A DNA stretch of 38,540 bases, taken from a virus. Every line of letters starts with the position of its first letter. Within the stretch, counting starts at the first letter, position 1. Position numbers and translations under genes: made by a program. The DNA is taken from positions 1 through 38,540 of the IMG/VR virus record IMGVR_UViG_3300037054_000098. The stretch is one strand, 5' to 3'. The notes under the pieces are model-generated. The model saw only the letters and a list, made by a program, of their open reading frames with translations. It searched no databases and was not told where the DNA came from. Below are positions 1-38,540 of the stretch, one piece after another.

Positions 1-80
1 CTCTCCCCCAAGCTGATTCTTGACAGTACTTCCTTTTTGGCATCAATTACTGGTTCTAATAATCCGATTAGAATCTTCAT
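1..80 (-). CDS. Partial small CDS at window edge
   Basis: An open frame starts at ATG 78-80 on the minus strand (MKILIGLLEPVIDAKK...) and runs off the window with no stop in 26 codons. There is no clear Shine-Dalgarno sequence, and the 86 nt to the upstream endolysin-like gene hold nothing I recognise. A short inverted repeat, CAGTT...AACTG, lies just before the start. Function unknown; it may not be a gene. Confidence 0.35.
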   Translation of the reverse strand, partial: MKILIGLLEPVIDAKKEVLSRISLGE

Positions 81-166
81 TGGTACAGTTAGGATTCAAC
101 TGTACTTTACCGCAGCCATTGTTTGGGCGATTCACACCGTAATCCCACGGTCAAAATCGCAGTTAG

Positions 167-514
167 TTATCCACGTACTCCATCAGGAGTAATACTATAA
201 TGATTATAATCTGCCGTTGAAAAGTCTCCACCCCATCTATACTTATCTCCAAGGGTTTTCCACCATGTACCCAATTCAGTGTGACCCATGGAGTCAGTAA
301 TATACTTTCCATTCTTAAACAAATTTATATCTATTGCCAACTTCTCAATGTGTAACGAATGAGAAATTCCTTTCCCATGCGCTGCATTCCAGTCAGCTTG
401 TTCTTGTGAACGTTGTGCTTCACCAAGGGTAACATCGTAACCAATAGCCTTAGCCTTTTGTATAAGTAAAGCTGCCGATTGTGCAAATTCTTGTTGTAAT
501 AGTAGTTCACTCAT
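167..514 (-). CDS. M15-family peptidoglycan peptidase (endolysin-like)
   Basis: This 115-aa protein is predicted to be a zinc L,D- or D,D-carboxypeptidase that cuts peptidoglycan peptides during lysis or entry. The Peptidase_M15 pattern is visible: the zinc motif SLHIEKLAIDINLF (S-x-H-x6-D, about residues 52-65) and a distal histidine in DYNHYS near residue 105. It is a bare catalytic domain with no signal peptide or wall-binding domain, the size of T5-type single-domain endolysins. It follows the scaffold-like gene with an ATGA-type overlap, so the two are probably co-translated. It would need a holin to reach the periplasm; the best candidate is at 18271. A virion-associated role is the alternative. 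Confidence 0.8.
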   Translation of the reverse strand: MSELLLQQEFAQSAALLIQKAKAIGYDVTLGEAQRSQEQADWNAAHGKGISHSLHIEKLAIDINLFKNGKYITDSMGHTELGTWWKTLGDKYRWGGDFSTADYNHYSITPDGVRG

Positions 515-1500
515 TAACGTCTGCCTCTTTGTGAAGCAGCTTCATCTTCTAAATCTTGTACGAGTTTAGCAAAACCTTTTTCATGTAAAAGTTTCTGCTT
601 ATACGTTTCCCCGTCCATAGTATTAACCTGCTTTAGTGTGTATTTAACCGTCTTTTGTGGCTCTACATCACTAGCAGGGATACGGGTTAATCCTGTAGGT
701 GGTGGTGCAACTGTTCTAACAGGAGTAGGCGGTATAGGTGGTTCTAAAATTTCTTCTCGTGTAGGCGCAACTTCCTCGATGGGCGCAACAACAGAAGTTA
801 TAGGCGCAACAACAGGTGCAGGTGCAGGTGCATTAAGCACGGTTCCTCCTCCAAATAAAATTACATTATCCTTCTTCAAAGTTTCATAGGCTAACTGAAA
901 ATTTGACTGTAAAGGGGCTAAATTATTCTTAATCATCCAACCTGTAATAGCACTCTGATTTTCCACGCATTTATAGTAATCAGGGTTTGAAGTCATAAAA
1001 GCATCAGATTCAACACGAGCTAACAACTTCATTTCATTTTGTGACAACTTTGCCAAAGTGTCTCGTAAAACAGAGGGTGTCATTCCAATAGTTGTTTCAA
1101 ACAAAGTATTGGTAGCTTGTTCTGATCGCTCAGGGTCAAGTAGATCACGAGAAAATTGAATACGCTCATCAGGAGTAAGTGCTCTTGGATTAAACTCCAA
1201 AGGAACTTCAAACTTCGCAGCCCCCTCAGGAATGTTTTCCGTGTCAACAATACCTAAACGATTTTTTCTAGTTTGCTCTCTAAGTGCGCGAACTAGGTTA
1301 ACATTCTGCTCCACTAACTTCTCAGCTAGTTCCTCATTAGTTTTATATTTAATTACCTGTTCTCCACCTAATTTTCTACCCTGTTCATCTTTTGGTTGAT
1401 ATCGGTATTCCTTCTCAGGTTCGACAACAGGAACTACAGGTGCTACAGGAACTACTGGTTCCGGTAAAGGAACATTATCTTCTATAAGAATTTCACTCAT
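514..1500 (-). CDS. Scaffold-like virion assembly protein
   Basis: This 328-aa protein is acidic and low in cysteine. Both ends are rich in proline, alanine and valine (VPLPEPVVPVAPVVPVV near the N-terminus; a second Pro-Ala-Val stretch around 225-270), and they flank a charged, probably helical middle. The composition and the position downstream of portal, two genes removed and before where a capsid gene would lie, suit a head scaffold. I see no conserved motif, so the role is inferred from context. Its start overlaps the end of the GIY-YIG gene by 4 nt. A minor structural or internal virion protein is the alternative. Confidence 0.55.
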   Translation of the reverse strand: MSEILIEDNVPLPEPVVPVAPVVPVVEPEKEYRYQPKDEQGRKLGGEQVIKYKTNEELAEKLVEQNVNLVRALREQTRKNRLGIVDTENIPEGAAKFEVPLEFNPRALTPDERIQFSRDLLDPERSEQATNTLFETTIGMTPSVLRDTLAKLSQNEMKLLARVESDAFMTSNPDYYKCVENQSAITGWMIKNNLAPLQSNFQLAYETLKKDNVILFGGGTVLNAPAPAPVVAPITSVVAPIEEVAPTREEILEPPIPPTPVRTVAPPPTGLTRIPASDVEPQKTVKYTLKQVNTMDGETYKQKLLHEKGFAKLVQDLEDEAASQRGRR

Positions 1501-2012
1501 TTAAAGTTCTCCTCTCGTCTTTTAGTCCAGATAGCTTTCATAACTCTACTCTTTTTTAATCTTTCCTCAGATGTATTAAAAGTAGATAATTTCTTTTTTG
1601 CATTTTCAGATAAATGCGTTCCGATTCTAATTTCACGCATTTTTTGACTAAACTCTTGTGGATTTCTTAGAACTTTTTTCCTTCTCTTTTTGCCGATTGG
1701 ATGAATGTAGCCACTACATCCATCACCACCAAATGTTAAATTATATCCACTAACATTTGTTTTAGAGTTTAATGCTATAATCCACAGTCTTTCTAAATTG
1801 TTTGCCTCCAACTCAGTATCTACTATATTTAGAGTCTCTATAGAAAATTGATCTTTTCCATGCTTACGCATAGCATTATATAAATATCTATCTACCCCAT
1901 GATTTGCACAATAAACATGTTGTGACCACCTAATAGAAATAGGGACAGATGTTTTTCCCACATAAACCTTATTATTTACTTGATTTTTGATTAGATAAAC
2001 AAGATGTGGCAC
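1497..2012 (-). CDS. GIY-YIG homing endonuclease (free-standing)
   Basis: This 171-aa protein has an N-terminal GIY-YIG nuclease domain: LVYLIKN..NKVYVGKT, then the arginine of SIRWSQH, the YLYNAMRKHGKDQFSIETL helix and a glutamate in LERLWI. The C-terminal part is basic (GKKRRKK...) with NUMOD3-like segments of the Seg type. The start is GTG, directly after the TAG of the upstream gene, with no spacer. Such free-standing genes cut alleles lacking them and spread by repair. This one sits between the 122-aa gene and the scaffold-like gene without breaking either. Confidence 0.85.
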   Translation of the reverse strand: MPHLVYLIKNQVNNKVYVGKTSVPISIRWSQHVYCANHGVDRYLYNAMRKHGKDQFSIETLNIVDTELEANNLERLWIIALNSKTNVSGYNLTFGGDGCSGYIHPIGKKRRKKVLRNPQEFSQKMREIRIGTHLSENAKKKLSTFNTSEERLKKSRVMKAIWTKRREENFK

Positions 2013-2381
2013 CTATCTCTCCTCCAAAATATCTTCATATGTATTTAATACGTTTTCTATTACCTCATCTCCTAAATCAAGAATACCAGATGTTATATCA
2101 ACTGGAGCATCAGAAGCTTTAGGAGTATGTGTATATTGCTCCACTATAAAGTTTATCTCTTTAGTCCAATCATCATATAACTGTGCTGCAACTTGTGCAG
2201 CTAGGTGATTAGATAGTACATCTTTTTCTGCTGAATTTTTAGTGTTCAACAGTCTAGTTACAAATTTAGAAGTAGATGCTTTGATAATTTTATGCAATAC
2301 TTTATAACCATGCATTGATACTAGTGAAACAAGATACGCTCTATCAGCATTGTCTAAAGTTAATTCAAATTCAGGTTCCAT
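2013..2381 (-). CDS. Hypothetical head-module protein
   Basis: This 122-aa acidic, mostly helical protein (ELTLDNADRAYLVSL...) has no signal peptide or membrane segment. Its RBS is AGAGGAGAT directly before the ATG. It lies between portal and scaffold-like genes, a position often held by small assembly or connector-accessory proteins. I do not recognise the family. The 103-nt gap from the portal stop contains a possible pseudoknot (see 2428). Confidence 0.6.
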   Translation of the reverse strand: MEPEFELTLDNADRAYLVSLVSMHGYKVLHKIIKASTSKFVTRLLNTKNSAEKDVLSNHLAAQVAAQLYDDWTKEINFIVEQYTHTPKASDAPVDITSGILDLGDEVIENVLNTYEDILEER

Positions 2382-2427
2382 ATCTCCTCTTAAATTAAAC
2401 GGTGTCTACGCGGTGCTCCATTCCTAA

Positions 2428-2456
2428 CTAACCGCCACGGATTGTCGTTAGGTGGC
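2428..2456. promoter_or_regulatory. Possible H-type pseudoknot in portal/122-aa gap
   Basis: CTAAC (2428-2432) can pair with GTTAG (2447-2451), and GCCAC (2434-2438) with GTGGC (2452-2456). The order is A-B-A'-B', the topology of an H-type pseudoknot, and it works on either strand. It lies in the only gap of this part of the head operon, 47-75 nt upstream of the next start. It could be a leader element or an RNA processing site. Confidence 0.4.
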
Positions 2457-2484
2457 TACCATGCCGCAAAGATCAATCCCAATT

Positions 2485-4847
2485 TTACTCAACCTGCGGT
2501 TCTTGACCTTCTACACCTAATGCTCCGGGTTCTCCACTAACAGCCTCTGACTCAGTATTGGCTCTAGCAGATTCTAATACAAAATCTCTTTTCATACGAA
2601 GATCAGTAGTTTGCTCATTTTCTTGAGCCTTTAGTTGGGCCTTCTGATTGTTCAAGGACATTTGACCTTGTAGCTTAGAGTTCTGTTGAGCAGTTTGATT
2701 CTTTTGAGCCATTCTCTGCTTCATTTCAGGAGTTAAAGGTTTAATAATATCCTGTACATCTTTCCATTCACTAGATTCCATCCACATTTTTAAAATTGGT
2801 TTAAAATCTATATACTCACCATTAATCTCTGCCAAGCTCTCTTGAAGCTGTGGATTATTAAAGATTTGAGTAATCAGTGTCAAAGATTGTGCCATAGTAC
2901 GTTTAGCAGCTAAAGAAGCCCCTGCTAACGTTTCATATTCCATAGCAGCATCGTGATATTCTTGCAAATTTACTGTAAATGTTTTGCCGAGTTCCTCACC
3001 AAGGATAGCTTCAATTTCAGTGTCTGGCATAAACCGTAAAACCAGCATATCTAAGATATATAAAAACGGTTTAAATACTTGGTCAATAAAATTATCTAAT
3101 GGCCCATCAAGACGGGTTGCACTCGCATTAGCTTGAATACCTGCACCACTTGCTGTCCGTCCCATAGAGGATCGTGGGCCAGCAGTAGAACCTTGTACTA
3201 ACTGTTGATCGGCTCCAGAGGAACTTTCAGTAGCTTGTTCTGACTCTCGCAGCGCATTCCATACATCACCGGGAACCTTAGGGGTTTCCATCAGCTTGTA
3301 GGCTTTTTCTACATCACCATCTACAGAAAGAATTTTACCAAGTCCGGTACGAATCATCTGTGTAGGATTATTAGAATCACGCTGACGTAAGTAAATTGGA
3401 TTAACACCAAAAGAAAGAATCTTGAGTATAGAGTTTATAGTACCTTGATCTACACGCTGGTTTTGACCAACGATCAACCCAAGTCCCATTCCAAAGAATG
3501 CTTTTGGACGGTTCCACCAATTAGCCGAAAGATAGTTAATACAGTTAAATTTATTCTTACCTGTCTGTATAACCTTCTTACGATCTACTACAGTAATCTT
3601 TCTTCCTTTATCTACATATTCTAAAATTTCTAGCTTATTACGTAGTAAGTCAGGACTAACACTTATACCTTCTTTTTCAGCATGATGGACAATACCTTGT
3701 GCTAATGCTGCTTGGTCTACAGTTAATGTGGGCATTGTTCCCGGTTCAGCGGGTGGTAACCACCATTGCATCAACTCATTTTCCGTTTTAGGAAAATGCC
3801 ACTCATCCTTTTCAGGATTATCATCCTCTAACGAATCAATTGCTGTCTTTAAATCTCGCAGTTGATAGAAATCCATATAAACTACATCAACAACAAAGTC
3901 AGCCAATCGAATATCACCATAACGAAGATGCGGGTCAACTAAAACACGTTCAATAGCTTTGCACTCAAAGAATGGTCTAGGAACAATCTTCTTAGTCTCT
4001 TCAATATCAGGTGCTCCCTCAAGAACAACTGTTTTATCAGTCTTAGCTGATGTTGATCCAGTAGGCCCAAAGGGAATAGTAGTGGTTCTAGCTTTTCTCT
4101 TGTAACTAATTACTTCTTTATATTCTATTCCCCATTTCCAGATACTAGTTCCTAGTAACCCCATTTGCTCTAGACCCCATTTAGTTTCTGTTTTAAATTT
4201 ACACTCATCTAGGAGATATGAGGCCATAGCAGTTTTAGCAGAAACTAAATCCTGTGTTGTTCCCGGTCTAGGGCGTAGGATCATTGGTGGGTCTGCATAG
4301 AATAACCCTTTGTATAAAGACGGAACTATGGCGTTCACTGTTTTTGCTACCGTGAAACGTTGCACATTTGGTTCGCTGGTTGTTAAATGCTAAAAGCATT
4401 GATAGAACATTTCTGCCTACCTCATACAATTTTTATTCTTGTATGTTCGGACTATCACTTCATCTCAAAAAGATGTTTACTCGTTTAGTCTCTCACGGTG
4501 CGTTTGCTTCCGCCTTGTTGCCATTTCAGGGTTCAAGTCAATTAGAGTAAATTCTCTAGCTTATCTTTCAATAAGTAGACCCCAATTCAATAATCTATAA
4601 ATCATTGATTCTAAAGGACATATGTGTTTTCGTACACCGACATGGGCCGTGGTGACTGGTAAAGCATGTCTGCATCTCTGAACAGGAGCGACCATTGTTT
4701 TGATGCAACATACGCTTCTGCTTTAGAGGCACTACCAACCACTAAACTCAAATCGGCTCCCAACGTTTCTAAATCTCCACTAGATGTATAATCTTCTGCC
4801 GTAAGTTGACGACTTGGATTAGCCGCATCTGTTTCGATAAGTGCCAT
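2485..4847 (-). CDS. Portal protein, two exons (4847-4615 joined to 4375-2485)
   Basis: The spliced product is 707 aa, the size of P22-like portal proteins. It forms the dodecameric ring through which DNA enters the capsid. Exon 1 (4847-4615) encodes the first 77 residues, ending ...SVYENTYV plus two bases. Exon 2 (4375-2485) begins in the middle of a Leu codon and reads LEPNVQRFTVAKTV. The join restores one frame with no lost residue. Downstream come YKGLFYADPPMILRPRPG, a long alpha/beta core, a Ser/Gly-rich stretch (ATESSSGADQQL...) and a Gln-rich C-terminus. Without splicing, exon 1 stops at TAG 4613-4611, and exon 2 has only an unlikely internal GTG at 4365. The start is ATG 4847-4845, overlapping the GIY-YIG stop as TAATG. 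Confidence 0.85.
4376..4614 (-). ncRNA. ORF-less group I self-splicing intron in the portal gene
   Basis: This 239-nt minus-strand insertion has group I core elements. The R-like segment GTGAGAGACTAAACG and the S-like segment GATAGTCC give P7 (GACTA 4490-4486 with TAGTC 4454-4450), with P8 CATCT...AGATG between them. The P/Q region reads TGAAATGGCAACAAGGCGG. P1 can form between exon GTCCU (4619-4615) and GGGGU (4583-4579), with U-G at the splice site. The intron ends in G at 4376. These junctions restore the portal frame. It encodes no endonuclease, but a GIY-YIG gene abuts exon 1. Exact ends could shift by a few bases. Confidence 0.85.
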
Positions 4848-5476
4848 TAAACCCCCATTTCATTGTTTTTACGTTTCAATAAACTAGCACTAATTTTGGC
4901 TTTATGTTCATCAGATAAAATTTTACCTTTATGTGCAGCACTAAGTTTTGCCTTAGTTTCATCTGTGTGTTTTATACCTGTGTGTGCTATTCGGTGTTTC
5001 TCTTGAACTTCTGGAGAATTTCTACTAATAATCATATTTGCTAAATGCTCTGGAGAAACTTTTTTTCCTCTTTGAGCGTCACCAATTTTTTGCTTAGTTT
5101 CTAAACTATGTGGGCCATTTTTTCTTCCTGTAAGAGTAGTAGAAATTTTATTTCTAGTTTCTTCTGATGGACACCACCCATGGTTTCCCTCTCCACCAGC
5201 AGTTAGGTTATAACCTTTTTCTAAATTATTAGATTGGTACATTTTGATAAAGAATTTTTCAGCAATGTCAGCCAATTCATTATCAACGGCAGTAGCAATT
5301 CTTTTTACAGAAAACGACTCCTCACCGTGTTTCCTGATAGAGTTATAGAGTGGTTTAAATGTGCCTCGCCTAGAGTGCCTAAGATGCTCTCCCCATCGTT
5401 CAGCAACATCCTTACAAGTCTGCCCCACATAGACTTTCCTGTTCTCTTTATTTGTAACTAGATAGATACTAAACAT
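4847..5476 (-). CDS. GIY-YIG homing endonuclease beside the intron-bearing portal
   Basis: This 209-aa protein has FSIYLVTNKENRKVYVGQT (GIY-YIG), RWGEHLRHS and a YNSIRKHGEESFSV helix. Three or four NUMOD3-like repeats follow (e.g. SEETRNKISTTLTGRKNG, SLETKQKIGDAQRGKK, TDETKAKLSAAHKGK), which contact DNA in this family. It ends at the portal start with a TAATG overlap. Its neighbour is interrupted by an intron with no ORF of its own, so this enzyme may mobilise the intron by cutting intron-less portal alleles (collaborative homing). That link is an inference. Confidence 0.88.
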   Translation of the reverse strand: MFSIYLVTNKENRKVYVGQTCKDVAERWGEHLRHSRRGTFKPLYNSIRKHGEESFSVKRIATAVDNELADIAEKFFIKMYQSNNLEKGYNLTAGGEGNHGWCPSEETRNKISTTLTGRKNGPHSLETKQKIGDAQRGKKVSPEHLANMIISRNSPEVQEKHRIAHTGIKHTDETKAKLSAAHKGKILSDEHKAKISASLLKRKNNEMGV

Positions 5477-5498
5477 TTTTATTGGCCGATTTATGAAA

Positions 5499-5586
5499 TG
5501 GTCGCGGAAAAGGGACTTGAACCCCTACGGGCACTAAAGGCACCTGCTTCCAAGGCAGGGCGGCGACATTACCGGACTACTCCGCG
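5499..5586 (-). tRNA. tRNA, anticodon UGG (Pro) with class II length
   Basis: 88 nt with encoded CCA. Acceptor CGCGGAG pairs with TTCCGCG, discriminator A. Anticodon stem CCTGC/GCAGG encloses loop CTTGGAA, giving anticodon UGG (Pro). The T arm is AGGGG-TTCAAGT-CCCTT. The variable region is about 16 nt, long enough for class II (Ser/Leu/Tyr), but it does not form an obvious stem, and the D arm pairs poorly. It is either an odd Pro tRNA or a diverged Ser-type body. Confidence 0.75.
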
Positions 5587-5677
5587 ATTAGTTAAACACT
5601 AGGTCGCGGTCGTGGGGTTTTAAGGTCAACAATAAACACTTTAGAATAATACTTTATAGGCTCACAATTGGGTAAAT

Positions 5678-5753
5678 TGGAGGCGCTGACAAGAGTCGAA
5701 CTTGTAGATGATTGCTTACAAGGCAATTGCTGTTCCATTTGAGCCACAGCGCC
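5678..5753 (-). tRNA. tRNA-Thr (UGU)
   Basis: 76 nt with CCA encoded. Acceptor GGCGCTG/CAGCGCC, discriminator T. Anticodon arm ATTGC-CTTGTAA-GCAAT gives UGU, reading ACA. T arm ACAAG-TTCGACT-CTTGT. It lies between the glycosyltransferase gene and the UGG tRNA. An open frame on the same strand merely reads through it. Confidence 0.92.
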
Positions 5754-5785
5754 TTTAGTCCGAATTGTGTCAGTTTCAGTTTCCA

Positions 5786-6643
5786 TTATACACTTCCATG
5801 ATGGTGATGATGTTTATGGTGGTGATGCTGTCTATGCTGTTTAGCAAACTCAATTCCTTCATTTACTAGTCTACACATTTGTTCATAACTACCATATGCC
5901 CCATAATAGCGTCCTGAAAGAGCATCATTAACACCAGCGCCACTTTGTCCTGTCCACATCCTATCTTTCCAAACTACCCACTCTTTAGAGCCTTTTGGAC
6001 TCAACATAGGATGCCATATATGTAATATTTGTGATGGTAATGTTTTATGTTTCCAATAAAGGGTGTCAACTGCTCGCATAAAGGCATGATCTTCACCGCC
6101 CCATCCACGAAATCTTTCATCAAAACCACCAACTAACTCAAAAGCCTCTCTAGGCATTATTTGAAGCATTGCACCATACCAATGTCCTATATTGCTTCCA
6201 GAAGAATCAAATACACAGGTTATAGGTGGTGGGTCAGGAATCTCATATGGACAATCTGGCGGTGACTCTAAAATTGTCTTAGAGATTGACTCCTTTAATC
6301 TAAAGAATCTTCTATAGGGTACAAACCATAGCCGTCTATGCTTTTTTCTGGCCTTTCGTATTCTAAACGCTGCTTCTAGTATTACCTCTGGTTTAATATA
6401 CGCATCAGCGTCAATAATAACAAACACATCACCAGTCGCTCGTTTTTCTGCACAGTTCACGGCAACAGATTTAGAAAAAGGAGATTCACAATCATCACCA
6501 ATAACTATCTCTGCTCCGGGAAGTTGTCTCTCCCAATACCGTTTTAACCATCGCCAATTAACTTCACGACTTTGGTGATCATTATGATATGGAACTAATA
6601 AACTGATTCCATAGCCCTTTTTGAAACGCTTTACCCAACTCAT
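5786..6643 (-). CDS. GT-A fold glycosyltransferase with natural poly-His tail
   Basis: 285 aa from ATG 6643, chosen because GAGG precedes it and the fold begins at once (GISLLVPYHNDHQ). An upstream in-frame start would overlap the previous gene by 190 nt instead of 62. Visible motifs are the metal/nucleotide-sugar site VFVIIDADAYIKP (DxD) and the acceptor-side motif GGFDERFRGWGGEDHAFM, as in galactosyltransferase-like C-terminal domains. It should move a sugar from a nucleotide donor, to virion, DNA or host glycan. The C-terminus QHRQHHHHKHHHHHGSV is a native histidine run. It overlaps a polysaccharide pyruvyl transferase gene, so the two probably act on one glycan. Confidence 0.8.
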   Translation of the reverse strand: MSWVKRFKKGYGISLLVPYHNDHQSREVNWRWLKRYWERQLPGAEIVIGDDCESPFSKSVAVNCAEKRATGDVFVIIDADAYIKPEVILEAAFRIRKARKKHRRLWFVPYRRFFRLKESISKTILESPPDCPYEIPDPPPITCVFDSSGSNIGHWYGAMLQIMPREAFELVGGFDERFRGWGGEDHAFMRAVDTLYWKHKTLPSQILHIWHPMLSPKGSKEWVVWKDRMWTGQSGAGVNDALSGRYYGAYGSYEQMCRLVNEGIEFAKQHRQHHHHKHHHHHGSV

Positions 6644-7355
6644 AATATACCTCAAAAAGTTCTTGTTGACGATCTTCAACATGAAATCTAGAGGCTTCAA
6701 TAAGCTTTCCAAATTCAAACGGGCATTTGATGCTTTCCGAATAGTCCCTAAATTTAAAATCTCCTCCATCACGAGCTAATTCTCCACAAAACTCAACACG
6801 CCTTGGTATTCCGAAAGCATCTGCTAATATCATCCCATGTAAAGATGAGGTTAATATTTTTCTACATCCTCCTATTAATGAGATTATTTCTAAAGGATCA
6901 CGGTCAGGATTAATAACTGTATATGTATATGGTTTAGGACACCACCTATTGCGAACATCAAAATCTAAAATGCTATCCTGCCAATGCGGTACAATTCCTA
7001 GGTCAAAAACTTTTTCCTGTGGCCTAACCAATTCATCGGCTAATAAGCCGGGGTCACCTAGTACAAATTCACCTTTAATTCCTCTAGCCGATAATGGCCC
7101 TCTAAGTGCCCAAATCTTGGCGGTATTAGTGTGTAAATGTAACCTAGAGAATTCATGTAATTTACCAGAACCAATAATGTGTCCATCCCATAAAGGGGGG
7201 ACATGTTCTAAAATTGAACCAACTGATATAATCTGTGAATGACTAATTGTATCCCATTGAACCTTAATGTCAGCAAATCGTTCCAATAACAAAGGGGCCA
7301 ATTGATCCCCAAAATTTGGTCTTTCGTTCCACCAATACGACTTTATTCTCCTCAT
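6582..7355 (-). CDS. Polysaccharide pyruvyl transferase family protein
   Basis: 257 aa with the GT-B-like PS_pyruv_trans pattern: NFGDQLAPLLLERF near the N-terminus, IISVGSILEHV, RGPLSARGI, GDPGLLADEL, and the conserved C-terminal TSSLHGMILADAFGIPR with its serine and histidine. Family members transfer pyruvate from phosphoenolpyruvate to sugars as a ketal, or are related glycan transferases. It starts directly at the terminase stop (overlap at 7355) and overlaps the glycosyltransferase downstream. A phage-carried pair of this kind inside the head operon is uncommon. Virion glycosylation or host surface alteration are both possible. Confidence 0.82.
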   Translation of the reverse strand: MRRIKSYWWNERPNFGDQLAPLLLERFADIKVQWDTISHSQIISVGSILEHVPPLWDGHIIGSGKLHEFSRLHLHTNTAKIWALRGPLSARGIKGEFVLGDPGLLADELVRPQEKVFDLGIVPHWQDSILDFDVRNRWCPKPYTYTVINPDRDPLEIISLIGGCRKILTSSLHGMILADAFGIPRRVEFCGELARDGGDFKFRDYSESIKCPFEFGKLIEASRFHVEDRQQELFEVYYELGKAFQKGLWNQFISSIS

Positions 7356-9412
7356 TAGCCACCTATTACATCCTCTAATGGATTACCATAATTATCCGTA
7401 CTAGATACGTTTTGCCTAAATGCTTGTTCTAATTCCCAAGCCGTGGTCGGGTTATCGTCCACATAACCTTGATTCTGTCTAGCATATTTGCCTAAACAGT
7501 AGATTTGATTGTATCTTTCTTCTGATTGGCGATCTGCTACAAATTGTGTGGAAGCAAAGTTTATCTTACTTTCCATATCAGCATAGGGTTGAAATACTTC
7601 TGCTAATAAAGACAATGCAGAAACTATATCATCATGCGAATCATCTGCCGTTCCAGTAAACTTTTCTAATTCAGTATAGATATCTTGCAACCCTTCACAA
7701 GAATTTAAGAAGAACATTCGTTCATCTCCTAAAAGTCTCGCTACAGGCTTTGCCTTCATTTTCTTAGAATTAACTTTTGACCCATAGCCTAGGGAAACAA
7801 ATTCAACAGGTACAGTAATTCGTAATTTATCCATCTCTCTACGAAGTTCACGTCCCATCCATTTAACACCTACAGAATCTTCGATTGCTATCCTTTTTGG
7901 TTTCCATTTAAATGCACTAGCAGCAATAACCTGTGGAAGTTCAAATTCATTGAATCTTCCACGAATCATATTAATTATGTAAAACCGTCCCCCATAAATC
8001 AGCGCAGTAATCATTACGGTATAATCAGCCCAATTTTGAACTGAATACGCTGTGTCAACGGTCGCCACGATAATGCCTTGTTGCGGCAACTGGTTATGAG
8101 GAATAGTTCTACGCATCAGTAGTTCTTTTGGAAATTTTACTTGATGGTGTTTCCTAGGATTATTAACATACTTTACATAAAAATAAGGATCAAGCTTTTT
8201 CTTCTTATGTAAATACTCGTAAGATAATCTTTCAGGAAACCATAATACTAAATCTTTTTTAGTAAGCTCATCTTCAATCTTACCAAGTTGCTCGGCTTCC
8301 TCTGTTAACCACCAACACGCTCTAAGGTAGACCTTAATATAGGAATGACTATTAAATCGTCCAGAATCTACAGAGCCTGTAATAGTCTCTAAACCTTCAT
8401 CTTTAGATGCCTGTTCTTCTTGTTTAATTTTCTGTCCGTAATAGTCCTCATTATCATACCACGTTCCTAAAATATTCTTAAATCCATTAGGATTAAGCAA
8501 AGCTTCCATAATGCTTATAGATTTATTAGTTGCCTCAATTCTAGTTACTGTACGAGAATTTTCATCATTTACACAATCATCCAGTTTGAGAATCATATGG
8601 TGCCAGCCTGCCAAAGCCTGATCTAAAGATGCTGCTTTTACAGTCGGTTCTTTATCACCACTGCCTAATACTGCGGCTGAGTTCCATTCAAATTGTGTTC
8701 CATCATTCGGCTTAGTGCAATGTTCTCGAAATAGAACTTGAAAAACACTAGTAGTAAGTTCCCTTGTAGACTTATCTAGAAGCTTTGCAGGAGCATATGT
8801 TGGTTTCTTATTTTCATCCACTAATCCAGTCTCTGCTAGTGTAAAGTGGCCTTTAAGTTCACCTACAAAGCCTAATGCTAATGATAAAACTCCTGTGATA
8901 ATTGCTATAGTTACTTCTGGATAATTAATTGCCCACTGACAACAGTCTGCAATATCAATTGATGATTTGAATCCGCCACGAGGTACTAATAATAAATCTT
9001 CTTTTAATTCTGTATATTGATTGGCAAAATCATCAAAACTATTAAATGTTGGGTCTTTTTTTACGAAATGTGCATTGCAAATTTCTTCATGTGTCTCTAT
9101 TGTGGTAAGGTTATACTTCTCCAAAATATGACATAGAAAGAAAAGGTTTGTCTGACAAAGAAAACGATAAATTTGTAATTGCTCTAAATAGAAGTGAAAT
9201 TCTAAAGAGTCCGGTTTGATTAGACTTGATGTGACTCTTTTTTCTTCCGCCAAATAATCAAACCAACTTTGAGTTACTAATGCTTTCTGATCGGAAGTTA
9301 GTCTATTCCATGATTTTTTAGCAGAATCTAAACAAGCATCCTTGCTTCTATATTTATAATTAGGATGAGTCCATGCAGCTTCTACTAGTTGTTCCAATTT
9401 ATCCAGATGCAC
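7355..9412 (-). CDS. terL: Terminase large subunit
   Basis: 685-aa packaging motor. The N-terminal ATPase has a Walker A variant LLVPRGGFKSSIDIA (about residues 138-152), a Walker B-like MILKLDDCVND and adenine-motif-type residues before it. The C-terminal RNase H-like nuclease shows the first acidic residue in IVATVDTAYSVQNWADYTVM, a second in KRIAIEDSVGVKW, and the last in DSHDDIVSALSLL. It drives DNA translocation and cuts concatemers at the portal. Its start overlaps the end of the GIY-YIG gene by 14 nt. No small terminase was recognised nearby; the 69-aa gene at 10102 is a positional candidate only. Confidence 0.93.
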   Translation of the reverse strand: MHLDKLEQLVEAAWTHPNYKYRSKDACLDSAKKSWNRLTSDQKALVTQSWFDYLAEEKRVTSSLIKPDSLEFHFYLEQLQIYRFLCQTNLFFLCHILEKYNLTTIETHEEICNAHFVKKDPTFNSFDDFANQYTELKEDLLLVPRGGFKSSIDIADCCQWAINYPEVTIAIITGVLSLALGFVGELKGHFTLAETGLVDENKKPTYAPAKLLDKSTRELTTSVFQVLFREHCTKPNDGTQFEWNSAAVLGSGDKEPTVKAASLDQALAGWHHMILKLDDCVNDENSRTVTRIEATNKSISIMEALLNPNGFKNILGTWYDNEDYYGQKIKQEEQASKDEGLETITGSVDSGRFNSHSYIKVYLRACWWLTEEAEQLGKIEDELTKKDLVLWFPERLSYEYLHKKKKLDPYFYVKYVNNPRKHHQVKFPKELLMRRTIPHNQLPQQGIIVATVDTAYSVQNWADYTVMITALIYGGRFYIINMIRGRFNEFELPQVIAASAFKWKPKRIAIEDSVGVKWMGRELRREMDKLRITVPVEFVSLGYGSKVNSKKMKAKPVARLLGDERMFFLNSCEGLQDIYTELEKFTGTADDSHDDIVSALSLLAEVFQPYADMESKINFASTQFVADRQSEERYNQIYCLGKYARQNQGYVDDNPTTAWELEQAFRQNVSSTDNYGNPLEDVIGG

Positions 9413-10070
9413 GTCTTGCCTCCCAAACGGCCTTCATTCTTATACTTTGTGCTAACCTTTTTTCTGGGGTATTTGCACAACTGGCCGCTCTTCGCAATCT
9501 TTCTTTTGCTTCTGGAGTAGAACATATTTTTTTAAGAGCAATACTCCGTTTTTCTAATGTTTCTTGTGAAGGTATTCTGCCTGTTGAGGCTTTGCTCATT
9601 TTCTGCCGAGTTTCTTCTGAAACAGGTTTTTCTCTAAACGCTTTCATTTTGGCAACCACATCAGGAGCAGCCATTCCTCTTTTAGTTGCTTCACTTGTCT
9701 TTTTTCTAGATTCGGGGTTTTTATAATACTCTAAAAGAGTATTAGAAATTCTAGACCTAACTTCTGGTGATGGGCTATATCCATTCATACCATCACCTCC
9801 GTCAGTACAATTATACACCTTGCCAAAACTACGAAAAAATGCTATAAACAGTTTCTCAAAAAAATTCAAGTCAGATTCTGCACAAGGAATAAGCTCAACT
9901 TCAAAATTATCTATTCCATACATCCTAATGGCGCGATGAAACGGAAAATGACTTCCTCTATTGGCCCAAGTAATATGATCCCATCTTCGTTCTTTAAAAT
10001 CTTTCGTCTTGCCTATATAGGCTTTTCCACTTGGACTAGTAAATATATAAATACAATGTTCACAAGGCAT
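9399..10070 (-). CDS. GIY-YIG homing endonuclease upstream of terminase
   Basis: 223 aa. Nuclease core: CIYIFTSPSGKAYIGKT, then FKERRWDHITWA, FHRAIRMYGIDNFEVELI and the catalytic-glutamate region NFFEKLFIAFF. NUMOD3-type repeats follow (SPEVRSRISNTLLEY, SEETRQKMSKASTGR, SQETLEKRSIAL). The RBS is AGGAGATAGCC before ATG. It overlaps the first codons of terL by 14 nt, so it sits where terL translation would otherwise start from its own leader. Confidence 0.88.
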   Translation of the reverse strand: MPCEHCIYIFTSPSGKAYIGKTKDFKERRWDHITWANRGSHFPFHRAIRMYGIDNFEVELIPCAESDLNFFEKLFIAFFRSFGKVYNCTDGGDGMNGYSPSPEVRSRISNTLLEYYKNPESRKKTSEATKRGMAAPDVVAKMKAFREKPVSEETRQKMSKASTGRIPSQETLEKRSIALKKICSTPEAKERLRRAASCANTPEKRLAQSIRMKAVWEARRASG

Positions 10071-10101
10071 TGGCTATCTCCTAGGAATTTACAACAAATA
10101 A

Positions 10102-10311
10102 TTAACTACCGTGATGAAAATCACCCATCGTTTGGCTAAATGAAGCCATATGGGCCACATGTTTATTTTTACTATGAGTAGCTTTTTCAACCATGTCTTT
10201 AGGAATTTCCTTATCTGGACTAATTCCTAGAGCGTTGTGCAAGCCATTTTTTCTCAAGTGATGCATTGCTCTGTATAAACTAACGTTGTGTTCGTTCTTT
10301 TCTTCTGCCAT
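10102..10311 (-). CDS. Hypothetical 69-aa protein
   Basis: Starts at ATG 10311 (MAEEKNEHNVSLYRAMHH) because AGGAGAAAAA lies just upstream; an in-frame ATG 11 codons earlier has no RBS. Charged, His-rich and probably helical, with no recognised family. It lies directly upstream of the GIY-YIG and terL genes. By position it could be a small terminase or a head protein, but its sequence gives no support for either. Confidence 0.55.
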   Translation of the reverse strand: MAEEKNEHNVSLYRAMHHLRKNGLHNALGISPDKEIPKDMVEKATHSKNKHVAHMASFSQTMGDFHHGS

Positions 10312-10335
10312 TTTTTCTCCTAGTATTTTATAACT

Positions 10336-10362
10336 CCCTCGCACTAGTTATTAGTGCGAGGG
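10336..10362. terminator. Perfect 11-bp hairpin between fibre unit and terminase operon
   Basis: CCCTCGCACTA (10336-10346) and TAGTGCGAGGG (10352-10362) form a perfect 11-bp stem with loop GTTAT. Neither side has a run of U, so it is not a textbook intrinsic terminator. It stands at the boundary between the GC-rich fibre block and the AT-rich terminase block and could be an RNA processing or pausing site. Confidence 0.6.
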
Positions 10363-10383
10363 TGAGGGTTAGCGTTGAGAGCT

Positions 10384-10662
10384 TCATGGTGCCACCTTAA
10401 TTGCCCAAACCCCTTGTGACGGTACACTTGCCGATTGATAGTGCGTAAATATGGCTGGGTTGGGAGTGCAGGCAACTATGGCCCCGGATGCGAGGTCGAA
10501 GTGACTACTCACCCACGGGCAGTTTCCCGCGCTGCCCACGTAAGGGAAGCCTGTGACGCTGGCCGCAGGATTGACTGGAGCGCCAGAGGGGAAGTCGGGC
10601 ATAGCGAGTTGCGCCCACAGCGGCGAGCAGAGCGCGAGCGCGACGATGAGGCGTCGAATCAC
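10384..10662 (-). CDS. Small secreted protein, GC-rich, GTG start
   Basis: 92 aa from GTG 10662, which overlaps the stop of the 27-aa ORF as GTGA. The N-terminus IRRLIVALALCSPLWAQ is a signal peptide with an A-x-A-like cleavage region. The mature part is Pro/Ser/Val-rich (DFPSGAPVNPAASVTGFP) with two cysteines. Base composition is strongly GC-rich, unlike the genes on either side. It is last in a three-gene coupled unit with the fibre-like gene. Function unknown; a secreted or virion decoration protein is plausible. Confidence 0.55.
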   Translation of the reverse strand: MIRRLIVALALCSPLWAQLAMPDFPSGAPVNPAASVTGFPYVGSAGNCPWVSSHFDLASGAIVACTPNPAIFTHYQSASVPSQGVWAIKVAP

Positions 10663-10742
10663 TGCACCGTCCACTGGTACGCGCCGCTTCCCGCACTGAC
10701 GGCCAGCGCAAGGGCGATGGTTAGAATTGCGAGCAGTTTCAT
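10659..10742 (-). CDS. 27-aa hydrophobic peptide coupled to the fibre gene
   Basis: Its ATG overlaps the fibre stop as ATGA, and its TGA overlaps the next GTG start as GTGA. The peptide (MKLLAILTIALALAVSAGSG..., ending YQWTVQ) looks like a lone signal peptide or single membrane span. The double stop-start overlap is the main reason to call it. It is too short for standard gene callers. Confidence 0.5.
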   Translation of the reverse strand: MKLLAILTIALALAVSAGSGAYQWTVQ

Positions 10743-13729
10743 TGCGCCCCCTGTAATGTGACGCGCGCACTCACGTTGTAGCTTGGCGAATTTGTCAGCG
10801 ATGCAGTTGTAAATGTGATATTAGTCCCGGCTTTGGCACGGATAGATTGCCGGATAGACGTTGGCGCAGCCCCGCACACCGTCGTTGATCCCGTGATCGT
10901 AGTCGCATCGCCGCCCGCCGTGGTGTAAGTGAAGCTAGGGACCAACGTGCCGGTTGCTGTGTGACAATCTACGGAAATGTCAACGTCAAGCGCAAGATCA
11001 TTCCCCACAGGGATTGCAAAGAGAACCTGCGCAGAGTAAGCGCTAGTCACCGCTTCTGCGTTGATGGAAGCGCCTTGGTGTAAGCCTATGCCGGTATCGC
11101 CAGGGTAGAGGGAAGGTAATGGCGGACGATAATTGTTTAAAGCCGGGAAAGTATTCCAGAGATAGGAAAAATCGAAAGGTTGAGCCGCCCACGGTCCGCC
11201 CGATCCGCTAGGAGTGAGAGGCTTAAAGGCTATAGTAAACGCCTGAAAATCGCTAGGATCAGTCGAAACAGTAAAGATTGGTTGATAAACTCCGGGATGT
11301 CCACTCGTTGCATAAATAGTCCCACCATAAATATCATAAGGCGAAGTCTGCGAAAATGATGGTCCACCAAACAACCATCCCGCACCGGGGAAAAAAGTTA
11401 TTCCTACCCCAGGATCGCGACTATTCAAACAACTTCCGATGATTAAATCGTTTGCAGTGACCGTAGTCACAGGTGGACCGCCGCAATAACCGCTAATTAC
11501 TGGCGAAGCATCAAAACCGGAGGTCTGAGCTATATCCCAAATGAGAATCAAAACGCGACTAGAGGCAAGCGTGCCACTTATAGTCACTGTGATCGTAGTC
11601 GCTCCACCCTCAGTATTATCAAAATAAGCATCGCCCCAGGCAGGATACACGTCAACATGATTATTGGTAAAGATTTCGCCGTGATTGTCTGTTATGGTGG
11701 TAGTATTTTCCCCTGTATAATCTTTGCGAACAAACGCCACGTAAAGAGAATCCTTCGCTCCAACCCCTTGGGGAAAAGAACACGTATAGGCATTTAAGGA
11801 ATTTTCAACTGAGCAAAACGCGGCGGGCTGTGCGCGATACGGGCTTAGAGTAGTCCCTATAGGAGGAGCGGCCATCACATAGCCCGAAGTCTCGTTCGCT
11901 GGGCTCGCCGTTGCTGTGCCACCTGAATTGACCCACGACAAAATGTTGGGCGGACCCGTGACGTTAGTCAGGCCACCGCCTGCGTTACCTACTGTCGCTA
12001 TTTCCCAATACGTGCCGTCGTAGATCAGTTGCACTGGCGTAGCCGCTACAAGATCGCCAGAAGCTAGCACCGCTGCGCCGGAGTTCTTCCGAATGTGCTT
12101 CGCGCCTAGCGAGTTAATATTCACCGTCACATCGCCCGTATTAGTCGTAGTGGTGGTATAGAGGATGGATGAGCCGGATACAGGAGTGAATGTAGGATTA
12201 GTGTTGCAACTCTGTACCGTACCGGAGCCAGAAGAATCTGAGCAAGATGAGTCTTGAAATTGCCCCGCTACTCCGGTAGATATAGTTGGCTTACCGACAC
12301 CGGGTGATCCACTATAGGTCGCCGTTCCGCTGACGCCGAACTTAAGTCCTAGATACAGCACAGGGAGCGTCTGCCCAACCGTAGCCCCTGCCAGTGCCTT
12401 AGCCATAAAGCAGGTTCCTACGGCAACGCTTGTGGCTTGCGTAGCTCCGCTGTCCTTGACGCGCCCTGGTGTAGCAGTTCCGCCAATGAGAACATGCTGG
12501 GCAGTTATTGTACCATCAGCTACGGCAGTGTAAATCTGACCGGGGATAGCCTCAAGAACAAACTTGTTACCTACAGTTGCAGTAGTCTTAGCAAACCCCA
12601 AGCCGCAATTACCACTTACAGGAAGAATCCAACGTGCGGGGTCAGTAGCATCTTGGGCAGCAAGTAAGTTTACGGTTACTCCACCTGTACCTGCTACAAC
12701 AACCGGGTTCTGTATTCCTCCTCCACTGCCAATAGAACCACCAGCAACTTGATCTGGAGTAAGCACAGAAGTCAGCGCAGCAGTTCCGGCTCCAGCATTC
12801 AGAGAGTTCGCATAAACATTCTGTACTCCACTTGTGTCAAACTGATTTCCACTATCGTGAAATTCGCCAGCAATAGAACCTATATATCCAGAATCTCCAA
12901 TTACAGTCTGATTATCCCAAATAGCATTACAACGTGACCAACAATAATGATCTAACCCACCTGCAATATATACAACCACACCTAAAATTCCAGTCGTAGT
13001 ATTTGCAGGACAAAGAATTCCAGTACCGCCACTATTACACAATGCTTTTCCAACTACACCAGTAGAATCTGTAATAGTAAAAAGATTTCCATTTACTCCA
13101 GTATCCACACCATTAGGGATCTTAGTTGCATGAAATCCATCATCTCCAATAGTACTATCTCCAAGAGTATGTGCTACTACTGTACCTTTAGCTACTACAT
13201 CTTGTGTTCCAGTATAATTAGCGTTACCAGAACCAATTCCACATGTGGGACAAGAGATATCCCCTGTCCCTGTAATAGGGTTTGGAGTCACCACAATAGG
13301 AGAAGTTGCCGTAAGGTCTAATTTGCTCCCTCCCACCTTTGATGTATTATTATTAACCTCTAGTACCGTAAATGTTCCAGCACCATAAGTCGGAGTAATT
13401 GTAAAATATTGATAAGGGGCACTAGGGGCTTTTACACTAAATTCATCTGGTGTTCGGACAGTAGTTCCACCTGTATAACTATCTAATGTGACACAACCAG
13501 TAGCTATAGGCCCAATACAACCATGAAGAGTTACTGTACCAGAGCCACTAGAAAATATATATTGAAAACCGGGAACTAATCCACCATTAGATGGTAATGA
13601 TGTAGTTACACCAGATGCTATAGTAATTGGCCCATAAGAGCACACTGAGTCTTTACTACCGGGGCCACATGTTTGAGCATGTAACCCTATAGAAATTAAT
13701 AATAGTAATAATGTAAATAATTTCTTCAT
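10739..13729 (-). CDS. Long secreted, fibre-like protein with mosaic composition
   Basis: 996 aa. The N-terminus MKKLFTLLLLLISIGLHAQ is a clear Sec signal peptide, followed by Gly/Thr/Ser/Val-rich beta-type sequence (GITIASG, GTGDISCPTCG, GSGGGIQNP) typical of tail fibres and phage baseplate spikes. The last third has ordinary beta-sandwich-like blocks. Codons up to about 12.5 kb, the N-terminal part, are AT-rich like the phage; the C-terminal two thirds is markedly GC-rich. This suggests replacement of the distal, receptor-binding or enzymatic part from another source. A signal peptide on a fibre is odd: it may be a secreted or surface-displayed protein rather than a virion fibre. RBS is weak; a TTAATT gap separates it from the previous gene. 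Confidence 0.6.
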   Translation of the reverse strand: MKKLFTLLLLLISIGLHAQTCGPGSKDSVCSYGPITIASGVTTSLPSNGGLVPGFQYIFSSGSGTVTLHGCIGPIATGCVTLDSYTGGTTVRTPDEFSVKAPSAPYQYFTITPTYGAGTFTVLEVNNNTSKVGGSKLDLTATSPIVVTPNPITGTGDISCPTCGIGSGNANYTGTQDVVAKGTVVAHTLGDSTIGDDGFHATKIPNGVDTGVNGNLFTITDSTGVVGKALCNSGGTGILCPANTTTGILGVVVYIAGGLDHYCWSRCNAIWDNQTVIGDSGYIGSIAGEFHDSGNQFDTSGVQNVYANSLNAGAGTAALTSVLTPDQVAGGSIGSGGGIQNPVVVAGTGGVTVNLLAAQDATDPARWILPVSGNCGLGFAKTTATVGNKFVLEAIPGQIYTAVADGTITAQHVLIGGTATPGRVKDSGATQATSVAVGTCFMAKALAGATVGQTLPVLYLGLKFGVSGTATYSGSPGVGKPTISTGVAGQFQDSSCSDSSGSGTVQSCNTNPTFTPVSGSSILYTTTTTNTGDVTVNINSLGAKHIRKNSGAAVLASGDLVAATPVQLIYDGTYWEIATVGNAGGGLTNVTGPPNILSWVNSGGTATASPANETSGYVMAAPPIGTTLSPYRAQPAAFCSVENSLNAYTCSFPQGVGAKDSLYVAFVRKDYTGENTTTITDNHGEIFTNNHVDVYPAWGDAYFDNTEGGATTITVTISGTLASSRVLILIWDIAQTSGFDASPVISGYCGGPPVTTVTANDLIIGSCLNSRDPGVGITFFPGAGWLFGGPSFSQTSPYDIYGGTIYATSGHPGVYQPIFTVSTDPSDFQAFTIAFKPLTPSGSGGPWAAQPFDFSYLWNTFPALNNYRPPLPSLYPGDTGIGLHQGASINAEAVTSAYSAQVLFAIPVGNDLALDVDISVDCHTATGTLVPSFTYTTAGGDATTITGSTTVCGAAPTSIRQSIRAKAGTNITFTTASLTNSPSYNVSARVTLQGAQ

Positions 13730-13731
13730 AA

Positions 13732-13914
13732 TTAATTACCTTTAAAGAACCACTTAATACTCTTACCAACACTCTTAACTGCTACAACGGGGGCTTTAAC
13801 TACAACTTTAATTCCTTTATAAGTGTGTTTAACTGATGGTTTAACCACAGTAGTCACATCGGTTGCAAAGCTAACTGAACATAGTAACAACATAATTGCA
13901 ATAAACTTCTTCAT
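13732..13914 (-). CDS. 60-aa secreted basic protein
   Basis: Start ATG 13914 follows AGGAGAAAA; a longer frame without an RBS is rejected. MKKFIAIMLLLCSVSFA is a signal peptide, then a Val/Lys-rich mature part with alternating KVVVKAPVVAVKSVGKSIKW. It stops 3 nt before the fibre-like gene. The mature part is short, basic and amphipathic, so it might act on membranes or walls, but no family is recognised. Confidence 0.6.
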   Translation of the reverse strand: MKKFIAIMLLLCSVSFATDVTTVVKPSVKHTYKGIKVVVKAPVVAVKSVGKSIKWFFKGN

Positions 13915-13921
13915 TTTTCTC

Positions 13922-14257
13922 CTATTCTTGATTGTCCGGTTTATCCATTTTATCCTCATCATCAGCTAGACTAAGGTTTCCTTTACCCGGAAGCATGATG
14001 TACTTACCTTGAGGATGAGCAATATGATGACAATTTTCTGTAAGCTGCTTAATTAACTCATCTTGCGTATCTAATACGCTAGAGGTTCTAGTAGTCTTAG
14101 GTGACTTAGGAGCAGGTATAATGTCCTCTCCCTTATCAACGTGCGCCATGCCAGATTTTAAAACTTTTCCACCACGTTTAAATGTACTAGGACGTGCTCT
14201 AGTACTTAATGGACTATTGGGTGTACCAAATGGTGTTCCAAAATTACCAGTATTCAT
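13922..14257 (-). CDS. Hypothetical 111-aa protein
   Basis: Start ATG 14257 is preceded by TAGGAGAATT; an upstream in-frame ATG has no RBS. The N-terminal half is Gly/Ser/Pro-rich and disordered (NFGTPFGTPNSPLSTRARP), with a helical middle and an acidic C-terminus (LADDEDKMDKPDNQE). Not recognised. It carries a copy of the 15-bp palindrome (14065-14079) inside the coding sequence. Confidence 0.6.
   Translation of the reverse strand: MNTGNFGTPFGTPNSPLSTRARPSTFKRGGKVLKSGMAHVDKGEDIIPAPKSPKTTRTSSVLDTQDELIKQLTENCHHIAHPQGKYIMLPGKGNLSLADDEDKMDKPDNQE
14065..14079. promoter_or_regulatory. Palindromic operator-like site GCGTATCTAATACGC
   Basis: A perfect match to the recurrent 15-bp palindrome (see the finding on dispersed operators), here inside a coding sequence of the minus-strand structural operon. 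Confidence 0.5.
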
Positions 14258-14264
14258 AATTCTC

Positions 14265-14576
14265 CTATGCTGTTTGTGCTCCACCTGTAGCTGCTGCTAA
14301 TGGAGTTTGTGCAGCAGGAGGAATCCCTGATTGACCAGCATCAGCTTCTGCTTCACCAACGTTCTGATCAGTCATATGCTGCATAACATGGTCTACCAAC
14401 CCATCTGTTCCTTGAGTAGTATGTTCTTCCATATTATGAGCGGGATGAATGTGGTGATGCTCGACTATATGGTTTCCACCATGAACCTTACGAATATGAA
14501 TGTGATGAATTTCCTTTGGAGGTTTTTCGTTACCACTCATACCCTCTTTTACTGCATCATAAACATCGTGTGCCAT
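14265..14576 (-). CDS. His-rich hypothetical protein
   Basis: 103 aa, strongly His-rich between residues 24 and 48 (IHHIHIRKVHGGNHIVEHHH) with an Ala-rich C-terminus (AAQTPLAAATGG). RBS AGGAGAAACT before ATG. It belongs to the row of short disordered proteins preceding the fibre-like gene. A virion decoration or metal-binding protein is possible; no family recognised. Confidence 0.6.
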   Translation of the reverse strand: MAHDVYDAVKEGMSGNEKPPKEIHHIHIRKVHGGNHIVEHHHIHPAHNMEEHTTQGTDGLVDHVMQHMTDQNVGEAEADAGQSGIPPAAQTPLAAATGGAQTA

Positions 14577-14584
14577 AGTTTCTC

Positions 14585-14788
14585 CTAGGTTCCACCATTA
14601 TAAGCTTTATTGGAACTATATGTAGTTCCTAGTGGCGGCAATTTTCTAACAATCTGCCCGACTACTTTCGCAGCAGGAGATTTAGGATCATTTAAACTAG
14701 GCAGTTTCTTTACTCTCTGTCCAGTAACAATAGCAGCGGGTGATTTTGGATCACCTAATGCTGGAAGTTTCTTAGGAAGTTTCATCAT
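14585..14788 (-). CDS. 67-aa protein with tandem 21-residue repeats
   Basis: Two and a third copies of a 21-residue unit: KKLPALGDPKSPAAIVTGQRV, then KKLPSLNDPKSPAAKVVGQIV, then RKLPPLG. The DPKSPAA core is exact in both full copies. It starts within the stop of the 56-aa gene (TAATG). The repeats probably arose by recent in-frame duplication. Function unknown; short repeat proteins of this sort are often structural accessories. Confidence 0.6.
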   Translation of the reverse strand: MMKLPKKLPALGDPKSPAAIVTGQRVKKLPSLNDPKSPAAKVVGQIVRKLPPLGTTYSSNKAYNGGT

Positions 14789-14958
14789 TAGCCTTTCTTT
14801 TTATTCTTTCGAGCAGTAGATAATACTATCGCAATTCTTTGTTTGTTGGCAGCTTGGCGACCTTTCTTTTTTAAGGTTTTAGCATAAGTATTACCAGCCC
14901 CTAGCTCATCAAAATTTTTCTTAATAACTTTTTTCGATTTACCCCGTAATAGTGGCAT
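14788..14958 (-). CDS. 56-aa basic protein, DUF6496-like
   Basis: MPLLRGKSKKVIKKNF... ends QRIAIVLSTARKNKKKG. The basic build and the AIA-x-L-x-x-ARK ending resemble DUF6496-type small phage proteins found among structural genes. RBS GGAGGAAAAAAA before ATG 14958. It overlaps the downstream gene by TAATG and the end of the endonuclease VII-like gene by 20 nt. Confidence 0.65.
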   Translation of the reverse strand: MPLLRGKSKKVIKKNFDELGAGNTYAKTLKKKGRQAANKQRIAIVLSTARKNKKKG

Positions 14959-15487
14959 TTTTTTCCTCCTTAAATTTATTCAAATAATCTATTGCACAGT
15001 CTAAATATTGAACATTGTCTCTAAAAGCTCCTAAGCCTCTATTACAATGGTTACACAAAAGCATTCTAATTTTTCCACTAACATGGTCGTGATCAATATG
15101 TGGTACTTTTATAAAAGTCTCTCTACAAATTGCACATCTATTTTCCTGTTGAAGAAGTTTGTTTTCCACATCATCAGCAGTTAATCCATAAAGCTGCTTA
15201 ATTCTTCGTAAACTGTATTTTTTAGGGTTAATTTTATAGTCTAAATTCCTAGCCTCATTGAGCCTGTCTTTATTATTATTCCAATGTTCCCTTGCTTTCA
15301 GGTTAAATTCTTCTTTATGATTGTTATAGTATGCTTTTTTCCTTAAAGTAATTTTCTCCCTATTATTGCAATAATATTGATTTTGTTTTAATATTCTACA
15401 CTCTTTACAAACATTACGTATATACTCTCCGTTTGTATAAAACGCACTAACCTCTTTTTCAACACCACATTTCTTACAGGTTTTCAT
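14939..15487 (-). CDS. Endonuclease VII-like HNH nuclease
   Basis: 182 aa. N-terminal zinc ribbon KTCKKCGVEKEVSAF...CKECR, a middle of Asn/Lys/Arg helical repeats, then the endonuclease VII domain: LLQQENRCAICRETF, HIDHDHVSGKIRMLLCNHCNRGLGAFRDN. The zinc cysteines, DHDH and the CNxGLGxFxDN loop are all present. In T4 this fold resolves Holliday junctions; stand-alone phage copies like this one mostly act as mobile endonucleases. It is wedged between the phosphatase and the 56-aa gene. Confidence 0.88.
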   Translation of the reverse strand: MKTCKKCGVEKEVSAFYTNGEYIRNVCKECRILKQNQYYCNNREKITLRKKAYYNNHKEEFNLKAREHWNNNKDRLNEARNLDYKINPKKYSLRRIKQLYGLTADDVENKLLQQENRCAICRETFIKVPHIDHDHVSGKIRMLLCNHCNRGLGAFRDNVQYLDCAIDYLNKFKEEKNATITG

Positions 15488-15488
15488 T

Positions 15489-16163
15489 CTAACCTTTTAT
15501 GTCTGATTTTGGCTCAAACTTCTGGCACCATCCTCCGGGTTGTATTAATCCAACAACAATTTCACAACCATTAGGTGTTTGAAAGTTTATACAACCACTG
15601 CACTTATCTTTTCCTTTAGCCACATCTTCATACTTAACATCTTCCTTTGTGTATCTCTCGTGAACATTTTCTGTAGTTCCTTTCCACAAAAGGTTTCGCC
15701 AGTTAGTTTGTATAAAAGATTGGATACCCTGTTTAGGGTCATATGGTGGGTAAATCGTTTTAAACTTTTTTTCACTCTGTAAGAATCCGTTGGGCATTTC
15801 ACCAATGGTTCTTAGATAGCCTAATATGATACTAGGGCCACGAGAATGGCCCTGATTACAATGTACCAAAATTGGTACATCTTCTTCTTGATATTTTTTT
15901 ATAAACTCTAGTGCAGCATTAATAACTTGTTTAGGAATAAGGGCGGGGGTATCCGGGTCAATTAAATTTAAATGACGGACATTACCACGATCAACATAGT
16001 AAAACTCATCACCTTTAGGAGCAGAACGTCCAGTATATTTTAACTCTGTTCTGTGTCCGTGTGGGCCATCTTTGGCAGCAACTAAAATTGGCCAACCTTT
16101 TTCAGCAGCAGTTTCATGATCGCTATCATTTCCGAGGAATAGATTTTTTATTATCTCCTGCAT
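15489..16163 (-). CDS. Dual-specificity protein phosphatase with Cys-rich tail
   Basis: 224 aa. The PTP/DSP loop VHCNQGHSRGPSI gives H-C-x5-R with catalytic Cys near residue 101; a general-acid Asp is likely in NLIDPDTPAL. The N-terminus IIKNLFLGN is the usual DSP opening. A C-terminal extension, DKCSGCINFQTPNGC...PGGWCQKFEP, places four cysteines as in small HiPIP-like or metal-binding domains. It should dephosphorylate Ser/Thr/Tyr or nucleotide-like substrates in the host cell. Its gene overlaps the membrane-protein gene upstream by 38 nt. The combination of domains is unusual. Confidence 0.82.
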   Translation of the reverse strand: MQEIIKNLFLGNDSDHETAAEKGWPILVAAKDGPHGHRTELKYTGRSAPKGDEFYYVDRGNVRHLNLIDPDTPALIPKQVINAALEFIKKYQEEDVPILVHCNQGHSRGPSIILGYLRTIGEMPNGFLQSEKKFKTIYPPYDPKQGIQSFIQTNWRNLLWKGTTENVHERYTKEDVKYEDVAKGKDKCSGCINFQTPNGCEIVVGLIQPGGWCQKFEPKSDIKG

Positions 16164-16338
16164 TCAATTCCTCTTTAATCAACGTACCACCATCTTGCAT
16201 ACACCAACCCAACTCAGGGACATAGGTAATTCCGGGGCCAAGATTTTCTTTCTTTACTGGTTGTATAAGTTTCTTTCCATACAAAGCGTCAATGCTTAAA
16301 AATATAGCACATACTAACAGTACCAATATAACTGTCAT
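16126..16338 (-). CDS. Small membrane-anchored protein
   Basis: 70 aa. MTVILVLLVCAIFLSIDALYG is one transmembrane segment or uncleaved signal, followed by a short polar domain with PGITYVPELGWCMQDGG. The RBS is GGAGGGTTT before ATG. It overlaps the phosphatase start by 38 nt, suggesting coupling. Spanin-like size, but no lipobox or proline-rich stretch. Function unknown. Confidence 0.55.
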   Translation of the reverse strand: MTVILVLLVCAIFLSIDALYGKKLIQPVKKENLGPGITYVPELGWCMQDGGTLIKEELNAGDNKKSIPRK

Positions 16339-16352
16339 AAACCCTCCTTGGG

Positions 16353-16517
16353 TTATGCACCATCATCATTTTCCTTAAACCAATCTGATTTCTTCAAAGG
16401 TTGAACTAACTTTCCACTTTTACCAACTTCATAGAAGTTAGACCAAATCTTATCCCATTCTTCTTGATTAATATGATCACTGCATGGAAGAGTAAAGCTA
16501 GGTTGTAAGTATCTCAT
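16353..16517 (-). CDS. Hypothetical 54-aa protein
   Basis: Start ATG 16517 follows GGAGGGGTAAT; the longer frame overlaps the preceding gene and lacks an RBS. MRYLQPSFTLPCSDHINQ... with an acidic C-terminus ending ENDDGA. No family recognised. It is in line with the minus-strand operon. Confidence 0.55.
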   Translation of the reverse strand: MRYLQPSFTLPCSDHINQEEWDKIWSNFYEVGKSGKLVQPLKKSDWFKENDDGA

Positions 16518-16518
16518 A

Positions 16519-16854
16519 TTACCCCTCCAGAATACTACTATCAATCTCTGGTACTTCTTCGCCGCTCTCCATGGCCTCAAAGTATTTCTTAAGTGCCTCC
16601 GCAGCTTTTATATCCATAGAATTTTGAGGAAATTGTTTTGGTTTCCCATCATCAGTTTTATCTAACCAGTAAACTTTCTGACTAGAACCAAAATTAGCGA
16701 CAATAAGTTGAAGTAGTATTGCTTTTTCATTCTTATCATCTGCATCGAGCCACAAACGTAGCATTTCTGCTAACATCCGTCTATTTGGTGATAGCCGATC
16801 ATCTTTAAGAATCTTATTCAAGACTCCTATGTGTTTATCCCCCTTTTTACGCAC
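16519..16854 (-). CDS. Hypothetical helical protein
   Basis: 111 aa, charged and mostly helical (KDDRLSPNRRMLAEMLRLWL, IKAAEALKKYFEAMESGEE), no cysteine, no signal peptide. It ends 2 nt before the start of the 54-aa gene. Not recognised. Confidence 0.55.
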   Translation of the reverse strand: MRKKGDKHIGVLNKILKDDRLSPNRRMLAEMLRLWLDADDKNEKAILLQLIVANFGSSQKVYWLDKTDDGKPKQFPQNSMDIKAAEALKKYFEAMESGEEVPEIDSSILEG

Positions 16855-16863
16855 GATGATCCT

Positions 16864-17334
16864 TTAGAATCCTTGATAAACTAACTGTTCATTACTAGGG
16901 GCCACTTTGTTCCAATCGGTAACATAGGCATCATAGGTCTGATACTTAGCCGATTTCATTGCAGTTGGGCCTTTCAATTCAGAAATAACTGTTTCTGTTC
17001 CTTGTACAAAGATGTTAACTAAATCTTGACACTTTGCATTACAATTAGGAACGTCCTTTGCATCTTGCCCAAGTTGTGGTAGAAGTGCAATTACATTTGC
17101 TTTCCAATTTGCACCAACATTCCATGCGTTAAGAATAGCACTACCATCAGCAACAAATTTAGTCCCACTCCATGTAGGGTTAACTTCTGCCATGGTAAGC
17201 TCAAATGTAGTAATGGCTCCTTGTAAAAGAACTTTAATTGTGTTTGGATTTGGGGGGGTTGTACCTTTACCACAGCCAACTGCACCAACCATAAGCACTA
17301 GTGATAAAATGGAAACTAAAATTTTATTAAACAT
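16864..17334 (-). CDS. Lipoprotein
   Basis: 156 aa. MFNKILVSILSLVLMVGAVGC carries a hydrophobic signal and a lipobox ending in Cys21, so the mature protein should be lipid-anchored. The mature part is Pro/Thr-rich at first (GTTPPNPNT), then helical with a Cys pair in PNCNAKCQDL. The RBS GGAGAATA is formed by the end of the JAB gene, which overlaps the ATG as TAATG. Phage lipoproteins of this size may block superinfection or act in lysis; neither is shown here. Confidence 0.7.
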   Translation of the reverse strand: MFNKILVSILSLVLMVGAVGCGKGTTPPNPNTIKVLLQGAITTFELTMAEVNPTWSGTKFVADGSAILNAWNVGANWKANVIALLPQLGQDAKDVPNCNAKCQDLVNIFVQGTETVISELKGPTAMKSAKYQTYDAYVTDWNKVAPSNEQLVYQGF

Positions 17335-17765
17335 TATTCTCCTTCTTCATATTGAATCTTGCATGGCAACCCCGAATCTAGAGTCCAAAAATAAACTACT
17401 GTTTTTCTATCTTTAGGGGTTGTACTACAAATACCTAGAATTTTATACCCACACTTTTTACTCTCTCTATAATCTGTGGGACTCATTACTGGTGGATAGT
17501 TGATGTGGGTATGAATTGAACCGATTATCTTCTTATTTAATTCTTTTGCCCGTTTCACTGCATAGTCTACATCTTCTTGTGACCATTCGGCAGCATTGGG
17601 TTTTTGTATTTTGTAATTTTTAGGATATATGAATTCTTTTATGGTAGTAACATTTTCAGACTCTGTGCCTATACAATAAGCTTCTATTTCATTATCAGAG
17701 TCTAATGCGAGCCTTCTGAAATATGCTAGGTCAGCACGTTTAAGTTTTATTTTATGTGCTGCCAT
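17334..17765 (-). CDS. Stand-alone JAB/MPN (JAMM) metalloprotease
   Basis: 143 aa. The JAMM signature GSIHTHINYPPVMSPTDYR (H-x-H-x7-S-x2-D) is intact, with a likely catalytic Glu near residue 28 (NEIEAYCIG). The protein is a bare domain of the size of prokaryotic JAB isopeptidases. These remove ubiquitin-like modifiers or process tail assembly proteins (the lambda K type has an added NlpC domain that is absent here). It is translationally coupled to the lipoprotein gene. A tail role is not indicated because no tail genes are near; removal of host defence conjugates is a reasonable alternative. Confidence 0.8.
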   Translation of the reverse strand: MAAHKIKLKRADLAYFRRLALDSDNEIEAYCIGTESENVTTIKEFIYPKNYKIQKPNAAEWSQEDVDYAVKRAKELNKKIIGSIHTHINYPPVMSPTDYRESKKCGYKILGICSTTPKDRKTVVYFWTLDSGLPCKIQYEEGE

Positions 17766-18043
17766 AGAGATTCACAAAATAAGCCAGCCCCCGACTAGTT
17801 GAACCATTGGTTACGTACTCTCACGTTGACTGGCTTGATATTGCCTCAATAGAGGCATAACGCGACTTGTTAGCGTACTAATGCATGTTACGTGCGCGTT
17901 CGTTGTAAACTTTTTGATAGAGCTTTATGGTTTCCCCGGAGTCCGGTGACGATGGCCCAAATCGGATAGTTATAACACTCGATCCAAAGACCGTTAACCT
18001 ATTGCTCACTAACCCGACTCTATCTGAAACTCCTCAAAATCAA
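17766..18043. other. Noncoding, hairpin-rich stretch before tRNA-Trp
   Basis: There is no plausible gene in about 280 nt. It contains AAGCCAG...CTGGCTT closing a 50-nt loop near 17780-17837, then TGCCTC-AATA-GAGGCA, then CCGG-AGT-CCGG near 17938, and GGATAGT...ATCC near 17970. Lying in a tRNA cluster, it may be a structured RNA or remnants of tRNA genes; no tRNA scores by eye. Confidence 0.5.
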
Positions 18044-18117
18044 TGGCGCGTCAAGTAGGATTTGAACCTACAACTCATGCTTTTGGAGAGCAGTATTTTG
18101 CTTGCTACTATTGACGT
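18044..18117 (-). tRNA. tRNA-Trp (CCA)
   Basis: 74 nt with encoded CCA. Acceptor ACGTCAA/TTGACGC pairs except for A1-C72; discriminator G. Anticodon loop CTCCAAA gives CCA. T arm GTAGG-TTCAAAT-CCTAC. The terminal mismatch is unusual but the rest is sound. Confidence 0.85.
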
Positions 18118-18125
18118 TCAAATTT

Positions 18126-18199
18126 TGGTGGATAAGGAGAGAATCGAACTCTCATCTTTCCGGTGCAAGCGGAGGGTTTTCCCATTAAACTACAGACCC
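18126..18199 (-). tRNA. tRNA-Ala (UGC)
   Basis: 74 nt with encoded CCA. Acceptor GGGTCTG/CTTATCC keeps the G3-U70 pair that defines alanine identity but has mismatches at positions 5 and 6. Anticodon loop CTTGCAC gives UGC. T arm GAGAG-TTCGATT-CTCTC. Confidence 0.82.
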
Positions 18200-18270
18200 A
18201 CAATAGGGCCATAGTAGACCCTAACTAGGTATCGCTCGACTTGCGGCTCGAATTTGATTAAAGTAATTCA

Positions 18271-18486
18271 TTAGAACCATCCCATAACCATGTTAAACAA
18301 CCTATGCATATGTGGTGTACTTCCTAAAAAGGAACTTAAAAGCCAAATCAACATACAAATTACTAACACCACAAGAACCACAGTTCCTATACCACGAAAT
18401 TCGGCTGGAACTGCATGAGTCAAAATATACCACAAACCCCATAACACTAATGCAGCTATGAGAACATAAATCAGTAGATCAATCAT
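18271..18486 (-). CDS. Holin-like small membrane protein
   Basis: 71 aa with two strong transmembrane segments: LLIYVLIAALVLWGLWYIL near the N-terminus and GTVVLVVLVICMLIWLLSSF in the middle, joined by a short polar loop, plus a short C-terminus. Size and topology match class II holins. The RBS is AAAGGAACTGT before ATG. A hairpin followed by U-rich sequence stands just upstream (18516). Assignment rests on topology only; any small membrane protein would look similar. Confidence 0.55.
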   Translation of the reverse strand: MIDLLIYVLIAALVLWGLWYILTHAVPAEFRGIGTVVLVVLVICMLIWLLSSFLGSTPHMHRLFNMVMGWF

Positions 18487-18515
18487 ACAGTTCCTTTCAG
18501 AAACTTAAAAAGAAA

Positions 18516-18563
18516 GCGGATTTACACAGGGCATCAATTGCCCTATGGGAGGAGAAAATCCGC
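18516..18563 (-). terminator. Two-tier hairpin with U-run upstream of the holin-like gene
   Basis: On the minus strand GGCGGATTT pairs with AAATCCGC (18563-18556 with 18523-18516), enclosing an inner hairpin AGGGCA-ATTGA-TGCCCT. It is followed by TTTCTTTTT, as in an intrinsic terminator. The 11-nt internal loop contains CTCCTCCC, an anti-Shine-Dalgarno-like tract. It lies 30 nt before the holin-like start, so it could act as an attenuator. Confidence 0.6.
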
Positions 18564-18813
18564 CTTCTACGTTCGTTCTACAAGGACTCCCCCTGAGGCT
18601 TACTATCTTCTTTTTCTATCTATACTTAGTATATCACACTGATTCCTCACAGCAGCACTATTTAGACAATAATCAACTAGTAATTACTTTTAACCTGTTG
18701 ATTCTAAAGAAGATAAAATTTATTTTCTGGTTTACCATATTTACCAAAAAGTACATCTTAAATTCCACTAATGTCTGTAAGTTGTTGATTCTAAAGGGGT
18801 CAGATTTTAAGAA

Positions 18814-18899
18814 TGGTAGCCGATCTCGGACTTGAACCGAGAAGCCAATAAAGGCGCAGCCTCTTAAGGGCTGTGTGTTTGCGATTTCACCAATCGGCC
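18814..18899 (-). tRNA. tRNA-Leu (UAA)
   Basis: 86 nt, class II, CCA encoded. Acceptor GGCCGAT/ATCGGCT (G1-U72), discriminator A. Anticodon arm CAGCC-CTTAAGA-GGCTG gives UAA. The variable arm contains GCC-TTTATT-GGC. T arm CTCGG-TTCAAGT-CCGAG. Confidence 0.93.
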
Positions 18900-18900
18900 A

Positions 18901-18991
18901 TGGTACGGGTAGAGGGAGTCGAACCCTCAAGGAGTTTATAGTTCCTACAAGTTCCTAAAACTTGCGTGTACGCCAGTGCCACCTTACCCGT
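18901..18991 (-). tRNA. tRNA-Leu (UAG)
   Basis: 91 nt, class II, CCA encoded. Acceptor ACGGGTA/TACCCGT, discriminator A. Anticodon arm CAAGT-TTTAGGA-ACTTG gives UAG. Variable arm AGGA...TCCT. T arm GAGGG-TTCGACT-CCCTC. It lies one base from tRNA-Leu(UAA). Confidence 0.93.
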
Positions 18992-18993
18992 AA

Positions 18994-19008
18994 ACGTATT
19001 AAATACGT
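18994..19008. promoter_or_regulatory. Palindromic operator-like site ACGTATTAAATACGT
   Basis: A perfect palindrome of the recurrent 15-bp family, immediately 5' of tRNA-Leu(UAG) on the minus strand. Confidence 0.5.
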
Positions 19009-19126
19009 TCCCCTAGAATCATCTAGACGTACTAATCTCCTCTCGTCAAAACTAATATTTTCTAGTTTAAAATAGGTTTACTAGATAAAGTAGTGTAACC
19101 TATTGATTCTATTGAATATTAGAGTC

Positions 19127-19249
19127 TCAGACTACTAGAGGTAAGTCTTTAGTAGTAATGGCAATAGCTGCACTCTCCGGTTCTACACCTGTTTGTGCCC
19201 TAACTGACCATGATCTTTTAAATGACATTTGACGGATGATGGGAGACAT
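19127..19249 (-). CDS. Possible 40-aa ORF in the noncoding leader
   Basis: An ATG frame MSPIIRQMSFKRSWSV..., ending TTKDLPLVV, lies in an otherwise gene-free 500-nt transcript. The RBS is weak (GGTGGG). Listed because the region is transcribed by a strong promoter and holds no other frame on this strand. It may be fortuitous. Confidence 0.25.
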   Translation of the reverse strand: MSPIIRQMSFKRSWSVRAQTGVEPESAAIAITTKDLPLVV

Positions 19250-19509
19250 ATACACCCACCACAGAGGACTTTAGAATCACAACAAACCTGTAAACTTTAT
19301 AACAGTCAAACATGTTGCTATCTTGTGGAGGAACTCTACCTATACCCACATGCCTCAGGACGTGATTCGATACCGTTGCCCCGATAGAACCTTTTCAGGA
19401 AAGACCAGTCTTTGGTTGCTATTACTCGATACGCACGTTGTTTATTGGGAAAAGGATTACGTAGAACCAACCCGCAGCTTTCGCTACCTTACCTTCAATT
19501 GTAAGTTTA

Positions 19510-19538
19510 ACTATACACCTATTATAACACCTTGTCAA
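19510..19538 (-). promoter_or_regulatory. Sigma70-type promoter, minus strand
   Basis: -35 TTGACA (19538-19533), 17-nt spacer, -10 TATAGT (19515-19510). Transcription should start near 19503 and run leftwards through the noncoding region, the tRNA-Leu pair and on to the holin-like gene. Confidence 0.75.
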
Positions 19539-19582
19539 GCCTAAAGTTGCTATTTTTGAAAATATTTTTATCTTGTTGAAAA

Positions 19583-19658
19583 TGGTGGGTTTGGCAGGAA
19601 TCGAACCTGCGTCATTCGGCTTAAAGGGCCGTTGCAGTTGCCTCTATGCGACAAACCC
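19583..19658 (-). tRNA. tRNA-Lys (UUU)
   Basis: 76 nt, CCA encoded. Acceptor GGGTTTG/CAAACCC, discriminator A. Anticodon loop CCTTTAA gives UUU; stem CGGC/GCCG with an A-A mismatch at its base. T arm GCAGG-TTCGATT-CCTGC. Its first 15 nt double as the last codons of the HNH gene. Confidence 0.9.
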
Positions 19659-20102
19659 AATATTTAAAATGCCAGAATCAAACTCAATATGATGGTTTGG
19701 GCACAATCCAATTAAATTGTCTAAACTGTTTACAATACCAAGTTTAGTGTGTTCATTAAATTTTGCTACAGGTTTTATATGACAACAATCAACTCGAAAT
19801 GTATATTTACAAATTTTGCATTTATCTAATAATCCTGCATCTTTGGCAATTCTTCTGGCATGAGTTCTAATTCGAGTACGGGCATTTTTTAAAATTCCTA
19901 TTGGAGTGTTTAAATTTAAAACACTTGATTTATAACATTCAGTACAATATTTAAACTTTGATTGTATTAGAATGTTACATAGATCACACTTTTTAGTTCT
20001 TAAACGTTTGATAACAACTTTGTTATTATAAGTTGCAGCACAACTTCTTGAACAAAACTTACTGTTATTGGTGTTTATACTACATGTTAAACATTTATTC
20101 AT
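19644..20102 (-). CDS. HNH endonuclease between two tRNA genes
   Basis: 152 aa with two N-terminal zinc-finger-like blocks (CLTCSINTNNSKFCSRSC; CDLCNILIQSKFKYCTECY), a basic middle (RTRIRTHARRIAKDAG), then an HNH domain: CKICKYTFRVDCCHIKPVAKF, SLDNLIGLCPNHHIEFDSG. The last codons (GFVA-stop) are the 5' end of tRNA-Lys, so the gene is inserted flush against the tRNA. Typical of mobile HNH genes that settle in tRNA clusters. Confidence 0.85.
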   Translation of the reverse strand: MNKCLTCSINTNNSKFCSRSCAATYNNKVVIKRLRTKKCDLCNILIQSKFKYCTECYKSSVLNLNTPIGILKNARTRIRTHARRIAKDAGLLDKCKICKYTFRVDCCHIKPVAKFNEHTKLGIVNSLDNLIGLCPNHHIEFDSGILNIGFVA

Positions 20103-20118
20103 GTTTTCCTTTTAAATA

Positions 20119-20193
20119 TGGTAGGCCCACCACGAATCGAACGTGGGAATCCAGCTTCAAAGGCTAGTGTCTTACCAATTAAACGATAGGCCA
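20119..20193 (-). tRNA. tRNA-Gln (UUG)
   Basis: 75 nt, CCA encoded. Acceptor TGGCCTA/TGGGCCT with a weak U1-U72 position, as glutamine tRNAs tolerate; discriminator A. Anticodon arm CTAGC-CTTTGAA-GCTGG gives UUG. T arm CCACG-TTCGATT-CGTGG. Confidence 0.88.
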
Positions 20194-20197
20194 ACAG

Positions 20198-20335
20198 TTA
20201 GATATCATCACATCTATCTTGATAACAATCATCACAAAGGTTCATTTCAATTGTCTCATTGTTTATCTCTAAAGCATATGGATCAACAGTTTCTCTAACA
20301 TCAGGTTTATCTTTATAACAAGAATCACAAATCAT
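20198..20335 (-). CDS. 45-aa zinc-ribbon-like protein
   Basis: MICDSCYKDKPDVRE...MNLCDDCYQDRCDDI has two CxxC knuckles about 33 residues apart, a minimal zinc ribbon. RBS TGGAGGAGAA before ATG 20335, which overlaps the RNase HI stop as ATGA. It is cotranscribed with RNase HI. Function unknown. Confidence 0.7.
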   Translation of the reverse strand: MICDSCYKDKPDVRETVDPYALEINNETIEMNLCDDCYQDRCDDI

Positions 20336-20763
20336 TTCTCCTCCAAATGTTTCTTTGATAATTCATCAGCTTCTGTATTTTGCTCTCTAGGTATCCACTC
20401 AAATGTAATTTTAGCACCACGTTTTCTCAAATTCACACACAATATTAATGCCTTTTTAGCATAATCAACATATGTCCCATTACGAACCTTCCATCTTCGA
20501 CTCATCTGATTGATGACTAAGTTACTGTCACCAAAGACGTTTAAATTAACCCCTGTAACATCGTATTTTGAAAATTCTTGTAGCCCTTGACAAAGTGCCT
20601 CATACTCTGCTACATTGTTAGACATACCGTTTCCTGTTCCAAATACTGCATGTTGAGAGGCTACAAGTTCCCCACTATTATGAAGGGTAAAGCCATACGC
20701 AGCAACACCATTGGGGTTGGGCCAACATGAACCATCAAAATGCAGTGTGTAAACGGGGTACAT
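20332..20763 (-). CDS. rnhA: Ribonuclease HI
   Basis: 143 aa. The four acidic residues of the RNase H active site are visible: LHFDGSCWPNPNG (Asp), NVAEYEALCQGL (Glu), NVFGDSNLVINQ (Asp) and NTEADELSKKH (Asp). It degrades RNA in RNA-DNA hybrids, for primer removal with the divergent DNA polymerase. ATG 20763 is exactly where transcription should begin (promoter at 20770), so the mRNA is probably leaderless; there is no RBS. Confidence 0.93.
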   Translation of the reverse strand: MYPVYTLHFDGSCWPNPNGVAAYGFTLHNSGELVASQHAVFGTGNGMSNNVAEYEALCQGLQEFSKYDVTGVNLNVFGDSNLVINQMSRRWKVRNGTYVDYAKKALILCVNLRKRGAKITFEWIPREQNTEADELSKKHLEEK

Positions 20764-20769
20764 AAGACA

Positions 20770-20797
20770 AGTATAACAGATTCAATAAAAAAGTCAA
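20770..20797 (-). promoter_or_regulatory. Sigma70-type promoter of rnhA, leaderless
   Basis: -35 TTGACT (20797-20792), 16-nt spacer, -10 TATACT (20775-20770). The expected start (+7 from the -10) is the A of the rnhA ATG. Confidence 0.75.
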
Positions 20798-20829
20798 GCC
20801 CCTTGCAAAAATAATTTGGATGTGATAGG

Positions 20830-23334
20830 ATGAAGTCTGTGCCAATACTTTCACAACTCGTTTTAAACCCTCCACTTAATATCCAAGTGATTGAAAATGA
20901 AGAACAATTAGAAGAATTGTGTTCCTTTTTAGATTCACAGAAGATTGTAGGATTAGATATAGAAACAACCCCTACAAAAGATTTTTGGTGGCGGCGTTGT
21001 AGAACAATTCAGTTCGGAAATGTTGACCATCAATTTGTAATTGACTTACTATCATTTTGTGATGGGGATTCTCAATTACTTTTTGATTGTCAAGGTGAGT
21101 ATGGTAAGAGGCTTGAATTAGCACCGAGATTAAAAAAACTAATTGAGAAATTAAAGCCATATATATGTGAGGGCAAGCTTTTACTTTGCGGGACAAATCT
21201 TGGGTTCGAGTATATGACTTTCTACTGGAATTTTGGATTACGTACTTGGAATTTTTACGATTGCATGTTGGCCGAAAAGTGTATCTATGCAGGATATCAT
21301 AGTCTGAAAGACTATTCATTCTTTTCTTTAGAAGAAATGATGGGAAGGTATTTCCATGTAGACATTGATAAGAGCCTTCAAGAATCTTTTACATTAGATG
21401 GGATACTCACACAGGCACAATATGAATATGCTGCACTAGACACCAGATTACCTTTAGCTATTAAAGCTGCACAAGAATTAATTATTACTGGACAAACTAT
21501 TAAAAGCCGTAAGATGAAAGGATTAGGAACGGTTATTTTAGAACGTATTGATCCTATAGTTACTGGTGATAATCTAGAAGAAGTTGTACAGATTGAAAAT
21601 GATGCTATTGGTGCATTTGTTGACATGCATTTGCATGGAGAATATATAGACCATGATAAATGGATGAAGCGCATTGAGACACGTAAGATTGAACTAAAAG
21701 ACGTTATAATTAAATTAGATGAAGTTTTTATTCCATTAGTTGGAAAAAAGGAAGCACCAGTTCCTCAAGAAGCTGTAGATGCTGCACGAGCAGATTGGGA
21801 GAAATACAAAAAAGTAACTGATGAAGAACTTGCATTAAAAGGACAGGCGCGTAAAGACAAGAAAGCAGAACGGGAGAAACAAAGAGATTATTATAAACAA
21901 ATTTATCAAGAATTAAAATCAAAGGCTACTAAAAAGAATCTTAAAGAATTTGAAAGCTGCGAAGGGAATGCTTTAATAAATTATGGGTCTAGTACACAAC
22001 TATTAAAAGTATTAGTAACTATAAAGGGATTAAAGAACCTAAAAGATACTAATGATGACACACTTGAGCAGTTTAACAATATTACTATCATCAAGTTAAT
22101 TCAAGATTATAGGGAAATTAGTAAGGAAATTGATACTTATGGAGAAGCTTGGGTAACCTGTTGGGTAGAAAAACCTTGTAAAGAACAAGGTTGGGTTCAT
22201 CCGGGTGATAAAAAAATACACCACGTTTATAATCAAAATGAAGCCGAGACAGGTCGTAGTAGCAGTGAAAAACCTAATGGTCAGAATATTCCACCACCAT
22301 TTAGAGAGTGTTATATAGTTGACCCTCCAGATGAAAAAGAACCTGATGGTTATTCTATGGTAATTTGTGATGCCGCAGGTTGTGAACTACGTATTATTGC
22401 CGAGTTAAGTGGTGACCCAATTTGGATTAATGCTTTTAAAAATGATGAGGATGTTCATAGTGTAGGGACTGAAATTCTTTATCCAGAAGAATGGCCTAAA
22501 GTAAAATGCTTGGGCGGTGAAAAAATTATTAAAAATGGTAAAGAAAAGATTTTACCTCCCTGTGCCTATTATAAATTAAAACCAGATGATATCTACCCTC
22601 AACGTCATAAATGTGAATGTCCGCAGCATGAACTATTGAGGAAAAATAATAAAAGCGCCAACTTTCTTCTCGCATATGGTGGAGGCCCTAATAAACTAGC
22701 AAAGGAAATAAAACAATCGTTTACTGTAGCTAAAGAATTAATGGCTAAACATGAACGTTCCTTTCCTCGTATTTGGGATTACTTGACAAAATCAGGTCAA
22801 AGTTCTAGAATTAATGGTAGGTCATTTGATATGTTTGGGAGGCGTAGATTATTTCCTCAACCGACTTGGGAAAGAGCAAAAGAATTAGCCCGTGAGAAAA
22901 GAAAAGAACGTTTAGAATTTTCCATAGAAGTACAGAAGAAGAATATGGAAACTTTTGTTGCACTTCATAAACGTAAACCAAATAAAGAGGAGCTATGGTA
23001 TCTCCAACACAGAGAGGTTTCGTCACAAGAAATTGGAAACGCTATGCAAGCGATGGGATGGGGTATAGAGCGTCAAGGTAAGAATCATGCAATACAAGGC
23101 TCAAACGCTTCACTAGCAAAGATAGCATTAGCCAGTCTTTGGCACATATTGCCAAATTATAATGCTAGGTTAACGGGTTTCGTCCATGATGAAATCAAAA
23201 TTCAATGTCCAAAAAGATTTTCTGAACAAGTTGCAAAAGAAGTAGTCGAGGCTTTTAGGAAATCAGTATTACCAAAAATGAAATCAGTTGAAATGAAGGC
23301 TGATTTTAAAATTAGTGACCACTGGGAGAAATAA
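20830..23334 (+). CDS. polA: DNA polymerase, family A (T7-like, with exonuclease domain)
   Basis: 834-aa replicative polymerase. The 3'-5' exonuclease domain has the DxE motif in IVGLDIETTPTKDFWWRRC and a later YAALDTRLPLAIKA. The polymerase domain shows GRSSSEKPNGQNIPP (T7-type), motif A MVICDAAGCELRIIAELSGD, motif B KSANFLLAYGGGPNKLAKE and motif C TGFVHDEIKIQ (HDE). In motif A the usual serine is alanine (DAAGCELR). An insert between motifs A and B carries several cysteines (PPCAYYKL, HKCECPQH) that could bind zinc. The start ATG has only a weak purine-rich upstream. It is divergent from rnhA across a 66-nt gap. Confidence 0.95.
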   Translation: MKSVPILSQLVLNPPLNIQVIENEEQLEELCSFLDSQKIVGLDIETTPTKDFWWRRCRTIQFGNVDHQFVIDLLSFCDGDSQLLFDCQGEYGKRLELAPRLKKLIEKLKPYICEGKLLLCGTNLGFEYMTFYWNFGLRTWNFYDCMLAEKCIYAGYHSLKDYSFFSLEEMMGRYFHVDIDKSLQESFTLDGILTQAQYEYAALDTRLPLAIKAAQELIITGQTIKSRKMKGLGTVILERIDPIVTGDNLEEVVQIENDAIGAFVDMHLHGEYIDHDKWMKRIETRKIELKDVIIKLDEVFIPLVGKKEAPVPQEAVDAARADWEKYKKVTDEELALKGQARKDKKAEREKQRDYYKQIYQELKSKATKKNLKEFESCEGNALINYGSSTQLLKVLVTIKGLKNLKDTNDDTLEQFNNITIIKLIQDYREISKEIDTYGEAWVTCWVEKPCKEQGWVHPGDKKIHHVYNQNEAETGRSSSEKPNGQNIPPPFRECYIVDPPDEKEPDGYSMVICDAAGCELRIIAELSGDPIWINAFKNDEDVHSVGTEILYPEEWPKVKCLGGEKIIKNGKEKILPPCAYYKLKPDDIYPQRHKCECPQHELLRKNNKSANFLLAYGGGPNKLAKEIKQSFTVAKELMAKHERSFPRIWDYLTKSGQSSRINGRSFDMFGRRRLFPQPTWERAKELAREKRKERLEFSIEVQKKNMETFVALHKRKPNKEELWYLQHREVSSQEIGNAMQAMGWGIERQGKNHAIQGSNASLAKIALASLWHILPNYNARLTGFVHDEIKIQCPKRFSEQVAKEVVEAFRKSVLPKMKSVEMKADFKISDHWEK

Positions 23335-23860
23335 ATTGAATAATAAGTGTATAAATATTACAAATAAAAAATTTGGAAGATTGTTAGTTATAAAAAGAGT
23401 TAAACGTAAACACAGATATAAGTGGCTTTGTAAATGTGATTGTGGTAATATAAAGGCTGTTGATAGTTCAGCATTAAGACGCGGTGCTACTAAATCTTGT
23501 GGGTGTCTGCACAGAGAAAAATGTGGTGGACAAAATAGATTACGACCATATGAATCGCTTTATAATACTTTTATTGGTAAAGCAAAGGTCAAACATCTAA
23601 AAGTTCTATCATATAAACAATTTTTGAAATTTACGACCATATTAAATTGTCATTATTGTAAGTCACCTATTACATGGGCTAAATATTATCCAAATAAAAA
23701 CGGAAGTGGCTATAACCTTGATAGAAAAAACAATAAAAAGGGTTATACAGTGAATAATTGTGTAGTTTGTTGTAAACGCTGTAATGCTGGAAAATCCAAT
23801 ATATTCACATACGAACAGTGGCTCCAGATAGGTAAACTTATTCAATCATGGGAGAAATAA
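23323..23860 (+). repeat. 12-nt direct repeat flanking the HNH gene
   Basis: TGGGAGAAATAA occurs at 23323-23334 (end of polA) and again at 23849-23860 (end of the HNH gene). Each copy supplies a stop codon and a ribosome binding site. This is the footprint expected if the HNH gene entered a polA-zincin junction. Confidence 0.8.
23336..23860 (+). CDS. HNH endonuclease inserted after the DNA polymerase
   Basis: 174 aa from TTG 23336, which follows GGGAGAAATAAA (the polymerase stop region serving as RBS). The N-terminus is a zinc-binding AP2-like block (WLCKCDCGNIKAVDSSAL..SCGC); the C-terminus is an HNH: NCHYCKSPI, GYNLDRKNNKKGYTVNNCVVCCKRCNAGKS. The gene is flanked by an exact 12-nt direct repeat, TGGGAGAAATAA. 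It therefore leaves the RBS of both itself and the next gene intact. Confidence 0.85.
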   Translation: MNNKCINITNKKFGRLLVIKRVKRKHRYKWLCKCDCGNIKAVDSSALRRGATKSCGCLHREKCGGQNRLRPYESLYNTFIGKAKVKHLKVLSYKQFLKFTTILNCHYCKSPITWAKYYPNKNGSGYNLDRKNNKKGYTVNNCVVCCKRCNAGKSNIFTYEQWLQIGKLIQSWEK

Positions 23861-24276
23861 TGAAATTTAAAGAAAAACGTAAAAAACTATATTTAGAGAT
23901 ATTTGATCACCCTATTGAAATGATTTTTAGCAATGATACATGTAGAACATTTCATAAACAAGCAGCAAAAGATGAGTGGACAAATAATCAACATGGTCCA
24001 TTTATAGCTATGCATATATGTTTTGGTAATAAATCTACTCTTATTTTTCCTTACGATGCAACCCCTGATGTGATTGCCCATGAATGTTTTCATATTGTGT
24101 TTAGACTATTTGTTGAAATAGGAGCAGAGTTTAATAATGAAATTATGGCCTATCTTCTTGGATATCTAGTACTTGAAGCACATAAATTAAAAAATCGTAA
24201 AAAAAAGTCTAAAAAGGGCTTGACAGCGCCTAAAGGACATGATAGTCTTGTAATGATAGAGGAAGAAAGAGCATGA
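23860..24276 (+). CDS. Zincin-like metallopeptidase
   Basis: 138 aa from ATG 23860 (TAATG with the HNH stop, RBS GGAGAAATA). The zinc motif TPDVIAHECFHIVFR is HExxH-type; a downstream glutamate in NNEIMAYLLGYLVLEAH could be the third ligand. The C-terminus is basic (LKNRKKKSKKGL) and may bind nucleic acid. The substrate is unknown. A second, unrelated HExxH protein lies at 35400. Confidence 0.65.
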   Translation: MKFKEKRKKLYLEIFDHPIEMIFSNDTCRTFHKQAAKDEWTNNQHGPFIAMHICFGNKSTLIFPYDATPDVIAHECFHIVFRLFVEIGAEFNNEIMAYLLGYLVLEAHKLKNRKKKSKKGLTAPKGHDSLVMIEEERA

Positions 24277-24430
24277 ATGGAATCAGGGGTATATACTGAA
24301 AAACGTAGAGAATATATGCGTTTATGGAGATTAAAAAATAGAAAAAAGATAAACGCTCAAATTACAAGTTGGAAAAATAATAATCCAGAAAAAGCAAAAG
24401 CCATTAACGACCGTTGGAGGTCTAAAAACT
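24277..24430 (+). pseudogene. N-terminal fragment of an endonuclease VII-like gene
   Basis: Codes for YTEKRREYMRLWRLKNRKK..., NNNPEKAKAINDRWRSKN, the Lys/Arg/Asn helical repeats that precede the catalytic domain in endonuclease VII-like phage proteins (compare 14939). The AT-rich sequence stops near 24425 and GC-rich DNA takes over. The frame runs on by chance into the inserted gene. The matching catalytic domain is at 25097, in another frame. Confidence 0.6.
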
Positions 24431-24480
24431 TCGCAGCACGGACAATTCGCTCGCCTAAACTTCCCGACGGAGGCACGCCC

Positions 24481-25047
24481 ATGATGACAGAGGAACGGTT
24501 GCAGTGGTTCAAGACGCTGGTCGCTGTCCACGAACCTGAACTTGGCGAACTATTCCAAGAAATTGACCGTCTGCGCTCGGTAGGTTCGGCTCTCACGCAG
24601 CCCCCTCGCCAGAGCATAGCTAGTGACGAAATCCCTTACCGTGGGCCGTTTGTGTTTAGTGCGTTTGGGAGTGGCGCGGCTCCCGCGCGGCATACTCTCT
24701 ACCGTCAGACGATCCTTAATCAAGCAAAGACAAACGATAAGTTGCGGGCCGAGCTAAAGGAAGGGCACGAACATTACATAGAGATTCTCGCCAAATACTG
24801 CGCAGCTAATGAACGCGCCGAGAAAGCCGAGGCCGAGAACGAGCAGCACGACCGCAAGGTCAAGCAGGAGGCGCTAAGAGAGGCAGCAGAATTGTGCGAT
24901 CAGGTAGCTGATGACCGAGACGCTAACGACCAGACGTATGGAGCAGCGATGGAATGTGGCGCTAGGCTCCGCGCCAGTGCCGACGCCCTCGACCCGCAGG
25001 CCGGGGGGGCCGTTCCCGAATCGGGAGCGCCAGCGAAAGAAATGTGA
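24481..25047 (+). CDS. Inserted GC-rich phage-type protein of unknown function
   Basis: 188 aa from ATG 24481 with a good RBS (GGAGG then 7 nt). A coiled middle (NDKLRAELKEGHEHYIEILA, ANERAEKAEAENEQHDRKV) is followed by LREAAELCDQVADDRDANDQ and a CGARLRASADAL end. This ending is a common architecture of small accessory proteins in phages of GC-rich hosts. The block from about 24425 to 25055 is GC-rich while both flanks are AT-rich, so it looks like a recently acquired gene with its own RBS. Function unknown. Confidence 0.7.
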   Translation: MMTEERLQWFKTLVAVHEPELGELFQEIDRLRSVGSALTQPPRQSIASDEIPYRGPFVFSAFGSGAAPARHTLYRQTILNQAKTNDKLRAELKEGHEHYIEILAKYCAANERAEKAEAENEQHDRKVKQEALREAAELCDQVADDRDANDQTYGAAMECGARLRASADALDPQAGGAVPESGAPAKEM

Positions 25048-25055
25048 AATAGTTC

Positions 25056-25085
25056 TTGACGGAAGATTCCCCACGGTCTTATTAT
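25056..25085 (+). promoter_or_regulatory. Promoter at the right edge of the GC-rich insert
   Basis: -35 TTGACG (25056-25061), 18-nt spacer, -10 TATTAT (25080-25085). Expected start near 25092, just before the endonuclease VII-like fragment, so it would also transcribe the tmRNA candidate. Confidence 0.55.
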
Positions 25086-25096
25086 GCAGACATGGA

Positions 25097-25369
25097 ATGG
25101 AACTTCAAACTTATAGCGGGTGTATTGATGCAACAGGCGAGTCTAAAACTGATAATTGTGAAATTTGTGGAACATTTACTAAACTTGTTTATGACTACAA
25201 TCATTCCACAGGAGAGTTTAGAGGTTGGTTATGTATGATTTGTAACACTCGATTAGGTCATTATGAGTCTTGGTATTTAGTCAATAAAGAGATTATAGAT
25301 AAATATTTAAGTTCTTCTGTGAAAGCAGAGAATAAACCTGTAGATGGTGAACCACTTTCCTGTATATAA
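25097..25369 (+). CDS. C-terminal endonuclease VII-like domain (possibly mini-gene)
   Basis: 91 aa from ATG 25097. NCEICGTFTKLVYDYNHSTGEFRGWLCMICNTRLGHYES without the linker gives the two zinc CxxC pairs and the betabeta-alpha loop. The usual DHxH reads DYNH, so the first histidine is lost and catalysis is doubtful. It probably belonged with the fragment at 24277 before the GC-rich insertion. The last codons overlap the start of the tmRNA acceptor piece. Whether it is still translated is unknown. Confidence 0.55.
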   Translation: MELQTYSGCIDATGESKTDNCEICGTFTKLVYDYNHSTGEFRGWLCMICNTRLGHYESWYLVNKEIIDKYLSSSVKAENKPVDGEPLSCI

Positions 25370-25615
25370 CAGGGGTTCGACTCCCCTCGCCTCCACCATA
25401 AAAACAACGGGGGCGTCACGGCACGAATAGCAGAGATAATGGCACTAGCAGGTAGAGTAGTATGGCCGCTTTAAAGACATGCAAACCATAAAAGCGAAAA
25501 GCGATTATGTCAACAGTGTTCCTTCGTGGATGATTCCTAACGGAGCATCTTCGGTAAATGGAGTTGCTGTAGGAGCGTAAGCTCAAGCCGCTTAGGTGGG
25601 CGGGATATAAATACA
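25354..25615 (+). ncRNA. ssrA: Candidate circularly permuted tmRNA
   Basis: Acceptor piece first: P2 3' strand (ACTTT-CCTGT, 25354-25363), T arm AGGGG-TTCGACT-CCCCT (25371-25387), acceptor CGCCTCC, discriminator A, CCA (25396-25398). A 10-nt spacer follows. Then the coding piece: acceptor GGGGGCG (25409-25415), giving G3-U70 (alanine identity), a tmRNA-like TCACGGCACGAATAG, and P2 5' strand (TAGCAGG-T-AGAGT, 25446-25458). PK1 follows as an H-type pseudoknot: TATGG/CCATA and CGCTTT/AAAGCG. A tag-like frame ends GVAVGA with TAA (25578-25580) in the loop of hairpin GAGC-GTAA-GCTC. This order is that of two-piece permuted tmRNA genes. The resume codon is uncertain (AAC 25512 or an upstream in-frame codon), as are the outer ends. 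Confidence 0.8.
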
Positions 25616-25623
25616 CCATTTTG

Positions 25624-25727
25624 AATTGGCCACATAACCCGACTGTGTGAGGCTAGGACTAAAGGCAGAAGGTGTTAAAGTCACAGATCACCTAATGATG
25701 ACAATAAGTGTCCTAATGTGGCCAATT
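25624..25727 (+). ncRNA. Pseudoknotted RNA element between tmRNA and next gene
   Basis: A perfect 12-bp stem AATTGGCCACAT (25624-25635) with ATGTGGCCAATT (25716-25727) closes 80 nt. Stacked on it is TAGGAC (25654-25659) with GTCCTA (25710-25715), and inside that AGGTG/CACCT (25670-25674 with 25689-25693). The loop of that hairpin contains CACAG, which complements CTGTG (25643-25647) in the bulge, a kissing or pseudoknot contact. The structure ends 7 nt before ATG 25735. It may be a leader switch, or part of tmRNA 3' maturation. Confidence 0.65.
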
Positions 25728-25734
25728 GAGAATT

Positions 25735-26097
25735 ATGCTTGAACAATTACCAGATGGGTCGTGGCAAGGTAAGTACCTATATTATCTCGATAAGGGAAAG
25801 TTGAATAAAGGGGCACTTACTAACAAATTTGAAGTACGCAATCGAAAGAATAATGGGTTGATAGGATTTATCAAGTGGTATCCTATGTGGCGCAAATATT
25901 GTTTTGTTCCACTTAATTGTATCTTAGATGATGGGTGTATGGTAGAGATTGCTGAGTTTACTAAAGGACGTACTGATAAACATCTAGAGTCTAGTAGGAA
26001 GAAAAAAATTGGTGTAAGAATACCTTTTATACAACAACCATTAAGGTTTCCAAAGGAAACTGTACCATTTTCTCAAGTAGGGCATGAGTATGACTAA
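25735..26097 (+). CDS. Hypothetical protein
   Basis: 120 aa from ATG 25735; a TTG three codons earlier is possible but lies within the stem. MLEQLPDGSWQGKYLYYLDKG... is rich in Lys/Phe/Tyr, with IGFIKWYPMWRKYCFVPLNC in the middle, possibly a small beta domain. Not recognised. A structured RNA occupies its leader, so translation may be regulated. The next small gene overlaps its stop. Confidence 0.6.
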   Translation: MLEQLPDGSWQGKYLYYLDKGKLNKGALTNKFEVRNRKNNGLIGFIKWYPMWRKYCFVPLNCILDDGCMVEIAEFTKGRTDKHLESSRKKKIGVRIPFIQQPLRFPKETVPFSQVGHEYD

Positions 26098-26227
26098 AGA
26101 AATTCCTCAGTGGTTCAGAATTTATTTATTGAGACTGCCAAATGAACAAAGATTAGAGTTGTGTGCTTGGATGGAAAGTTGCCAACACGGTGAAATTGAA
26201 AATTGGTTATTCAGTATTTTGAATTAG
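26090..26227 (+). CDS. 45-aa hypothetical protein
   Basis: MTKEIPQWFRIYLLRLP... overlaps the preceding gene by 8 nt with AGGGCATGAG upstream as a weak RBS, and ends at TAG inside the 5' end of tRNA-Asn. Helical with a single Cys pair spaced by seven (CAWMESCQ). No family recognised. Confidence 0.5.
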   Translation: MTKEIPQWFRIYLLRLPNEQRLELCAWMESCQHGEIENWLFSILN

Positions 26228-26303
26228 GCAGCAAAGCTGAGATGGTCCTAGCGCCAATCTGTTAAATTGGTGGGTGTAGGTTCAAGTCCTACTGCCGCAG
26301 CCA
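26224..26303 (+). tRNA. tRNA-Asn (GUU) with poorly paired acceptor
   Basis: Anticodon arm CCAAT-CTGTTAA-ATTGG gives GUU. T arm GTAGG-TTCAAGT-CCTAC, discriminator G (normal for Asn) and CCA are clear. The acceptor TTAGGCA/TGCCGCA has mismatches at positions 2 and 3, and the span is about 80 nt, so the 5' end is uncertain or needs repair. An alternative register, GGCAGC/GCAGCC, would drop the encoded CCA. Confidence 0.72.
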
Positions 26304-26307
26304 AAGT

Positions 26308-26381
26308 TTAAGCAGGAATCTGAAAGGGATGTTACGTCGGAACAAGGTGCGTATAAGCCAGAATCAGCTAGTCCTGCTTAA
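26308..26381 (+). ncRNA. tRNA-sized structured element between tRNA-Asn and tRNA-Arg
   Basis: A perfect 10-bp stem TTAAGCAGGA (26308-26317) with TCCTGCTTAA (26372-26381) closes 54 nt containing CTGA/TCAG and GTT-ACGTCGG-AAC. There is no TTC-type T loop and no CCA, so it is not a normal tRNA. No U-run follows, so it is not a usual terminator. It could be a processing element or an unknown RNA. Confidence 0.5.
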
Positions 26382-26383
26382 TC

Positions 26384-26459
26384 CGGTTAGTAGCTCAACG
26401 AATAGAGTGTTGTCCTTCTAAGGCAAAAGATGCTGGTTTGAATCCAGTCTAACCGTCCA
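26384..26459 (+). tRNA. tRNA-Arg (UCU)
   Basis: 76 nt, CCA encoded. Acceptor CGGTTAG/CTAACCG, discriminator T. Anticodon arm TTGTC-CTTCTAA-GGCAA gives UCU, reading AGA. T arm GCTGG-TTTGAAT-CCAGT. Confidence 0.92.
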
Positions 26460-26471
26460 TTTTAGGTTATT

Positions 26472-27104
26472 ATGAAAATAGTTTGTATCAGTGAGACTCA
26501 CGGATTACATGATAAAATTACTGTCCCTGACGGTGATTTGCTTATTCATGCTGGTGATATGAGTATGCAAGGTAAACCAAATGAAATTTTAGAATTCAGT
26601 CATTGGTTTGCAACATTACCACATAAGTATAAAATTCTTATAGCTGGAAACCATGATTTTCTTTTTGAGAAGAATCCAAAACTAGCGATTCCTATGGTAC
26701 AAGATGCAGGTGCTATTTATCTTAATGATTCCGGTTGTACGATTGAGGGATTAAACTTTTGGGGAAGTCCAATTCAACCATGGTTCTATGATTGGGCATT
26801 TAATAGACAACGTGGAGCAGAAATTAAAAAACATTGGAATTTAATTCCTGATAATACTGACGTATTAATTACACATGGGCCTCAAATGTTAATTGGGGAT
26901 CAAAGTTATCCTAATGGTGATCATCTTGGGTGTGCCGATTTAGCAGATAAAATAGATAAATTGCCCAATTTAAAATTACATGTGTTTGGACATATACACG
27001 GTGGAGCAGGAGTTTATCCATATGGCCGCGCAATATCTATAAATGCATCTGTATTGAATGAACAGTACCAACCTAATGGGAAACAATTTGTGGTGGAATT
27101 ATGA
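26472..27104 (+). CDS. Calcineurin-like metallophosphoesterase
   Basis: 210 aa. The five MPE blocks are present: IVCISETHGLH, LLIHAGDMS, ILIAGNHDFLFE, VLITHGPQ, HVFGHIHGGAG. The first block usually reads DxH; here it is ExH (SETH), a change of a metal ligand that may alter activity. The spacing and the LPHKYKILIAGNHD stretch resemble MPPED-type single-domain phosphodiesterases. Cyclic nucleotide, RNA or nucleic acid end substrates are possible. It opens a plus-strand run of overlapping genes. Confidence 0.88.
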   Translation: MKIVCISETHGLHDKITVPDGDLLIHAGDMSMQGKPNEILEFSHWFATLPHKYKILIAGNHDFLFEKNPKLAIPMVQDAGAIYLNDSGCTIEGLNFWGSPIQPWFYDWAFNRQRGAEIKKHWNLIPDNTDVLITHGPQMLIGDQSYPNGDHLGCADLADKIDKLPNLKLHVFGHIHGGAGVYPYGRAISINASVLNEQYQPNGKQFVVEL

Positions 27105-27667
27105 ACCAAGAATTAACATTAAAACTAGTTAAACGATTTCCTGTACTCTATCAAGATTTTTATAGTGATATGAGAACCACTTGTATGTGTTGGGGATTTA
27201 GTTGTTCTGACGGCTGGCTAGATATTATTTGGCAACTTAGTCTAGCTATCGAGGATGAACTAGGATATAGTTGGTTACATAAAAAGTTTTTTATTTTCAA
27301 GAAGAATCTTTCTAGAAGATGGAATGGTTTTATTTATAAACTGTCTCCACCTGTTGTACATAAATATAAAATGTTCGGTAAAGGTACTAAAGAGGAACCA
27401 TACCACAATGATATTGTTGAGCGTGGTAGAAACAAATGGCCATTTTTAAAGAAACTTGTGTGGTATCCATATACTGGATTTGCTGTAAATCAAGTGAAAG
27501 AAAAATTTGGCACACTAAGATACTACTGTAATGTTAATGACCGTATTTCGCGTCTAGTTAGATTCGCAGAGGAGCTTTCATCAGTAACTTGTGAAGTTTG
27601 CGGCAAATGTGGTACATTATATACAGATGGTTGGTGTTATACTGCATGTGAGGAGCATAAACGATAA
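27101..27667 (+). CDS. Conserved phage protein with C-terminal zinc ribbon
   Basis: 188 aa. The N-terminal half has Trp/Cys-rich CMCWGFSCSDGWLDIIWQLS. The C-terminal half matches a widespread phage hypothetical layout: VNQVKEKFGTLRYYCN, a helix, then TCEVCGKCGTLYTDGWCYTACEEH, a zinc ribbon. It overlaps the metallophosphoesterase stop by 4 nt. Function not known for the family. Confidence 0.7.
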   Translation: MNQELTLKLVKRFPVLYQDFYSDMRTTCMCWGFSCSDGWLDIIWQLSLAIEDELGYSWLHKKFFIFKKNLSRRWNGFIYKLSPPVVHKYKMFGKGTKEEPYHNDIVERGRNKWPFLKKLVWYPYTGFAVNQVKEKFGTLRYYCNVNDRISRLVRFAEELSSVTCEVCGKCGTLYTDGWCYTACEEHKR

Positions 27668-27933
27668 TGCCATATATTAATCATATAAATCGAAATTTAT
27701 TTGATTCACACATTGAAAAACTATCAGACGCTGTTGTAGTTCCGGGGGAACTTAATTACATATTCACACGATTATGTGATAATTATATCAATGACAAAAA
27801 ATGTTATGATAGTATCAATGCGGCTATAGGAGCACTTGAATGTGCTAAACAAGAATTGTATCGTAGGGTAGCAGCACCTTTTGAAAATGAAAAATGGCAC
27901 GATAATGGAGATGTATACAAAGGAGGATTATGA
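27667..27933 (+). CDS. DUF6899-like phage protein
   Basis: 88 aa. MPYINHINRNLFDSHIEKL, GELNYIFTRLCDNYI, INAAIGALECAKQELYRRV and NGDVYKGGL match the layout I associate with DUF6899 of phage genomes. Helical, no catalytic motif visible. It begins one base inside the upstream stop (TAATG), and an AGGAGG for the next gene is built into its last codons. Confidence 0.75.
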   Translation: MPYINHINRNLFDSHIEKLSDAVVVPGELNYIFTRLCDNYINDKKCYDSINAAIGALECAKQELYRRVAAPFENEKWHDNGDVYKGGL

Positions 27934-28082
27934 AAGATAGTATAAATGGAAATTTTGTATTTTTTGATGTTGAAACGGGTGACACATTGTTTACCAAACA
28001 AGTTCAACTTAGAGTATGTCACGGTGAAGAACCTAAAGTAGTTTCTATTGAACACGATGAGTTTGATGGATTGTACATTTGA
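27930..28082 (+). CDS. 50-aa hypothetical protein
   Basis: MKDSINGNFVFFDVETG... with a strong AGGAGG 4 nt before ATG 27930, overlapping the preceding stop. Beta-rich with an acidic C-terminus (EHDEFDGLYI). The DVETG resembles the first motif of DEDD exonucleases, but the rest of the domain is missing, so this is probably chance. Not recognised. Confidence 0.6.
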   Translation: MKDSINGNFVFFDVETGDTLFTKQVQLRVCHGEEPKVVSIEHDEFDGLYI

Positions 28083-28120
28083 TTTTGCTGAACTAAAGGA
28101 ATTGGTAAATAGAAAACAAT

Positions 28121-28399
28121 ATGAGAACACCTAGTGAAAAACTAACTATAATGCACACTGCACTTAATGATATCAACAATGAGGTCACTCGTGCAGTAAA
28201 ACTTCATGGGCCACTTAGCAACCTACATGAGGCTCATAGTGTCATATTAGAGGAATTTGATGAGTTTTGGGATCAAGTAAAAGTTAACCCTAAAAAGCTG
28301 GATTTAGACGGACAGATTAAAAGATCGGCCAATATGAAGGAAGAACTTGTTCAAATTGCTGCTATGTGTGTAAGAACATTAATGGATGTGGAGATATAA
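28121..28399 (+). CDS. MazG-like nucleotide pyrophosphohydrolase-type protein
   Basis: 92 aa. The helix HEAHSVILEEFDEFWDQVK carries the ExxE-type acidic set, and MKEELVQIAAMCVRTLMDVE the second helix, as in small all-alpha NTP pyrophosphatases of the MazG/dUTPase superfamily. Such phage enzymes hydrolyse dNTPs or ppGpp-like alarmones. A complete EExxE...ExxD set is not obvious, so an inactive or diverged member is possible. Confidence 0.65.
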   Translation: MRTPSEKLTIMHTALNDINNEVTRAVKLHGPLSNLHEAHSVILEEFDEFWDQVKVNPKKLDLDGQIKRSANMKEELVQIAAMCVRTLMDVEI

Positions 28400-28581
28400 T
28401 GGGACTATCAATTTTATTAATTATTATCGTGGCTATTGTTTGTACTGGTATGCGTAAGGAGTGGAAGCGTGTGCGCGAATATGATGAATATTTGGCCAAC
28501 TGGAAATCACTTTATACAGATGATGATTTGTTTCCATTGACATATGATGAGTGGGTTGATGGAAAATATAATGAGCACTAA
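28399..28581 (+). CDS. 60-aa membrane-anchored protein
   Basis: ATG 28399 overlaps the MazG-like stop (TAATG). MGLSILLIIIVAIVCTG is one transmembrane segment, then a charged cytoplasmic tail (MRKEWKRVREYDEYLANWK). No family recognised. Confidence 0.6.
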   Translation: MGLSILLIIIVAIVCTGMRKEWKRVREYDEYLANWKSLYTDDDLFPLTYDEWVDGKYNEH

Positions 28582-28741
28582 TATATATACTAACCCTAAA
28601 TATGCAGGAGAACCTCATACAGTAAAATGTGATATTTGCACTAAACATTTTATGTGTACTTGTATTGATCCTAATGGTTGTATTAAAATGTGTCATAAAT
28701 GTGAAGATGAGTTATTTGTAGAGTATGACTATGGAACATAA
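28571..28741 (+). CDS. 56-aa zinc-ribbon-like protein
   Basis: Start ATG 28571, overlapping the preceding gene, with GGAAAATATA upstream. Cysteines occur as CDICTKHFMCTC and CIKMCHKCED, enough for one or two zinc knuckles. Not recognised. Confidence 0.6.
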   Translation: MSTNIYTNPKYAGEPHTVKCDICTKHFMCTCIDPNGCIKMCHKCEDELFVEYDYGT

Positions 28742-28935
28742 TGAAATTAACATATTATGAACAGGTAATTAAAGCTTTTGCTGAACACGGTGTTCCCGAA
28801 AATAAGGAAATGCGAGAATTAATATTACTAGGATTGAAGCAGAAAGAAGCTTTACCAGAACTTCCTAATTTACCTGCCAGTCATGTACAATGCCCTCCTA
28901 TGTACTCCGTAGACCCTATCAAGAACGGCCAATAA
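28741..28935 (+). CDS. 64-aa hypothetical protein
   Basis: MKLTYYEQVIKAFAEHGVPE... is helical with a Pro/Leu-rich end (LPELPNLPASHVQCPP). It starts on the last base of the preceding stop codon (TAATG). It is the last gene before 600 nt of noncoding DNA. Not recognised. Confidence 0.55.
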   Translation: MKLTYYEQVIKAFAEHGVPENKEMRELILLGLKQKEALPELPNLPASHVQCPPMYSVDPIKNGQ

Positions 28936-29515
28936 CCCCTCTAGAAACGACGATCTATTATAATACCTACCTAAGTACCACCCTGTATCAAATAAATCCT
29001 TAAAGACCACCTTTTTATCCCCTATACAACCTATTGTGGTGTCCCCATAGGTACTACTATATCTTGTACACTATATCTAGTATATACTATGGAACCTATA
29101 CTACCTATAGTATCTTATGGAGTTCCTTTTGTGTATTAAATACGCTAACTAATAGGTACTACTAAGGTACTACTGGGAACTATTGGCTGCGCCAGCCTAT
29201 GCTAGAAAAGAACCCCTAGGGGGCGCTCTGGCACCCGTAGTAGTAGCACGACTAGGTACTACTTGGGCCAACAGAATCAACAACTTAACTAAGTAGTAGT
29301 GCTACTACGATCATTTAGAGTCTAGCTGGTGCTGGGTAGAAACTAATAGAGCCTAGTAGAAGCTTGTATATCCTGTTTGTTTTCTTATGTTTGCATAGCC
29401 TATTTACAATAGACAATTCTGACAACGTAACTAAATAGTAAATAGATAAACTGAATGAACATTCATTCACTGCGTAGTCTATAGGATATACCAGTATCAA
29501 CTAGGTTATCATAGG
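28936..29515. repeat. Gene-free region with AGGTACTACT direct repeats
   Basis: Four copies of AGGTACTACT (29049-29058, 29154-29163, 29165-29174, 29254-29263), an inverted set GTAGTAG-TG-CTACTAC (29293-29308), CGTAGTAGTAGCACG near 29236, and TGAATGAA-CA-TTCATTCA near 29453. Also one palindromic operator-like site (29131) and one AGAATCAA motif (29273). Low-complexity TACTA/TAGTA runs dominate. Repeats in a gene-free block at a strand switch suggest an origin or control region. Confidence 0.6.
29131..29145. promoter_or_regulatory. Operator-like site GTGTATTAAATACGC
   Basis: Member of the 15-bp palindrome family with one mismatch, inside the repeat-rich noncoding region. Confidence 0.45.
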
Positions 29516-29544
29516 TTGACAAACATGTTACTGTATGGTAATAT
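29516..29544 (+). promoter_or_regulatory. Sigma70-type promoter, leaderless HNH transcript
   Basis: -35 TTGACA (29516-29521), 17-nt spacer, -10 TAATAT (29539-29544). Seven bases on is the A of ATG 29551, so the transcript should have no leader, and no RBS is present. Confidence 0.75.
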
Positions 29545-29550
29545 AGAAGC

Positions 29551-29997
29551 ATGAGAGATAAAAAAGTAGAAGCATATAGAGCCAAAGGTTGCTGTGATTA
29601 CTGCCCAAACCCAGCTATTCCCGGAACCCATTGGTGCGAGACGCACAAACAGAAGCACAGAGAATACCTGAGACGCCGAATGCAAGAGAATCCAACTAGG
29701 ATCATGCTGGCTAATCTACAGGCCAAATGTAAGCGTACAGGGATTGAATGTAGCATCACAGAAGGGGATATTGTGATACCTGCTAGATGTCCTGTATTCA
29801 ATACACCGTTTGTAATTGGTGGCTCTGTCGAAACACGTCAATACGCGCCTAGTATTGATCGTATAGACGCGAGTAGAGGATATGTGAAGGGCAATGTACA
29901 AGTAATCTCATTCAAAGCCAATGCCATGAAACAAAATGCAAGCATTGCCGATATGATTATGCTTGGTAAGTGGGCAGAGTACCGAGAAGCGTATTAG
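29551..29997 (+). CDS. HNH endonuclease
   Basis: 148 aa. N-terminal zinc knuckle CCDYCPNPAIPGTHWCETH, a basic linker, then ARCPVFNTPF and PSIDRIDASRGYVKGNVQVISFKANAMK, the HNH core of a widespread phage family in which D-R-I and GNVQVIS-x3-N are conserved. Its own promoter gives a leaderless mRNA. The last codon and stop overlap an operator-like palindrome (29989-30003). It stands alone rather than next to an essential gene. Confidence 0.82.
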   Translation: MRDKKVEAYRAKGCCDYCPNPAIPGTHWCETHKQKHREYLRRRMQENPTRIMLANLQAKCKRTGIECSITEGDIVIPARCPVFNTPFVIGGSVETRQYAPSIDRIDASRGYVKGNVQVISFKANAMKQNASIADMIMLGKWAEYREAY

Positions 29998-30003
29998 ATA
30001 CGC
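29989..30003. promoter_or_regulatory. Operator-like site GCGTATTAGATACGC
   Basis: Perfect 15-bp palindrome spanning the HNH stop codon. Confidence 0.5.
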
Positions 30004-30072
30004 TAGGGGATTCGATAGGCTCAAGGAATGGGCCGCTAGTGGCCTAGGATTGATTCAGACGAGCAATAAAAA

Positions 30073-30097
30073 GAGCCTAGCTGGTTAGGCTAGGCTC
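30073..30097 (-). terminator. Intrinsic terminator of the minus-strand small-gene operon
   Basis: GAGCCTAGC (30073-30081) pairs with GCTAGGCTC (30089-30097), 9 bp with loop TGGTTAG. On the minus strand it is followed directly by TTTTTATTG. It lies 18 nt past the last gene (ADP-ribosyltransferase-like). Confidence 0.85.
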
Positions 30098-30114
30098 AAA
30101 GGGTCACATTTGAT

Positions 30115-30552
30115 TTACAATTCGACGGGTAGCCAGTAGTCACTATCTAAGGGTTTATTCGGTACTGGTACAGGTTTGAGCATTGACGCAGGTATTGTCC
30201 CATAGAATCTCAGGCCGTTGGAAGCCTTGTCTGGTTTCAATTCCTCGACTATAGACTCCGGTATCGTTACTTGTAACAATGCAGGTTTCGCGTCAGGGAT
30301 AACTTGTTTCCCTAGTTTGATTTGATTACCTGCGACAATACCGTGCCATTGCGTACGCGAGTATTGCGCCCGGTAATTAGCAAACCATTCCGCAACAATC
30401 TTGTGCGGAGTTAGGCAAAGGAAATTCGCTTTTCCGTCTATATCTCGAATTGCTGGGTTAATTAGGTCAAAAGCATTGCGCGGAGTGGGTTTCAATCCTT
30501 GCTTCTCGATTGACGGAATGAACTGCGTTATTGTCCCATGGTACAAGATCAT
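30115..30552 (-). CDS. ADP-ribosyltransferase-fold protein
   Basis: 145 aa. The opening MILYHGTITQFIPSIEKQGLKP is the strand-helix start of ART/Tpt1-like folds (YHGT, then I-x3-GL). FLCLTPHKIVAEWFANYR matches the beta-S-x-S or beta-T-x-x region with the helix that binds NAD. A late VTIPESIVEELKP may hold the catalytic glutamate. It could ADP-ribosylate a host target or handle RNA 2'-phosphate. It is the last gene of the operon, coupled to a 30-aa membrane peptide (TAATG). Confidence 0.68.
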   Translation of the reverse strand: MILYHGTITQFIPSIEKQGLKPTPRNAFDLINPAIRDIDGKANFLCLTPHKIVAEWFANYRAQYSRTQWHGIVAGNQIKLGKQVIPDAKPALLQVTIPESIVEELKPDKASNGLRFYGTIPASMLKPVPVPNKPLDSDYWLPVEL

Positions 30553-30644
30553 TAGTAATCCCCTTTGTTGTGAGCCGTCATTTGCCAGTAGGCTACAACA
30601 AACACAATGCCGATCAAGCTTGCATAGATTGATTGAGAGTCCAT
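30552..30644 (-). CDS. 30-aa membrane peptide
   Basis: MDSQSIYASLIGIVFVVAYW... has one transmembrane span. RBS AAAGGATAT before ATG 30644, preceded by a leader cassette. The stop overlaps the ART-like start (TAATG). Too short for most callers; the RBS and coupling support it. Confidence 0.6.
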   Translation of the reverse strand: MDSQSIYASLIGIVFVVAYWQMTAHNKGDY

Positions 30645-30705
30645 ATATCCTTTCAAGTAGGCTAGTTGCCTAATAGCAGCATAATGCGTATGCAGTACGC
30701 TGCTA
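30645..30705 (-). promoter_or_regulatory. Leader cassette C1
   Basis: Minus strand, 5' to 3': variable hairpin TAGCAGC/GCTGCTA (30705-30674) holding an operator-like palindrome, then TAGGC-AACTA-GCCTA (30672-30658), then TTGAAAGGAT and the ATG of the 30-aa gene. Same plan as the other cassettes. Confidence 0.7.
30686..30700. promoter_or_regulatory. Operator-like site GCGTATGCAGTACGC
   Basis: Member of the 15-bp palindrome family located in the variable hairpin of cassette C1. Confidence 0.45.
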
Positions 30706-30713
30706 GTGGGAAG

Positions 30714-30935
30714 CTAGAACAAAGTATATATATCCTCTTTGCTAAATCTTGAAAATTTTCCTTGCACTAGAGTCAGTAGATTATCTTGCGTAAGATGGGA
30801 TTCGAGTCCCACACTATGGACTCCAATTTGTACTAGGTGAGTGTGATCATTTTCCGCAAGGAATGAGGCTAGAATGTGCGGACTCATTCCCGCACATTCT
30901 ATTCGGTACTTATCGGGGATTCTATCTGTCGCCAT
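30714..30935 (-). CDS. 73-aa hypothetical protein
   Basis: MATDRIPDKYRIECAGMSPH... is mixed alpha/beta, His/Leu-rich, with a Lys-rich end (GKFSRFSKEDIYTLF). It overlaps the end of the 58-aa gene by 14 nt. No family recognised. Confidence 0.55.
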   Translation of the reverse strand: MATDRIPDKYRIECAGMSPHILASFLAENDHTHLVQIGVHSVGLESHLTQDNLLTLVQGKFSRFSKEDIYTLF

Positions 30936-31098
30936 TGTTAACCCTTGCTAAGAATCGAGCAGCGTTAAACTTTGGATTCGCTTGTTTGCACAAGTGCATA
31001 ACTTTGTAAATGTGATGTGCAAGGAATTGCGGATTGTTCGGATTGATATTGTTGTCATAAATCATGTCGGCCAACAATACAAAATGTTTTCGTGTCAT
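30922..31098 (-). CDS. 58-aa hypothetical protein
   Basis: MTRKHFVLLADMIYDNNINP... FLAHHIYKVMHLCKQANPKF is helical. The RBS TTGGAGACAAT follows cassette C2. The NPNNPQF block recalls small phage proteins that pair with DNA metabolism genes, but I cannot name a family. Confidence 0.6.
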   Translation of the reverse strand: MTRKHFVLLADMIYDNNINPNNPQFLAHHIYKVMHLCKQANPKFNAARFLARVNNGDR

Positions 31099-31151
31099 AT
31101 TGTCTCCAATAGGCTAGTTGCCTAATAGATGCATAGTCGCCTATGCATCTA
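31099..31151 (-). promoter_or_regulatory. Leader cassette C2
   Basis: 11-bp variable hairpin TAGATGCATAG with CTATGCATCTA (31126-31136 and 31141-31151), loop of four, then TAGGC-AACTA-GCCTA (31124-31110) and TTGGAGACAAT-ATG of the 58-aa gene. Confidence 0.75.
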
Positions 31152-31159
31152 ATGGGAAG

Positions 31160-31213
31160 CTAATCTCCGCAACAAGCTAAAATGATCATAACCAGTACAA
31201 TAAGATAGATCAT
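31160..31213 (-). CDS. 17-aa membrane peptide
   Basis: MIYLIVLVMIILACCGD, start ATG 31213 overlapping the 50-aa gene stop (TAAATG) with GGAG 12 nt upstream. Pure transmembrane segment ending in a Cys pair. Plausible because every gap in this operon holds such a peptide, but unproven. Confidence 0.4.
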   Translation of the reverse strand: MIYLIVLVMIILACCGD

Positions 31214-31366
31214 TTACTTCTTATCCTCCATTTGTTCTACGTGTTTGAAAACCTCGTTTTCTTCGCTTGCACGGGTTTCCTCGCGTATATAGGCCATTTG
31301 ATTATACGCAAAATGGTTTTGCTTCTCTGTCTGGTTTAGATTCTGTTTACTGTAACGTTTTCTCAT
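31214..31366 (-). CDS. 50-aa charged protein
   Basis: MRKRYSKQNLNQTEKQNHF... is very polar and helical, ending VEQMEDKK. RBS CGAGGATAC before ATG 31366, preceded by cassette C3. No family recognised. Confidence 0.6.
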   Translation of the reverse strand: MRKRYSKQNLNQTEKQNHFAYNQMAYIREETRASEENEVFKHVEQMEDKK

Positions 31367-31415
31367 GTATCCTCGAATAGGCTAGTTGCCTAGTAGACTA
31401 TCTGTCGCCAGATAG
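31367..31415 (-). promoter_or_regulatory. Leader cassette C3
   Basis: Variable hairpin CTATCTG with CAGATAG (31398-31404 and 31409-31415), four-base loop, then TAGGC-AACTA-GCCTA (31392-31378), then GAGGATAC-ATG of the 50-aa gene. Confidence 0.7.
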
Positions 31416-31427
31416 CCTAGTAGATAA

Positions 31428-31592
31428 CTAAATGTACAAGGATAGATCATCGGCAGAATGAACGTTGACACAACAGTCTGGTAAGAATTGTTGCGCTTCA
31501 AATTGGCAAATTTCTGCTTCTGCAAGCGATAGGAAAAACAAATTTCCCGTTTGATTATTCCACGGATTTTGAATTGATACGCGATAGTTCAT
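31428..31592 (-). CDS. 54-aa hypothetical protein
   Basis: MNYRVSIQNPWNNQTGNLFF... LSLAEAEICQFEAQQFLPD looks like a small beta-beta-alpha domain with three cysteines. RBS TGGAGAGTACCGG before ATG 31592, preceded by cassette C4. No family recognised. Confidence 0.62.
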   Translation of the reverse strand: MNYRVSIQNPWNNQTGNLFFLSLAEAEICQFEAQQFLPDCCVNVHSADDLSLYI

Positions 31593-31650
31593 CCGGTACT
31601 CTCCAGTAGGCTAGTTGCCTAATAGCGACAGACTTTTTTTTCTGTCGCTA
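31593..31650 (-). promoter_or_regulatory. Leader cassette C4
   Basis: 10-bp variable hairpin TAGCGACAGA with TCTGTCGCTA (31623-31632 and 31641-31650), then TAGGC-AACTA-GCCTA (31621-31607), then TGGAG and the ATG of the 54-aa gene. Confidence 0.75.
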
Positions 31651-31658
31651 GTGGGAAA

Positions 31659-31874
31659 CTACTCTCCGCCGAAAACTATAAAATCGAGCAGCTTATCTAA
31701 TGGCGCAACTAAGGTTAATTCACCAAGTAGATGCACCGCCCTATGCCTGTCAATCCCCTCAATTACCATCACAACAATTGCAATGATCACGAGAACGGCA
31801 AGCCTAATTTTGATTCTATGCTGTTTTAATGCATGGCGCGGATTGTGATGCGTTTTTCCCTTATGTCTCCGCAT
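31659..31874 (-). CDS. 71-aa basic membrane protein
   Basis: Start ATG 31874 overlaps the preceding stop (TAATG), with TTGGAGACAAGG upstream. MRRHKGKTHHNPRHALKQHR is basic, then IRLAVLVIIAIVVMVIEGI spans the membrane, then a hydrophobic C-terminus. No family recognised. Confidence 0.6.
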   Translation of the reverse strand: MRRHKGKTHHNPRHALKQHRIKIRLAVLVIIAIVVMVIEGIDRHRAVHLLGELTLVAPLDKLLDFIVFGGE

Positions 31875-31948
31875 TATGGCCTTGTCTCCAAGTACAAATA
31901 GAAACAATTGACAGACAAACCAGTTACAATAATAACAGCTAGGATTAT
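31874..31948 (-). CDS. Possible 24-aa membrane peptide with ATA start
   Basis: Cassette C5 ends in GGAGG, but no ATG, GTG or TTG follows at the proper distance. The frame opened by ATA 31948-31946 reads ILAVIIVTGLSVNCFYLYL and ends TAA overlapping the next ATG. The cassette position and coupling suggest translation from ATA (or the ACG just upstream). Start uncertain. Confidence 0.35.
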   Translation of the reverse strand: MILAVIIVTGLSVNCFYLYLETRP

Positions 31949-32005
31949 CGTATTTCCTCCAAGTAGGCTAGTTGCCTGATATTCGCCTGTCACACTCAGG
32001 CGAAT
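31949..32005 (-). promoter_or_regulatory. Leader cassette C5
   Basis: 9-bp variable hairpin ATTCGCCTG with CAGGCGAAT (31981-31989 and 31997-32005), then AGGC-AACTA-GCCTA (31977-31964), then TTGGAGG upstream of the 24-aa frame. Confidence 0.75.
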
Positions 32006-32014
32006 AGCGGATAA

Positions 32015-32071
32015 CTATTTCCTAGGTTTACTCTTTTTTTGCTTTGGTGCTGGAGGTGCAAATAGTCGCAT
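32015..32071 (-). CDS. 18-aa basic peptide
   Basis: MRLFAPPAPKQKKSKPRK, ATG 32071 overlapping the preceding TAA, with CGGAG 8 nt upstream. Tiny but well placed. Uncertain. Confidence 0.4.
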   Translation of the reverse strand: MRLFAPPAPKQKKSKPRK

Positions 32072-32226
32072 TAGAAACACTCCGTTTCAAATTTGTCAAC
32101 GTCACTCAGTGTGACATTATGGCTAGAACCATCGGAATGTGAGATATTCAATATTCCATTGACAATTTCCACAGATTCCGCAATTCCAGTTACTTCCCAC
32201 CCATTAACTACTAAAGTGTAATCCAT
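32071..32226 (-). CDS. 51-aa hypothetical protein
   Basis: MDYTLVVNGWEVTGIAESVE... VEIVNGILNISHSDGSSHNV is a small all-beta domain, acidic at the end. RBS TTGGAGATAAA before ATG 32226, preceded by cassette C6. No family recognised. Confidence 0.62.
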   Translation of the reverse strand: MDYTLVVNGWEVTGIAESVEIVNGILNISHSDGSSHNVTLSDVDKFETECF

Positions 32227-32281
32227 TTTATCTCCAAGTAGGCTAGTTGCCTAGTAGCCTAATGTCGCAATCACTAGGCTA
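32227..32281 (-). promoter_or_regulatory. Leader cassette C6
   Basis: Variable hairpin TAGCCTA with TAGGCTA (32255-32261 and 32275-32281), then TAGGC-AACTA-GCCTA (32253-32239), then TTGGAGATAAA-ATG of the 51-aa gene. Confidence 0.72.
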
Positions 32282-32289
32282 ATGGATAA

Positions 32290-32529
32290 CTAAACTAATT
32301 TCCGCATTGCTTTGGAAACGAGCGGAATCGGCAAACCAACAGGAGTTACTATCCTGCTATTAACAACAGTTTGCAATGCCGCTAGTTGTTTGCTGGTTGC
32401 CAAAGCTTCGCGCTTTTCCCTTTCGAGAAAATCGGCCACTTGGTAGCAGTTATAACACTGGCTGTTATAGCTGCTATGCTTGGTACAAACTGGCAAGGCC
32501 ACATTAAAACGTTTTGAGTTAGTGATCAT
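32290..32529 (-). CDS. 79-aa Cys-containing protein, first gene of the small-gene operon
   Basis: Start ATG 32529 with AAAGGGAAAAC upstream; a longer frame lacks an RBS. Cysteines in LPVCTKHSSYNSQCYNCYQV form a C-x9-C-x2-C set that could bind zinc with the nearby His. A charged helix follows (DFLEREKREALATSKQ). No family recognised. Confidence 0.6.
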   Translation of the reverse strand: MITNSKRFNVALPVCTKHSSYNSQCYNCYQVADFLEREKREALATSKQLAALQTVVNSRIVTPVGLPIPLVSKAMRKLV

Positions 32530-32581
32530 TGTTTTCCCTTTCGATTGTTGAATAAGCAGATGCAACTAATTCAGTGTACAT
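32519..32581 (-). CDS. Possible 20-aa leader peptide
   Basis: MYTELVASAYSTIERENNDH, ATG 32581 with a strong AGGGGGTACT, overlapping the start of the 79-aa gene by 11 nt. Position at the transcript 5' end and overlap suggest a coupling or regulatory peptide. Confidence 0.4.
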   Translation of the reverse strand: MYTELVASAYSTIERENNDH

Positions 32582-32596
32582 AGTACCCCCTAAGAT

Positions 32597-32626
32597 TAGC
32601 TGATAGACTGTTAGGCTAAGATTCAA
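32597..32626 (-). promoter_or_regulatory. Promoter-like pair of the TTGAAT family, minus strand
   Basis: TTGAAT (32626-32621), 18 nt, CAGCTA (32602-32597). One base off the CATCTA consensus of the right-arm family. It would start the small-gene operon near 32590. Confidence 0.45.
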
Positions 32627-32629
32627 CAA

Positions 32630-32897
32630 GCATGATGCAAGCTTGGCCGATATCTTACGCTCGTAACAGTCTATTAGGTAATCTCATTTACCTTAATAGG
32701 TTGTTTCACCGTTGTTTGGGTTCGCCTATGATCTAAGGTTTTCGGCAATGGCTATGTTCCGATTGCCTGTAGTCAGTTTGCAGGTACTCTCGATTAGCCT
32801 TGTGACCCATCTACTAGACTAGATCACTGGGGTTAGGCGACCCACGACAACTAAACTACACTTTTCCCTAGTGCAAACCAGTTGCCAAAATTTATTG
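32630..32897. other. Gene-free spacer with hairpins between divergent units
   Basis: No plausible gene. Contains one arm of a long stem (TAACAGTCTA near 32666 pairing with TAGACTGTTA near 32604), AGGTAA-TCTCAT-TTACCT near 32680, and GGGT-TAGGCG-ACCC near 32831. It separates the minus small-gene operon from plus-strand genes. Confidence 0.5.
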
Positions 32898-32927
32898 TTG
32901 AATCTAAAGTACTTATTTTAGCATCTA
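32898..32927 (+). promoter_or_regulatory. Promoter-like pair TTGAAT-N18-CATCTA
   Basis: TTGAAT 32898-32903, CATCTA 32922-32927, spacer 18 nt. First plus-strand member of the right-arm family. Confidence 0.5.
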
Positions 32928-33097
32928 ATAATATATATGCACAATTTTACCTAGTAATAGGGTAAACTTTTACACTCTATTGATTCTAAAGGAGTTACAG
33001 TGGGTAAATGTTTTCCCAGACTAAAGTGGTAAATAGTAGTAGTATTGCTACTAATAGTATTGTTATCTACCTAGTAGTAGCACTACTTGAAAAATAG

Positions 33098-33126
33098 TTG
33101 AATCCTCAGGAACATTTTAGAATCTA
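33098..33126 (+). promoter_or_regulatory. Promoter-like pair TTGAAT-N17-AATCTA
   Basis: TTGAAT 33098-33103, AATCTA 33121-33126, spacer 17 nt; similarity to the site at 36141 extends upstream (TTGAAAAA) and into CCTCA. It precedes the gene at 33186 by 60 nt. Confidence 0.55.
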
Positions 33127-33185
33127 ACCATATGTAAGTAGTACCGAACGAATTTTGAACGAACGAATGGAGGGCCGAACAAGTT

Positions 33186-33479
33186 ATGGCGAATCGAGCA
33201 GCATTGCAACGCTGTACCTTTAGTAATTATCCGGGCGAACATAAATCCTTTGGCTATCGCTTATATGATGACTACAGCCAAGGTTATGATAACACTCAGG
33301 ATGAAACCATTTTCAAATTGGAACCATTGGAATTTCTACGGCATGTAGTTTCTTATGATAACTCCGATAATGCCGAAGGAATTTTTAATAGTATCAGTGA
33401 GAATCAAAAAGGAATCTACATAGATGATAACTGGTTTGATTGGAATGAGATACAGGATATCATCGGAATGGTAGTTTAA
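33186..33479 (+). CDS. 97-aa hypothetical protein
   Basis: MANRAALQRCTFSNYPGEHK... is acidic, Asp/Asn/Tyr-rich (YRLYDDYSQGYDNTQDET) and ends IQDIIGMVV. The RBS may be GGAGGG 12-17 nt upstream, a long spacing. No family recognised. It follows the promoter-like site at 33098. Confidence 0.58.
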   Translation: MANRAALQRCTFSNYPGEHKSFGYRLYDDYSQGYDNTQDETIFKLEPLEFLRHVVSYDNSDNAEGIFNSISENQKGIYIDDNWFDWNEIQDIIGMVV

Positions 33480-33481
33480 TT

Positions 33482-33510
33482 TTGAATCTTGCCGAACCAT
33501 TTAGCATCTA
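33482..33510 (+). promoter_or_regulatory. Promoter-like pair TTGAAT-N17-CATCTA
   Basis: TTGAAT 33482-33487, CATCTA 33505-33510, spacer 17 nt, followed by ACATAGTG as at 36141. It drives the structured leader C7. Confidence 0.6.
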
Positions 33511-33545
33511 ACATAGTGAGGAACATCTAAGCAAGTAGGCTAGTA

Positions 33546-33680
33546 TAGGACAACAGAATTTAGTTGTCCTATAGGGTAGAGTTATGGTAGAGGGATAGGC
33601 CGCAACAACTTAGAAATCCCTTGAAAGATCGGCCCACCTGTACTCTACCCTATAGGGTAACTAACCCTAATGGAGACAAT
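33546..33680 (+). promoter_or_regulatory. Leader C7 with pseudoknot and competing stems
   Basis: Stem X: TAGGACAAC (33546-33554) with GTTGTCCTA (33563-33571). Stem Y: CCTATAGGGTAGAG (33568-33581) with CTCTACCCTATAGG (33643-33656), 14 bp. Stem Z: TAGGGT-AACTA-ACCCTA (33653-33669). X competes with Y, and Y with Z. Inside Y, GGGAT/ATCCC and GGCCG/CGGCC form an H-type pseudoknot (33592-33634). ATGGAG and the ATG at 33681 follow Z. Looks like a switch. Confidence 0.75.
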
Positions 33681-33968
33681 ATGAGTTTCGAGATTGAATC
33701 AGGAATTGCTGTACCTGAAAAGAGTACACGTAAGGGACGTGGCGAGCAGTATCCGTTCTCTAAGCTGGAAGTAGGACAAAGCTTTTTCGTGCCGAACAGT
33801 GAATCTGCTAATGGGGATGCTGTTATCACTTTGAAGCGTACTGCTTACAGTGCGGAAAAACGATTCGATAAGGCAAAGGATAGTCGCAGATTTACCGTTG
33901 CCGCTTTTACTGTAACGGATGAAGCTGGCGACGAAACCTTGGGTGCGCGTATTTGGCGGACTGAGTAA
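33681..33968 (+). CDS. 95-aa hypothetical protein with structured leader
   Basis: Start ATG 33681 after TGGAGACAAT; the longer frame reads through the leader stem and is rejected. MSFEIESGIAVPEKSTRKGR... QYPFSKLEVGQSFFVP is a frequent motif of small phage proteins (PF-x-LxxGxSFxVP), and SRRFTVAAFTVTDEAG suggests a compact beta-alpha domain. Function unknown. Expression is probably controlled by leader C7. Confidence 0.7.
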   Translation: MSFEIESGIAVPEKSTRKGRGEQYPFSKLEVGQSFFVPNSESANGDAVITLKRTAYSAEKRFDKAKDSRRFTVAAFTVTDEAGDETLGARIWRTE

Positions 33969-33983
33969 GCGTATTCAGTACGT
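33969..33983. promoter_or_regulatory. Operator-like site GCGTATTCAGTACGT
   Basis: Member of the 15-bp palindrome family, directly after the stop codon of the 95-aa gene. Confidence 0.45.
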
Positions 33984-33991
33984 AAAAAAAC

Positions 33992-34025
33992 ACTCTGCTA
34001 GTAATTAACCAGTTACTAGCAGAGT
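33992..34025 (-). terminator. 13-bp hairpin, intrinsic terminator reading leftwards
   Basis: ACTCTGCTAGTAA (33992-34004) and TTACTAGCAGAGT (34013-34025) are a perfect 13-bp stem with 8-nt loop. On the minus strand it is followed by GTTTTTTT; on the plus strand only by ACCTAATAG. Genes on both sides run rightwards, so it may block antisense transcription or act as an RNA end for plus transcripts. Confidence 0.65.
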
Positions 34026-34183
34026 ACCTAATAGGGTGTATAAAAGAATGAGTCTCACTGAGGCTAGGGTGAAAACTGTCATGGTGCCTAATGTAGATTC
34101 TGACATTAGGAATATCAACACCCATTCATTCTGTAGAATCTATGCATCCTATTAGGTATCTAACCTAAATGGAGAGTAATGTT
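34025..34183 (+). promoter_or_regulatory. Leader C8, large multi-helix cassette
   Basis: TACCTAATAGG (34025-34035) with CCTATTAGGTA (34148-34158), 11 bp, encloses AGAATGA/TCATTCT (34045-34051 with 34126-34132), CCTAATGT/ACATTAGG (34087-34094 with 34103-34110) and GGGTG/CACCC. The closing strand also forms TTAGGT-ATCTA-ACCTAA (34152-34168), followed by ATGGAG and the start region. The plan matches cassettes C1-C7, with the two stems again exclusive. Confidence 0.7.
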
Positions 34184-34381
34184 ATGATGGGTGCAAGCTA
34201 TCCCACTAAGAAAGCACTAAAGGAAAACGTCGGCAAACCGTTGCGCTATGTAGAAACTAGTGTGTTTGGTGCTGAATATGTACCGAACGGTACTTTTTGC
34301 GTAGTAGGGCCGTCTCCCTATAATCGTAAATGGTACGCCAGTGTAACAATGGAAAATAACCTAATTAAGAAAGTGAGCTAA
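34184..34381 (+). CDS. 65-aa hypothetical protein
   Basis: Start ATG 34184 (or ATG 34187), placed after ATGGAG; the ATG within ATGGAG itself would use its own RBS. MMGASYPTKKALKENVGKPL... TFCVVGPSPYNRKWYASV is basic and beta-rich. No family recognised. Structured leader C8 precedes it. Confidence 0.6.
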   Translation: MMGASYPTKKALKENVGKPLRYVETSVFGAEYVPNGTFCVVGPSPYNRKWYASVTMENNLIKKVS

Positions 34382-34400
34382 CCTAAGAGCCTATAAGATT

Positions 34401-34429
34401 TTGAATCTTATAGGCTCTACTGGCATCTA
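34401..34429 (+). promoter_or_regulatory. Promoter-like pair TTGAAT-N17-CATCTA, leaderless
   Basis: TTGAAT 34401-34406, CATCTA 34424-34429, spacer 17 nt. Seven bases on from CATCTA is the ATG at 34436, so the transcript would be leaderless. Confidence 0.6.
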
Positions 34430-34435
34430 ATAATC

Positions 34436-35146
34436 ATGAAACCGAACAATTATCATCCATTACTCGCCATCGGAGTAGACCCTAAGACTGTAAAGGGCGA
34501 GAAAAAAGATTACATGACTGGAATCATGTATCTTGCACCTGCTAATGTCTCAGGCATAATCAACGTATGCCCTAAGAGTACGCAGGGATGCCGGGATGCC
34601 TGTCTATTTACTGCTGGTAATCAAGCGTATCGTGCCACGATCACCCAAGCACGAATCAATAAAACACATTTTATGGTAAATGATAATGAATCATTTATCA
34701 ACAGCTTACGCTATGATATACAGGCATTAGTGCGTAAAGCTAACAAGGTGAACATGATTCCCGCCGTGCGTATCAATGGCACGAGTGATCTGCCGAAGCT
34801 TGCCTTACAAATGGCGCGTGAGTTTCCTAATGTGCAATTCTACGATTACACTAAGATACCCCGGCCATATGCTAGGACATTACCGAACTATCATGTAACA
34901 TTTAGTCTCAGCGAATCGAATATGCCTGAGGCATTAGATGTGCTAGGCCATGGTATGAATGTTGCCGTGGTATTTGATAGAATCAAAGGTGAACCATTGC
35001 CGAACGAGTTTCACGGATTTAAAGTAGTAGATGGTGACATTTCCGATCTACGATTCTTAGACGAGCAAGGTGTAGTTGTTGGGCTACGTGCTAAGGGTAA
35101 GGCAAAAAAAGATGCTAGTGGATTCGTCCAGATTGCGGGGATATAA
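34436..35146 (+). CDS. DUF7227-like conserved phage protein
   Basis: 236 aa. GVDPKTVKGEKKDYMTGIMYLAPA, then NVCPKSTQGCRDACLFTAGN with three cysteines, AVRINGTSDLPKLALQ, FYDYTKIPRPYART, NYHVTFSLSESN and a C-terminal domain ending GKAKKDASGFVQIAGI. I know this layout from many phage genomes as a protein of unknown function (DUF7227). The Cys trio and the NGTSD and FYDYTK blocks look like active-site or metal-site elements. No RBS; leaderless expression is likely. Confidence 0.78.
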   Translation: MKPNNYHPLLAIGVDPKTVKGEKKDYMTGIMYLAPANVSGIINVCPKSTQGCRDACLFTAGNQAYRATITQARINKTHFMVNDNESFINSLRYDIQALVRKANKVNMIPAVRINGTSDLPKLALQMAREFPNVQFYDYTKIPRPYARTLPNYHVTFSLSESNMPEALDVLGHGMNVAVVFDRIKGEPLPNEFHGFKVVDGDISDLRFLDEQGVVVGLRAKGKAKKDASGFVQIAGI

Positions 35147-35403
35147 TGAAAATATATTGTAATTGTCATAACATGTTTTATAGAGATTGTCCGAACCTTA
35201 GATCGGCTACATTACATGTAAAAGATACCGAACAATGTCCTTTTTTATTCAATGGGCGCAAGTGTGGATTACCGAAGGGACATTTAGGCGGACATATACC
35301 CTATAAGTATCTAAGAGAGTCAGATGATCATGGGCCATTGTGTCCTTGTAATACATGCTTTGCCGAACGTGCTAGAAAATTTAATGGGAGTGTGGGCGAA
35401 TGA
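35146..35403 (+). CDS. 85-aa zinc-finger-like protein
   Basis: MKIYCNCHNMFYRDC..., CPFLFNGRKCGLPKGHLGGH and CPCNTCFAERA give many Cys/His ligands; the C-x-FxxxxxxCGLPxGHxxxH block is a small zinc motif seen in phage proteins. TAATG overlap with the preceding gene. Function unknown. Confidence 0.65.
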   Translation: MKIYCNCHNMFYRDCPNLRSATLHVKDTEQCPFLFNGRKCGLPKGHLGGHIPYKYLRESDDHGPLCPCNTCFAERARKFNGSVGE

Positions 35404-35972
35404 TCGAAACAACAAAATGGACTACCGAACAATTTAAAGCGGAAGCAAATTATCAAGGATACGATTGTAACAAAGTGCATGTTTGTTTTTTCCTTGATGA
35501 GAATTTACAGCGACAACTAGCCAAACAAGGGTTAGAGGGTTCGACTCCCGGTTGTTGGACACGTACCACTGAGTCTGATTTTGATGATATTTATGTATAC
35601 CCTATGGGTATTCCAGTAGGTTATGAGTCCGAAGGGTTAGCCCATGAAATACAACATGCAAAGTTTCATAGAGTATTAAAGGAACTACAGAAGCAGGTAA
35701 GAGAAGAAAGACTATTTGATAATGTTGCTGTTACATTCGCTGTGTTAGATCAACAGCAACTATTAGCAGAAGTAGAACCTATTAGTGACTATTTAGGTCA
35801 TTTTATAGATGAATATCGTGCTGGTAACACTGGTGTAGATAAACTGCTAGTAATTGATGAAACACTGGCAGTAATGGCACAAGTGTATAACCGAACGGGA
35901 ATCTTACATGGTTCTAAATTGTGGAAGCAATTTTACAATGATATCAATAGACTTTATGAGGAAATAAAATGA
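35400..35972 (+). CDS. Second zincin-like (HExxH) protein
   Basis: 190 aa. GYESEGLAHEIQHAKFHRVL has HEIQH with a further His, typical of gluzincin or metzincin-like helices. Acidic second half (EVEPISDYLGHFIDEYRAG) with VIDETLAVMAQVYN supplying a possible third ligand. Overlaps neighbours by 4 nt on each side. Substrate unknown. Confidence 0.6.
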   Translation: MIETTKWTTEQFKAEANYQGYDCNKVHVCFFLDENLQRQLAKQGLEGSTPGCWTRTTESDFDDIYVYPMGIPVGYESEGLAHEIQHAKFHRVLKELQKQVREERLFDNVAVTFAVLDQQQLLAEVEPISDYLGHFIDEYRAGNTGVDKLLVIDETLAVMAQVYNRTGILHGSKLWKQFYNDINRLYEEIK

Positions 35973-36160
35973 AAGCATATTACCAAGGATTTGCTGATGG
36001 AGCGACTACTTGTACAGACGTTATTTTTAAGTTAATGCCAAAAAAGTACCTAGAAGGGTATATAGACGGTCAGTTGTCGCTGCGAGAATTATCTACCGAA
36101 GTTATTGATAACAAACAGCTTAGAAAATATTTGAAAAAAGTTGAATCCTCAAGGCATTAA
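35969..36160 (+). CDS. 63-aa hypothetical protein
   Basis: MKAYYQGFADGATTCTDVIF... YLEGYIDGQLSLRELSTEV is helical, with two YxxGxxDG-type segments (YQGFADG, LEGYIDG) suggesting a duplicated short motif. Overlaps the zincin stop (ATGA). Its 3' end contains the -35-like part of the next promoter. Confidence 0.58.
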   Translation: MKAYYQGFADGATTCTDVIFKLMPKKYLEGYIDGQLSLRELSTEVIDNKQLRKYLKKVESSRH

Positions 36161-36169
36161 AAGCATCTA
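36141..36169 (+). promoter_or_regulatory. Promoter-like pair TTGAAT-N17-CATCTA
   Basis: TTGAAT 36141-36146, CATCTA 36164-36169, spacer 17 nt, 70 nt before the DUF932 gene. The leader has GGCA-GAAAA-TGCC and the RBS AAAGGATAA. Confidence 0.6.
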
Positions 36170-36238
36170 ACGTAGTGTAAGGCAGAAAATGCCGCTGGAC
36201 AATTCACGGTAGCCGAAAGGCACAGTCGAAAGGATAAA

Positions 36239-37315
36239 ATGAATCTATTTACAGCGAATAAGCAATGGGCTACTCGCCCTGATGATGAGAAATTCAAAAC
36301 CGTTGAGGAACTTTACAATGCAACTAAAGCATATTATGAAACTGCCAAGGAGCAAGTAGTTCCTATTGATTCTGTTAGGACAGAAGCTGATAATGGGGAC
36401 GTTACCCTTATTGGCAAAAAAAATGTTCCTGCTCGATTCACTCATTGGTCATTTGGTCAATTGTGTGCGCGTGTTGGTGCTCCCGCTAACTATCTTCGCA
36501 ATTTACCTGCAACGTTAGCCTGTCAGAATCTTAACCATGGGCTAAAAGAATACACCCCTGCTGATGAACAGAAAAATGTGAATCTATTGTTTCATAGTAA
36601 TGGTTCATTGTTGCTTCGATCATTTACTAGTGACAAGTATACTCGTATTTGGAATTGGGAAGTTGCACAACGCTTGCTAGGATTGCAGCAAGACGGTTGG
36701 AATCCTGCGATGCCTGATTGGAACAAACAGGATACTGATAATCCGCCGTTGTATGCAAGTGATCATGATATGTTTGTGTTCCTTTGCAATGATAATTATC
36801 GTGTTGCCGAAGCTGGCAATCCTGATGGTTTGAAGCGTGGAACTATCGTGGTTAACAGTGAAGTAGGAGCCTCTAGTTTGAAGTTTATGCATTTCCTATA
36901 TCGTGGTATGTGTGGCAATCACATTATTTGGGGTGCATCTAAACTTACGGAAATTAGGGTGCGTCACGTCGGTAATGCTCACGAACGTTGGGGCCATTAT
37001 CAGGCGCAACTTAGTGAATATCTTGAATCTTCTGCTACCGAACAAGAATCTAAAATTGCAGAGTCTAAGACCATCTTTTTGGGAACTGATAAGGATGCTG
37101 TATTGGATAAATTGTTTGCTCAACGTAATTTAGGGTTGAGTCGTAAGGTTCTGGAAGCTGGTTATGAAGCTGTGAATCAGGAACAGGATGGCTCACCACG
37201 TAGTATTTGGGGTATGGTACAAGGATTGACTAGATATAGTCAGATCCTACCTTATGCCGATGAACGTACTGCTGTTGATATAGCTGCTGGTAAATTGATG
37301 GAGGCAATATTCTAA
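36239..37315 (+). CDS. DUF932 (phage/plasmid-like) protein
   Basis: 358 aa. HWSFGQLCARVGAPANYLRNLPATL, LLFHSNGSLLLRSFTSDKYTRIWNWEV, DHDMFVFLCNDN, GTIVVNSEVGASSLKFMHFLYRGMCGNHIIWG and RVRHVGNAHERW follow the DUF932 layout, including the serine-glycine and CGN segments. Family members are common in phages and plasmids; their role is unsettled. RBS AAAGGATAAA. An operator-like hairpin follows the gene. Confidence 0.85.
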   Translation: MNLFTANKQWATRPDDEKFKTVEELYNATKAYYETAKEQVVPIDSVRTEADNGDVTLIGKKNVPARFTHWSFGQLCARVGAPANYLRNLPATLACQNLNHGLKEYTPADEQKNVNLLFHSNGSLLLRSFTSDKYTRIWNWEVAQRLLGLQQDGWNPAMPDWNKQDTDNPPLYASDHDMFVFLCNDNYRVAEAGNPDGLKRGTIVVNSEVGASSLKFMHFLYRGMCGNHIIWGASKLTEIRVRHVGNAHERWGHYQAQLSEYLESSATEQESKIAESKTIFLGTDKDAVLDKLFAQRNLGLSRKVLEAGYEAVNQEQDGSPRSIWGMVQGLTRYSQILPYADERTAVDIAAGKLMEAIF

Positions 37316-37325
37316 GTGCAGCTTT

Positions 37326-37350
37326 AATAGGCGTATTTAGTACGCCTATT
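37326..37350. promoter_or_regulatory. Operator-like palindrome within a 10-bp hairpin
   Basis: AATAGGCGTA with TACGCCTATT and loop TTTAG. Its centre, GCGTATTTAGTACGC (37331-37345), is a perfect member of the 15-bp family. It may serve both as operator and as hairpin after the DUF932 gene. Confidence 0.55.
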
Positions 37351-37384
37351 ATGGAAATACTTAAGAGACAAAGGCATTACAACA

Positions 37385-37588
37385 ATGTGGACTAAAGATC
37401 AATCCGATAATCCCCGGCGCTGGTATGCTCTGCTAGTATTCGCAGTGCTACAAGCAGGAGATTATTTGTCTACTAGGCTTGCGTTGGCATCCCCTAGTCA
37501 TGTTCATCCGTTGCTGTTAGCTGTAATGGCATCTTTTGGGTGGGGTATGGTCGCTATGATCTCTTGCTTGACACTATTTAAAAAATAG
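37385..37588 (+). CDS. 67-aa membrane protein
   Basis: Two transmembrane segments: YALLVFAVLQAGDYLSTRLAL and LLLAVMASFGWGMVAMISCL. The QAGDYLSTR motif recalls DUF5658-type small membrane proteins. The RBS is weak (GAGACAAAGG, long spacing). Function unknown. Confidence 0.6.
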   Translation: MWTKDQSDNPRRWYALLVFAVLQAGDYLSTRLALASPSHVHPLLLAVMASFGWGMVAMISCLTLFKK

Positions 37589-37591
37589 AGC

Positions 37592-37620
37592 TTGACAAAG
37601 CGTATCGAGTACGTTATAAT
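37592..37620 (+). promoter_or_regulatory. Consensus sigma70 promoter with embedded operator
   Basis: TTGACA (37592-37597), 17 nt, TATAAT (37615-37620), a full consensus. The spacer contains GCGTATCGAGTACGT (37600-37614), a member of the palindrome family, so a bound repressor would occlude the promoter. It drives the integrase gene, leaving about 60 nt of leader. Confidence 0.85.
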
Positions 37621-37688
37621 TGAAGCTGGATGGGAAATAATTTTGTACCGAACCGAAACTTTTTAAGGGAAACGGTGTTTATACAGCT

Positions 37689-38249
37689 ATGGACTATTTA
37701 AACAAAACGCAACTTCGTGAGCTATTTACGATAGCTTACAACCATAACAAACTGCATCATTTAAGCCTTATTACTGGTTTCTGGCATGGCCTTAGATCAT
37801 CAGAAGTTTGTGGTTCTAAAGGAATTAGGGGACATCAAATTTTTAATGGTAAATTGACGGTAAAAAGGCTTAAACGATCTGAAATTACAACTCAACCATT
37901 GCATTTGTGCCCGGAGGATGTTATATTTGATGAAACACCGTTGATAGCAATGGCTAAAGATAAACCTAATGAACTGTTGTTTAACTGGACTCGTCAACGT
38001 ACCGACCAGTTTATCAAAAAGTATGCAATCGAAGCTGGTTTACAATTAGAGAACCCACCAAAAGGATCTAAACAGGTTCATTTTCATCAACTTAAGCATT
38101 CGGCGGCAATGATTTTGTTTGATCATTGTCAAAGCTTAGGACAAGTAAAAGGATTTTTAGGACATAAAAGTGCGAGTTCTACTATGTGCTATTTAGTGGA
38201 ACACGATAAAACAAAAGCAGAGGCTGTAATGGCGGGGTTACAGCTATGA
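37689..38249 (+). CDS. int: Tyrosine recombinase (integrase) catalytic domain
   Basis: 186 aa. The catalytic domain reads TGFWHGLRSSEVC (first Arg), a Lys-bearing hairpin (NGKLTVKRLKRSE), HFHQLKHSAAM (H-x-x-K where H-x-x-R is usual), FLGHKSASSTMCYLVEHD (His and the nucleophile Tyr). It lacks the N-terminal core-binding domain of most integrases, so it is a minimal recombinase. The presence of an integrase and of a repressible promoter fits a temperate or plasmid-like phage; a resolvase role is the alternative. Confidence 0.85.
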   Translation: MDYLNKTQLRELFTIAYNHNKLHHLSLITGFWHGLRSSEVCGSKGIRGHQIFNGKLTVKRLKRSEITTQPLHLCPEDVIFDETPLIAMAKDKPNELLFNWTRQRTDQFIKKYAIEAGLQLENPPKGSKQVHFHQLKHSAAMILFDHCQSLGQVKGFLGHKSASSTMCYLVEHDKTKAEAVMAGLQL

Positions 38250-38269
38250 GCAATTATAAAGAGGAAAAT

Positions 38270-38540
38270 ATGAATAGACAACATGAACTTAAATTGAACA
38301 AACTTGGTGAAATTGTAGTATCGCTAATTGATGATGCATTAGAACCTGAACAAGAGCAACATAACGTAGAAGATTTGAATGAGATTACTCGTCTACGCAA
38401 TGTTTTGAAGCGTATTGCCAATTATGGCAACCATGGCCGTACTGCATTGCACACGTTTGAAGTGCCTTCATACAGTAAGTATGGGGTTGAATATAAGGTG
38501 AAGCAATTGCTTGACGGTGGGTTTACCTGCGAATGTCCGT
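38270..38540 (+). CDS. Start of a SWIM-zinc-finger-type protein (partial)
   Basis: Begins at ATG 38270 (GAGGAAAAT upstream) and runs off the window after about 90 codons; an in-frame ATG at 38246, overlapping the integrase stop, is an alternative. An N-terminal helical region is followed by TALHTFEVPSYSKYGVEYKV and KQLLDGGFTCECP, the opening CxC of a SWIM zinc finger. The rest is missing. Expected role: nucleic acid binding. Confidence 0.65.
   Translation, partial: MNRQHELKLNKLGEIVVSLIDDALEPEQEQHNVEDLNEITRLRNVLKRIANYGNHGRTALHTFEVPSYSKYGVEYKVKQLLDGGFTCECP

Follow-up and report, generated by a model that had tools for sequence, protein, structure and literature searches.

A phage-encoded, circularly permuted tmRNA gene that recurs in a lineage with Acidobacteriota-infecting isolates

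We found that a soil-phage fragment carries a gene for a circularly permuted (two-piece) tmRNA. The window, which is the whole stretch of DNA analyzed, is a 38,540-base IMG/VR virus record. Its genes include those for portal, terminase, DNA polymerase A, RNase H, several homing-type endonucleases, and about 10 tRNAs. The tmRNA gene occupies positions 25336 to 25584, about 2 kb downstream of the DNA polymerase gene, as judged by ARAGORN in permuted mode and by the Rfam model RF04321 (tmRNA_permuted). We consider it very likely that this is a phage-encoded permuted ssrA gene whose RNA would be delivered to stalled ribosomes by host factors.

ARAGORN, run in permuted mode as the sequence-only reading of this DNA had proposed, called a permuted tmRNA at 25302 to 25671. 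It made no tmRNA call in 2,000 dinucleotide shuffles of positions 25200 to 25800. RF04321 matched positions 25336 to 25580 over the full model with 61 bits (E = 3.5e-13 in this record; gathering threshold, 47 bits). Together with the terminase, portal, and DNA polymerase A genes, these calls bear out the proposal of a permuted tmRNA in a phage. Of the clade-specific Rfam tmRNA models that had been suggested, the alpha model had no match within the window, the beta model reached 27.9 bits, under its cut-off, and a full Rfam scan of the window gave nothing above the gathering score for cyano_tmRNA (RF01851). The window tmRNA is assigned to neither the alpha nor the beta clade.

The features of the gene are listed in Table 1. 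We found the acceptor-first order, the 10-nt spacer, G3-U70, the T arm, the cross-piece P2, PK1, and the stop hairpin all at the positions where the sequence-only reading had put them. Its extent of 25354 to 25615 held for the placement of these elements but not for the start, since P2 already begins at 25336. All seven acceptor pairs are formed, including G3-U70. P2 pairs GCAGGU (25448 to 25453) with ACCUGU (25336 to 25341), CACUA with UGGUG, UGG with CCA, and the proximal GCAG with CUGU. Thus, the interrupted P2 helix described earlier is present, but its pairing exceeds the 12 bp that it had been given.

Table 1. Features of the window tmRNA gene and the ORF that overlaps it
Feature	Positions	Strand	Details
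Endonuclease VII-like HNH ORF, neighbor outside the RNA	24911-25369	+	Last 34 nt overlap the acceptor piece
P2 3' side, start of acceptor piece	25336-25370	+	Among 12 partners for the window P2 5' strand, its own gives the most stable pairing
P2 3' segments	25336-25341; 25345-25349; 25352-25354; 25360-25365	+	ACCUGU; UGGUG; CCA; CUGU/CUGUAU
T arm	25371-25387	+	Stem AGGGG/CCCCT, loop TTCGACT; ARAGORN, Rfam, lineage covariation
Acceptor 3' strand	25388-25394	+	CGCCUCC; then discriminator A25395 and encoded CCA at 25396-25398 (acceptor-piece 3' end)
Intervening segment	25399-25408	+	10 nt; expected to be removed
Acceptor 5' strand, coding-piece 5' end	25409-25415	+	GGGGGCG; RNase P site expected before 25409
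D-arm-like stretch	25416-25429	+	UCACGGCACGAAUA; the lineage consensus GGUUUCGACGG differs
P2 5' side	25430-25453	+	GCAG ... UGG CACUA GCAGGU
PK1 pseudoknot	25453-25482	+	UAGAGU/GCUUUA and GUAUG/CAUGC
Tag frame	25494-25580	+	AKSDYVNSVPSWMIPNGASSVNGVAVGA-UAA (UAA at 25578-25580); resume codon GCG (Ala)
P5-like hairpin	25573-25584	+	GAGC-GUAA-GCUC; stop codon inside the loop
Second coding-piece hairpin	25588-25603	+	3' of the tag; piece ends at 25671 according to ARAGORN

Several other features surround the gene. The endonuclease VII-like HNH ORF that overlaps the acceptor piece was not seen beside the tmRNA of the related record L125. Homing-type endonucleases (GIY-YIG, HNH, and endonuclease VII) are numerous in the window, with examples at 4847 to 5476, 9399 to 10070, 14939 to 15487, 19644 to 20102, and 23315 to 23860. 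RF04321 also gave weak side matches on the T arms of ordinary tRNAs in the window; the one at 19367 to 19613 (26 bits) apparently falls on the T arm of a tRNA-Lys. A tRNA at 18047 to 18117 on the minus strand was detected by Rfam and not by ARAGORN. Downstream of the tmRNA lies an 18-nt inverted repeat (25618 to 25635 and 25716 to 25733; 89% complementary, arms 80 nt apart, fold z-score of -2.7). An ORF starting at 25735 has its likely ribosome-binding site within the right arm. Neither an Rfam match nor a convincing phage match was found for this repeat.

To find relatives, we defined the lineage by its DNA polymerase A, and a profile search gave 18 IMG/VR loci. Tunturi_3 and Tunturi_4, cultured phages of Tunturiibacter (Acidobacteriota), have DNA polymerases with 45% and 34% identity to that of the window over the whole protein, and both carry a permuted tmRNA. 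From these two isolates, we infer that the host of the window phage is also a member of the Acidobacteriota. RF04321 scored above its cut-off in 12 of the 17 DNA-polymerase-related records that were searched whole; four of the five records without a match are fragments under 20 kb. L162 and L164 hold an identical tmRNA, which leaves 12 distinct sequences with that of the window. The DNA polymerase tree groups the window with Tunturi_3 and six others in a clade with 100/100 support, and the gene is present in seven of these eight. More distant members of the tree, including Tunturi_4, carry the tmRNA too. This distribution suggests that the gene is ancestral to the lineage. Searches by exact pattern or by downstream protein found no close relatives of the window tmRNA. 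The metallophosphoesterase gene was rejected as a lineage marker: its 26 matches did not seem specific to the lineage, and one contig was up to 373 kb.

ARAGORN detected only 6 of the 12 distinct lineage tmRNAs and misread the tag of one of these six, so phage tmRNAs are under-annotated. For L125-L128, it gave the tag GKADEWIFMGSVGG, which we rejected because it is the frame giving VTESVSHSRVRFSVRKSVVAAQLLAA that fits the lineage. Around the Tunturi genes, the GenBank annotation includes no tmRNA, and none is mentioned in the main text of the corresponding paper (PMC11924767).

The folding energy of the whole window molecule was uninformative (z of about 0.3), and we therefore tested pairing across the two pieces in the 12 distinct tmRNAs, window included. 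We found every acceptor-stem and T-arm cell paired in these 12 tmRNAs (100%), compared with a mean of 77.6% after shuffling and 47 to 55% in slid controls. Two-sided changes occur at 7 of the 12 acceptor and T-arm pairs (29 cells), and acceptor pairs 4 to 6 covary. The covariation score of the acceptor stem and T arm was 0.609, against 0.128 ± 0.034 for shuffled and at most 0.152 for slid alignments. All 12 have G-U at pair 3, so the G3-U70 pair read from the window alone is an invariant of the lineage. For P2, strands paired with their own partners had a mean of -22.2 kcal/mol, compared with -16.2 kcal/mol for swapped partners, and 100,000 permutations yielded no value as favorable as the real one. 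The stretches brought together by P2 and the acceptor stem lie 10 to 219 nt apart, and this is strong evidence for a single RNA made of the two halves.

The sequence-only reading had pointed to covariation of P2, PK1, and the acceptor in homologous phages as a check. Acceptor and P2 covary as described; PK1 is supported in another way. Its stems in the window (25453 to 25458 with 25468 to 25473 and 25460 to 25464 with 25478 to 25482) end 11 nt before the GCG codon, and taken by themselves they are not beyond chance, as 5 of 60 shuffles were as good. The PK1 layout and the 11-nt gap to the resume codon are common to the window, L153, L164, and L165. It is this common layout in relatives that makes the window PK1 plausible.

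The window copy also departs from its relatives. Its D-loop-like stretch, GGCACGAAUAG, deviates from the lineage consensus GGuUUCGACgG, and its 3' region is without the AGCAACAGAA-type motif present in several relatives. The window copy could be weakened by these changes. Its intervening segment is 10 nt long, compared with 24 to 219 nt in the other lineage members; segments of 4 to 34 nt occur in many phage genes among the pattern matches listed. The long segments of L153 and L157, between the CCA and the acceptor 5' strand, hold extra T-arm-like sequences (GGTTCGA and GCTCGAACC). In the tmRNAs of L156, L163, and L164, the T loop has 6 nt (UUCGAU), not 7.

The window tag has 28 residues (frame 25494 to 25577) and ends in VGA. 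A possible non-Ala resume codon had been suggested earlier, and this is not supported: the codon at the expected distance of 11 nt past PK1 is GCG (Ala), and ARAGORN and RF04321 agree on it. Another frame, read by eye and starting with GCA AAC at 25481 (ANHKSEKRLCQQCSFVDDS), was rejected, as it begins within PK1 and does not finish in the stop hairpin. Among the relatives, L154 (Tunturi_3, 88172 to 88396) has no clear Ala codon for resumption, with AGA or ATC where such a codon is expected, and the resume codon of L160 is apparently GTC (Val). Lineage tags are 14 to 36 residues long with a median of 28, compared with a median of 13 for other phage tags among the matches listed (Mann-Whitney P = 4e-5). 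Thus, the window tag, which had been called unusual in length, is long next to those of other phages but ordinary within its lineage.

The idea of a private tag held up, in that the lineage has tags of its own, and the window's ends in VGA with its stop codon in a hairpin loop. The tails are AGA in L165, AGR in L163 and L164, VMA in L157 and L159, LAA or MAA in L154, L158, L160, and L161, and VAA in L153; L156 was left out of the count because its frame runs off the contig. We found that 6 of 11 lineage tags, window included, do not end in Ala-Ala, compared with 3 of 57 other phage tags among the matches listed. A Fisher test run with 3 of 59 others among those matches gave P = 2e-4, a value to be read with the facts that lineage tags were read by hand, that comparison tags were called by ARAGORN, and that related tags are not independent. 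An Ala-Ala tail recognized by ClpXP is typical of tmRNA tags, though not strictly defining. The VGA tail of the window lacks it and, should host ClpXP act as its Escherichia coli counterpart does, would be expected to be a poorer signal for that protease.

We found no SmpB gene in the window or in any of the related records searched, and host SmpB must therefore be used. Previous work found ssrA and smpB in 45 of 46 Acidobacteriota genomes (PMC11633108). We also found that Tunturi_4 encodes a 115-residue RF-1-domain protein with a GGQ motif (L198:1147-1494, i.e., 43946 to 44293), on the same strand as the tmRNA match and 5 bp upstream of it. It is not annotated as ArfB and resembles the GGQ domain of release factors. 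Tunturi_3 has a similar GGQ gene at 82616 to 82783, about 5 kb from its tmRNA. In the other records, including the window, no RF-1-domain GGQ gene exceeded the cut-off.

By analogy with bacterial tmRNAs, we infer how the RNA would be processed and charged, how it would rescue ribosomes, and how the phage might benefit. According to this model, the acceptor piece would precede the tag-coding piece on one transcript. As in bacterial two-piece tmRNA, RNase P would cut before G25409 and 3' trimming would leave the CCA at 25398, with the acceptor stem and P2 holding the two pieces together. Host alanyl-tRNA synthetase would charge the RNA by way of G3-U70, and host SmpB and EF-Tu would bring it to ribosomes that have stalled on broken mRNA. 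There, translation would resume at GCG, add the 28-residue tag, and end at UAA, freeing the ribosome. The phage may benefit from ribosomes freed during infection, when mRNA is degraded.

The same observations can be read in other ways. The RNA could be a decoy that is charged and bound by SmpB yet is poor at tagging, titrating SmpB and so dampening host trans-translation. Such a role has been proposed for the tRNA-like-domain-only tmRNA of mycobacteriophage DS6A, which is without a tag, unlike that of the window, and a similar RNA consisting of this domain alone inhibits tmRNA (PMC4131195); the divergent D-loop-like segment of the window and the lack of SmpB in the phage records would also suit a decoy. 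A decoy would, however, need none of the intact tag frame, PK1, 11-nt spacing, and stop hairpin of the window, nor the long open tags maintained across the lineage, and we regard this reading as quite improbable. Slightly less probable still is that the window gene is a decaying copy without present function in its phage. Decay would account for the divergent D-loop-like stretch, the missing 3' motif, the very short intervening segment, and the HNH gene that extends into the acceptor piece, but the window retains all 12 acceptor and T-arm pairs, its P2 5' strand has its best partner among 12 in its own 3' strand, the 28-codon frame is open, and intervening segments about as short are found in the other phage genes noted above. 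The weak RF04321 matches on ordinary tRNA T arms might speak for a chance likeness or for a different RNA, such as a permuted intron or two tRNA-like fragments lying side by side. Against this reading stand the 61-bit full-model match and the absence of ARAGORN calls in the shuffles, and it is refuted at practical certainty by covariation, which extends to both halves of the RNA in the 12 phages.

The rescue tmRNA that we favor shares its acceptor-first order, G3-U70, T arm, P2, plausible PK1, and tag frame with bacterial two-piece tmRNAs, and it scores over the RF04321 cut-off. It differs from them in being phage borne, in its 28-residue tag that ends in VGA rather than AA, in its altered D-loop-like stretch, and in the 3' part of its coding piece, which has no match to the clade-specific models. 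Phage-borne two-piece tmRNAs are already known from the Methylophilales phage Melnitz and marine phages (PMC9004378); the Melnitz tmRNA is related to that of a bacterial group other than its host's. In that survey of 18,146 phage genomes, two-piece forms suggested by ARAGORN made up 53 of 133 unique phage tmRNA structures and came mostly from marine or aquatic phages. The tmRNA database holds 79 bacteriophage tmRNAs (PMC11915505). The window lineage, in contrast, comes from soil, has two members cultured on Acidobacteriota, and carries different tags, and the window has no Rfam match to a glutamine riboswitch. In IMG/VR, a strict search pattern for permuted tmRNAs matched at least 120 stretches.

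Caulobacter phiCbK-like phages also carry a permuted tmRNA. In phiCbK (L003, 101816 to 104846), it is unannotated, and ARAGORN gives the tag VAANDNDVVAFASAREAIAA, which retains AA; the alphaproteobacterial host has a permuted tmRNA of its own. Matching T-arm DNA occurs in the related Caulobacter phages. Mycobacteriophages (the Bxz1 group and Wildcat) and Bacillus phage G encode ssrA as the window does, and their tmRNA genes are one-piece.

Permuted tmRNA in phages is therefore not new. What is new is its recurrence through a lineage with Acidobacteriota-infecting isolates and the frequent tags without Ala-Ala. A more speculative proposal, rather doubtful as it stands, is that the lineage kept a permuted tmRNA though its hosts use the one-piece form, and that its tags evolved away from the Ala-Ala degron (to VGA, AGA, AGR, or VMA), so that ribosomes rescued during infection would add a phage-specific tag that would be poorly degraded by host ClpXP or read by another factor. 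The GGQ hydrolase might then be a second rescue route in some members, such as Tunturi_4.

Our findings add a soil lineage, with two isolates that infect Acidobacteriota, to the mainly marine and aquatic phages known to carry two-piece tmRNA. The interest of this lineage lies in the conservation of the gene, the loss of the Ala-Ala tail in about half of its tags, and the release-factor-like gene adjacent to the tmRNA in Tunturi_4. With Tunturi_3 and Tunturi_4 in culture, it becomes possible to test for phage-directed ribosome rescue and to learn what becomes of tags without Ala-Ala.
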